This document shows positions 1-42,165 of a stretch of 42,165 nt of DNA, in pieces. The notes under the pieces are model-generated. The model made no database searches. It saw nothing but the letters and a program-made list of their open reading frames with translations, and had not been told where the DNA came from. This DNA is from Deltaproteobacteria bacterium (GTDB lineage: Bacteria; Desulfobacterota; GWC2-55-46; DRQE01), in NCBI GenBank assembly GCA_024278765.1, contig JAJRSM010000056.1, forward strand, positions 1 through 42,165, in the 5' to 3' direction. Each line of letters opens with the position of its first letter. The first letter of the stretch is position 1. Position numbers and translations under genes: made by a program.

Positions 1-108
1 AGCAAGATATTTGATTACATAGAGGTCTTTTATAACAGACAGAGAAAACATTCTACTCTCGGCTACAAATCGCCTCTCGCATTTGAAGAACAGCGAAAAG
101 TAGCTTAA
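1..108 (+). CDS. IS3-family transposase (OrfB, integrase core), C-terminal fragment
   Basis: The reading frame is open from base 1 to a TAA at 106-108. It encodes the typical IS3 OrfB tail: [19 protein letters not shown] followed by SPLAFE. This segment closes the rve/DDE integrase core, in which the last catalytic Glu lies just upstream (outside the window). The fragment is partial at its 5' end because of the window boundary, so intactness cannot be judged. It differs clearly from the IS3 fragment at the other end of the window, so the two are not copies of the same element. Confidence 0.8.
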
Positions 109-138
109 CTCTGTGTCTACTTTATCGGGGGAAGATCA
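1..138 (+). mobile_element. IS3-family insertion sequence, right-end fragment
   Basis: This is the 3' end of an IS3-family element cut by the window edge. It holds the last 35 codons of the DDE transposase, then a terminal sequence running TGTCTAC...GGGGGAAGATCA and ending in CA at 137-138. That is the usual form of an IS3-group right end. Where the rest of the element lies cannot be seen. Confidence 0.75.
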
Positions 139-313
139 GTTTTAATGAGATAAGATTTCTGAATATACATATCGAGAAAATAACTGGCTAGAAGTTTTTT
201 GAGTAGTTTTTGTTTTTCCCTCCCCCTTGATGGGGAGGTCTGAGACCTACGGGTAAGGTGGGGGAAGCAACGTACTTATAGGTAGATTTTTAATCTTTTT
301 ATGGGGGAAGCTA

Positions 314-1585
314 ATGAGTGTTGTAGAGCGGAGTGTGGCAGAACTGGTCAAGGATATCGCAGTAAAGGCAGTGCAGGCGTCAAGAGAACTTTCCAGGCTT
401 GGTAGTGCTGTAAAGGACGCTGCTCTTTTAAGGATGGCGGACGATATCGAAAAAAATGCTGCCACCTTGCAGGAAGAAAATAAGAAGGACCTGGCAGGTG
501 CGAAAGAGCGAGGCATATCAAAGGCCATGCTCGACAGGTTGACTCTATCGGATAAGGTCTTAAAAGGCATGGCAGAAGGCTTACGCGAAGTCGCAGCCTT
601 GCCAGACCCGGTCGGTGAGATAACAGGGATGACGACTCGTCCAAATGGCCTTAAGGTCGGCAGGATGCGTATCCCGCTTGGTGTTATCGGGATTATCTAT
701 GAGTCCAGACCGAACGTAACGGCAGACGCAGCGGGGCTGTGTATGAAGAGCGGCAATGCCGTAGTGCTCAGAGGCGGGAGCGAGGCCGTGCACTCAAACC
801 TTGCGATAGCCGGAATTTTGAGAGCTGCCGCCAAGGCCTCGGGCGTTCCTGAGGACGCAGTACAGGTTATCCCCATAACCGAGCGCGAAGCCGTAACAGA
901 GATGCTAAAGCTTGAAGAGCAGATAGATATAATTATTCCTCGCGGGGGTGAGAGCCTTATCCGCTTTGTTGTCGAGAACTCACGCATCCCGGTTATCAAA
1001 CATTATAAAGGCGTATGTAGCGTCTTTATAGACGGCTCGGCTGAGCTTCAGATGGCCGAAGATATTGCTTTTAACGCAAAGGTGCAAAGGCCGGGGGTCT
1101 GCAACTCTATGGAGACCCTGCTGGTGCACGAGGCTGTAGCAGAAGAATTTCTGCCGATCATAGGGGAGCGATATAAAGAGGCCGGCGTAGAGATCAGGGG
1201 CTGCGAAAAGACCTGTGAAATATTAAAAGACGCAACGCCTGCTACCGAGGCTGATTGGGGGGAAGAATATTTGGACCTTATTATTGCCGTAAAGGTCGTT
1301 GCGGATATGGACGAGGCCATTGCAATGATAGAGCAGTACGGGTCTTTACACACAGAAACTATCGTCACGAGTGATTACCAGAACTCCAAGAGGTTTATCG
1401 AGTCGGTTAATTCTTCTACCGTTATGGTAAATGCATCGACCCGGTTCAGCGACGGTCATCAGTTGGGGCTCGGCGCAGAGATCGGCATCTCAACGACCAA
1501 ACTCCATGCCTTCGGCCCGATGGGGCTGGAAGAACTCACTACGCGTAAGTTCATTGTATATGGCGAGGGGCAGGTTAGGGAGTAG
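314..1585 (+). CDS. proA: Gamma-glutamyl phosphate reductase
   Basis: This is the second step of proline synthesis: NADPH-dependent reduction of gamma-glutamyl phosphate to glutamate semialdehyde in the cytoplasm. The 423 aa length matches the family. Visible landmarks are the nucleotide-site region [17 protein letters not shown] at about 120-136, a glycine-rich [13 protein letters not shown] segment, and the catalytic cysteine C263 in [15 protein letters not shown]. The C-terminal part has the family signature around [10 protein letters not shown] and LGAEIGIS. The ATG follows a GGGGGAAG stretch that can act as a ribosome site. No proB lies in the window. The gene is followed by 336 bp of repeats, so it is probably transcribed alone. 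Confidence 0.96.
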
Positions 1586-1921
1586 GGGGGGGGGCATATG
1601 ATTGCCCTTTGCACTTTGCTGCCCTTGCCCCGAATGCAATACCGGTAGGTAGCTCAGCAGGGTGCTGCGCGCAGCATATCCATTAATACGATTCTTTACT
1701 GCGCACGGCATAGTACTACAACAGGTTTTGTCTTTGCGGCAAAGCCGCTATGCCTCCGGTGCAACCGGTGCTGCGCATAGCAAAGTTTATTAATATGGTT
1801 TTCACTGCCCATAACACCTAACTTCCAGATGGAGATTATCCCGCCGCAAGTGGTTTACCCCGCCGCAGGTGGTTTACCCCGCCGCTGGCGGTTTACCCCG
1901 CCGCTGGCGGTTGGAGAATAT
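1586..1921. other. Repeat-filled intergenic region between proA and the SAM-hydrolase gene
   Basis: No gene is seen in this 336-bp gap. It holds the modular palindromic repeat family, including a CTCCGGTGCAACCGG module at 1754-1768 and GCGGCAAAGCCGC at about 1736, and a 19-bp tandem array at 1842-1910. A reading frame from 1829 runs through the array into the next gene. The first 31 residues would be repeat-encoded, so I reject that earlier start. Confidence 0.7.
1842..1910 (+). repeat. 19-bp tandem repeat, about 3.6 copies
   Basis: The units start at 1842, 1861, 1880 and 1899 with consensus CGCCGC(A/T)(A/G)G(T/C)GGTTTACCC. Each unit is a short palindrome such as CCGCAGGTGG joined to a constant GTTTACCCC spacer. 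The array ends 12 bp before the likely start codon of the next gene. The same 19-bp design recurs in the opposite orientation at 8742-8817. Confidence 0.85.
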
Positions 1922-2734
1922 ATGTCTACAATCATAACGCTTACAACAGATTTCGGCAATAAAGACCCATGGGTCGGTGCGGTTAAGGGGGTTATCTTAT
2001 CGATTAATCCCGAGGCTATTATTGTTGATATCTCTCACGGTATATCGCAGCAGCAGGTCGTTGAGGGGTCGTTTGTGCTTTCGCACGCCTACCCTTATTT
2101 CCCAAAAGGTACTATCCATGTTGCTGTTGTAGACCCGGGTGTGGGCACGGAGCGTCGCCCTGTTCTGATAGAAACCGAGCGGTATTTCTTTATCGGCCCT
2201 GATAACGGCCTTTTTACTCAGGTCTTGACCGGGGAGAATGTCAAGCAGGTAATAGAACTGGATAATAGCGATTATTTTCTGCCTGATGTTAGCATGACCT
2301 TTCATGGCCGTGATATTTTTGCGCCGACCGCCGCGCATCTGAGCCTTGGGGTAGCTCCCTCGCAGATGGGGACTATGATGGAAGAGTCCATTACACTTGA
2401 GCTTCCATGCGTCGAGATCTCTCCTGATATAATCAGAGGTGAGGTACTTTATATCGATTCTTTTGGAAACCTTATTACCAATATAAAAGAAACTGATCTC
2501 TCTGAAATGCTCGCATGTGGAGATATTGATATAGACGTTCGGTGGCGTACTATTCATGGTCTGGTAGAGAGCTATACTGAGGGTAGTCATGGCGAGCGGA
2601 CAGATGGTGCCGTTGCCTTGATCGGTAGCTCTGGTTTTTTAGAGATAGCGGCCTTTAAAGATAATGCGGCAGTAGCCCTTGGCGTAAGTGTCGGAGAAAG
2701 GGTTGATATAAGGTTGCGGCTTAAACTGTCATGA
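1922..2734 (+). CDS. SAM hydroxide adenosyltransferase (DUF62 family)
   Basis: The family uses hydroxide to split S-adenosylmethionine into adenosine and methionine, and is related to fluorinase and chlorinase. From the chosen ATG at 1922 the protein is 270 aa, the usual length, and begins at once with the core strand IITLTTDFG. Other landmarks are VVDPGVGTERRPV, the GPDNGLF loop and FHGRDIFAPTAAHLSLG, followed by the C-terminal beta-barrel with DSFGNLITNI. A longer ATG frame from 1829 was rejected because its extra residues come from tandem repeats; TGGAGA sits just before 1922. The stop overlaps the dtd start by 4 bases (ATGA), so the two genes are translationally coupled. The cellular purpose of this family remains uncertain. 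Confidence 0.9.
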   Translation: MSTIITLTTDFGNKDPWVGAVKGVILSINPEAIIVDISHGISQQQVVEGSFVLSHAYPYFPKGTIHVAVVDPGVGTERRPVLIETERYFFIGPDNGLFTQVLTGENVKQVIELDNSDYFLPDVSMTFHGRDIFAPTAAHLSLGVAPSQMGTMMEESITLELPCVEISPDIIRGEVLYIDSFGNLITNIKETDLSEMLACGDIDIDVRWRTIHGLVESYTEGSHGERTDGAVALIGSSGFLEIAAFKDNAAVALGVSVGERVDIRLRLKLS

Positions 2735-3183
2735 GAGTAGTTCTGCAACGAGTAAAAGAAGCCTCTGTTAGCGTAGATGGCGAGGTACTTGCAAGCATTG
2801 GCACGGGCCTGCTCATCCTTGTTGGTGTTGAAGAGGGCGATACCGAGACCGATGCGGATTATATAGCTAATAAGATATCCGGTATACGTATATTCTCAGA
2901 CGGCGAAGGTAAGATGAATCTGGCTTGCCTGGAGGCAGGTGGCTCCGTCCTGGCGATCTCTCAGTTTACCCTGCACGGTGACGCTCGAAAGGGGCGGCGT
3001 CCTTCTTTTATAAAGGCAGCTCGTCCCGAGACGGCGCGTCCTTTAATGGAGCTATTATTAGTAGAGAAGATAAGCGGCATGGGACTAGAGGTAGGCACAG
3101 GACGTTTCGGTGCTCATATGGAAGTTGCTCTTGTTAACGATGGCCCTATTACGATATTGTTAGATAGTAAGAAGCTTTTTTGA
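2731..3183 (+). CDS. dtd: D-aminoacyl-tRNA deacylase
   Basis: This is a chirality proofreading enzyme that removes D-amino acids (and glycine mischarged on tRNA-Ala) from tRNAs in the cytoplasm. At 150 aa it is full length for the DTD fold. The two signature motifs are present: SQFTLHGDARKGRRPSF at about 77-93 and, near the C-terminus, GRFGAHMEVALVNDGPIT, which contains the cross-subunit Gly-cisPro-like catalytic region. It overlaps the preceding gene by 4 bases and is 26 bases from the next gene on the same strand, so a three-gene unit with the following lipoprotein is possible. Nothing unusual is seen in the protein. Confidence 0.95.
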   Translation: MRVVLQRVKEASVSVDGEVLASIGTGLLILVGVEEGDTETDADYIANKISGIRIFSDGEGKMNLACLEAGGSVLAISQFTLHGDARKGRRPSFIKAARPETARPLMELLLVEKISGMGLEVGTGRFGAHMEVALVNDGPITILLDSKKLF

Positions 3184-3209
3184 ACTCGAATACTTCTGGA
3201 GGTTTTTAA

Positions 3210-3701
3210 ATGAAGAAGATTTTATTTATATTATTGGCCGGTGTTTTTGTGGGCGGCTGTACGATAGGTATGGGGGCTGGGACCGGTGGGCATCATAGTG
3301 GAGTATCAATCGGTGCCTCGACTGAGTTAAATGCCGGAAATCCAGATAAAAGGCGTGAGCTAAAACTGCCTGCTAAAGTAAAGGTTAGACAGAAGGCAAA
3401 GATGCGCGAGCATATGCAGACCCTTAGTGATATAACTCGTGCTATCTATGAAAACGACCTGCAAGAGGCCGGTACTATCGCGCACGAGAGACTTGGCTGG
3501 AATGAAAAGGAAGAGAAGAAATGCAAGGCCGTCTCTGAAAAAACAAACGAGCCCGAGTTTCTCAAACTCGGAATGGCCGTCCATACAAAGGCCGATGAGC
3601 TTTCAAAATACGCGCTCGCTGGCGATAGAGATAAAGCAATCCTCGCACTATCAGAACTTATTAACCGTTGTAATGGCTGTCATAAGGTCTTTAGACACTA
3701 A
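3210..3701 (+). CDS. Haem-binding lipoprotein, cytochrome c class II-like
   Basis: This is a 163-aa exported protein. Residues 1-17 form a lipoprotein signal with lipobox VGGC and acylation at C17. A Gly/Ser-rich linker follows, then a charged helical region. The only covalent haem motif, C154-N-G-C157-H158, sits ten residues from the C-terminus. A CxxCH near the end of a helical bundle is the arrangement of cytochrome c-prime/c556-type proteins, which bind small ligands such as NO or act in electron transfer. The ribosome site is TGGAGG before the ATG at 3210. The partner is unknown; the nitrate-respiration setting suggests N-oxide binding, but that is inference. Confidence 0.75.
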   Translation: MKKILFILLAGVFVGGCTIGMGAGTGGHHSGVSIGASTELNAGNPDKRRELKLPAKVKVRQKAKMREHMQTLSDITRAIYENDLQEAGTIAHERLGWNEKEEKKCKAVSEKTNEPEFLKLGMAVHTKADELSKYALAGDRDKAILALSELINRCNGCHKVFRH

Positions 3702-4247
3702 GCAACTGCGTTGCGGCAACCCACATGCGTGGGGACAACGCTCATCAGATAGTTCTGTGTCGTGCGTAGTGAGGAATTATCTTGATGAATATGCTGTATG
3801 TAGTGCTTGCTGTACGGCGAGTACCCTGCGGCGGGGCAAACCACCTGCGATGGGGCAAAGCGACCTCGTCGCAAAGATAAAAAACAAATCGCCCTTTTAA
3901 ACCCCTCTTTAAGAAAAGGGGGAAGTATATAATATCCAATTTGTCATGCTGAATTTATTTCAGCATCTGTAGTGTTTTTACTTTAGTTAAATACAGATCC
4001 TGAAGGCTATAACCAGTCTTAGACTGCAAGTTCAGGATGACAAGTTTGAAAAAAAGTAGCACTAAATTAATTAATGAATTTGCTGTGCGGCCCCATGCGG
4101 GGCGGCGAAGTGGGGTAGGCCGCCATTTATGTATTCATGTCTTTGCGAGCGTAGCGAAGCAATCTCGTCTTTCAAGTTTGTCACGCTGACCGTCTAAGAC
4201 GGCTTGTTGATTCATTTCAGCATCTGTTTTTTTAATTGTGGACGTTG
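3702..4247. other. 546-bp intergenic region filled with repeats
   Basis: No convincing gene is seen. The left part (3705-3870) is built of modular palindrome repeats, for example CCACATGCGTGGGG, CCTGCGGCGGGGCAAA, CACCTGCGATGGGGCAAAG and GCGACCTCGTCGC. The right part holds the TGTCATGCTGAA...TTCAGGATGACA inverted repeat (3942-4042) and a GCGAGCGTAGCGAAGCAATCTCGTC repeat at about 4146-4170. Short open frames here are repeat translations. Confidence 0.7.
3942..4042. repeat. Dispersed TGTCATGCTGAA inverted repeat, copy 1
   Basis: The ends TGTCATGCTGAA and TTCAGGATGACA are nearly inverted copies. The interior TTTATTTCAGCATCTGTAGT and a CAGATCCTGAA segment recur at 14684-14783 in the same order. 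This is a roughly 100-bp intergenic mobile-type repeat without a coding frame. Confidence 0.8.
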
Positions 4248-5336
4248 TTAGGACTGCGCTACGCCGTCTCTTGAGGTATTTTTGACGCTATACATTGCCT
4301 TGTCGGCGAGTTGCAGCAGCTCTACCTTGTCCTTTGCATCGTCTGGGAAGGTCGTCAGCCCGATACTGACGGTAAGCGAGGTGTTTATGCCTTCTTCTTG
4401 TAGGAATTTTTCAGCTTTTATCGCCCAGCGTATCTTCTCGGCGACGAGATAGGCCTTATCTTTAGGGGCTGCCGGCAGCAGTATTACAAACTCGTCGCCT
4501 CCGTAGCGGCAGATGATATCCGAGCTTCTAACCATTCTTTTTAAGACCTCTGCGACCTCTGCCAGTAGTCTGCTTCCGCACAGATGCCCGTGTTTGTCAT
4601 TTACGTCTTTGAAGTGGTCCAAGTCCATAAATATCATAGAGAGCTTGTAGTTGTAGCGACGGGCCCTTTCTACCTCGTTTTCTAGGAACTGCTGCAGGTA
4701 TCTGGAGTTGAAGAGCCCTGTAAGATCATCGGTAATGGTTAGTTCTTGGACCTTATCAAAGAGCCTGGAGTTCTCAATTGCTATTGCTGTATAATCGGCA
4801 AGGGTCTCAAGCAGCAGAAGATCGTCCTTGCTAAATGAATTGTCGTTGTTGTTGTTTATCAGCTCTATCGCCCCGAGCACCTTACCACGGACCATAAGCG
4901 GGACACATGCCACTGATTTTGTCTGAAAGCCTGATACTTTATCAGTCTTTTTAGAGAATCTAGGGTCAATGCTAACGTCAGGGATGACAAGTGATTTACC
5001 TTCTTTGGCAACCCAGCCGACGATACCCTCACCGGGTTGAAGTCTTATATTTCTGCGTTTTTCCGCACCTTCGCCGATAGCAATCTCAAAGGTAAGCTCA
5101 CTTGTTTCTTGATCTATCAGTAGTAAAGACCAGTTTTTGGGTGTTAGTAGTTCGCTGATCTGCGCCATTAATATCTTGAGAATTTCACGCAGATCAAGAG
5201 AAGAGGTAAGGGCCTTGCCTATGTGGTTGAAGGTTTTGAGCTGGCCTATTCTCTGAGTATGTTCTGTGGCGCAGATATCCTGTGTTTTATTATTTTCTGT
5301 TTGTGAGCCTATATTTTTTTTATTTGATTCGTTCAC
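4248..5336 (-). CDS. GAF-domain diguanylate cyclase
   Basis: This 362-aa cytoplasmic signalling protein makes cyclic di-GMP from two GTP. After a polar N-terminus, a GAF sensor domain spans about residues 48-192 (PGEGIVGWVAKEGKSLVIPD, followed by a VPLMVRGKVLGAIELIN strand pair). A GGDEF domain follows at about 200-355. The active-site motif is an exact GGDEF at 279-283 in CRYGGDEFVILLPA. An RxxD inhibitory site (R270-S-S-D273) lies five residues before it, so product inhibition is expected. No membrane segment or EAL domain is present. The GAF ligand is unknown. The gene stands alone on the minus strand, between repeats and an IS200-like remnant. Confidence 0.93.
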   Translation of the reverse strand: MNESNKKNIGSQTENNKTQDICATEHTQRIGQLKTFNHIGKALTSSLDLREILKILMAQISELLTPKNWSLLLIDQETSELTFEIAIGEGAEKRRNIRLQPGEGIVGWVAKEGKSLVIPDVSIDPRFSKKTDKVSGFQTKSVACVPLMVRGKVLGAIELINNNNDNSFSKDDLLLLETLADYTAIAIENSRLFDKVQELTITDDLTGLFNSRYLQQFLENEVERARRYNYKLSMIFMDLDHFKDVNDKHGHLCGSRLLAEVAEVLKRMVRSSDIICRYGGDEFVILLPAAPKDKAYLVAEKIRWAIKAEKFLQEEGINTSLTVSIGLTTFPDDAKDKVELLQLADKAMYSVKNTSRDGVAQS

Positions 5337-5553
5337 TACTTAAGAATACCTCAGAGTTGTATTTATTGTCCAGCCTTAATAGTAACTCCATAGTAAGCCC
5401 TTTATCTGGTAACAACTGAATCTTAAAGGTTATTTTATTGGAGTTTGGTCTTAATTTAGATCCCAGGTGATATTGTTCCAAATTGATAGTATTACAACCA
5501 TTTTTATCGGAGAATAGTTGTGAAAACTTTAGAGTTTTATTAAGCCGTTAAAA

Positions 5554-6096
5554 CACCAGACTCCTGTCTGGTGATGGATAGGCAGTCCATGCGATATGGC
5601 AATAGTGCTGTTAATGTTATATAAGAGTACTCATGAGATTTCGAAAGAGTACACATGCTGTCTACAAGACTGAGTATCATATCGTATGGACTCCTCGATA
5701 TCGTAAGAAGTTATTTGTAGATGGCGTAAAGCAGTACGCAGAAGGTATACTGTAGCATCTTGATGGTTTGGAAGAAGATATCGAGGTGATAAAGGTTAAT
5801 GTACAGAGCGACCATGTTCATATGGTGATGGTAATACCTCCGAGAGTTTCAGTTGCGAGGGTTGTGCAATTTATGAAGTCTCGAACTGCGAAGATATTGA
5901 AGGATAAATTTCCATATATGGGCCGTGAGATATGGGGGCGAACTGGGATCTGGTCACGAGGATATTGTGTTTCAACGGTTGGTCTAAATGAGAAGCAAAT
6001 TTTAGCATATGTTGAGCATCAAGAGAAAGAAGACAAGGGGCAACTGGAACTCGAATTAAAGTAGCTAATTTAGATACCGCCGACTCCTGTCGGCGG
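5554..6096 (+). mobile_element. IS200-like element with a nonsense-mutated transposase
   Basis: A single HUH transposase frame is bracketed by two hairpins. The left, 5554-5573, has an 8-bp stem CACCAGAC/GTCTGGTG. The right, 6077-6096, has an 8-bp stem CCGCCGAC/GTCGGCGG. Both have the same TCCT loop. Subterminal hairpins are the substrates of Y1 transposases in IS200/IS605 and REP-associated systems. The outer ends of the element cannot be fixed by eye. Confidence 0.7.
5633..6064 (+). pseudogene. tnpA: IS200-like / REP-type Y1 transposase with an in-frame stop
   Basis: Reading from ATG 5633 gives a 143-codon Y1_Tnp protein interrupted only by a TAG at 5753-5755 (codon 41). The N-terminal part carries the family start HAVYKTEYHIVWTPRYRKK. 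After the stop come the metal-binding HUH-type motif DHVHMVMVIPP and the C-terminal helix GYCVSTVGLNEKQILAYVEHQ with the candidate nucleophilic Tyr. The frame is otherwise intact, so inactivation looks recent, or the element is mobilised in trans. Translation restarting at 5768 would lack the first beta strand. Suppression of the TAG is possible but nothing supports it. Confidence 0.85.
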
Positions 6097-6364
6097 AGGT
6101 TCATTGTTCAAATATCTTGACTTTTTTTTCCAAAATAGCTAGGATTACAGGTAATTCATCCATAGGGGTGGGGTTCTAGAGAATAGCAGTACTAATTTAA
6201 GACGAGGAGGTGTCTATAGCAAAATAAAATAAGGAGTATCAGTACTGTTTGTTTGACGGTTTATACCCCAGGCGGAGAGCGTGTATTTAGAGGAATCCCA
6301 GTAGTTGGTACCGGCTTAGCCGGAACTGTAACCAGGATACGTAGCAGGCACCCGGAGTAGTAAG
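6097..6364. other. Leader region with a possible short peptide and hairpin
   Basis: No established gene is seen. A 35-codon frame from TTG 6253 to TAG 6358 reads sensibly (GGERVFRGIPVVGTGLAG) but has no good ribosome site. The hairpin CCGGC-TTA-GCCGG lies at about 6310-6322. Two AGTACT palindromes lie about 52 bp apart near 6189 and 6241. This may be part of a structured 5' leader. Confidence 0.35.
6117..6145 (+). promoter_or_regulatory. Candidate sigma-70 promoter for the usp-narK transcript
   Basis: TTGACT (6117-6122), a 17-bp spacer and TAGGAT (6140-6145) make a moderate match. If used, it gives a leader of nearly 490 nt before the universal stress gene. The strength is uncertain because the -10 matches only partly. 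Confidence 0.35.
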
Positions 6365-6643
6365 TTGAAAGAAGTACTAAATTTTTTAAAGACTTTTATA
6401 GTTGTAAAGATATCCGGCTTCTATACTGAGGCACTGACGCATATGCGTGGTGTAATAGTAGGTTTGTCGGTTTTTTTCATTTCGGGTTCTGTTTTGTCTC
6501 AAGGTGCCGCATTAATACCATCTATACCAAAGGTAAGCTTGGATTCCTTACACGACTACACGTATACTACCCATTTTGCACGCCAGTCTTCTCAGTGGCT
6601 GTGTAAGGCTGTCAGACTGGCGTTTAAGGAGGTCTGCTACTAA
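6365..6643 (+). CDS. Hypothetical small protein with one predicted membrane segment
   Basis: I do not recognise this 92-aa frame. It starts at TTG 6365, eight bases after CGGAG, and its TAA overlaps the ATG of the universal stress gene by one base, which would couple them. Residues about 28-51 (RGVIVGLSVFFISGSVLSQG) form a hydrophobic segment after a basic and aromatic N-terminus. The last third overlaps two interlocking inverted repeats at 6546-6623, so this sequence may be constrained as RNA rather than as protein. Either it is a real small membrane protein, or it is a leader that happens to be open. I slightly favour the RNA reading for its 3' part. Confidence 0.35.
   Translation: MKEVLNFLKTFIVVKISGFYTEALTHMRGVIVGLSVFFISGSVLSQGAALIPSIPKVSLDSLHDYTYTTHFARQSSQWLCKAVRLAFKEVCY
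6546..6632 (+). promoter_or_regulatory. Possible H-type pseudoknot next to the usp ribosome site
   Basis: CCTTACAC (6546-6553) pairs perfectly with GTGTAAGG (6601-6608). ACGCCAGTCT (6580-6589) pairs perfectly with AGACTGGCGT (6614-6623). The second stem starts inside the loop of the first and closes 3' of it, which is the geometry of an H-type pseudoknot. The Shine-Dalgarno AAGGAGG (6626-6632) follows three bases later. Such a fold could control access to the usp start codon. No known riboswitch class was recognised. Confidence 0.45.
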
Positions 6644-7077
6644 TGAAGATTATGTTTTGTTACGATGGATCTGAAATTGCCGATAAGGCACTGGCTAAGA
6701 CGATTAAGTATTTTCAATGTCAGAAGCCGGATATGGTCATCTTGACCGTTGTGGAAGAGCCTCGTGATGCAAGTATGGAAAACGAAGAGATCTTTGAGAT
6801 TTGGAAGCAGGAGCGTCACAATGATCTGAGAAAGGCCGCTGAGTTTGTGGCTGGACAAGGTCTTGAGGTTGACGCTATTTTGGCCACTGGAGATCCCAGA
6901 GAGATGATTCTGGAGGCCGCAGAAAAGAAGGATCCTGAGTTAATAGTTATCGCCAGACGCGGTATAGGAGAGGCTTTGGTGAAAAGGATGGTGCTTGGAA
7001 GCGTAAGTGCCTATGTCGTTCGCCACGCACAGCGCCCGGTGATGGTCATGACTCTTAAAAAAGGAGAGGTATTGTAA
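6643..7077 (+). CDS. Universal stress protein (UspA family)
   Basis: This is a 144-aa single-domain Usp with the Rossmann-like alpha/beta fold. It begins with the usual strand and loop, MFCYDGSEIADKAL. It has a central ATGDPREMILEAA segment and ends with the nucleotide-binding signature RRGIGEALVKRMVLGSVS, matching the G-x9-G-S pattern of ATP-binding members. The ribosome site AAGGAGG lies 10 bases upstream. It is followed after 73 bp by a nitrate/nitrite transporter gene on the same strand, with only a weak hairpin between, so co-expression is likely. A role in anaerobic or nitrate stress is inferred from this context; the family itself is functionally diverse. Confidence 0.9.
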   Translation: MKIMFCYDGSEIADKALAKTIKYFQCQKPDMVILTVVEEPRDASMENEEIFEIWKQERHNDLRKAAEFVAGQGLEVDAILATGDPREMILEAAEKKDPELIVIARRGIGEALVKRMVLGSVSAYVVRHAQRPVMVMTLKKGEVL

Positions 7078-7078
7078 T

Positions 7079-7114
7079 AAGGCTGGTTCTGTTTTACAGG
7101 GACGAGCCTTTTTT
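7079..7114 (+). terminator. Weak intrinsic terminator or attenuator between usp and narK
   Basis: AAGGCT...AGCCTT closes an imperfect hairpin followed by a run of T ending at 7114. The internal pairing has mismatches, so partial read-through into the transporter gene is plausible. Confidence 0.5.
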
Positions 7115-7150
7115 CAATCTCTTTCCAAGCTTACAGGAGGCTACACATTC

Positions 7151-8644
7151 ATGAGACTTGGATTATTATTTAAAGTAAGCAATCCTGAGATTAAGGCACT
7201 TCACCTTACATGGATTGCGTTTTTTCTAACCTTTTACGTATGGTTCAATATGGCTCCTCTTGCCTCAACCATGATTCGCGAGGTTTCATGGTTGACAAGT
7301 AAGGAACTGAAGGTCTTTGCCATATGTAACGTTGCGCTGACGATTCCGGCTAGACTAGTCGTCGGAATGCTGCTCGATAAATACGGGCCGCGTAGAGTCT
7401 TTTCGGTTCTTATGGTTGTTATGGCCATACCGACCTTTGCCTTTGCATTTGGTAACAGCTTCACCCAGCTTCTCGTTTCAAGGCTGATACTTAGCTCGGT
7501 TGGTGCTGGTTTTGTTGTTGGTATTCATATGACAGCACTCTGGTTTAAACCGAAAGATATTGGTTTTGCAGAGGGTTTCTATGCTGGTTGGGGTAACTTT
7601 GGTTCGGCTGCCGCCGCTATCACCATCCCGAGTATTGCACTCTCGGTCTTTGGTGGCGCAAACGGCTGGCGTTACTCGATTGCCTTCAGTGGTATATTAA
7701 TGATGATCTACGGTTTCTTCTACTGGTTCGCTATTACGGATGGGCCAAAGGGGACGATGCTTCACAAGCCAAAGAAGGTCTCGGCCATGGAGGTCAGTAC
7801 CTACGCGGATATGATAAAGCTTGCAATCTTTACCGTTCCTTGCGTTGGTATTCTTTCTATCCTCGTCTGGAAGCTTGGCAATCTTGGCTTCCTTAGTAAT
7901 ACAGGCCAGCTTATCTGCTATGCGGTTATCGTAATAGTCGTTATTTACCAGATAATTCAGGTCTTTCTTGTTAACCTTCCGATCCTTAGAGCAGGTGTGC
8001 CTGACGATGATAAGTATAACTTTAATCAGGTGGCAGCACTTAATACGACCTACTTCTGTAACTTTGGTGCAGAGCTTGCGGTCGTCTCTATGCTTCCGTC
8101 GTTTTTTGAGGGTACATTTAATCTTACTCCGGCGGCGGCTGGTATGATAGCCGCGTCATTTGCCTTTGTTAACCTCTTTGCCAGGCCGCTCGGAGGAGTT
8201 CTCTCCGATACGCTAAAGGGCAGAAAGCGTATCATGCTTATCTATATGGCTGGTATAACGCTTGGCTTCTTCGGTATGAGCTTTATTACCGGAAGCTGGC
8301 CTATAGCGTTGGCTACAGCGCTTACGGTTTTTGTTTCGCTCTTTGTCCAGGGAGCCGAGGGAGCTACCTTCGCCATCATTCCGATGATCAAGAGGCGTAT
8401 TACCGGTCAGATCTCCGGAATGGCCGGATCATACGGTAATGTCGGAGCCGTCTTTTACCTGACGCTTCTGACTATGGTGCCAGCAAGTCAGTTCTTCTTA
8501 TATATTGCCATCGGTGCTGCCTTTAGTTTCTTCTTCTGTTTGATCTTCCTCAAAGAGCCTCAGGGTGCCTTTGGTGATGAGTATCATATGTCAAGTGTTG
8601 ATAAGAAGTTGATGGAGGAAGGCGGCGGTAGCATGGGTCATTAA
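7151..8644 (+). CDS. narK: Nitrate/nitrite MFS transporter (NarK/NRT2-like)
   Basis: This is a 497-aa inner-membrane major facilitator with about 12 hydrophobic segments. The first half carries DKYGPRR, the conserved loop after TM2. The nitrate-porter motif GWGNFGSAAAAITIP at about residues 143-158 resembles the AGWGN form of the NRT2-like branch. The second half has the corresponding ARPLGGVLSDTLKGRKR loop. The likely substrate is nitrate, nitrite, or both in antiport. The strong ribosome site AGGAGG precedes ATG 7151. It differs from the NarK at 25731, so the two carriers may have different directions or couplings. It is followed by a strong terminator at 8705. Confidence 0.88.
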   Translation: MRLGLLFKVSNPEIKALHLTWIAFFLTFYVWFNMAPLASTMIREVSWLTSKELKVFAICNVALTIPARLVVGMLLDKYGPRRVFSVLMVVMAIPTFAFAFGNSFTQLLVSRLILSSVGAGFVVGIHMTALWFKPKDIGFAEGFYAGWGNFGSAAAAITIPSIALSVFGGANGWRYSIAFSGILMMIYGFFYWFAITDGPKGTMLHKPKKVSAMEVSTYADMIKLAIFTVPCVGILSILVWKLGNLGFLSNTGQLICYAVIVIVVIYQIIQVFLVNLPILRAGVPDDDKYNFNQVAALNTTYFCNFGAELAVVSMLPSFFEGTFNLTPAAAGMIAASFAFVNLFARPLGGVLSDTLKGRKRIMLIYMAGITLGFFGMSFITGSWPIALATALTVFVSLFVQGAEGATFAIIPMIKRRITGQISGMAGSYGNVGAVFYLTLLTMVPASQFFLYIAIGAAFSFFFCLIFLKEPQGAFGDEYHMSSVDKKLMEEGGGSMGH

Positions 8645-8704
8645 TCGACCAAGCCACGAAGGGTAGCCTGATGGTTACTCTAGCCAGTTTTAAAGTCAAT
8701 AACC

Positions 8705-8738
8705 AAAGCCCGCCCCCTTTAAGGGGGCGGGCTTTTTT
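8705..8738 (+). terminator. Strong Rho-independent terminator after narK
   Basis: A 15-bp GC-rich inverted repeat (8705-8719 with 8721-8735), core GCCCGCCCCC/GGGGGCGGGC, is followed by a run of T. The two arms are nearly contiguous, so the real loop is formed by the central CTTTAAG bases. Confidence 0.9.
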
Positions 8739-8741
8739 TCT

Positions 8742-8817
8742 ACCTGCGGTAGGGCAAACTACCTGCGGTAGGGCAAACTCACTGCGGTAGGGCAAACTCA
8801 CTGCGTGAGGGCAAAGT
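8742..8817 (-). repeat. 19-bp tandem repeat, four units
   Basis: Units begin at 8742, 8761, 8780 and 8799. Three carry a CTGCGGTAG palindrome, the last carries CTGCGTGAG, and all are joined by GGGCAAA. Read on the minus strand, this is the same design as the array at 1842-1910. Confidence 0.85.
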
Positions 8818-9006
8818 TCAATAGGAAGTTCCGTGCCGTGCATAGTGAGAAATCATATTGATGAATTTGCTGTACGCAGTACTTGCCGTGCGGCGAGCAC
8901 TCACTGCGGTAGGGCAAACTCACTGCGTGAGGGCAAAGTTCAATAGGAAGTTCCGTGCCGTGCATAGTGAGAAATCATATTGATGAATTTGCTGTACGCA
9001 GTACTT
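8777..9006. repeat. Direct duplication of a 108-bp intergenic segment
   Basis: Bases 8777-8884 and 8899-9006 read the same by eye, a 122-bp period. Each copy contains two 19-bp units, then TTCAATAGGAAGTTCCGTGC and an ATTGATGAATTTGCTGTACGC segment. High identity implies a recent duplication. Confidence 0.85.
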
Positions 9007-9260
9007 TGCTGTACGCAGTACTTGTCGGGGCGGGTTTCTGGGTAACTGGGTTTTGCAGGGCGGCTCTTCGTTATTCGGCTACTCTACGATACGGCCTACC
9101 CTGACTCGCTACGCTCAGATATCTGCCCCGCCATACCGTCACCCTCCCGAATGACCTGCCCGAGCCATGCATGCACCCAGATATTTATAGATTTTTTCAG
9201 GGCAAGATTTTTTTCATTTAATTCTACCTTTCATATCTATTGGTGTTTGCGGCGAAGCCG

Positions 9261-10115
9261 CTATGCCCCACCGCAGGTGGTGAGTTTCTGGTAGGCCTCT
9301 TGCAGTGAGCGTGTAACAGGGCCGACCTTGCCGTTGCCTATATTTTTAGAATCTACCTTTACAAGCGGCACAATGCCTGAGACCGAGCCCGTGACAAAGG
9401 CCTCGTCAGCACCGAAGAGGGCGCGTTCTGTGACTGTGGCTTCTTTTATATCTTTAGCCAAGCCGATGACCGCGCCTCTTGTTACGCCCGGTAAGATTCC
9501 CGCAAGCGGCGGGGTGATTATGCGTCTGTCTTTTACTATAAAGATATTCGATGCAGTGCCTTCAAGGACGCGACCTCTTTGGTCTATAAATATCCCCTCA
9601 AAGGCTCTCTGCTTTGCTGCATGGGCTCTGCCTAGGATCGACGGCAGGTAGTTAAGGTTTTTTATATGGGCCGATGATGGCTCACGCAGGGCGAACTCGG
9701 GGGGGCGCAGAGTGACGGCGGTTATGCCGTGCTTGAGGCGTCTTTCCAAAGCCTCGGTATCGATCACCTCGGTCGTTATTATTACGGTCGGTTTAGAGCT
9801 GGGTTTGCTGCCAAAGGCAAGTTCTCCGGCGGTTATCATTATCTTCAGGCGGATTGAACCTGTAAGGTTCTTGTTGGTAGTAAGGAGTTTGCTGATAGCC
9901 AGAGCCAGTTCTTTCTTTGTCGGCGTTTTGATGCCGAGTTCCTTTGCGCCTTTTTTTAGCCTTGCTATGTGTTCTTTGAAACACTCGGCTCGACCGTCAA
10001 CGATCTTCATCGTCTCAAAGAGGCCGTAGCCGTAACTCAGTCCGCTATCAAAGACAGAGACGCTGGCCTTGGCTCTTGCGACAAGCTTGTCGTTTATCGA
10101 GACCTTAGCTGACAT
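9261..10115 (-). CDS. pabC: Aminodeoxychorismate lyase (class IV PLP enzyme)
   Basis: This fold-type IV PLP enzyme, 284 aa, converts 4-amino-4-deoxychorismate to p-aminobenzoate and pyruvate for folate. The family features are the N-terminal SVFDSGLSYGYGLFET motif at about 20-35, the Schiff-base lysine K152 in HIKNLNYLPSIL, and the cofactor-binding EGTASNIFIV. It overlaps the end of pabB by 11 bases, which favours PabC over a branched-chain aminotransferase or D-amino-acid aminotransferase. The last codons (TTCGGA and stop) are formed by a repeat module, CCCCACCGCAGGTGG, so the native C-terminus may have been replaced. Confidence 0.88.
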   Translation of the reverse strand: MSAKVSINDKLVARAKASVSVFDSGLSYGYGLFETMKIVDGRAECFKEHIARLKKGAKELGIKTPTKKELALAISKLLTTNKNLTGSIRLKIMITAGELAFGSKPSSKPTVIITTEVIDTEALERRLKHGITAVTLRPPEFALREPSSAHIKNLNYLPSILGRAHAAKQRAFEGIFIDQRGRVLEGTASNIFIVKDRRIITPPLAGILPGVTRGAVIGLAKDIKEATVTERALFGADEAFVTGSVSGIVPLVKVDSKNIGNGKVGPVTRSLQEAYQKLTTCGGA

Positions 10116-11526
10116 TTATCTTTATTTTTTGACCAGTCAGAATATTTAAAAAGTCTTCTGCCTTTAGAAGTGTTTCTTGATATTCTTCTGCCGGTATAGA
10201 GTCGGCGACGATGCCACCGCCAACGCTTAGGGTGAGGACCTCGTTGCGGTAGACGGCAGTCCTTATTGCCATTGCTATATCCATATCGCCGTTAGTATCT
10301 ATCCAGCCGAGCCCTCCTGTGTAGATGTCTCGGTCGTAGTCTTCCAGCTCATCGATAACTTCCATGGCACGTATCTTTGGCGCACCTGTTATAGAGCCGC
10401 CTGGAAAGCAGGCACGCAGGGCGGTTAGTGGGGATATATCATTCCTGAGCTCGCCTTCTACGGTAGATACCATCTGGTGCAGTGTAGGATAGCTCTCAAT
10501 GCGCTGGAAGTTGCTAACGCGCACCGAGCCCGGCTTAGAGACGCGTCCGATATCGCTCCTTTCAAGGTCTACGATCATCAGGTGCTCGGCGCGTTCTTTT
10601 ATGCTTTGTCTCAGTTCTTTAATCTTGCGTAGATCGGCCTTTTGTGTGATCCCTCTGGGGCGAGTACCTTTTATCGGCTCGGTTTCGATGGTCGAGCCGC
10701 TGACGCGAAGAAGGCGTTCGGGCGTGTTGGATATTATCTGAAAGTCGCCGCAGTTCATAAAGGACGCAAAGCGGCCTGCCCCTGAGTCCAGCAGAGCCAG
10801 ATATATGGCAAAAGGGTCTTCTTTGGTCGTAAGTTGCAAGCGTTGCGAGATATTTATCTGATAGATATCTCCCTTTGATATATATGCCAGAGCCTTACCA
10901 AGGGTCGCCATGTATTCTTGTCTGGTTATATTTGATACGTAGGATGGACGGCTCTTACCTGTAAAAATAGAGAGTTTCGGTCTGGCAAAGGTGTCTGTCT
11001 TTGAGAGTTTTTCAGTGATCTCTTTGAATATGCCTTCTGTTTTATCATCACCGCTCCAGACTATATGCCCTTCTTCTTTTTGATGGTCGTAGACGTATAT
11101 AGGATCATATAGTCCTACCATTGAAAGAGGGGTAAGGTTTTCTTTGGAGATATGATCACCTGCTGACCCTGTTTTGCCATTACTTACTTGGCATTCTTTT
11201 GCCTTATCTTCCAGGAGGTCTTTCAGGCCGTAAGCAAAATAGCCTACGCCGCCACCTGCGAAAGGAAATGGGGCGCACGCGCCTTTTTTAATCCCTTTTA
11301 ATACTTCTTGCAGTGCAATGAACGGGTCTTTGTGATCTGTCGCTTTACCGTCTATAAAGGTCTGGCCATCGGCACTGGTCTCTATCTTTTTATAAGGCCC
11401 TGCACCGACGTAGGAGTAACGCCGTTTAAGATCCCCTTCGCCGCCGGAGAGTATAAAAGGTCGATCCATATCGCGTAGCCTCAGGAAGGCATCGATGGGT
11501 AGCGTATTTGTTGGCTTGATAATCAT
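10105..11526 (-). CDS. pabB: Aminodeoxychorismate synthase component I
   Basis: This protein of 473 aa belongs to the chorismate-binding family. With a glutamine amidotransferase (PabA, not in the window) it makes 4-amino-4-deoxychorismate. The diagnostic site is K286 in the sequence PIKGTRPRG. PabB uses this lysine, whereas anthranilate synthase TrpE has alanine there, so PabB is the better call. Other motifs are DIYQINISQRL, the FPGGSITGAPK loop, and the C-terminal YTGGLGWI with a later SVGGGIVADS. It is translated from ATG 11526 on the minus strand and runs into pabC with an 11-base overlap, a two-gene folate operon. Confidence 0.93.
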   Translation of the reverse strand: MIIKPTNTLPIDAFLRLRDMDRPFILSGGEGDLKRRYSYVGAGPYKKIETSADGQTFIDGKATDHKDPFIALQEVLKGIKKGACAPFPFAGGGVGYFAYGLKDLLEDKAKECQVSNGKTGSAGDHISKENLTPLSMVGLYDPIYVYDHQKEEGHIVWSGDDKTEGIFKEITEKLSKTDTFARPKLSIFTGKSRPSYVSNITRQEYMATLGKALAYISKGDIYQINISQRLQLTTKEDPFAIYLALLDSGAGRFASFMNCGDFQIISNTPERLLRVSGSTIETEPIKGTRPRGITQKADLRKIKELRQSIKERAEHLMIVDLERSDIGRVSKPGSVRVSNFQRIESYPTLHQMVSTVEGELRNDISPLTALRACFPGGSITGAPKIRAMEVIDELEDYDRDIYTGGLGWIDTNGDMDIAMAIRTAVYRNEVLTLSVGGGIVADSIPAEEYQETLLKAEDFLNILTGQKIKINVS

Positions 11527-11821
11527 ACCCTAAAGGGTATAGCGTTTTTAGCTATTGGTCAAGCTCGCTGCGGAAGTGGAGCCCTATTCGCTCCTGCGGA
11601 GGGCATAGCGGCTTCGCCGCAAAAAAACAAAACCTTATTAATGAATATGCCGTGCGGCGAGCACCTCTTTGTTGGTTCAAGTTTGTAACTGGAACCATTT
11701 ATTCTGTCAGCTCTTGCAAATTTCAATAAGTTATCATTACAGATTATTCTTATGGCGAGCCAAGGTGTTATGTTTTTTGTTTTTGCTTTAATTGAACCCT
11801 GCCTTGTAGTACCTTGTAAAT
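11527..11821. other. Divergent gap between pabB and ispG
   Basis: This must hold both promoters, but no strong -35/-10 pair was found. The pabB side has palindromic modules (GCTCCTGCGGAGGGC, GCGGCTTCGCCGC, GCCGTGCGGCGAGC) at about 11588-11663. A GGTTCAAGTT-type inverted repeat lies at 11674-11696. No gene is seen. Confidence 0.55.
11674..11696. repeat. GGTTCAAGTT inverted repeat, copy A
   Basis: The 23-bp hairpin reads GGTTCAAGTT-TGT-AACTGGAACC with one mismatch. The related copies are at 14869, 34961 and 37820. Confidence 0.7.
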
Positions 11822-12928
11822 ATGAAGTCGAAGAAAACAAGTAGTGCCAGACGGCATACAAGAGAGTTGAAGGTAGGGGATGTTCTTATCGGTGCAGGTG
11901 CGCCGATAAGCGTGCAATCAATGACGAGCACTAGGACGACAGATATCGGCGCAACGCTTGCGCAGATTCGTGCGCTCGCTGAGGCCGGTTGCGAGATTGT
12001 CCGCGTAGCCGTGCCGGACGAGGCCGCGGCAAAGTGCCTACCTGAAATACTTGCGGGCTCTCCCATCCCTGTTATAGCTGATATTCACTTTGATCATAGG
12101 CTTGCGCTTATGGCCTTAGATGCCGGTGTAGACGGCCTGCGACTGAACCCGGGTAATATCGGGAGTGAAGAGCGCGTACGCGAGGTTGTCGGGGCCGCTA
12201 AAGGGCGCGGCGTCTCTATCAGGATTGGCGTCAACGCAGGCTCGCTTGAAAAAGACATAATGGCAGAGATAGAACACACCGACCCTGACGGCCTGCCAAA
12301 GGCAATGGTCAAGAGCGCGATGCGTCATATTAGAATACTGGAGGCGATGGAGTTCTTCGATATAAAGGTCTCGCTCAAGGCATCGAGCATCTGGCCGACG
12401 GTCAAGGCATACAGGTTGCTTGCAAAAGAGGTAGACTATCCCTTTCATATCGGAATAACCGAGGCCGGAACAAAGTTTGGCGGTACGGTAAAGTCCTCGG
12501 TCGGTATTGGGATGCTGCTCGCCGAAGGCCTTGGCGATACGCTACGAGTATCGCTCTCGGGCGACCCAGTTGAAGAGGTCAGGGTTGGCTGGGAAATTTT
12601 AAAGTCACTTAACTTAAGACAGCGGGGTGTGAGCGTTGTTGCATGTCCTACCTGTGGACGTATTAAGATAGATGCTGCGGCACTTGCCTTGCAGATAGAA
12701 CAGCGTCTGGGTGGTATAACCGAGCCGGTAACGGTCGCGGTAATGGGATGCGTTGTAAACGGCCCCGGAGAGGCCACAGAGGCCGACGTAGGCATCACAG
12801 GGGGCGACGGTGTGGCCCTCTTGTACGTCGGCGGGGTGGTGGTCAGGAAGGTCCCTGAAGATGAACTGGCCGATGTTGTTGAGCAGGAGGTCATGAAGGT
12901 GGTTGAGAAGAGGCGTGCCACCTGTTAG
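11822..12928 (+). CDS. ispG: 4-hydroxy-3-methylbut-2-enyl diphosphate synthase
   Basis: This is IspG (GcpE) of the MEP isoprenoid pathway, a [4Fe-4S] enzyme that reductively opens MEcPP to HMBPP. The 368-aa length fits the two-domain bacterial form, with a TIM barrel followed by a ferredoxin-like domain. Barrel landmarks are the N-terminal GAPISVQSMTSTRTTD, VADIHFDHRLAL and GLRLNPGNIG. The cluster ligands are C275 and C278 (ACPTCGR) and C310 in MGCVVNGPGE, with the conserved Glu of NGPGE nearby. The ribosome site before ATG 11822 is weak. No other MEP genes are in the window. Confidence 0.96.
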   Translation: MKSKKTSSARRHTRELKVGDVLIGAGAPISVQSMTSTRTTDIGATLAQIRALAEAGCEIVRVAVPDEAAAKCLPEILAGSPIPVIADIHFDHRLALMALDAGVDGLRLNPGNIGSEERVREVVGAAKGRGVSIRIGVNAGSLEKDIMAEIEHTDPDGLPKAMVKSAMRHIRILEAMEFFDIKVSLKASSIWPTVKAYRLLAKEVDYPFHIGITEAGTKFGGTVKSSVGIGMLLAEGLGDTLRVSLSGDPVEEVRVGWEILKSLNLRQRGVSVVACPTCGRIKIDAAALALQIEQRLGGITEPVTVAVMGCVVNGPGEATEADVGITGGDGVALLYVGGVVVRKVPEDELADVVEQEVMKVVEKRRATC

Positions 12929-13196
12929 AGGTTAAAGGCGAGATTGCTTCGTTGCATTGCTCCTCGCAATGACAATAGCCTTATATTTGTTAGTGCCCCG
13001 AAGGGGCTTTAGCCCTTACGCGGTAAGCCCCTCTCTCCCTCTTTTGTAGGTTTGAGTTTGCTGCTTGAACCCTTCATAGTCATCGCGAGCGCAGGGACGC
13101 AGTCCCGTAGCGAAGCGATATATCCCTTGAAGATCTAAAGTAAGGACGAGATTGCTTCGGCTTACTTCGTAAGCTTCGCAATGACAACAACCTTCA
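12929..13196. other. Repeat-containing gap between ispG and the Sel1 gene
   Basis: The genes converge here. It holds a hairpin GCCCC-GAA-GGGGC-TTT at 12995-13010 that may terminate ispG, and three divergent copies of the CGAGATTGCTTCG...CGCAATGACAA dispersed repeat. No gene is seen. Confidence 0.6.
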
Positions 13197-14426
13197 TCAG
13201 TTCTCCTTCACCGCTTTAAATTCCCTTGAGAGTTTTTGTGCCTCTGCTATCTGTGCGGGGGGCATGATTTCTTCAAGGTCGTTAAGAAGCTTCCTTGTTT
13301 CTTTCATGTCCTGATTTGCATTTGCAATATTAAGCCACATGTAGGCCAGGACATAATCTTTTGGCACCCCATCGCCAAGCATATAAGCTGCCCCGAGACG
13401 TCCTTGAGCATCTGCGTGTCCTTGGTTAGCGGCATTTTTATACCAATTGATAGCTTCTTCGTAATCTTTTGTCACCCCGTAGCCTTGAGCATACATAAAG
13501 CCTAGATTGTTTTGAGCATCTGCTAGTTCTTGTTCAGCTGCTTTCCTATACCACTTGGCAGCCTCTGCGTAATCTTGTGGTACGCCGTTGCCTTCATCAT
13601 ACATAATACCTAGATTGAATTGTGCGTCTGCGTGTCCTTGGTTAGCGGCATTTTTATACCAATTGATAGCTTCTTCGTAATCTTTTGTCACCCCGTAGCC
13701 TTGAGCATACATAAAGCCTAGATTGTTTTGAGCATCTGCTAGTTCTTGTTCAGCTGCTTTTTTAAACCATTTATAAGCCACTGCGTAATCTTTTGGCATC
13801 CCATAGCCGTTAGCATACATAATACCTAGATTGTATTGTGCGTCTGCGTGTCCTTGGTTAGCGGCATTTTTATACCAATTGATAGCTTCTTCGTAATCTT
13901 TTGTCACCCCGTAGCCTTGAGCATACATAAGACCTAGATTGTTTTGTGCGGTTGCGGCTCCTTGCTCTGCGGCTTTCCTAAACCACTTGATAGCCTCTGC
14001 GTAATCTTGTGGTACGCCGTTGCCTTCATCATACATAACACCTAGATTGTATTGTGCGTCTGCGTCTCCTTGCTCTGCGGCTTTCCTAAACCACTTGATA
14101 GCCTCTGCGTAATCTTTTGGCACCCCATCGCCTTTAGCATACATAACACCTAGATTGTATTGTGCGCTTGCGTATCCTTGTTCTGCTGCTTTCCTATACC
14201 ACTTGGCAGCCTCTGCGTAATCTTGTGGTACGCCGTTGCCTTCATCATACATAACACCTAGATTGTTTTGTGCGCTTGCGTATCCTTGTTCTGCAAGTGG
14301 TCTGAATTCTTTTAAGGCAGTTGCATAGTCACCCTTTTTATATGCATTTATACCTTCTTTAAACCCTGCAAAGGCAGGGGAGGTCATCAGAAGAAGCAGG
14401 GAAAAAATCAAAATGAGTTTTTTCAT
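13197..14426 (-). CDS. Secreted Sel1-repeat (TPR-like) protein, long form
   Basis: A signal peptide covers the first 20 or so residues (MKKLILIFSLLLLMTSPAFA), followed by about nine Sel1 repeats of 36 aa. Each repeat has the form A-x-x-NLGxMYxxGxGVPxDYxEAxxWYxKAAxQG. Such solenoids act as protein-protein scaffolds in the periplasm or at the surface. I prefer ATG 14426 over a TTG two codons upstream because the AGGA ribosome site fits it. Three blocks repeat at exactly 216 bp (two repeats) and are almost identical, so the array has expanded recently. No enzyme domain is present. The partner is unknown. It lies near a shorter paralogue at 15102. Confidence 0.88.
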   Translation of the reverse strand: MKKLILIFSLLLLMTSPAFAGFKEGINAYKKGDYATALKEFRPLAEQGYASAQNNLGVMYDEGNGVPQDYAEAAKWYRKAAEQGYASAQYNLGVMYAKGDGVPKDYAEAIKWFRKAAEQGDADAQYNLGVMYDEGNGVPQDYAEAIKWFRKAAEQGAATAQNNLGLMYAQGYGVTKDYEEAINWYKNAANQGHADAQYNLGIMYANGYGMPKDYAVAYKWFKKAAEQELADAQNNLGFMYAQGYGVTKDYEEAINWYKNAANQGHADAQFNLGIMYDEGNGVPQDYAEAAKWYRKAAEQELADAQNNLGFMYAQGYGVTKDYEEAINWYKNAANQGHADAQGRLGAAYMLGDGVPKDYVLAYMWLNIANANQDMKETRKLLNDLEEIMPPAQIAEAQKLSREFKAVKEN

Positions 14427-14683
14427 GGTCAAGGTTCCTATTTTGGATTGAAGGGAATTTTTTTCAGCTTGGAGGGCATTATACTTTTACTTTAATGAAC
14501 AGTCAATCTCTTAGGTGTGAGACCTAATTTCCCCCTCCCTTGATGGGAGGGAATTAAGGGGAGGGTGAGAAACAAAGACGAGATTGCTTCGTCGCATTGA
14601 AACCCCTTCGCGATGCTAGGGGTTACGGTTTCTCGCAATGACAAGTTGGTGGGTTCGTCCCACCATACAAAAATACCTGTAGT

Positions 14684-14783
14684 TGTCATGCTGACCGTTT
14701 TTGGCGGCTCATAGATTTATTTCAGCATCTGTAGTGTTTTTACTTAAGTTAAAGGCAGATCCTGAATCAAGTTCAGGATGACA
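14684..14783. repeat. Dispersed TGTCATGCTGA inverted repeat, copy 2
   Basis: This is the second copy of the roughly 100-bp element at 3942-4042. It shares the ends TGTCATGCTGA / TTCAGGATGACA and the interior TTTATTTCAGCATCTGTAGT. Confidence 0.8.
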
Positions 14784-14868
14784 AACTGGTTATCAGTACA
14801 AGAAAAAACAACACTACCTGTCATTGCGAGGAGCGTAGCGACAAAGCAATCTCATCCTGCCTATTGCT

Positions 14869-14891
14869 GGTTCAGGTTGTAAACCTGAACC
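14869..14891. repeat. GGTTCAGGTT inverted repeat, copy B
   Basis: GGTTCAGGTT-GTA-AACCTGAACC is a perfect 10-bp stem. Relative to other copies, the A-to-G change in one arm is matched by a compensating change in the other, so the hairpin seems to be what is conserved. Confidence 0.75.
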
Positions 14892-14901
14892 AACGTTCAG
14901 A

Positions 14902-15100
14902 ATTACATTAATACATTTAGCCGTGCGGCGAGCACCGGTTGCACCGGAGGTAAAGTTCGTTGGGAAGTCAGATGCTGCGCGTAGTAAAGAATCACATTAA
15001 TATATTTAGCCGTGCGGCGAGCACCGGTTGCACCGGAGGCAAAGTTCGTTAGGAAGTCAGATGCTACGCATAGTAAAGAATTACATTAATACATTTAACC
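14902..15100. repeat. 89-bp direct repeat, two full copies plus a partial
   Basis: Copies start at 14902, 14991 and (partial) 15080. Each contains CATTAATA(C/T)ATTTAGCCGTGC, the palindromic module CCGGTTGCACCGGAG (14935-14949 and 15024-15038) and AAGTTCGTT(G/A)GGAAGTCAG. Confidence 0.85.
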
Positions 15101-15101
15101 G

Positions 15102-15974
15102 TTAAGGCATAGCAGGTTGCGCCGGAGTATCAAACGGGCCTACAGTTCTCCAGATTGATTTTTTCTTCTTTACTAGAAACCTCCTTGAGAGGTCTTCTGC
15201 CTCGGTTATCTGTTCTGCCGTCATTGCTTTTTTAAGTCCTTTGATTATCTCTGATACTTCTGTGCTTTCTTCTTTCGCATTGGCGATGCTTAGCCATGTA
15301 TAGGCCATGACAAAATCTTTTTCAACACCGTAGCCGATGGCAAAGGCCGCACCGAGCCCTCTCTGCGCACCGGTGTGCCCCTGATGTGCTCCTTTCCTGT
15401 ACCACCTGGCGGCCTTTGCGTAGTCTTTCTTTGTCCCGTGGCCTTTCTGGAACATCATCCCCAGATAGAACTGCGCCTCAGCGACCCCTTGCTTTGCTGC
15501 TTTGTTAAACCATCTGAATGCCTCTGCATAATTCTTTGGTGTTTTTGTGCCTTTAAAGTAGATAAAGCCAAGTTCGTTCTGTGCCGCCGAGTACCCCTGC
15601 GTTGCTGCCGCTTCATACCAGCTTATAGCCTTTGTATAGTCCTGTTTTATTCCAAGGCCGTTGTCATACATATAACCAAGGCTATACTGTGCCTCGGTAA
15701 GGCCGAGCCTGGCGGCCTTGTTATACCAGCTAAAGGCCTCTGCGTAGTTCTTCTGTACTCCGTAGCCGTTGAAGTACATATCGCCTATGGCGTACTGCGC
15801 TATGGGAGAGCCAAGCCTGGCGGCAGGTTGAAATTCTCTTAAAGCCGTAGGGTAGTCTTCCTTAAGGTAGGCATCTGCCCCTTCTTTAACGCCTGCGAGG
15901 GCAGGGGAGGTAGATAGAAGGAGCACTGTAACGAGCCCTAGATAGAGAGCGAAAATCGCAATGTTTTTTTTCAT
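15102..15974 (-). CDS. Secreted Sel1-repeat protein, short form
   Basis: This paralogue of the 13197 gene has 290 aa from ATG 15974, with AAGG eight bases upstream. After a signal peptide ending near SPALA come about six Sel1 repeats (typical units: AEAFSWYNKAARLGLTEAQ, or YSLGYMYDNGLGIKQDYTKA). The tail is longer and more charged, with a lysine cluster (VKKKKS). Unlike the long form, its repeats have diverged in DNA sequence, so it is probably the older copy. It probably has a periplasmic scaffold role. The final residues (TPAQPAMP) are encoded within a CCGTTAAGGCATAGCAGGTTGCGCCGG stretch resembling the neighbouring intergenic modules, so the C-terminus may be repeat-derived. Confidence 0.86.
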   Translation of the reverse strand: MKKNIAIFALYLGLVTVLLLSTSPALAGVKEGADAYLKEDYPTALREFQPAARLGSPIAQYAIGDMYFNGYGVQKNYAEAFSWYNKAARLGLTEAQYSLGYMYDNGLGIKQDYTKAISWYEAAATQGYSAAQNELGFIYFKGTKTPKNYAEAFRWFNKAAKQGVAEAQFYLGMMFQKGHGTKKDYAKAARWYRKGAHQGHTGAQRGLGAAFAIGYGVEKDFVMAYTWLSIANAKEESTEVSEIIKGLKKAMTAEQITEAEDLSRRFLVKKKKSIWRTVGPFDTPAQPAMP

Positions 15975-16170
15975 GGTCAAGACCTTTGTTATGAGTGGCA
16001 GACTCTTAATGGTTGCCAGCTTAAGGATATTATACTTTTACTTTAATGCACAGTCAATTAACTTCCTGATGACTTAGCCCTCACGTAGTGAGTTGGTGCA
16101 TACGGAATATTTTCAATTTTACTCCATTACATAATAAGTCTTCGCAACGAAGTCGCTTTGCTCTCACGCA

Positions 16171-17454
16171 GTGGAGAGTATAACCGTAGGCTCGATTGAT
16201 TCGCATCTGCACTCAGAGGTGCAGTTGATAACAGCGATGGTCGAGCTTGATGATGGCAAGGTAAAGGTCGACCTGCATGAGATCGCAGTCGGTGATTATG
16301 CCGTGCCGCTATCCGGTCATTACTTTCAGGTTATGGAGGGCAAGCCCGGCAGTGCCAGAGTCGTTGCTTGTTCGGCCTCGCTTGAGTACGTCGATGCGAG
16401 GCTACCATTTGATGAACTGCACTTTGAGGGTCTCTATAAAACAATCGACGGCCCAGCTAAAAAACCTCTCAGGCTTGGTCAGCAGAGTTTTATCGTTGAT
16501 GGCCAAGTCATTACCATTCTGGCATCCGAGTCTTTGAAGGATACGCAGGTGCTGCTTGCCTCTTATAAGAATACGCTGTTCTTGATATTGCCGGCGGTCT
16601 TTTTTATCTCTGCTGTAGTTGTGTTTTTTCTTGCGCGTTTTTCCCTCTCGTCTTTAAATCTTTTTACCGCAAAGGTCGGTGCGATCACAGAGCAGAACCT
16701 TGGCGACCGTCTGGATGAAAAAGGCCTGCCCTCTGAGTTGCGCCCTCTAGCAGAGAACTTCAATGCGATGCTCTCGCGTCTGGAAGAATCCTTTGAGACG
16801 CAACGCAGGTTTTTGTCCGACGCTTCGCATCAGCTGCGCACACCGGTAGCCGTTATAAAAGGGTACTGCGACGTAACGCTTGGCAGCGTGCGAGATGGTA
16901 AGGAGTATCGCAAGTCACTTGAAAAAATAAATGACGCTGCAGTAAGGATGACCGCGATCATTGAGCGTATCCTTGAGAGCTCAAGGGCCGAGGCACGGCA
17001 TGACTTTAAAGAGCTCTACCTTATGGCGGTCGTCTCTGATGCCGTGCGACTCTTGCAGGCAAAGGCTGCGGAGCGCGGCGTGATGATCTCTGTAAAAGGA
17101 GATAGTCTGGTGGTCAGCGGTGATCGTGTTCGTCTGATCGAGGCCGTAAGTAACTTAGTTGATAACGCGCTAAAATATAATCACCAAGGAGGCGAGGTCT
17201 TGATTGAAGTTGTCGCTGTCAGTGACTATGCAGTCGTGACAATAGACGATACGGGAGTGGGGATTGTGGAGAGTGCGCGTGAGAGAATCTTTGAGCGTTT
17301 CTATCGCAGCGACGAGACCAGTGCCGAGGTTGCTGGTAGCGGTCTTGCCCTCTCGATTGTGCAGGCAATTGTAGCTGCGCACGGCGGTTCGGTAGAGGCC
17401 GGGGTTAGCCCTTTCGGCGGCAGCCGTTTCAGGTTTTGTATTCCTCTGAAATAA
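16171..17454 (+). CDS. Sensor histidine kinase, apparently truncated at the N-terminus
   Basis: The visible parts are a sensor-type region (1-130), one membrane segment (about 134-155), HAMP (156-210), HisKA with phospho-acceptor H220 in SDASHQLRTPVAVIKGY, then HATPase_c with N-box SNLVDNALKYN, G1 DDTGVGI, F-box FERFYR and G2 GSGLALSIV. The kinase core looks intact. However, the first membrane helix expected before the sensor region is missing. The frame begins at GTG 16171 inside a repeat module (CTCACGCAGTGGAG) that also occurs elsewhere between genes. No response regulator is adjacent. The likely explanation is that a repeat-mediated deletion removed the true 5' end and its partner gene. 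If made, its sensor domain would be mislocalised. Confidence 0.82.
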   Translation: MESITVGSIDSHLHSEVQLITAMVELDDGKVKVDLHEIAVGDYAVPLSGHYFQVMEGKPGSARVVACSASLEYVDARLPFDELHFEGLYKTIDGPAKKPLRLGQQSFIVDGQVITILASESLKDTQVLLASYKNTLFLILPAVFFISAVVVFFLARFSLSSLNLFTAKVGAITEQNLGDRLDEKGLPSELRPLAENFNAMLSRLEESFETQRRFLSDASHQLRTPVAVIKGYCDVTLGSVRDGKEYRKSLEKINDAAVRMTAIIERILESSRAEARHDFKELYLMAVVSDAVRLLQAKAAERGVMISVKGDSLVVSGDRVRLIEAVSNLVDNALKYNHQGGEVLIEVVAVSDYAVVTIDDTGVGIVESARERIFERFYRSDETSAEVAGSGLALSIVQAIVAAHGGSVEAGVSPFGGSRFRFCIPLK

Positions 17455-18171
17455 TTTTTTGTTTTTAGGTAAGGTTTTTTGTGGTGTGATTGTTTGGTGG
17501 CCTTTAGTTTCTGATCTAAAACTCTGACGCAAAAGAGAAGAGTTTTTTATTCAGGTTTTGAATCCTTCGTATTCCTTCCCCTCTTTTTTTATTTTCCGTT
17601 TTTCAAAACTCGCGACTAGTTAAAGGGCGAGCCGCCTAAAGGGCGAGCCGTCGCTGATTTGCTTTGTAACTATTATAGCGTTAGTCTTGCTTGTGGCGTT
17701 GTTTAGAAGCCGCATTGTCTGTGGTGTTGCCAGCACTTTTATTGATGCAAATTACTTACTGCTTAAAGATCTATTGTGCTTTGTCATTTAGTGCGTTTGT
17801 GGTAGTATAGCCGGGTATTAGAGATTGTCTAGTGCACTACTTGGAATAAACCTAGCTAGCTATTGCGGCAATATAAAGGGCTGTAGGGTCTTTTATTCGA
17901 AAGTCAAGGAAAAAACGCATTAAAAACGGCTAAATTATGGTGCTAAAAGGTACACTTTTACCGCACTCTTTTAATTCTTGTAAATATATTAAAAATACCT
18001 TAAAAAAAAATAAGTTTTTGTCTTGACATGGTCGCTACAGAAGGCATATAATCCACCAAAAGCTGTAGAAAGGGACTAGTTATCTGTATTTCTAAAACAA
18101 GGTTGAAGCTGCTCGGCACAGTTGTGTCTATGGGTGGCTTTGACCGTATAATTAAAAGGAAGGAGGTATAC
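17455..18171. other. 717-bp upstream region of the nar operon
   Basis: No gene is seen up to the cytochrome start. A 14-bp direct repeat TAAAGGGCGAGCCG lies at 17621-17634 and 17637-17650. An A/T-rich stretch from 17900 leads into a strong sigma-70 promoter at 18023-18052. An ATG frame from 18103 was not used because the ribosome site is at 18172. I found no convincing FNR or NarL site, although TTGATGCAAATTAC near 17742 has one good FNR half. Confidence 0.6.
18023..18052 (+). promoter_or_regulatory. Sigma-70 promoter of the cytochrome-nar operon
   Basis: A consensus TTGACA (18023-18028), an 18-bp spacer and a consensus TATAAT (18047-18052) lie about 120 bp upstream of the cytochrome c start. 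Both hexamers are perfect, so basal expression should be strong. Confidence 0.75.
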
Positions 18172-18756
18172 ATGGAGCTAAGTAAAGGTCTCTCCAAGAG
18201 GTTGCAAGTCTGTCTAGTCGCGATTATAACAATCATCATGGTTGTTGTTTTCATGCCTGTACAGTCTGACGCAGCTGAAGTGGCCGGCTCGGGCAACTAT
18301 AAGGCCGGCGAAAACATCTTTACCGGAAGGACGCGGCTGGCAAATGGCGGCACGCCCTGCATTTCCTGTCATACGGCAGGAGCTAAGATAGGTGCCCTCA
18401 GCGGCGGCTCTCTTGGTCCCAACCTAACAAAGGTCTGGGAGACTAAGTTTTTCCTCGTAGATCCTAACTGGATTAACAGTAGCGGTAGTCCGGTGATGGG
18501 TCCCATCTTTACAAACAGAAACATCCTACCGGAAGAAGTAGAGCATCTGAAGGCTTTCTTCAGTGTTGTGGCACAAGAGAACGTCACTCCTGCTTCAACC
18601 AAGAAAGGGCCTTTTGTAGCTGGCGGAATCATAGGCACCATCGTTATGCTAGTAATATTCAGCATAGTATGGGGCGGTCGCTTCAGAAGCAGAAACGGAG
18701 GAACAGTCCATGAGGACCTCTGGAGAAACTACGGTGGAAAAGGAGGAAAAAGATAA
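18172..18756 (+). CDS. Membrane-anchored monohaem cytochrome c of the nar operon
   Basis: This is a 194-aa exported cytochrome. It has an N-terminal signal or anchor (about 10-35), then a periplasmic class I-like haem domain with C63-I-S-C66-H67 and a likely axial methionine M109 (SSGSPVMGPIF). A C-terminal membrane helix (about 148-168) is followed by a basic tail. ATG 18172 has the ideal site AAGGAGG; the upstream ATG at 18103 has none. It is the first gene of the operon, and narG starts on the base after its stop, so it should be made with the reductase. Comparable NarC-type cytochromes occur in some nar operons (Thermus, for example). It could pass periplasmic electrons to or from the Nar membrane subunit. 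That role is inferred. Confidence 0.85.
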   Translation: MELSKGLSKRLQVCLVAIITIIMVVVFMPVQSDAAEVAGSGNYKAGENIFTGRTRLANGGTPCISCHTAGAKIGALSGGSLGPNLTKVWETKFFLVDPNWINSSGSPVMGPIFTNRNILPEEVEHLKAFFSVVAQENVTPASTKKGPFVAGGIIGTIVMLVIFSIVWGGRFRSRNGGTVHEDLWRNYGGKGGKR

Positions 18757-21700
18757 ATGGCTACGTGGATCCAAGATATAGTTAACCCTGCCAAAAGAGG
18801 CTGGGAAGAGTTTTACCGCAATCGTTGGCAGTACGACAAGACAGTGAGAAGTACACATGGAAACAACTGCACAGGCGGTTGTAGTTGGATGGTATATGTA
18901 AAGGACGGAATTATCACATGGGAGCTTCAGGCCATTGATTATCCTCTCTTGAACGCATCATTACCACCGTATGAGCCTAGGGGATGTCAGAGGGGCATAT
19001 CAGCTTCTTGGTACGTATACAGTCCTGTTAGGATTAAGTACCCATATCTGCGTAGCTCCTTAATGGATGCGTGGAAGGCAGCAAGGGCCAGTCACTCCGA
19101 CCCTGTCGACGCATGGGAGAGCATCGTTACAAACGAAGAACTTCACAAGAAAATTAAGTGGTCAAGAGGTAAGGGCGGATTCCGTAGGTTTGATTGGGAC
19201 ACCGCAGCAGAGATCATTGCCTCAGCACATATCTATGTTATTAAGAAGTATGGCCCGGACAGGAACATGGCCTTCTCGGTTATTCCTGCAATGAGTCAGA
19301 TCAGTTACGCCTCAGGAGCAAGGTATCATCAGCTCATCGGTGGTGTATCACTGAGTTTCTACGATTATTACACAGACCTTCCGCCATCCTCCCCTGAGAT
19401 CTGGGGTGAGCAGACCGACGTTGGTGAGAGTGCTGACTGGTACATGGCCGGCTACGTTGTTATCCTCGGTGCTACACCGAACAGAACAAGAACACCGGAC
19501 TGTCACTTTGTCAGTGAGCTCAGACATGGCGGAGCAAAGCTCGTTGTTATGGCTCCTGATTATTCAGAGGTTACCAAGTACGCTGACCTTTGGGTTCCTG
19601 TAAAGACTGGTTCTGATGGTGCTTTCTGGATGGCTGTTAACCACGTTATCCTTAAAGAGTTCTACATCGACAGGCAGGTCCCTTACTTTGTTGAGTATCA
19701 GAAGGCCTATACGGATCTACCTCTTCTCGTTAAGTTTATTACGGGTAAGAATGGTCTTGAGCAGGGTCGCCTTCTTAAGGCATGTGATCTCGCAGAGTAT
19801 GATGACGGTGACAACCCGGAGTGGAAGTTTGCTGAGTGGGATGCAAAAGCCAATAAAGCCAGGATCACATACGGCGGAATGGGCTTTAGATATCCTAAGA
19901 ACCACGAGAACCATGGCAAATGGAACACACTGAACAAAGACGGTAAGACAGGTGAGGCATTTGATCCTGAACTTTCAGTCTATGATATAAAGGATGACAC
20001 TGTAGAGTGTAACTTCTACGAGCTCGACACGGGTGAGGTCTACAAGAGACACGTGCCGGTCAAGTACGTAGAGACAAAGACTCAGGGCCGTATTCCGGTT
20101 ACAACCCTCTTTGACCTTCAGTTGGCTCATTGTGGTGTTGGCAGGCCGGGACTTGCTGGCGACTACGCAAAGAACTATGATGATGACAAGGCATTCTCAC
20201 CTGCATGGCAGGAGAAGTACACGGGAATCGGTCGTGACACCATCATACAGGTTGGACGCGAGTGGGCAGCAAACGCCGAGGTAACAAAGGGTCGTTCCAT
20301 GATCATAGTTGGTGCAAGTATCAACCATTGGTATCATGCCGACCTTATCTACAGGGCCTTTACCGGAGCACTTATGCTTTGTGGTTGTATCGGACGTAAC
20401 GGTGGTGGTATGAACCATTACGTTGGTCAGGAAAAGCTTGCTGCATTTGATTCTTGGGGAATGATCGCCCATGCTGTTGACTGGGTAGCACCTCCAAGGT
20501 TCCAGAATACTCCTAGTTACTGGTATATCCATACCCAGCAGTGGAAGTATGATGGCGCAATTGCTGATTACTGTAAGGTTCCTGATGCAGATGCACTCGA
20601 CTATAAGCATACAGCGGACTTTAACGTGCGTGCCGTAAGGACAGGCGCACTTCCTTGGTATCCGCAGTTTAACCAGAACAACTTTGCTCTCTATGACGAG
20701 GCAGTAAGGGCTGGTGCTAAGAACGATGCCGAGGTAGTAGACTACGTAGCAAAAGGTATCAACGATGGTAAGGTTAACTTCGCTATCGACGATCCTGATG
20801 CACCTGAGAACTGGCCGAGGAACCTCTTTATATGGAGGGCCAACGCTCTAGGTTCTAGTGCTCGTGGTCAGGAGTACTTCTTCAAGTTCCTACTTGGTAC
20901 ACATAACAATGTTGGTGCTGATGAGGTCGCACAGCCACACCTTAAGGAGATCAAATTCAGACAGTCTCCTCTTGGTAAGCTTGACTTCCTCGTTGACCTC
21001 AACATGCGTATGAACACCACGCCTACTTACTGCGACATGGTGCTTCCTACTGCTCATTGGTACGAGAAGGAAGATATCAATACAACAGACCTTCATTCAT
21101 ACATCCACCCGATGGGCGCTGCAATCGCACCTAGTTGGGAGGCAAAGAGTGACTGGAATGCATTTAAATTCATCTCAGAGAAGTTCTCAGAGATAGCCAA
21201 GAAGCACTTCCCTAAGCCAATGAAAGAGATTATGGCATTCCCGCTTATGCATGATAGCCCGGGTGAGATCGCTCAGCCGTGTCTTGATGATAAGGTCGAG
21301 GATTGGAAGGTTGACGGTGGAACATTCGTCCCAGGTAAGTCTGGTCCTAACCTTAAGGTTGTTACCAGAGATTACGCCAACATCGACAAGATGTGGAGGT
21401 CCTTGGGCCCTGGTATGCAGAAACACTACGGACAGCACGGTGTTAACATTGATGGTGGCCCTCTCTATGACGAGTGGATCAACAGAAAGCACACCGTAAC
21501 TGAGGAGTGGGGCGGTAAAAAGTACATATCTCTTGCAGAAGCAAGGTATGTTGCTGATATCATCATGAACTTCTCAGGTGTTTGTAACGGAGAAGTCGTT
21601 TACAGGCAGTGGAAAGAAGAAGAGCATCACACCGGTCTCCACGGAGCACAGTTTGCAGAAGCCAAGGAAACAGTCAGAGAGATACTCGGAAGGGAAGAGG

Positions 21701-22506
21701 CCGACAAGATACCTCTCCATTCTACTGACGGCATCCATGACGGCCTCGCAGATGAACTCGGCGGACCTAACAGGAACGTACGTATGACCTACCATGACAT
21801 CCTTGCACAGCCTAGGCGTACTCTAACCAGCCCAGTCTGGACAGGTGACTCAAGGTCAGGACGTTCATACAGTGCTTACACAATTCAGATCGACTACAGG
21901 GTTCCTTGGAGAACGCTGACCGGAAGGCAGCACTACTACATGGATCATCCAATGTTCCTCCAGTTTGGTGAGGGGCTTATGACTCATAAGTATAAGCTTG
22001 ATCCAAACAAGATGAACGAGATAGATAAGAGTGATAGAACAGACGCAATTGTCTGTAATTACATTACACCGCATGGTAAGTGGGCGATTCACTCCACTCA
22101 CTATGATAACTTGAGGATGCTTACTCTTTCAAGGGGTGGTAACGTGCTCTGGCTCAACGATGGTGATTCAGAGAGCGCAGGCATCAAGGACAACGACTGG
22201 GTCGAGGCCTACAATGACAACGGTATCTTCGTATGCCGTGCCATCGTAAGTGCCAGAATCCCGACCGGTGTTGCATTTGCATACCATTCAATGGAGAGGA
22301 CAGTAAACGTACCTAAGACTCAGCAGAGAAACATCATAAGGAGTGGTTTCCATAACAGCCTTACAAGACAGAGACTTAAGCCGCCTCTTATGGCCGGTGG
22401 GTACGGACAGTTCTCATATTGCTTCAATGGATGGGGACCGATCCCAATCATCAGGGACACAACCGTCCTTGTGAGAAAACTCAAGAATCAGGAGGTGAGC
22501 TGGTAA
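18757..22506 (+). CDS. narG: Respiratory nitrate reductase alpha subunit
   Basis: This is the catalytic Mo-bis-MGD subunit, 1249 aa, reducing nitrate to nitrite. The FS0 cluster ligands are H34, C38, C42 and C77, with the same 4-4-35 spacing as E. coli NarG (H49, C53, C57, C92). The Mo ligand is D207 in DLPPSSPEIWGEQTD, again offset by exactly 15 from E. coli D222. No twin-arginine signal is seen at the N-terminus (it starts MATWIQDIVNPAKRGWEEFY), so the active site should face the cytoplasm and nitrate must be imported, consistent with two NarK genes. The start is directly after the cytochrome stop, with GGAGGAAA as ribosome site. A nitrite oxidoreductase role was considered but the context and topology favour reduction. 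Confidence 0.97.
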   Translation: MATWIQDIVNPAKRGWEEFYRNRWQYDKTVRSTHGNNCTGGCSWMVYVKDGIITWELQAIDYPLLNASLPPYEPRGCQRGISASWYVYSPVRIKYPYLRSSLMDAWKAARASHSDPVDAWESIVTNEELHKKIKWSRGKGGFRRFDWDTAAEIIASAHIYVIKKYGPDRNMAFSVIPAMSQISYASGARYHQLIGGVSLSFYDYYTDLPPSSPEIWGEQTDVGESADWYMAGYVVILGATPNRTRTPDCHFVSELRHGGAKLVVMAPDYSEVTKYADLWVPVKTGSDGAFWMAVNHVILKEFYIDRQVPYFVEYQKAYTDLPLLVKFITGKNGLEQGRLLKACDLAEYDDGDNPEWKFAEWDAKANKARITYGGMGFRYPKNHENHGKWNTLNKDGKTGEAFDPELSVYDIKDDTVECNFYELDTGEVYKRHVPVKYVETKTQGRIPVTTLFDLQLAHCGVGRPGLAGDYAKNYDDDKAFSPAWQEKYTGIGRDTIIQVGREWAANAEVTKGRSMIIVGASINHWYHADLIYRAFTGALMLCGCIGRNGGGMNHYVGQEKLAAFDSWGMIAHAVDWVAPPRFQNTPSYWYIHTQQWKYDGAIADYCKVPDADALDYKHTADFNVRAVRTGALPWYPQFNQNNFALYDEAVRAGAKNDAEVVDYVAKGINDGKVNFAIDDPDAPENWPRNLFIWRANALGSSARGQEYFFKFLLGTHNNVGADEVAQPHLKEIKFRQSPLGKLDFLVDLNMRMNTTPTYCDMVLPTAHWYEKEDINTTDLHSYIHPMGAAIAPSWEAKSDWNAFKFISEKFSEIAKKHFPKPMKEIMAFPLMHDSPGEIAQPCLDDKVEDWKVDGGTFVPGKSGPNLKVVTRDYANIDKMWRSLGPGMQKHYGQHGVNIDGGPLYDEWINRKHTVTEEWGGKKYISLAEARYVADIIMNFSGVCNGEVVYRQWKEEEHHTGLHGAQFAEAKETVREILGREEADKIPLHSTDGIHDGLADELGGPNRNVRMTYHDILAQPRRTLTSPVWTGDSRSGRSYSAYTIQIDYRVPWRTLTGRQHYYMDHPMFLQFGEGLMTHKYKLDPNKMNEIDKSDRTDAIVCNYITPHGKWAIHSTHYDNLRMLTLSRGGNVLWLNDGDSESAGIKDNDWVEAYNDNGIFVCRAIVSARIPTGVAFAYHSMERTVNVPKTQQRNIIRSGFHNSLTRQRLKPPLMAGGYGQFSYCFNGWGPIPIIRDTTVLVRKLKNQEVSW

Positions 22507-22507
22507 G

Positions 22508-24031
22508 ATGGATGTTAGAGCCCAACTATCAATGTCATTCAGCCTTGATAAGTGCATAGGTTGTCATACGTGTAGTGTCTCCTGTAAGAACGTATGGACA
22601 ACGCGCCAAGGTGCGGAGTATATGTGGTGGAACAACGTGGAGACCAAACCTGGCTGCGGTTACCCGCTTGCGTGGGAAGACCAGGACAGGTATAAGGGCG
22701 GATGGGAGCTTACGTCTTCCGGAAGCCTTAGACTGAAACTCTTGAAGGGCCCTGGAAAGTTGAGGACGCTGGCGAATATTTTCTTCCAGCCGAATCTCCC
22801 GACCATAGATGATTACTATGAGCCTTTCACATTTGACTATGACAATCTCTTCAATGCCCCGGCCGGAGATGATCAGCCGACGGCAAGACCGAAGTCTCTC
22901 CTCACAGGTGAGTTTATGGACAAGATCGTCCTTGGACCTAACTGGGATGATGACTTCGGAGGGTCACCGCTTTATGCTACCAACGACCCGAACCTGAAGG
23001 GACTCAGTGATTCACAGAAGTTGTGTCTCACGCAGTTTCATAAGCTCTTTTACTTCTACTTCCCGAGGATCTGTAACCATTGTGGTAACCCGGGTTGTGT
23101 AGCATCGTGTCCATCAGGTGCTATCTATAAGAGGGGAGAGGACGGTATCGTACTTATCGATCAGGATACATGCAGAGCCTGGAGATTCTGTGTAAGTGCA
23201 TGCCCGTACAAGAAGCCTTACTTTAACTGGAACAACGGTAAATCCGAGAAGTGTATCTTCTGTTACCCAAGGCTCGAAACTGGTCAGGCCAACGCATGTG
23301 CACACGCATGTACAGGTAGGATCAGGTACGTAGGAGTTATACTCTACGATGCCGACAGGATAGAAGAGACAGCCAAGCAGCCTGATGATAGGCTCGTCGA
23401 AGCGATGAGGGATCTAATCCTTGATCCTAACGACCCGGCGGTTATCGCGGGTGCAAGGGCAAACGGACTCGAGGACAACTGGATACTAGCAGCTCAGGAG
23501 TCTCCACAGTACAACCTTTTTAAGAAGTGGAGAATTGCTCTGCCGCATCATCCAGAGTTCCGTACAGTACCGATGAACTACTACATTCCACCTCTTTCGC
23601 CGATTCTTCATCAGGCAAAGGGTGATCAGGGCGGCACATATGACCCTGAGAACATGGAGTTCTTCACCGATGTAGAACTGATGAGGATACCTACAAAGTT
23701 CCTCGCCAACATCCTCAGTGCTGGCAACGAGAGCGTCGTAATCGAGGCACTCAAAAAGCAGATGGCAGTAAGGATGTACATCAGGCAGCAGCGTGTTGGA
23801 GATCTCGGTGACGCAAAGGTACAGAGTGCACTTAGAGAAGTAGGTCTTAGCGAGCAGGATGCAGTCGATATCAACAGGCTACTCGCTCTCGCAACCTTTA
23901 ATGAGCGCTTCGTAATTCCTGAGACACATCGTGAGAGCAAGACTACGGTCGATCCTAGAACGATGTACGAGAAGAGAGGCTCCGTCGGATTCGGCGTGAA
24001 GAAGAAGGAGTTCCTCGGGAGGAGTTGGTAA
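22508..24031 (+). CDS. narH: Respiratory nitrate reductase beta subunit
   Basis: This electron-transfer subunit, 507 aa, carries four Fe-S clusters between NarI haems and NarG. The first ligand set C16, C19, C22, C26 (CIGCHTCSVSC) is at the same numbers as in E. coli. The second set is CNHCGNPGCVASCP. In the third, CRAWRFCVSACP has a tryptophan in place of one cysteine, the hallmark of the [3Fe-4S] cluster in NarH. The fourth includes CIFC and the later CAHAC. It begins one base after the narG stop and has no export signal of its own. All cluster residues are present, so it should be functional. Confidence 0.97.
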   Translation: MDVRAQLSMSFSLDKCIGCHTCSVSCKNVWTTRQGAEYMWWNNVETKPGCGYPLAWEDQDRYKGGWELTSSGSLRLKLLKGPGKLRTLANIFFQPNLPTIDDYYEPFTFDYDNLFNAPAGDDQPTARPKSLLTGEFMDKIVLGPNWDDDFGGSPLYATNDPNLKGLSDSQKLCLTQFHKLFYFYFPRICNHCGNPGCVASCPSGAIYKRGEDGIVLIDQDTCRAWRFCVSACPYKKPYFNWNNGKSEKCIFCYPRLETGQANACAHACTGRIRYVGVILYDADRIEETAKQPDDRLVEAMRDLILDPNDPAVIAGARANGLEDNWILAAQESPQYNLFKKWRIALPHHPEFRTVPMNYYIPPLSPILHQAKGDQGGTYDPENMEFFTDVELMRIPTKFLANILSAGNESVVIEALKKQMAVRMYIRQQRVGDLGDAKVQSALREVGLSEQDAVDINRLLALATFNERFVIPETHRESKTTVDPRTMYEKRGSVGFGVKKKEFLGRSW

Positions 24032-24034
24032 TAA

Positions 24035-24628
24035 GTGAGTGACAAGGTGGAAAATAGAATAAACACCTTATTTGCCACATTGCTTAGTTATCCCTGGGAT
24101 GATGTAGCTGGGGTGACAGCTAGGACTATTGAGGTCCTGGTTGACCACTCCAGTTATCCCCAGGAAGCGATCAATGAGGTTAAAGTCTTCGCTGACGAGA
24201 TAGAGAAGATCTCACTGGATGATCTGCAAGGTATTTACTCTTATACCTTTGAGATAGCCAGCGGAGAATTTTCTCTGGACATAGGCTACCATCTACATGA
24301 CGGTTTTAAGAGAGCTAATGCTCTGGTTAGTCTGAAAGAGCTTTACAAATCCAGAGGTTTTCCTTATGCCGAGGTTGCCAAAGGTGAACTTGCAGACAAC
24401 CTGACAGTGCTTTTAAGGTTTTTTGACTTTACGGAAGAGGAGTCACTCCGCAGTGAGCTACGTGAATCCTTTTTGGTAAAGGGGCTTGAGCAACTTAACA
24501 AGAACTTTGATCTCAAGCCAGACACAGAGACACCTTACAGGCATTTACTTAAAGCATTAGGTTTGATGGTAGAGGCTGATCTAAAGAGCGCAGAGCTCTT
24601 GGCAGGCCGCGAAAGCTTTAACGCATAA
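24035..24628 (+). CDS. narJ: Nitrate reductase assembly chaperone
   Basis: This 197-aa all-helical TorD/DmsD-family chaperone binds immature NarG and directs Mo cofactor insertion and membrane docking. It is not part of the mature enzyme. Landmarks are an early FATLLSYPWDDV segment, the YTYTFEIASGEFSLDIGYHLHDG stretch in the middle (where related chaperones have the YxxxF...P/HxG region), and a leucine-rich helical C-terminus. The start is GTG at 24035 with GGGAGGAG nearby, three bases after the narH stop. Its place between narH and narI is the canonical order. Sequence conservation in this family is low, so context carries much of the assignment. Confidence 0.92.
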   Translation: MSDKVENRINTLFATLLSYPWDDVAGVTARTIEVLVDHSSYPQEAINEVKVFADEIEKISLDDLQGIYSYTFEIASGEFSLDIGYHLHDGFKRANALVSLKELYKSRGFPYAEVAKGELADNLTVLLRFFDFTEEESLRSELRESFLVKGLEQLNKNFDLKPDTETPYRHLLKALGLMVEADLKSAELLAGRESFNA

Positions 24629-24697
24629 AGGTAATAAGAGCGAATTATAAATTAACTGGCCAAAAGGCTGCAACACTCTATAAGGAGGTCAACTAAA

Positions 24698-25405
24698 ATG
24701 AACTGGGACTATATGTTGTTCGGCATTGTGCCGTACATCTTTGTAGCCATAGCGGTTGTCGGTACGATCTGGCGTTATACCACCAACAGGTATACTTGGT
24801 CGAGCCTTTCATCCGAGTTCCTTGAGAATAAGGTGCTCTTTTTCGGCTCCTTTCCATGGCACTTTGGAATTATATTGATACTTATTGCGCACATAATCAT
24901 ACTCTTTATCCCTAGCGCACTGCTGGCATGGAATGCTGTACCAGCAAGGCTCTATATACTAGAGGTGGCTGGACTTATCCTTGGTTTCTTAGCTCTCGTA
25001 GGTCTGATACTCTTCATCTACAGAAGACTTACAGACAGCAGAGTCAGGGCTCAGACATCGTCCTGGGATGTGCTCGTATTAATAGTACTCTTGATTCAGG
25101 TAGTAACAGGCCTTGCAAACGCAATTATGTACAAATGGGGATCAAACTGGATGGCAGGTTCCGCTTCACCTTGGTTCCTCTCACTCTGGACACTTGATCC
25201 ACAGGTTGACTATATTGCTAACCTTCCGCTTGTTACAAAGATTCATATCTTTAATGCTTTTGTATTCATACTCCTTATACCGTTCACAAGGTTCGTACAT
25301 TTCTTGGCCTTCTGGAACCCTCTCACATACATGACGAGGCCGTACCAGATCCAGCGTCACTATGACAGAAATGCGAAGACAGAGAACATAAGGCAGTACA
25401 AGTAA
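24698..25405 (+). CDS. narI: Respiratory nitrate reductase gamma subunit (di-haem cytochrome b)
   Basis: This quinol-oxidising membrane subunit, 235 aa, has five predicted helices. The four haem-b histidines can be placed: H55 and H65 in FPWHFG and IAHI, and H183 and H201 in KIHIFNAF and RFVHFLAF. Spacings of 10 and 18 match E. coli NarI (H56/H66 and H187/H205). Quinol is oxidised at the periplasmic side and electrons pass through NarH to NarG. The ribosome site AAGGAGG precedes ATG 24698. There is a 69-bp gap after narJ. A GC-rich hairpin follows at 25412. The basic C-terminal tail lies on the cytoplasmic side. Confidence 0.96.
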   Translation: MNWDYMLFGIVPYIFVAIAVVGTIWRYTTNRYTWSSLSSEFLENKVLFFGSFPWHFGIILILIAHIIILFIPSALLAWNAVPARLYILEVAGLILGFLALVGLILFIYRRLTDSRVRAQTSSWDVLVLIVLLIQVVTGLANAIMYKWGSNWMAGSASPWFLSLWTLDPQVDYIANLPLVTKIHIFNAFVFILLIPFTRFVHFLAFWNPLTYMTRPYQIQRHYDRNAKTENIRQYK

Positions 25406-25730
25406 TCATGGCCGGGGGCAGGGAGACCTGCCCCCGGATTCATAAAAATGACTCGCTTATTATAGCGCGTCTGAACTCAGCAGACGTTAATATAACGTTT
25501 TTTCGCGGTTTAAGCTCTGCTAGTAGTTGATGTTCGGCTAAGTAAGAGAGTCATACAGGGAAGAACAACAAGGGGGTGGTTACAGACAACGATGACTGAA
25601 GTACCTTTTTTTCAAGTTTCTGGTGTATGTGTAACCGCAATAATAAAGTAATATTAATTTTATATTAGCATGAACATGAAATTCTAGTAGAAGCGGAACT
25701 ACGTAATTAACCATCTAAAGGAGAAATAGA
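25406..25730. other. Intergenic region between narI and the second narK
   Basis: This 325-bp stretch has a hairpin at 25412-25437 and then A/T-rich sequence. No gene is seen and no clear promoter consensus was found, although this length suggests narK may have its own start. A GGAGAAA ribosome site lies before 25731. Confidence 0.5.
25412..25437 (+). terminator. GC-rich hairpin after narI
   Basis: A perfect 11-bp stem, CCGGGGGCAGG/CCTGCCCCCGG, has a GAGA loop. No T run follows, so it may stabilise the narGHJI mRNA 3' end or act as a partial terminator rather than a full intrinsic one. Confidence 0.6.
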
Positions 25731-27344
25731 ATGTCAGATATTCATGATTGGCGAGTTGAAGACGATTCGTTCTGGAACTCGACCGGTAAGAAGATTGCCA
25801 ACAGAAACCTCTGGATCTCAATCCCGAGTCTTCTATGTGGCTTTGCTGTCTGGTTGATGTGGGGTATCATCGCTGTTCAGATGATGAACCTCGGATTTCC
25901 ATTCACTAAACCAGAGATGTTTACACTTGCGGCTATAGCAGGTCTCACTGGTGCAACGCTTAGGATACCAAGTTCCTTTATGATTAGGATCGCTGGTGGA
26001 CGTAATGTTATCTTCCTTACGACGGCAATGCTTATGATCCCAGCCTTGGGAGCAGGTATTTTTCTTCGTAGTCAGGAAACACCACTTTTTTACTTCCAGG
26101 TCTTAGCCTTCCTTTCAGGTATTGGTGGTGGTAACTTTGCAGCTTCCATGAGTAACATCAGCTTCTTCTTCCCGAAGAAAGTTCAGGGTTACTCACTTGG
26201 CATGAATGCAGGTCTTGGTAACTTTGGTGTTACCACTATGCAGATACTTATTCCTTTAACAATGACTTTTGCTCTCCTCGGTCCTATCAGTGGAGATCCA
26301 ATGGTTCTCGTTAATACAAGTGGAACACTCATTGGTAAGATCCCAGCCGGTTCAAATAGTTGGATTACAAGTGCCGGTTTTGTATGGCTCTTCCTACTAA
26401 TACCGTTGGCATTTGCCGGTTGGTTCGGACTGAACAACTTGAAGGTAGCCTCGGTATCACCTGATGTAGGTGGATTTGCAGGCTCGGCTGGTAAGGTGAT
26501 ATACCTCATGGTATGTGGTTTTATCTGTGCCGCAGTTGGCCTTTACCTCATGCTTCCTCCGCCAATTGGCATTGGACTCCTGAGTAAGTGGATTGTACTG
26601 CCGCTGGTTATTGTAAGTACTCTTATCCTTATGAGATACGCAACACCATCTGAGATAAGGACGAGTCTTAAGCGTCAGTTCAAGATCTTTAGCAACAGCC
26701 ACACATGGATCATGACTGTTATCTATACCATGACATTTGGATCATTCATTGGTTACGCAGCAGCCTTTGCTCTTTGTATCAAGGTTGTCTTTGGTTTCCA
26801 ACATATCCCAGGTGAAGACGGTATAATGACTCATAACACGCCGAACCCGGCTGGCCCGAGTGCTCTTACTTTTGCTTGGACAGGCCCGTTCATTGGTGCT
26901 CTTATCCGCCCAATCGGTGGTTGGATCTCTGATAAGCTCGGTGGCGCACTTGTAACACAGATCTGTGCGGCTGTTATGATCGCTGCGGCACTTGGTGTCT
27001 CTGTCTATATGAAGAAGGCCTATGTATCGGCAACACCGCAGGATTATTTTGCACCATTCCTTATCCTCTTCCTTATACTCTTCTGTGCAACAGGAATTGG
27101 TAACGGATCGACATTTAGAACCATCGCTCAGGTCTTCGACGAAGAGCAGGCAGGTCCGGTACTTGGCTGGACGTCAGCTGTCGCAGCCTACGGTGCCTTC
27201 CTTATGCCTAAGATCTTCGGTGAGCAGATCAAGGCAGCAACACCTGAGTATGCGCTCTACGGATTTGCAGCGTTTTACGTGGTTTGCTTTGTCCTGAACT
27301 ACCTTGCGTATCTCAGGCCTGGATGTAAGTACAAGAATCCTTAG
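25731..27344 (+). CDS. narK: Nitrate/nitrite MFS transporter (NarK family)
   Basis: This 537-aa inner-membrane carrier has about 12-14 hydrophobic segments. The nitrate signature in the first half reads GMNAGLGNFGVTTMQILIPL at about 165-184, closer to the classic bacterial NarK motif than the 7151 gene. The conserved first-half residues lie in TGATLRIPSSFMIRIAGGRN and the second-half counterpart is IRPIGGWISDKLGG. It lies behind narGHJI on the same strand and should supply nitrate to, or export nitrite from, the cytoplasmic active site. The second-half loop is longer than usual and holds HIPGEDGIMTHNTPNP. Uniport, symport or antiport cannot be decided by eye. Confidence 0.9.
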   Translation: MSDIHDWRVEDDSFWNSTGKKIANRNLWISIPSLLCGFAVWLMWGIIAVQMMNLGFPFTKPEMFTLAAIAGLTGATLRIPSSFMIRIAGGRNVIFLTTAMLMIPALGAGIFLRSQETPLFYFQVLAFLSGIGGGNFAASMSNISFFFPKKVQGYSLGMNAGLGNFGVTTMQILIPLTMTFALLGPISGDPMVLVNTSGTLIGKIPAGSNSWITSAGFVWLFLLIPLAFAGWFGLNNLKVASVSPDVGGFAGSAGKVIYLMVCGFICAAVGLYLMLPPPIGIGLLSKWIVLPLVIVSTLILMRYATPSEIRTSLKRQFKIFSNSHTWIMTVIYTMTFGSFIGYAAAFALCIKVVFGFQHIPGEDGIMTHNTPNPAGPSALTFAWTGPFIGALIRPIGGWISDKLGGALVTQICAAVMIAAALGVSVYMKKAYVSATPQDYFAPFLILFLILFCATGIGNGSTFRTIAQVFDEEQAGPVLGWTSAVAAYGAFLMPKIFGEQIKAATPEYALYGFAAFYVVCFVLNYLAYLRPGCKYKNP

Positions 27345-27412
27345 AATACCTTTTATACTGGGTTTCTTAAGGTTTAGCAATACAGTAGTAATTAATGGTA
27401 ATGAGGCAACGG

Positions 27413-27440
27413 GGCAGGTCGATCAGATGATCGACCTGCC
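27413..27440 (+). terminator. Terminator-like hairpin after narK
   Basis: A perfect 13-bp inverted repeat, GGCAGGTCGATCA/TGATCGACCTGCC, has only two bases between arms, followed by TTTAA. It is a likely transcription stop together with the hairpin at 27475. Confidence 0.65.
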
Positions 27441-27474
27441 TTTAACCTTAAAAAGCAATAGAAATAATTAGAAT

Positions 27475-27507
27475 AAGGGGGAAGAGCTTAACTCTACTCC
27501 CTTTTTT
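27475..27507 (+). terminator. Intrinsic terminator downstream of narK
   Basis: AAGGG...CCCTT and AGAG-CTTAA-CTCT form a hairpin with a small internal loop. A run of six or more T follows directly. It forms a tandem pair with the hairpin at 27413. Confidence 0.65.
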
Positions 27508-27617
27508 ATTGTACAGCGCAGCTATTATCTCTACAAGCATTGACATACCTCTTTTTTGATGTGAAATTTGTGGTATTTAATACGATTTGTATCCACATAT
27601 AACCAAAGAGGGGATTT

Positions 27618-27927
27618 ATGCCAAAGTTTAGTGAGTTTGACAATTTCGGGGTTGAGAAGATGGAGGGGGGCTGAGTATCAGGCCCGTCTTTAGAAGATAG
27701 AGCAACAGTGTCTTTGCTCAGGTTGTCCTAGTTTTGTTGTGGAAGATAAGAATCAGTCTTTTTGTTTTCCTGCTAATGGTGCGAGCAATGTTATTAAGGT
27801 TGAGAAAGAGTGTCTCTGTTTGACCTGCCCAGTCTATGTAGAAAGTGAATTGAACAGCAATCATTACTGCACCCGTTGTTCACAGTTATGTCAGACTAAT
27901 AAGGCAATAGGTACGAGCGGGCCTTAA
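27618..27927 (+). pseudogene. Decayed Cys-rich small protein (DUF2769-like)
   Basis: A start with a ribosome site (AGAGGGG, ATG 27618) opens a frame that reaches TGA after 18 codons, next to a run of six G. Reading on in the +1 frame gives EYQARL, then TAG at 27691, and then an open stretch to 27927. That stretch contains CLCSGCPSF, CLCLTCPVYVE and a CTRCSQLC tail. The paired CxCxxCP motifs resemble DUF2769, a Cys-rich family of unknown function common in anaerobes and archaea. A frameshift plus a nonsense codon are the simplest reading. A shorter product from GTG 27739 would lose the first Cys motif. The family call is from memory of the motif and is tentative. Confidence 0.6.
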
Positions 27928-28037
27928 TAAGCCCCATAGATATTATAGACTTACTCCTTTATGACTTTTCAGGGGAGTACGACGAGCCAGGGCCCTTTTT
28001 TAAACTTGACGATTATCATCCAACAGGGGTTATTTGA

Positions 28038-28931
28038 TTGAGAAGGTACTTTAAAAGGTTTATCCCACAGTTCAGGACCGGCTCTCGAGTCTACAGCGTC
28101 GTCTTTACCGTCATTTTATTTTTGGTGGCAACGGCCTCTTATACCCATGCCGGGACAATTAACGTCCCAAAGGACTACAAAACCATTCAGGAGGCCGTTG
28201 ATTTAGCCGCAGCCGGCGATACGATTCTTGTTGCACCCGGCACTTATATTGAAAACATATACGTAATAAAAAAGATCACTCTACAGTCTGTTCAAGGCTA
28301 TAAAAACACAATTATAAAGGCAAAACTGCCGTCAGCCTCTGTCATCACTATCGAAGGTGTTGACGGATTTGTATTGTCTGGTTTTACTCTTATTGATTCC
28401 AAACATGCAGGGGTGCACCTTAGGCGCGTCACTGGCTCTACTATTACAGAGTGCTACGTTAAAAACAATATGATGGGTATCTATCTTGAATATTCTTCTA
28501 AAAATGAAATCTCTAAGAACTATGCCACACAGAATGCCGACGGTATAAACCTCTACTATTCCTATCGCAATAATCTTATAGCCAATGAGTCTTACTCTAA
28601 CAAAGAGAAAGGGATCGTCCTTTATGCTTCTAACGGTAATACCTTGACCGAGAATCAAGCGACTTCTAACGTCTGGGATGGTATAACTATTTGGAATTCA
28701 AAGAAAAATCTATTGCGTTCTAATGTGGCTGTCGGTAATACTTATGCTATCGTAATCAATAACGATGAAAATGAGCTGATAGATAACAGGACAATGCGTA
28801 GGCTTTATTACGTCCTACCAATAGTGCTTATATATTTGGCTTTGGTATTATATAATTTAGAAAAGAGACTCTTCAGGTACATCTATAAGGTCAAGCCCAA
28901 GGGAGTTGGTCCTCAGAGATGGCAGAAATAA
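28038..28931 (+). CDS. NosD-like right-handed beta-helix protein
   Basis: This is a 297-aa exported protein. The N-terminal signal or anchor (about 18-36) is followed by the typical opening INVPKDYKTIQEAVDLAAAGDTILVAPGTY. A ladder of roughly 22-residue beta-helix rungs comes next, such as GIYLEYSSKNEISKN, GINLYYSYRNNLIAN and GIVLYASNGNTLTEN. A membrane helix near 255-272 and a basic tail close it. The rungs match the periplasmic copper-binding NosD/CASH domain. NosD serves N2O reductase maturation, but no nosZ, nosF or nosY is in the window, so that role is not established. The start is TTG 28038 with AGGGG upstream. Confidence 0.75.
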   Translation: MRRYFKRFIPQFRTGSRVYSVVFTVILFLVATASYTHAGTINVPKDYKTIQEAVDLAAAGDTILVAPGTYIENIYVIKKITLQSVQGYKNTIIKAKLPSASVITIEGVDGFVLSGFTLIDSKHAGVHLRRVTGSTITECYVKNNMMGIYLEYSSKNEISKNYATQNADGINLYYSYRNNLIANESYSNKEKGIVLYASNGNTLTENQATSNVWDGITIWNSKKNLLRSNVAVGNTYAIVINNDENELIDNRTMRRLYYVLPIVLIYLALVLYNLEKRLFRYIYKVKPKGVGPQRWQK

Positions 28932-28961
28932 TAAATTACTTATTTTTTCAACGGATGGATT

Positions 28962-29312
28962 ATGTCTTACATTAAAATAATATCGATACTCGCCTCAATC
29001 GGCTTTGTGATGGCCCTTATGACCTTTATAGGAGGCTTCAGGATGGTTCGGCGTGCCGAACATATGTCCGAGTCGATTATGCATCGTGTTAACGGCTATA
29101 CGACTATAACTATTTATGTGATCATTGCTTTGATCAGTATCGGCTTTTATTTTGATATGCGCATACTTCCCATATGGATCTTTGGCTTTATTCTGCATTA
29201 CTTTAAGCTTGTTCTGGTCAAGAAGAAGCTCGCAGTCAGGTATGGCGGCTATATGGGCGGCCTGTTGCTCATAACATGGTTTGTCCTTATCTATACCCAT
29301 CTACCGAAGTAA
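28962..29312 (+). CDS. Small hypothetical membrane protein
   Basis: I do not recognise this 116-aa protein. It has about four hydrophobic helices: 5-26, 48-65, 67-84 (short, with a basic edge KKKLAVRYGG after it) and 95-113. Charged loops lie between the helices (RMVRRAEHMSES). It begins 30 bases after the NosD-like gene on the same strand and is followed by a fresh promoter for the hemerythrin gene, so it probably belongs with the NosD-like protein. The ribosome site GGATGG is poor. The topology would place both ends on the same side of the membrane. Confidence 0.65.
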   Translation: MSYIKIISILASIGFVMALMTFIGGFRMVRRAEHMSESIMHRVNGYTTITIYVIIALISIGFYFDMRILPIWIFGFILHYFKLVLVKKKLAVRYGGYMGGLLLITWFVLIYTHLPK

Positions 29313-29394
29313 TAAACCTGAAACAGGACTTTTTTGCTCGGCTTAATGCTAGGCTATACGATAGTCGTGGCCTCGGTTTGATGTTATATATCCG

Positions 29395-29423
29395 TTGAAT
29401 TTCATAATTTTATTTGTTATAAT
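29395..29423 (+). promoter_or_regulatory. Sigma-70 promoter of the hemerythrin gene
   Basis: TTGAAT (29395-29400), a 17-bp spacer and a perfect TATAAT (29418-29423) lie 45 bp upstream of ATG 29468. Confidence 0.65.
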
Positions 29424-29467
29424 TTGATATTACCGTATGACAAAATATTATAAGAGAGGTATCTTCT

Positions 29468-30313
29468 ATGGTCGATAAAATGTTAAGTATAACTTATCAG
29501 TGTCAGCATCCGTCTTGCCAGGTCTTTTGTAAGAAGGGCGAATTCGTGATGACTGAGTCTTATTTTAAAGAGCTTACTGATGCAGTGGAAGATGAGGATT
29601 GTTTTAAGAGCCCACCACGCGCGTGTAGGATGGGTTTTGCTCAGCAGTATCAGGCTGTAGATGTCAGAGAAGAGACCGAAGCACTAGCAGCTGCCGCTAA
29701 TGCACCTGAAAAGATAAAGGATCCTTATAACATTTTCTACATACTTTCTGAAGAGCATAAAAGTCTATCTCTCAAGCTTGACGCCATGGAGATGGCTGCT
29801 AGAAAGCGGGACTTGGATGCCCTCTGGGCAATTTCGGCCGAGATGCTAAACGAGATTTTATTACATTCTATTAAGAAGGAAGAGGATGCTCTCTTTCAGG
29901 TTGTAGAGAGAAAGGTACAGTCCGGCTCTTTCCTTATGCCGATTATGAAGGAAGACCATATCGAGTTCGTATCGATGTTGCACGGCTTCCGTTGTGCGCT
30001 TCAGGACGGCGAGATACTGGACGGTGTCCTTAGCACTCTGCTTGTTAATCTTCGCAATCACATTCGTAAGGAAGACGATGAGTTCTTCCCTATCTTGTCC
30101 GAAGAGCTTACTGACGATGAGATGAAAGAACTCTTTGATGCTATGAAGCTTATAGAGGAGACTCATATTCCGATGCAACATGGCGAGAGGACTGCTCAAG
30201 GACTATCTCCATTTATAGAAGACCGCACCCGTATGAATGCCGAGATATCAGCACTTAAGTCTCTGAGTTCGGTCGGCGGAGAGTCTTTCTGTTGCGGTTG
30301 TACCTCGACCTAA
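29468..30313 (+). CDS. Hemerythrin-domain protein with Cys-rich ends
   Basis: This 281-aa soluble protein is built around a di-iron hemerythrin bundle at about 92-235. The metal-site motifs are EEHKS, LLHSIKKEEDALF, MKEDHIEF and LRNHIRKEDDEFFPIL, giving the expected His and Glu ligands. Hemerythrins bind O2 or NO, or act in iron and redox sensing. Two additions are unusual: an N-terminal region with CQHPSCQVFC and a further DCFKSPPRAC, and a C-terminus ending CCGC. These cysteines could bind zinc or an Fe-S cluster or form redox disulfides. The gene has its own promoter, ribosome site AGAGAGG and a perfect terminator, so it is expressed alone. An NO- or O2-protective role fits the denitrification setting but is inferred. 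Confidence 0.85.
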   Translation: MVDKMLSITYQCQHPSCQVFCKKGEFVMTESYFKELTDAVEDEDCFKSPPRACRMGFAQQYQAVDVREETEALAAAANAPEKIKDPYNIFYILSEEHKSLSLKLDAMEMAARKRDLDALWAISAEMLNEILLHSIKKEEDALFQVVERKVQSGSFLMPIMKEDHIEFVSMLHGFRCALQDGEILDGVLSTLLVNLRNHIRKEDDEFFPILSEELTDDEMKELFDAMKLIEETHIPMQHGERTAQGLSPFIEDRTRMNAEISALKSLSSVGGESFCCGCTST

Positions 30314-30345
30314 GACTGTATTTCCCTATATGGCTTAGTTTTTTT

Positions 30346-30380
30346 AAGGCCACCTGCATTTTGCAGGTGGCCTTTTTTAG
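30346..30380 (+). terminator. Perfect Rho-independent terminator after the hemerythrin gene
   Basis: The 13-bp stem AAGGCCACCTGCA/TGCAGGTGGCCTT has a TTT loop and is followed by a T run. Confidence 0.9.
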
Positions 30381-30409
30381 TAGTGGAGAGCAGGTGATCT
30401 TAAATGAAA

Positions 30410-30440
30410 AAAGGCCGTCTGCGTTGTGCAGACGGCCTTT
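30410..30440 (-). terminator. Bidirectional terminator of the 30472 gene
   Basis: The 13-bp stem AAAGGCCGTCTGC/GCAGACGGCCTTT has a GTTGT loop. On the minus strand it is followed by TTTTTTC, so it serves the convergent gene at 30472-30984. Confidence 0.85.
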
Positions 30441-30471
30441 CTATATAATACCATCGGTTGGGATGGTTAAT

Positions 30472-30984
30472 TTACTGTACTGTCTCTGGATGCTGGCCTG
30501 CGCCCTCTGGCATCTCAGGAAGGCCGAACTTCTCGTTAAAGACGGTTACTATGTAGATCAGGGTTCTGTGATTTACGAGTAGACCCTTGAAGAGCTGAGT
30601 CTTTGAAAGTGTATCTGTGTAGAACTCGTAAGAGAACTGTACCTGCTGAGCAATCTGCTTGTCGTCAAGGTTCATGTCATAGCTGTTGTCGACAAAGAGA
30701 AGGGCTTTTTTGATTTCGTCATAGAACTTTTCTCTGTCGTCCATTGAGGTTTCTTTCATCGCTTCTTTGTGCTCATCTGCGATGGCAACACCATTGAGAA
30801 GAACGATAAGTCCTGGGTACTCGTTAGGCTGGATAACTCTCTGGCGCTTAAGTGTGCCGAGAGGGTAGTCTATTTCGAAGTGGAAAGAAGAGTTCTCATC
30901 CTCTATTGATCTGACCTGATGACCGTTCTCGGTCAACCACTGATTTATAAGTTTTTTTGCTTCTTCGGTTGTTGGTGTAGACAT
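30472..30984 (-). CDS. Conserved hypothetical protein (possibly DUF2299 / YbjN-like)
   Basis: This is a 170-aa cytoplasmic protein without signal or membrane segment. The N-terminal helix with a WLTENGHQV turn, then beta strands FHFEIDYPLGTLKRQRV and YPGLIVLLNGVAI, followed by long helices, resemble the alpha/beta fold of DUF2299/YbjN-type chaperone-like proteins. That match is from pattern memory and tentative. A strong promoter (31075-31103) and a strong ribosome site (AAGGAGG, 10 bases upstream) precede it, and a perfect terminator follows, so it is a well-expressed single gene. The function is unknown. Confidence 0.75.
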   Translation of the reverse strand: MSTPTTEEAKKLINQWLTENGHQVRSIEDENSSFHFEIDYPLGTLKRQRVIQPNEYPGLIVLLNGVAIADEHKEAMKETSMDDREKFYDEIKKALLFVDNSYDMNLDDKQIAQQVQFSYEFYTDTLSKTQLFKGLLVNHRTLIYIVTVFNEKFGLPEMPEGAGQHPETVQ

Positions 30985-31074
30985 CTTAAAGTCCTCCTTT
31001 TGAACTATTAGTCTTTTTTTTTGTGCGGAGGGTTACTTTAAGAAGTTGTACCCCCAAGCTTATGTTAAGCAAAT

Positions 31075-31103
31075 ATAATATACCGGCTCGTGTATTGTGT
31101 CAA
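31075..31103 (-). promoter_or_regulatory. Strong sigma-70 promoter of the 30472 gene
   Basis: On the minus strand it reads TTGACA (31098-31103), a 17-bp spacer and TATTAT (31075-31080). It gives an 80-90 nt leader before ATG 30984. Confidence 0.7.
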
Positions 31104-31162
31104 TATAAAAACAAAAATAAGAGTGACGGTTGTGATGGTAAACCTAATTAAAAAACAAGGGG

Positions 31163-31708
31163 TTAGTGCTGCTTATGCGGATGAAATTGCCTGACTTTAT
31201 CGGGGTTGGTCTCAACCAGAGGGCCTCCGATTAGATTGATACAGTCGGGGATAGCAGGGAGGACGGCTTCGAGGCACTCACTGATCGCCGAGGGCTTGCC
31301 CGGAAGGTTTATGATGAGCGTAGAGTTGCGCAGCACGGCGCATTGACGTGATAAAATAGCAGTTGGGATGCCTTTTTTTAGAGATATGGCACGCATCTGC
31401 TCGCCAAAGCCCGGCAGTTCTCTTGTCGCAATGCTGTGGGTTGCATCCGGGGTAACGTCTCTTGGCGCAGGCCCTGTGCCGCCGGTCGTAATGATGAGCG
31501 AGCAGCCGAGCTCGTCAGCGAGGTCTTTTAATGCATCCTCTATAAGGTCCTGCTCATCAGGAACAATACGCGTGATGGCCTCCCACGGGCTTCTTAGGGC
31601 CTCTGTAAGCTCTGCAACTACAGCAGGGCCGCCCTTATCTTCATATTCACCTCTTCTCGCACGGTCTGAGACCGTTACAATTCCAACTTTTAAAATATTA
31701 CTATCCAA
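31163..31708 (-). CDS. mog: Molybdopterin adenylyltransferase
   Basis: Mog adenylates molybdopterin before metal insertion by MoeA. The protein of 181 aa has the MogA/MoaB fold, with the N-terminal GIVTVSDRARRGEYEDKGGP, the substrate loop LIITTGGTGPAPRDVTPDAT and, in the C-terminal half, the INLPGKPSAISECLEAVLP motif. It is the last gene of the leftward Mo locus. The frame starts at TTG 31708. Its first 16 codons are repeated upstream, and one of the copies (ATG 31802, behind AAGGGG) has the better ribosome site but runs to a stop at the mog start. The native initiation site therefore seems to have been separated from the gene by a tandem duplication. Confidence 0.93.
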   Translation of the reverse strand: MDSNILKVGIVTVSDRARRGEYEDKGGPAVVAELTEALRSPWEAITRIVPDEQDLIEDALKDLADELGCSLIITTGGTGPAPRDVTPDATHSIATRELPGFGEQMRAISLKKGIPTAILSRQCAVLRNSTLIINLPGKPSAISECLEAVLPAIPDCINLIGGPLVETNPDKVRQFHPHKQH

Positions 31709-31957
31709 CTAAATACCTGCCTTCGCAAAACACATGCGCAGTTTGATGATTTCTACGGTCTGAGACCGTTACAATTCCAACTTTTAAGATATTATTGTCC
31801 ATATAAACCCCTTGCCTTTGGTGCAAACCTACAGTTTGGCTCTCTCCGCCCGGTCTGAGACCGTTACAATGCCAACTTTTAAGATATTACTATCCAACTA
31901 AATGCCTGCCTTTGCAAAACACATGCGCAGTTTGATAATTTCTACGGTCTGAGACCG
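31662..31957 (-). repeat. 94/95-bp tandem repeat of the mog 5' end
   Basis: CGGTCTGAGACCG begins at 31662, 31756, 31851 and 31945. In the first three copies it is followed (plus strand) by TTACAAT(T/G)CCAACTTTTAA and TATTA(C/T)T(A/G)TCCA, the reverse of codons 1-16 of mog. Copies 1 and 3 also share the next 50 bp almost exactly. The copy at 31756 differs there and alone has an ATG with a ribosome site. The fourth copy keeps only the palindrome. Confidence 0.85.
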
Positions 31958-31974
31958 AGATAATGCCTGATATC

Positions 31975-33216
31975 TTATTTAAAGCCAGGTGCTTCTTGAA
32001 AGCAGCTACCGCCAAGAAGCTGGACCGTTACCTTTGATCCGGCCTGCAGCTTGTCGCACTCGGCAGGCATTATTATCATGCATGAGGCTTCGACCATACT
32101 CATAAGTATTCCGCTGCCCTGAGAGCCGGTAAGTCTGACGCTAAAGCCGTCTGTTGTCTTTTCCAGATGAGAGCGCATGAAATGGATACGGCCAAGTCTG
32201 TCTTTTATATCTTCGATAAGTGTTGCCGTAATCGTAGTGCGGAATAATTTGTCCGTGCCCTGCATTTTTCTGACAGAGGGGACTATGAACTGCTGGCAGC
32301 AGACCATGCTGGAGACCGGGTTGCCGGGAAGGGCAAAGACCAGCAAGCCATCATTGCCAGTGCCGAATGCAAATGGATGGCCCGGGCGAAGGGCTACGCG
32401 CCAGAAGCGCATCTCAATGCCTAGAGACTTAAGTGTCGGCCTTACAAAGTCGTGGTGACCGACCGAGACTCCGCCAGATACTATCAGGGCGTCATAGCCA
32501 AGGCCTTCTTTGAGCTTTGCTTTAAGTTCTTCTTCGCTGTCGCGTGCGATGCCAAGCAGCGTAACGTCAACTCCGATTGCCTTAAGCTCTGCCATTACGG
32601 TATAGCTATTTGCATCAGGGATCTTACGGTCGTCAAAGGGGTCTTCCAATGCCTCCAATTCGTCACCGGTCGATAAGATCGCAATGCGAGGGCGACGATA
32701 GACAGGGACATCAGCCTTCTTTACCATCGATAGAATGCCAAGCTCGCCCGGCCTTATATCTGTACCGGCCTCAAGGACTCTGTCGCCGGTACGAAGGTTC
32801 TCGGCGAGATACCTTACGTTAGCGCCTTTTTTATATTGCGCAAAGATCTTTACATTTTCGTTGTTGCAATCGGTGTCCTCGACGCGAATTACAGTATCGG
32901 CACCAGCGGGCATTGGTGCGCCGGTCATTATGCGAGAGGCAGTGCCAGCGGATACTGCTATCTTGGGCTCGGCACCAGCTACGATATCATCGATGATCTT
33001 AAGTACTGTCGGGTTTTCTTTCGTAGGCTCTTTTACGTCTTCGATGCGTACGGCATAACCGTCCATCGCAGAGATGTCATAGGGCGGGGGGTTGCGGTTA
33101 CTAAAGATATCTTCACTTAGTATGCGGCCAAGACTCTCGGTCAATGGGGTCGTCTCAGGTGTTAGCTTTTTAGTATGCTCAAGGATTATCTGCTGCGCTT
33201 GTACTATCGTCTTCAT
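31975..33216 (-). CDS. moeA: Molybdopterin molybdenumtransferase
   Basis: MoeA inserts molybdate into adenylated molybdopterin to give active Moco. The protein has 413 aa, the usual length, with all four domains: an N-terminal helix with TPETTPLTESLGRILSEDI, the PPYDISAMDGYAVR motif, GTASRIMTGAPMPAGADTVI, the MogA-like domain with ILSTGDELE and SGGVSVGHHDF, the core FALPGNPVSSMV, and a C-terminal beta-barrel. The stop is followed by the mog repeat block. It begins 29 bases after mobA, and its ATG is preceded by a weak AGGAAAGC site. Fully canonical. Confidence 0.95.
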   Translation of the reverse strand: MKTIVQAQQIILEHTKKLTPETTPLTESLGRILSEDIFSNRNPPPYDISAMDGYAVRIEDVKEPTKENPTVLKIIDDIVAGAEPKIAVSAGTASRIMTGAPMPAGADTVIRVEDTDCNNENVKIFAQYKKGANVRYLAENLRTGDRVLEAGTDIRPGELGILSMVKKADVPVYRRPRIAILSTGDELEALEDPFDDRKIPDANSYTVMAELKAIGVDVTLLGIARDSEEELKAKLKEGLGYDALIVSGGVSVGHHDFVRPTLKSLGIEMRFWRVALRPGHPFAFGTGNDGLLVFALPGNPVSSMVCCQQFIVPSVRKMQGTDKLFRTTITATLIEDIKDRLGRIHFMRSHLEKTTDGFSVRLTGSQGSGILMSMVEASCMIIMPAECDKLQAGSKVTVQLLGGSCFQEAPGFK

Positions 33217-33245
33217 ATATATGCTTTCCTCTATTATGTTTTCTT

Positions 33246-33896
33246 TTAATGGTTTTGTTCAAGCTCTTTTAGTTCTTCTAGCGTATCTATATCTATAAAA
33301 CTCTGAAGCTTTGGGTCTATCTTTTTAACTTCCAGTTTTGTGACGTAGCGGACTTTGATCTCTTGATTTTCTTTTAGAAAGCCGTAGAGGCTTCTGCCTT
33401 TTTTTGTCTCTGCGTTTTCTATACGTTCGCGTAGCGCAGGCAGACAACTTTTCTTAAAGCATGCAAAAAGTGACTGGACCTTGCCGTCTGCAATAGGGAC
33501 TATACAGTCAAAGCCGTCCCTAAGTCCTGCCAAACACTTTATTAATTCTGGTCTGATCAGCGGCTGATCGCAGGCCGTCATAAAGACCCATTTGTTACGA
33601 GCCTGCTCGAGAGCCGCAGCTAGCCCCAGTGCAGGTCCTCTTACGTCCTTATCTGTTTTACAATCTGATATCAGCCTAGCGGCCTCGATATCTCCGAGCG
33701 TATCTGTTGGATAGCTTCGGTCGTGTGCGCTAATCATAATATCATCAAAGAGCGGACTTATTTTTTCAAATACATGACGAAAGAGTTTTTTACCTTTGAA
33801 CTCTACCTGCGCCTTGTCTGAGCCGATTCGCCTTGACTCACCGCCAACTAAAATAACACAGGAGAGGTCCTCTATAGCATCATTTTTTTTATCCAT
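33246..33896 (-). CDS. mobA: Molybdenum cofactor guanylyltransferase
   Basis: MobA links GMP to Moco to form MGD, the form that NarG needs. The 216-aa protein has the nucleotidyltransferase signature VILVGGESRRIGSDKAQVEFKG cut to its core LVGGESRRIGSDK at about 16-28, the substrate loop DVRGPALGLAAAL and the metal-binding TACDQPLIRPE. It lies between mobB (19 bases upstream) and moeA (29 bases downstream). The C-terminal lysine-rich tail with the FIDIDTLEEL motif is usual for the family. It confirms that the locus makes a guanine-dinucleotide cofactor. Confidence 0.94.
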   Translation of the reverse strand: MDKKNDAIEDLSCVILVGGESRRIGSDKAQVEFKGKKLFRHVFEKISPLFDDIMISAHDRSYPTDTLGDIEAARLISDCKTDKDVRGPALGLAAALEQARNKWVFMTACDQPLIRPELIKCLAGLRDGFDCIVPIADGKVQSLFACFKKSCLPALRERIENAETKKGRSLYGFLKENQEIKVRYVTKLEVKKIDPKLQSFIDIDTLEELKELEQNH

Positions 33897-33915
33897 AAGA
33901 TCAGGTCGTTCCGGG

Positions 33916-34449
33916 TTATTTTTCTCTGGGTTTGGTAAGGCCCAGATGTGTTTTTATAAACTCTGCGACTGCCGCGATATCATTAATATCTATACAAGGG
34001 ATGGTGTGCCCCGGGTACTTCGGGAGTTTGTCTGCTGTGATATCCGAGATTATCGCAAGCAGGCCGTTAGCAGGAGTTGAGACCGGCTCCAGCGAACGCT
34101 CGGACCGTACGACCTCAATCTTCGGGGTGTTGGATTGCAAAAACCCCTCGACAATAACAAGCTCCATATCCTGCAAGAGATCTCCTGCAAGCTCGATGGG
34201 GCTCAGCTCTGACTGAACGTCGGCGACAAGTTGCATACGCTCGGGGCCGACAAATAAAGTCCGCTCTGCTCCGGCTTCTTTATGACGCCAGCTGTCCTTA
34301 CCCTTTGCATCCAGCGGGTGAGGGTGGCAGCTATGTTTTATCGTACCGACCCGAAAGCCTGCATCTGCAAAGTGCTCTACTAACTTAACGACTATTGTTG
34401 TCTTGCCCGATCCTGATAGACCAACGAGTGAGATAAGTGGTGGCTTCAT
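33916..34449 (-). CDS. mobB: Molybdopterin-guanine dinucleotide biosynthesis adaptor protein
   Basis: MobB is a GTP-binding P-loop protein that assists MobA. Here it has 177 aa, with Walker A GLSGSGKTT at 10-18, the family HSCHPHPLDAKGKDSWRHKEAGA segment reduced to a core DAKGKDSWRHKEAG, and the ELVIVEGFLQS region where the second nucleotide motif lies. Its ATG overlaps the moaE stop by 4 bases, so the two are translationally coupled. It is complete and ordinary. Confidence 0.94.
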   Translation of the reverse strand: MKPPLISLVGLSGSGKTTIVVKLVEHFADAGFRVGTIKHSCHPHPLDAKGKDSWRHKEAGAERTLFVGPERMQLVADVQSELSPIELAGDLLQDMELVIVEGFLQSNTPKIEVVRSERSLEPVSTPANGLLAIISDITADKLPKYPGHTIPCIDINDIAAVAEFIKTHLGLTKPREK

Positions 34450-34871
34450 GGATGAGGTACCACCCAGGAGTCGCCCTCAGGGGTTATCTCTTTTTTCCAG
34501 ATAGGGGCCGTCTCTTTTAAGGTATCGATTACCCACTCACATGCGGCAAAGCCTGCCTTGCGGTGCTCAGAGGCAACGACTATAAGGACTATCTGCTCAC
34601 CCGGCTTTATCGTACTAATGCGGTGAATGATAGAGGTCTCGATTATATCGAAACGCTTGTTGGCCTCTTCTCTTAGAGCCGAGAGAGCCTTCTTTGCCAT
34701 ACCGGCATACTGTTCGAACTCAATTGCCGATACGTCTTTATCATCCGAGAAGTCGCGGGCCGTACCCAAAAAAGTTACGATAGAGCCGACCCTGTTGGAT
34801 ATGGCGCGTAACCTTTTCACCTCATCTTCTAAACAAAAATCTTCTTCTTGTATGCGTACAAGTTCCGTCAT
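34446..34871 (-). CDS. moaE: Molybdopterin synthase catalytic subunit
   Basis: MoaE is the large subunit of molybdopterin synthase, which uses MoaD thiocarboxylate to turn cPMP into molybdopterin. The 141-aa protein shows GSIVTFLGTARDFSDD near the N-terminus, the central strand IEFEQYAGMAKKAL, a HRISTIKPGEQIVLIVVAS segment and the active-site region HRKAGFAACEWVIDTLKE with the conserved lysines later in PIWKKE. It overlaps mobB by 4 bases. A repeat-filled gap of 265 bp separates it from moaD, its obligate partner. Confidence 0.95.
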   Translation of the reverse strand: MTELVRIQEEDFCLEDEVKRLRAISNRVGSIVTFLGTARDFSDDKDVSAIEFEQYAGMAKKALSALREEANKRFDIIETSIIHRISTIKPGEQIVLIVVASEHRKAGFAACEWVIDTLKETAPIWKKEITPEGDSWVVPHP

Positions 34872-35136
34872 TTTTATAAAGTCCTTTATGTATTTTTAGT
34901 GATGCTTATGTTGCTAAATATGTCATCCTGTTAAAGCTTGCCGGAATTGACAGAACAAATGGTTCAAGTTGCAAACTTGAACCAACGCAAGGTTTGTCTT
35001 TGCGACGAAGTCGCTTTGCCTCCGGTGCAACCGGTGCCCCACCGCAGGTGGTGCTTAGCGCACGGCAAAAATCTTTAATATGATTCTGTATTGTGCGAAG
35101 CACCTTGCCTTCCTAATGAATTTAGCCATAACGCAG
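34872..35136. other. Repeat insertion between moaD and moaE
   Basis: No gene is seen. It contains a GGTTCAAGTT hairpin (34961-34983), modules GCGACGAAGTCGC, CTCCGGTGCAACCGG (35020-35034) and ACCGCAGGTGGT, and the shared segment TTTAATATGATTCTGTATTG. Confidence 0.7.
34961..34983. repeat. GGTTCAAGTT inverted repeat, copy C
   Basis: GGTTCAAGTT-GCA-AACTTGAACC is a perfect 10-bp stem within the moaD-moaE gap. Confidence 0.75.
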
Positions 35137-35379
35137 TTATCCGCCTGCAAAGGGTGGCATTATTGCGACTTCGTCGCCGTCTTTAATAGTGTGGCTCGTC
35201 TGTACTTGCTCTTCATTTACCGCATAGATAAATGGGCCGTCGGGAAGCTCAGGGAAGCGCGTCTTTAACTCAGCGATAATATCGCTAAGTGGTACGCAGC
35301 CCTCTGAGACCTCAATGGTCGTTTCTTTTGTCCCGGTCTTTCCCGAGAGTATTCCGAAGAATAGAATTTTAACTACCAT
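35137..35379 (-). CDS. moaD: Molybdopterin synthase sulfur carrier subunit
   Basis: This is an 80-aa ubiquitin-fold protein. Its C-terminal Gly-Gly (MPPFAGG) becomes a thiocarboxylate that gives sulfur to cPMP. A KILFFGILSGKTG beginning and an EVAIMPPFAGG end are typical. The C-terminus is exactly preserved even though a repeat begins right after the stop codon. MoeB, which would activate it by adenylation, is not in the window and must be supplied elsewhere. Confidence 0.94.
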   Translation of the reverse strand: MVVKILFFGILSGKTGTKETTIEVSEGCVPLSDIIAELKTRFPELPDGPFIYAVNEEQVQTSHTIKDGDEVAIMPPFAGG

Positions 35380-35597
35380 AACTTTAACTATACCTCAGCC
35401 GTTTTATTGTGCTCGCCGCACGGGTGCTGCGCACGGCAAAATGCTTTAATATGTTTCTGTGTTACGTGAAGCACCGGACTTTGCTAATAAACTTTGCCTC
35501 CGGTGCAACCGGTGCTTCACCGCAGGGTGCTTAGCGCATGGCAAAATGTATTAATATGGTTCTGTGTTGTGCGAAGCACCTAACTTGTTGTTGGATT
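35380..35597. other. Repeat insertion between moaC and moaD
   Basis: This gap holds modules GTGCTGCGCACGGC, CTCCGGTGCAACCGG (35498-35512) and CACCGCAGGGTG, and two copies of TTTAATATG(G/T)TTCTGTGTT. No gene is seen. Confidence 0.7.
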
Positions 35598-36110
35598 TTA
35601 GCTCTCACGCAGCGAGCGAGTCCAGTGTCCGCTGCGTCCGCCTTTTTTTTCTATTAGTTCAATGTTGGTTATCGTCATTGATTTATCGATTGCCTTGCAC
35701 ATATCGTAGATGGTTAGGAGTGCGCAGCTAACTGAGGTTAGGGCTTCCATTTCAACGCCTGTCTGCCCGACGCAGCTTACGGTCGATGATACTTTAATAG
35801 AGGCGCGTCCGTCGCAGCTCTCTGCGACCGGCGCGTCCGTAAATTCAATCTCAACGCCTGTTAGCTGGATGGGGTGGCACATCGGAATCATATCAGGGGT
35901 GTGCTTTGCACCCATTACGGCTGCGACATCCGCAACGGCCAGGACGTTACCTTTTTTGATCGCACCGTCTTTGATGCGAGCAAGCGTTGCCTGTTCCATT
36001 AAGATTGAGCCCGAGGCAACCGCAACGCGCGTTGTTGTATTTTTCTCGGATACATCTACCATACGGGCTCGTCCGCTCTTGCTGAAATGTGTAAGGTCGT
36101 TATCAATCAT
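35598..36110 (-). CDS. moaC: Cyclic pyranopterin monophosphate synthase accessory protein
   Basis: MoaC converts the MoaA product into cyclic pyranopterin monophosphate. At 170 aa it is full length. Motifs are MVDVSEKNTTTRVAVASG, the pocket MIPMCHPIQLTGV at about 80-92, VSCVGQTGVEMEALTSVS and the active-site helix LLTIYDMCKAIDK. The last residues SLRES are encoded by a CTCTCACGCAGCGAGCG stretch that matches the repeat modules, so the very end may have been altered without touching the active site. It starts 29 bases after modC. Confidence 0.95.
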   Translation of the reverse strand: MIDNDLTHFSKSGRARMVDVSEKNTTTRVAVASGSILMEQATLARIKDGAIKKGNVLAVADVAAVMGAKHTPDMIPMCHPIQLTGVEIEFTDAPVAESCDGRASIKVSSTVSCVGQTGVEMEALTSVSCALLTIYDMCKAIDKSMTITNIELIEKKGGRSGHWTRSLRES

Positions 36111-36139
36111 TGTGATTTATCCTATTGTTTGATGCGTAT

Positions 36140-36817
36140 TTAGTATGATATCAGCGGCATTCTAATTACCTTGCCGCGTTCCTGAATTATCGTTATTTTT
36201 CCGTCTACTATTTCAAAGAGTCTGTCGGCCATCACATAGGCCTCTGCGTGGTCGTGCGTAACCATGAGGATCGGGACCTTCCAGTCTTTCTGTAGATCCT
36301 TTATGAATTTTCTAAGGACCGGGCGAAGCACTGCGTCAACGGCAGAGAAGGGCTCGTCCATCAGTAGGAGCTGGGGGCGAGGTGCAATGGCGCGCGCAAG
36401 GGCTACGCGCTGGCGTTCTCCGCCGGATAGTTTTAAAGGATGTTGCTTTAAAAGATGGTCAAGTTCAAGCTCTGAATAGAGGTGCTCAAGCCATATTTTA
36501 TTGTCGTTTATATCTTCTTTTGTTAGACCAAAGAGGATATTCTTCTTTACCGAGAGCCACGGAAAGAGCGCACCTTCCTGACAGACGTAGCCTATATTAC
36601 GCTTATCGGGAGAGGTCTCGGTCGAGTGGTCAAAGACGGTCTTGTCGTTAATCTTTACCGAGCCGTGATCTGGCCTTTCCAGCCCTGCTATACAGCGCAG
36701 GAGCGTAGACTTGCCAGAGCCGTTCGGCCCTGTAAGGACGGCGAGTTCCTTTCCGAAGCCAAGGCTTGCGTCTAGGTCAAACTCTCTTAATTCTTTTTTT
36801 ATCTCTATCTGTATCAT
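36140..36817 (-). CDS. modC: Molybdate ABC transporter ATP-binding protein, short form
   Basis: This ATPase of the molybdate importer has 225 aa. It carries Walker A GPNGSGKST at about 33-41, Q-loop YVCQEGALFPWLS, ABC signature LKLSGGERQRVALARA, Walker B LLLMDEPFSAVD and switch His in VTHDHAEA. E. coli ModC is much longer because it ends in a molybdate-binding TOBE (Mop) region. Here that region is missing, and a free-standing Mop protein is encoded in the same locus. The gap to modB is 17 bases, and to moaC 29 bases. Confidence 0.93.
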   Translation of the reverse strand: MIQIEIKKELREFDLDASLGFGKELAVLTGPNGSGKSTLLRCIAGLERPDHGSVKINDKTVFDHSTETSPDKRNIGYVCQEGALFPWLSVKKNILFGLTKEDINDNKIWLEHLYSELELDHLLKQHPLKLSGGERQRVALARAIAPRPQLLLMDEPFSAVDAVLRPVLRKFIKDLQKDWKVPILMVTHDHAEAYVMADRLFEIVDGKITIIQERGKVIRMPLISY

Positions 36818-36834
36818 CGTCTATAGCTCTTTTT

Positions 36835-37518
36835 TTATATACGTCCGTAGCCCGTTGAGATTCCACTGCCACGACGATTAAAATAATATACGACCGAGAG
36901 GATTGCAAATGAAAAAACAAGGAGTATCATGGCCATGATTGCGGCTTGACCGTACTCGAGCATTTCTACGTGTTCATAAAGGGCGATGCTAGCGACCTTT
37001 GTTTTGCCCGGGATGCTGCCGCCTATCATCAAGACGACTCCGAACTCACCGACCGTATGGGCAAATGATAGCATAATCCCGGTGATAACACCTCTGCGAG
37101 AGGCCGGTAGAATCACGCGCCAGAAGCACTGCCATTTTGAGCAGCCAAGCATGCGTCCTGCGTCTTTAAGTTTAGGATCAACGGCCTCAAAGGCGTTTTG
37201 GATTGGCTGGACCGCAAATGGAAAGCTATACAGAATCGACCCGATAACTATACCCGGGAAGGTAAAGGCCAGCGTGTGCCCTGTAAAGGACTCATAAAAG
37301 CGGCCAACCGGGGTCATGTTGCCAAGCATTACAAGGACGAAAAAGCCAAGGACCGTCGGAGGCAGGACTATCGGTAGCGCAAAGACGGCCTCTACCAGAT
37401 GCTTACCCCTGAAGTTCCTTGAGGCCAGCAGATAGGCAATCGGTATTGCCAGAAAAAGCAGGCAGACGGTCGTGACGAGTGCGAGCTTGACCGATATTAT
37501 AAATGGCATCCAGTCCAT
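36835..37518 (-). CDS. modB: Molybdate ABC transporter permease
   Basis: This 227-aa inner-membrane permease has about five to six helices. It shows a FALPIVLPPTVLGFF motif near 46-60 and the EAA loop (DAGRMLGCSKWQCFWRVILP) that docks on ModC. It pairs with ModA and ModC to import molybdate. A 345-bp repeat-rich gap separates it from modA, unlike the tight modABC spacing in most genomes. A standard ribosome site is hard to see before the ATG, with AAAGGACGG some way upstream. Confidence 0.93.
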   Translation of the reverse strand: MDWMPFIISVKLALVTTVCLLFLAIPIAYLLASRNFRGKHLVEAVFALPIVLPPTVLGFFVLVMLGNMTPVGRFYESFTGHTLAFTFPGIVIGSILYSFPFAVQPIQNAFEAVDPKLKDAGRMLGCSKWQCFWRVILPASRRGVITGIMLSFAHTVGEFGVVLMIGGSIPGKTKVASIALYEHVEMLEYGQAAIMAMILLVFSFAILSVVYYFNRRGSGISTGYGRI

Positions 37519-37863
37519 TTTTCTAAACCGTCCTTTTTGGGCTTGTTGACTCTCTTAAGTACTCTAAAAATATCAAATTATTATAGCAGTTAGCAAGTTG
37601 TTTGACTACTGTTTTCCCTCAAAAGAGGACATCATTGAAGTGCAAGTAAAGTCAGTCGGAAGCTGGATCTTATGCGAAGCAAAAAACTATATTAGTATGC
37701 CTTGCCGTGCGCAGTACCCACCGAAATATTGATTGCTGTCTTTGCGAGGAGCAAAGCGACGAAGCAATCTCGTTTTTATTTTAATCTTTTATAAATAACC
37801 AGAAATTGCAGGACTGAATGGTTCAAGTTACAAACTTGAACCAACTTGGGCTGTGCGCAGCAC
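37519..37863. other. 345-bp repeat-bearing gap between modA and modB
   Basis: No gene is seen. It holds a CTTTGCGAGGAGCAAAGCGACGAAGCAATCTCG repeat (about 37741-37773), a GGTTCAAGTT hairpin (37820-37842) and a GCTGTGCGCAGC module next to the modA stop. Confidence 0.65.
37820..37842. repeat. GGTTCAAGTT inverted repeat, copy D
   Basis: GGTTCAAGTT-ACA-AACTTGAACC is a perfect 10-bp stem just downstream of the modA stop. Confidence 0.75.
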
Positions 37864-38634
37864 TTATGGCAGTATGTAGCCGTACTCTGCGAGGATGGCG
37901 CGACCCTTCGGGCCTTTTAGGTAGGCTGTGAATTTAGAGGCGGCCTCTGGGGCATCTTTAAGGATGACGGCCTGTTGGATGATAGGGGCATGCAGGGTGC
38001 TGTCGATAACAATGTGTCGGCCTATCTGTCCTGTTATCGTTGGTAGAGCGGTTATCGCAATATTTGCGTTGCCGGTGCGAGCGAAGTTAAAGGCATGCGA
38101 GACGTTCTCGCCGTAGATGAACTTTGATTTTATATCTTCTAGTATGCCTACGGCGCGTAGGGCCTCGAAGGCTGCGTGTCCGTAGGGCGCTATCTTCGGG
38201 TTGGCTACTGCGATGCGTTTTATTGCTGGATCTTTAAGGATCGTAAGTGTGCTGGTGGCTTTTAAAGGGCCGTCTTCTTTGAGTGACCACAGGACAAGTA
38301 CGCCCGAGGCGTAGGTGAAGCGGCTGTCTTTTTTTATGAGTCCACGTTCTTCAAGAAGACGCGGGCGTAGCTCGTCTGCTGCGATAAGAATGTCAAATGG
38401 TGCGCCAAGCGTAATCTGGGTAAAGAGCTTACCGGTAGAGCCGCTGACGATCTTTATGGGTGTCTTATGTTCTGCCTGAAACTGCGCTGTTATTTTTTTA
38501 ATTGGGGCGAGTGCGTTACTGGCAACGGCTACTGTGATTGATACGTCCTTGGCATGGGCAGGGACGGTAAGGGCCGTTGCCACGACCAATATTGTTGCCA
38601 AAAGTATTGCGTATATTTTCTTTGGTATCGTCAT
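37864..38634 (-). CDS. modA: Molybdate ABC transporter substrate-binding protein
   Basis: This 256-aa periplasmic protein has a signal peptide at about 1-28 ending near VPAHA. The mature part shows the ModA landmarks VAVASNALAPIKKI, the oxyanion-binding IVSGSTGKLFTQITLGAPFDILIAAD region (core SGSTGKLFTQI) and, towards the C-terminus, a FTAYLKGPKGRAILAEYGY ending typical of the family. It binds molybdate or tungstate and hands it to ModB. It follows mop by 22 bases. Confidence 0.94.
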   Translation of the reverse strand: MTIPKKIYAILLATILVVATALTVPAHAKDVSITVAVASNALAPIKKITAQFQAEHKTPIKIVSGSTGKLFTQITLGAPFDILIAADELRPRLLEERGLIKKDSRFTYASGVLVLWSLKEDGPLKATSTLTILKDPAIKRIAVANPKIAPYGHAAFEALRAVGILEDIKSKFIYGENVSHAFNFARTGNANIAITALPTITGQIGRHIVIDSTLHAPIIQQAVILKDAPEAASKFTAYLKGPKGRAILAEYGYILP

Positions 38635-38656
38635 CGCCAGAGGTCTTGTATATGGG

Positions 38657-38860
38657 TTATTTTATAAAGGAGACTTCAGTTGCTTTTATAAGGGCGGTTA
38701 CTTTGTCGCCGATTTTGAGTTCCATATTGTCAACGCTCGTTCTGGTGATGACCCCTGAGATCTGGTTCTCGCCGACCTGCAAGACTACCTCGCAGACGAC
38801 GTCTCCAAGTTTTATCTCAATGATCTCACCAGGGATCTGATTACGGCCTGATATCTGCAT
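38657..38860 (-). CDS. mop: Molybdenum-pterin binding protein (molbindin, TOBE domain)
   Basis: This is a 67-aa single TOBE domain beginning SGRNQIPGEI and with the repeated pattern GVITRTSVDNMELKIGDKV. Such small Mop proteins form hexamers that bind several molybdate ions and act as cytoplasmic Mo stores. Here it lies two bases after moaA and 22 before modA. Because ModC lacks its own TOBE domain, this protein may provide the molybdate-sensing role in trans, which is inference. Confidence 0.92.
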   Translation of the reverse strand: MQISGRNQIPGEIIEIKLGDVVCEVVLQVGENQISGVITRTSVDNMELKIGDKVTALIKATEVSFIK

Positions 38861-38862
38861 AG

Positions 38863-39894
38863 TTATCCTCCTATATCTATCATCGAGCGCTGCCGCCCGT
38901 CTTCTTCGTAGTTGTATTCGCCTTCCTCTGGTTTGAGCAGTACGGCCTTTTTAATTAGTGCTATAAGATTTTCGTCGCTGGCGTTGTCACGCAGAGCTGC
39001 CCGCATATCTACATCCATATCCGCAGGCAGGCAGGACCTGAGCCGCCCGTCCGATGTCAGTCGAAGTCTGTTGCACGCATCGCAGAAGCGGTTAGACATA
39101 GGCGAGATAAAGCCGGCCTTGCCCTTGCCATTTAAAAGCGGGAGCGAATATGCAGCAACCTTGTTTTTCGCATCTATCTTCTCTGCCACTGCCGAGGTAT
39201 CAACGCGCTCTCGTATATCGTCGCGCTTTAAGACGTCTTCTACAGGCAGATAGAATTTCTTCCAGTCTACCCCTTCGCGCATCGGCATAAACTCAATAAA
39301 GCGAACTGTTATGCCACGCTCTCCTGCAAAGTCTATCATCGAGGCGAGTTCATGGTCGTTTACGCCCTTCATTATTACGGTATTGAGCTTTATCGGTGCC
39401 AGCCCTACTTTTATCGCCTCGTCTATACCTTCTAAGACGGGCTTTAGCTCTCCGCCGCCGGTTACCATGCGGAAGCGTTCCGGGTCCAGGGTGTCTATGC
39501 TGATGTTGATACGTCCGAGGCCATTTTCTTTTAAGAGGCCTGCGTATTTTCTGAGTAGCGTTGCGTTGGTCGTCATCGCAAGGTCTTCTATGCCTCGCAT
39601 TTCAGCGATCCAGCCGACGAGTTTTTCTATATCTTTACGTACTAAGGGTTCACCGCCGGTAAGGCGTACCTTGGTAACGCCCAGATCCGCCATAAGGCGC
39701 ACGACACGAGCGATCTCTTGAAAGGACAGGATCTCAGCGCGTTTTTTCTGAGCGAACTTGTCTTCTGATGGGGCGCAGTACGTGCAACGATGGTTGCACC
39801 TGTCCGTTACCGAGACGCGCAGGTAGTTAAGCGTCCTGCCGAAGCGGTCGGTTATAACCGGACTGGCCTTATTGTCGTTGTCTTTCTCGCTCAT
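38863..39894 (-). CDS. moaA: GTP 3',8-cyclase (radical SAM)
   Basis: MoaA opens Moco synthesis by rearranging GTP with a SAM radical. From the chosen ATG 39894 the protein has 343 aa. The N-terminal cluster is C33-x3-C37-x2-C40 (CNHRCTYC). The C-terminal cluster is the CDACNRLRLTSDGRLRSCL arrangement (core CDACNRL). The protein ends SMIDIGG with the conserved Gly-Gly. A longer frame from GTG 39936 was set aside because the promoter -10 lies only about 12 bp before it and AAAGG precedes 39894. It is the first gene of a leftward 12-gene molybdenum locus. Confidence 0.94.
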   Translation of the reverse strand: MSEKDNDNKASPVITDRFGRTLNYLRVSVTDRCNHRCTYCAPSEDKFAQKKRAEILSFQEIARVVRLMADLGVTKVRLTGGEPLVRKDIEKLVGWIAEMRGIEDLAMTTNATLLRKYAGLLKENGLGRINISIDTLDPERFRMVTGGGELKPVLEGIDEAIKVGLAPIKLNTVIMKGVNDHELASMIDFAGERGITVRFIEFMPMREGVDWKKFYLPVEDVLKRDDIRERVDTSAVAEKIDAKNKVAAYSLPLLNGKGKAGFISPMSNRFCDACNRLRLTSDGRLRSCLPADMDVDMRAALRDNASDENLIALIKKAVLLKPEEGEYNYEEDGRQRSMIDIGG

Positions 39895-39947
39895 GGCTGA
39901 GTACCTTTTGATTATACGATATTGTTTTACACTCACCAGAATCTATA

Positions 39948-39976
39948 ATTATAACCTTTTAGAACTGCGTTGGCAA
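39948..39976 (-). promoter_or_regulatory. Sigma-70 promoter of the molybdenum locus
   Basis: On the minus strand it reads TTGCCA (39971-39976), a 17-bp spacer and TATAAT (39948-39953). The start would be near 39941, giving a leader of about 47 nt before ATG 39894. No Moco riboswitch was recognised in so short a leader. Confidence 0.65.
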
Positions 39977-40161
39977 GCATCGAGGTGTGGTGAGATGAGT
40001 CTTTACCGGGTGGTAATCAAGCTTTAGTGGTTGGGTAGGAAAGGCACTGTGAAAATAAGGAAAAAACCCTTTTAAAACCCTTGATAGTCCTTATTTATAA
40101 TGGCAATATAAGGCAAACAATATAAACACGTTGCGTGAACAGATAAGAACCCAGGGGAGGG

Positions 40162-41481
40162 ATGCTCTTGATTAATGTACTTGTAAAGCTTAAGGAAAAG
40201 CCAAATAAAAAGGTGCTTGGGTTGTTTGAAGGCTGTGAGATAAACTACGCAGTTCTAGGGCAGGCCGCAAAGCTTAAGCTCGCAACCAAGGAAGTCCCTT
40301 ACGATATAATTCTTTTGGAAGGCAACGGCCTCGATACTTTACGGACTATAAAAGGGGCAGACCCACGTGCCGAGGTGGTTATTATAGGCAAGGCCACGGC
40401 AAAGGCCGTTGAGTCGGTCAAGGAAGGCGCATCGGCGTACTTTGAGAGGCCGCTTGATATGAAGGCCTTTAAAAATACAGTTGATCATATTCTTGAACTG
40501 ATAAGGCTTCGCCAAGAGACCGGTAAGCTGGAGAATATCCTCTCGTCTAAGTATACCTACCACGGCATCGTCGGCAAGAACCCTCAAATACTGGAGATAA
40601 AGAACTTTATTCGCCGTATCGCGCCGTATTATAGGGCCGTGACGATCAGCGGAGAGTTGGGGGTCGGCAAAGAGGCCGTAGCACGCGCTATCCATAGCGA
40701 GGGGCTTTCACCTGAAGATTCCTTTGTAGTCTATGACTGTAGCGCAGTGACCGAGCAGACGATAGAGCGTGAGCTCTTTGGTGTCTGCCCTAGTCAAGAT
40801 GGTCAAAATGGTGAGGAGGCCTCGCAAGGCATCTTTGTTGAGGCCGGGCGCGGCACGGTAGTGTTGGATAATATCGAGTACTTGCCGCAGCAAGCTCAGG
40901 GGCTGTTAGCCTCGATTATAAAGGACGGCGAGTTTATTAGAGTAGGTTCAGGGCTGCGTATTAGTGCACAGTGCAGGGTCATTACACTGACTGAAAAGGA
41001 TCCTGCCGGTGATGTATTAAAGGGGCTTTTGACCCCTGAGTTTTACGAGTGCATAACAGACCTGAGCATTAGTCTGCCGCCGTTGCGCGCGAGAAAAGAC
41101 GACCTGCTATTGCTGACCAGATTCTTTTTAAAGAACCAGACCGAGCAGACCGGCAAGCGAATAAGTGGCGCCTCGATGCCGGTGCAGAATCTTTTTATGA
41201 AGTACGATTGGCCCGGTAATGTTACCGAGTTAAAAGAATTAATAGAGCGTGTTGCTGCTGCGACCAATGACACCTTTATCGGCCTGGACGACCTGCCCAA
41301 ACACTTCGCACGGCTCGCCGAAGAGGACGCGTCCAGTAGCCTCTCCCTTGATGACGTAATAAGGGGCCATATCAGGATGGTCTACGACTTATCTCGCCAG
41401 AATATAGACGAGGCCGCCGAGCAGCTGGGGATAAGACCGAGCGCATTAAAAAAGAAGCTTGAGAGTTATTCGCTATTGTAG
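40162..41481 (+). CDS. Degenerate NtrC-like regulator lacking the GAFTGA motif
   Basis: Three domains are visible in 439 aa. Residues 1-115 are receiver-like, but the phospho-acceptor position holds E53 (ILLEGNG) and the conserved Lys is replaced in FERPLD. Residues 132-380 are an AAA+ domain with Walker A GELGVGKE (164-171). Its sigma-54 contact loop GAFTGA is replaced by unrelated sequence after ELFG (205-222), Walker B reads VVLDNI instead of LDEI, and the FRxDLYYR arginine-finger segment is lost. A Fis-type helix-turn-helix closes it (about 417-435), after DWPGNV. It should bind DNA but probably cannot remodel sigma-54 holoenzyme. Its start may be TTG 40168, since AGGGGAGGG abuts ATG 40162. 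It is divergent from moaA, so it may regulate the Mo/Nar genes. Confidence 0.85.
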   Translation: MLLINVLVKLKEKPNKKVLGLFEGCEINYAVLGQAAKLKLATKEVPYDIILLEGNGLDTLRTIKGADPRAEVVIIGKATAKAVESVKEGASAYFERPLDMKAFKNTVDHILELIRLRQETGKLENILSSKYTYHGIVGKNPQILEIKNFIRRIAPYYRAVTISGELGVGKEAVARAIHSEGLSPEDSFVVYDCSAVTEQTIERELFGVCPSQDGQNGEEASQGIFVEAGRGTVVLDNIEYLPQQAQGLLASIIKDGEFIRVGSGLRISAQCRVITLTEKDPAGDVLKGLLTPEFYECITDLSISLPPLRARKDDLLLLTRFFLKNQTEQTGKRISGASMPVQNLFMKYDWPGNVTELKELIERVAAATNDTFIGLDDLPKHFARLAEEDASSSLSLDDVIRGHIRMVYDLSRQNIDEAAEQLGIRPSALKKKLESYSLL

Positions 41482-41608
41482 CTCACTGCGTGAGGGCAAA
41501 GCGGCTATGCCGCAAAGACTCACTGCGTGAGAGCAAGTCGACTATGCCGCAAAGACCTATAGCGTGAGAGCAAGGCGACTATGCCGCAAAGACCTATAGC
41601 GTGAGAAC
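41482..41608 (-). repeat. 37-bp tandem repeat, about 3.4 copies
   Basis: Units begin at 41482, 41519, 41556 and 41593 (partial). Each joins a CACTGCGTGAG or TATAGCGTGAG module, a GGCAAAG/AGCAAGG spacer and a CG(G/A)CTATGCCG module. The first unit starts immediately after the regulator's stop codon. The spacing is close to two of the 19-bp units seen elsewhere. Confidence 0.85.
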
Positions 41609-42027
41609 TTCAAATTTATGAATGCCTGGGCGCGTAGCCAAGACTGCGGACTCTAACCCTCATGTACTTAAAAGGTGCTGCGCACGGCTAGATGTATTGA
41701 AAGAGTTTTGAATAATTAATAGTGGCTGTCCCTATTAATTTACTGATATCTTTTAGCCAATCTCACCCCTAAAGGTTTTATATCTTTCCTCATCTAGCAC
41801 GAACCTCCTTGAAGCAAAGACATCACTCCAATATTTTTAAACATATAAAAACTATCCATAGCAAACATGTATAAAACTGGACCTAATGCTTCAAACCATA
41901 TCTATTTTCTCTCTTTATAAATGCATCTCTACCACCTTCCAATATCTCGCAAACATGCTCCCTAATACTCTGCTGATCAAGAACATTGACCTCTATTTCA
42001 TTTTTTAAACTATTATTTTCCAAAGAT
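41609..42027. other. Region between the tandem repeats and the IS3 end
   Basis: No established gene is seen. It contains a palindrome ATTAATAG-TGGCTGTCC-CTATTAAT (41715-41739) of the kind left by REP-type elements, and a truncated leftward reading frame (41883-42023). Another 17-codon frame ending near 41740 has AGGAGG upstream but is too short to call. Confidence 0.5.
41883..42023 (-). pseudogene. Unrecognised ORF fragment cut by the IS3 element
   Basis: A leftward frame ends with TAG at 41883-41885 and encodes a sensible helical, charged sequence (DQQSIREHVCEILEGGRDAF). Its upstream side runs into the IS3 terminus at 42028. TTG 42023 is formally a start but lies five bases from the IS end without a ribosome site, so this is more likely the 3' remnant of an interrupted gene. 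I do not recognise the family. Confidence 0.4.
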
Positions 42028-42165
42028 TGGACTTCCCTCAGTTTAGTAGACAACTACCCTTTACCTGATGAAGCCATTTCAAAGTCATGCGGGCTCAGCT
42101 GACCGAGGTAGCTGTGACGCCGGGTTTTGTTGTAAAAGACCTCGATGTAATCAAAGAGGTCAGCC
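42028..42165 (-). mobile_element. IS3-family insertion sequence, right-end fragment (second element)
   Basis: Read on the minus strand, the end of a transposase gene is followed by TGTCTACTAAACTGAGGGAAG and a terminal CA whose complement is TG at 42028-42029. This is the same type of terminus as at 1-138 but differs in sequence, so it is a different IS3-family member. The element continues beyond the window. Confidence 0.75.
42054..42164 (-). CDS. IS3-family transposase (OrfB), C-terminal fragment
   Basis: The minus-strand frame enters from the window edge and stops at TAG 42054-42056. It reads [20 protein letters not shown] and then SPHDFEM, the standard IS3 OrfB tail. The 5' part is outside the window. 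Compared with the fragment at 1-108 it shares the DYIEVFYN core but differs afterwards, so the two elements are related rather than identical. Confidence 0.8.
   Translation of the reverse strand, partial: ADLFDYIEVFYNKTRRHSYLGQLSPHDFEMASSGKG

Follow-up and report, generated by a model that had tools for sequence, protein, structure and literature searches.

TyrR, DhaR and HupR are GAFTGA-defective activator homologues that depend on sigma-70, and VpsR and YplP probably make no use of sigma-54 (PMC3162934). The NtrC proteins of Caulobacter and R. capsulatus regulate sigma-70 promoters without a GAFTGA loop and differ in their ATP needs (PMC10274813). The regulator described here resembles TyrR, DhaR, HupR and VpsR in being an NtrC-type AAA+ protein with a broken GAFTGA, but those have known targets and an established regulatory role, whereas the present protein has also lost its hydrolysis residues. 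Its likeness to the NtrC of Caulobacter and Rhodobacter capsulatus lies in a GAFTGA loop that is missing in particular lineages of an otherwise intact family; these proteins, however, use a phospho-receiver and require ATP binding (Caulobacter also Walker B), while the regulator is without receiver chemistry and without the Walker-B Glu. Its top structural and sequence matches include A. aeolicus NtrC1 (1ny5), B. abortus NtrX and V. cholerae VpsR (7v2b), compared with which its modelled L1 loop is disordered and the catalytic residues are absent. Having both bEBP homology and a lost GAFTGA, it belongs with the GAFTGA-less bEBP derivatives of the TyrR/HupR/VpsR type, of which it is a further, unusually stripped, single-lineage case.

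The window, by which we mean the whole analysed stretch of 42,165 nucleotides, contains an open NtrC-type frame of 439 aa at 40162-41481 in the list of open reading frames, as the initial annotation had it. TTG 40168 is the likelier start, because the match to the orthologue profile begins there and the purine-rich ribosome site GGGGAGGG just 5' of the start is, as read by eye, better spaced for it. Two Pfam domains score above their cut-offs, Sigma54_activat (PF00158) with 103.6 bits (cut-off 20.2; orthologues 210-224) and AAA_lid_14 with 70.8 bits, while Response_reg (18.7 vs 30.2) and HTH_8 (18.6 vs 22 bits; orthologues 48-57 bits) fall below. In the AlphaFold model the activator fold is kept (mean pLDDT 81) and the HTH helices are still present, while L1 is of low confidence and disordered (pLDDT < 50). 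The motif states given below were read from the alignment to the orthologues.

38863..39936, minus strand: moaA, which opens the divergent molybdenum operon (context only)
39948..39976, minus strand: sigma-70-like promoter towards moaA, TTGCCA-17-TATAAT, 11/12 (consensus match only)
40072..40101, plus strand: sigma-70-like promoter towards the regulator, TTAAAA-18-TATAAT, 10/12 (consensus match only)
40162..41481, plus strand: degenerate NtrC-family regulator, 439 aa from ATG 40162, 437 aa from TTG 40168
40318..40320, plus strand: codon E53 at the receiver acceptor position, E/D/K/G across the family (orthologue alignment)
40447..40449, plus strand: codon R96 at the conserved receiver Lys position (orthologue alignment)
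40651..40674, plus strand: Walker A GELGVGKE, aa 164-171, kept (orthologue alignment)
40798..40815, plus strand: L1 loop position, aa 213-218, GAFTGA of the orthologues replaced (orthologue alignment, model)
40864..40872, plus strand: Walker B, aa 235-237, LDE changed to LDN, E237N (orthologue alignment)
40993..40995, plus strand: sensor I Asn changed to Glu278, N278E (orthologue alignment)
41032..41052, plus strand: arginine-finger region, aa 291-297, R291T and R297C (orthologue alignment)
41224..41226, plus strand: sensor II Arg changed to Thr355, R355T (orthologue alignment)
41401..41469, plus strand: C-terminal Fis-type HTH, aa 414-436, altered (Pfam HTH_8 below cut-off)
42028..42165, minus strand: end of an IS element (integrase core C-terminus), multicopy, closing the contig

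The loss of GAFTGA, of the Walker-B Glu and of the arginine finger, which the initial annotation had read from this sequence by itself, was borne out in the orthologue alignment, as was the intact Walker A. Unrelated residues, VCPSQDGQNGEE, stand at the GAFTGA position, and FREDLYYRL reads LTPEFYECI across the arginine-finger region. WPGN and the Fis-type HTH had also been listed as kept; WPGN is indeed present, but the sensor-II Arg that follows it is lost (WPGNVREL of the orthologues is WPGNVTEL here) and the HTH is altered. Overlooked at that stage were N192D, at a conserved Asn preceding the L1 region, the sensor I and sensor II substitutions and the change of the HTH recognition helix from SRRALLRK to RPSALKKK. 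Alternative reading frames across L1, inspected by eye, contain no GAFTGA that a compensated frameshift could have masked, and the other losses are single substitutions. In total the regulator retains 66 of the 111 columns that are invariant in 15 orthologues and has lost 45, whereas each orthologue retains 93-100% of the invariant columns in a leave-one-out control; the losses are far beyond chance variation. They affect 10 of 11 catalytic and L1 residues as opposed to 35 of 100 others (Fisher P 0.0005, with categories chosen post hoc). With GAFTGA and the hydrolysis residues gone, the view that the protein cannot work as a normal sigma-54 activator holds. It does carry the Sigma54_activat domain, but since GAFTGA, the ATP-hydrolysis residues and a phosphorylatable receiver are all three missing, it should not be annotated as a sigma-54 activator.

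The orthologous group, delimited by a single-sequence search at E of 1e-67 or better, has 19 members including the regulator and is found in 17 of the 48 genomes of the order; in a profile search the group scores 532-741 bits, against 408 and below for other activators. All 16 aligned orthologues, drawn from the same order, have an intact AAA+ domain, with GAFTGA (GSFTGA in one), GExGxGKE, LDE and REDLxxRL, and on this alignment the AAA+ losses are private to the genome studied here. The regulator shares with same-order orthologues such as that of genome G005 the domain order, the degenerate receiver and the placement of lid and HTH; unlike it, the orthologues have GAFTGA, Walker B, sensors I and II, arginine fingers together with a strong HTH; many of them adjoin pilus genes. 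The sister orthologue, that of G005, is 49% identical over the full length. The regulator's branch measures 1.36 substitutions per site against 0.156 for G005 and thus evolved about 9-fold faster, and by domain the branch lengths of regulator and G005 are 0.74 vs 0.39 for the receiver, 1.37 vs 0.054 for the AAA core, 1.49 vs 0.01 for the lid and 2.09 vs 0.38 for the C-terminus. Single-sequence scans of genome_contigs and viral_contigs yielded no closer relative, and a scan of genome_contigs with the family alignment returned distant activators only (27-35% identity).

The receiver has a history of its own. E53 and R96 confirm the Glu acceptor and the lost Lys reported before, and the acidic pocket is absent. 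Among the 16 orthologues with intact AAA+, ten have E in the acceptor column, three D, two K and one G, and only that of G005 retains the Lys; the whole receiver pocket is therefore gone family-wide. The proposal of a permanent phospho-mimic is unsupported: the Glu is nothing special to this protein, since the receiver is degenerate throughout the orthologous group. The two degenerations are separate, because the receiver loss is old and family-wide while the AAA+ loss is private to one genome.

A genome-wide loss of sigma-54 is ruled out. The genome keeps rpoN, and its nine further activators, ~29-33% identical to the regulator, have all their motifs intact, so the AAA+ loss is no consequence of sigma-54 loss. 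A second, intact copy of the regulator was not found in this genome. In G005, G006 and G008, which are all three same-family relatives with an orthologue, a chaperone-usher operon of SCPU (spore-coat-U domain) proteins, a PapD-type chaperone and an usher ends with the orthologue (the G008 contig begins inside the usher), and in several genomes of another family the orthologue adjoins type IV minor pilins and PilY1. Usher and SCPU genes are absent from the genome studied here (G000, rated 100% complete), and tblastn detected no remnants of them in the window. Four relatives are without both the usher/SCPU operon and the orthologue, and G002 has the operon and no regulator. The PilY1 gene of our genome lies on contig C67, a few kilobases from one of the intact activators. 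We found nothing specific in the literature on sigma-54 control of SCPU or chaperone-usher genes.

Of the intergenic regions examined that are linked to an orthologue or belong to an usher operon, most contain sites resembling -24/-12 promoters (shuffle P 0 to 0.04); no sigma-54-like site was seen 5' of the G005 or G006 usher operons, nor at one other locus. The usher/SCPU operon of G002 has a good -24/-12 site upstream (L088:382-505) with no regulator adjoining, and is followed by a zwf-like gene, which is likewise found near the G006 operon. Three orthologue loci (L034:7211-7490, L036:2441-2840, L041:9211-10020) have a near-identical sigma-54-like site, TGGCACGCTTnTTCC, in common, which precedes an unannotated protein of ~340 aa; in L034, where Pfam was searched, this protein has no match.

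We regard the protein, with a probability of about 0.5, as an orphaned former sigma-54 activator that is partly maintained as a sigma-54-independent regulator, predicted to bind DNA or protein and not to hydrolyse ATP. Its ancestor would have belonged to a group of sigma-54 activators in which the receiver is inherently inactive. Intact members sit beside pilus operons, with chaperone-usher/SCPU genes as neighbours in the same-family relatives and type IV minor pilins in many others; they presumably activate the adjoining pilus promoters. In the genome studied here, where the usher/SCPU operon is absent, the regulator stands by itself beside moaA; its AAA+ domain retains P-loop and fold but no longer has the loop that contacts sigma-54 or any of the residues for ATP hydrolysis. 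On this reading it persists under relaxed but not absent constraint and would act at sigma-70 promoters, as TyrR, HupR and VpsR do. The initial idea of an ATP-binding repressor or sigma-70 regulator may still hold, apart from its Mo/nitrate role. The protein may still bind DNA or nucleotide, with putative targets; a role in DNA binding is weakened because the HTH, too, is degraded to below the Pfam cut-off.

As the gene is intact though its activator parts are lost, it could be a relic as well as a repurposed regulator. The strongest competing explanation, somewhat less probable than the reading above, is a late-stage relic: the pilus operon was lost, selection ceased, and the gene drifts without function and has by chance acquired no stop yet. 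This would agree with the missing usher/SCPU genes, the 45 lost invariant residues, among them every catalytic one and some of the HTH, the branch of nine times the sister's length and the many IS ends at contig ends of this genome. Against it, the frame is free of stops and frameshifts, and none of 300 neutral simulations that started from the GC-rich G005 sequence and ran until as many invariant residues were lost remained stop-free (mean 6 stops); limited to the AAA core, 4.4% did, so that neutrality is there only weakly disfavoured. Between regulator and G005 dN is 0.51, far below a saturated dS (moaA of the same pair: dN 0.23, dS 1.78); constraint is estimated here with a single sister, which is 49% identical and saturated at synonymous sites. 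P-loop and fold are retained, as is the GC content by codon position (GC1/2/3 0.56/0.37/0.57, like moaA). Neither an interrupted frame nor a neutral substitution pattern, the marks of a pseudogene, was thus found, and a recent loss of constraint is compatible with these values. The initial annotation would have yielded to orthologues with intact motifs that show this copy to be just a decaying gene; such orthologues exist, but decay is not established, since the reading frame is unbroken and constraint can be detected on average. On balance a protein that is still maintained, with its constraint relaxed or altered, is favoured over a pure relic, though not decisively, because dS is saturated and the sister used for comparison is not a close relative.

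More tentative than either, and in our estimate rather unlikely, is the specific version in which a sigma-54 activator that had lost its pilus operon was recruited anew in one lineage, as a sigma-70 regulator that binds nucleotide and does not hydrolyse it; if true, the intact sister proteins would allow the switch to be traced step by step.

A dedicated sigma-70 regulator, such as a repressor, of the divergent moaA-mod/nitrate genes, as first proposed, appears improbable. The divergent genes, the 225-bp intergenic region and the sigma-70-like promoters in both directions would suit it. However, moaA is present in nine of nine genomes of the family, with mod genes following where the contigs show, and in no other genome inspected does the regulator lie beside it; because moaA-mod is conserved without the regulator, a role in molybdenum or nitrate metabolism is unsupported. 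The orthologues of three relatives lie in a chaperone-usher operon instead, and the adjacency to moaA is best treated as accidental. The regulator-moaA intergenic region has no -24/-12-like site (shuffle P 0.41, 0.91) and no significant palindromic operator, the operator-like inverted repeat AAATAAGGA/TCCTTATTT at 40053-40096 being, by our own estimate, at about chance level in AT-rich DNA. No RNA element was found in Rfam near the promoter. Least probable is a dominant-negative partner, a subunit that would bind ATP without hydrolysing it and join the rings of the intact activators to tune them, for although Walker A and the AAA+ fold are kept and catalysis is lost, lid and AAA core are strongly accelerated, with changes that extend to interface residues (the arginine fingers, for example), and identity to the genome's other activators is ~29-33%.

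The orphaned regulator offers a clean natural case in which the activator of one lineage loses all activator chemistry while sigma-54 is kept, the other activators remain intact and the pilus operon that adjoins it in relatives is missing. Should it still function, it could shed light on how regulators without GAFTGA, such as TyrR and VpsR, originate; if not, it would be a warning against inferring a regulator of molybdenum genes from gene adjacency.

The IS end of ~138 bp that closes the contig recurs at 98-100% identity in ~25 further places of the genome, often at a contig end; recent IS expansion fragments the assembly of this genome. Directly 3' of the regulator, at 41488-41606, we noted three tandem copies of a 37-bp unit, GCGTGAGAGCAAG-CGACTATGCCGCAAAGAC, and short pieces related to this unit occur elsewhere in the genome.
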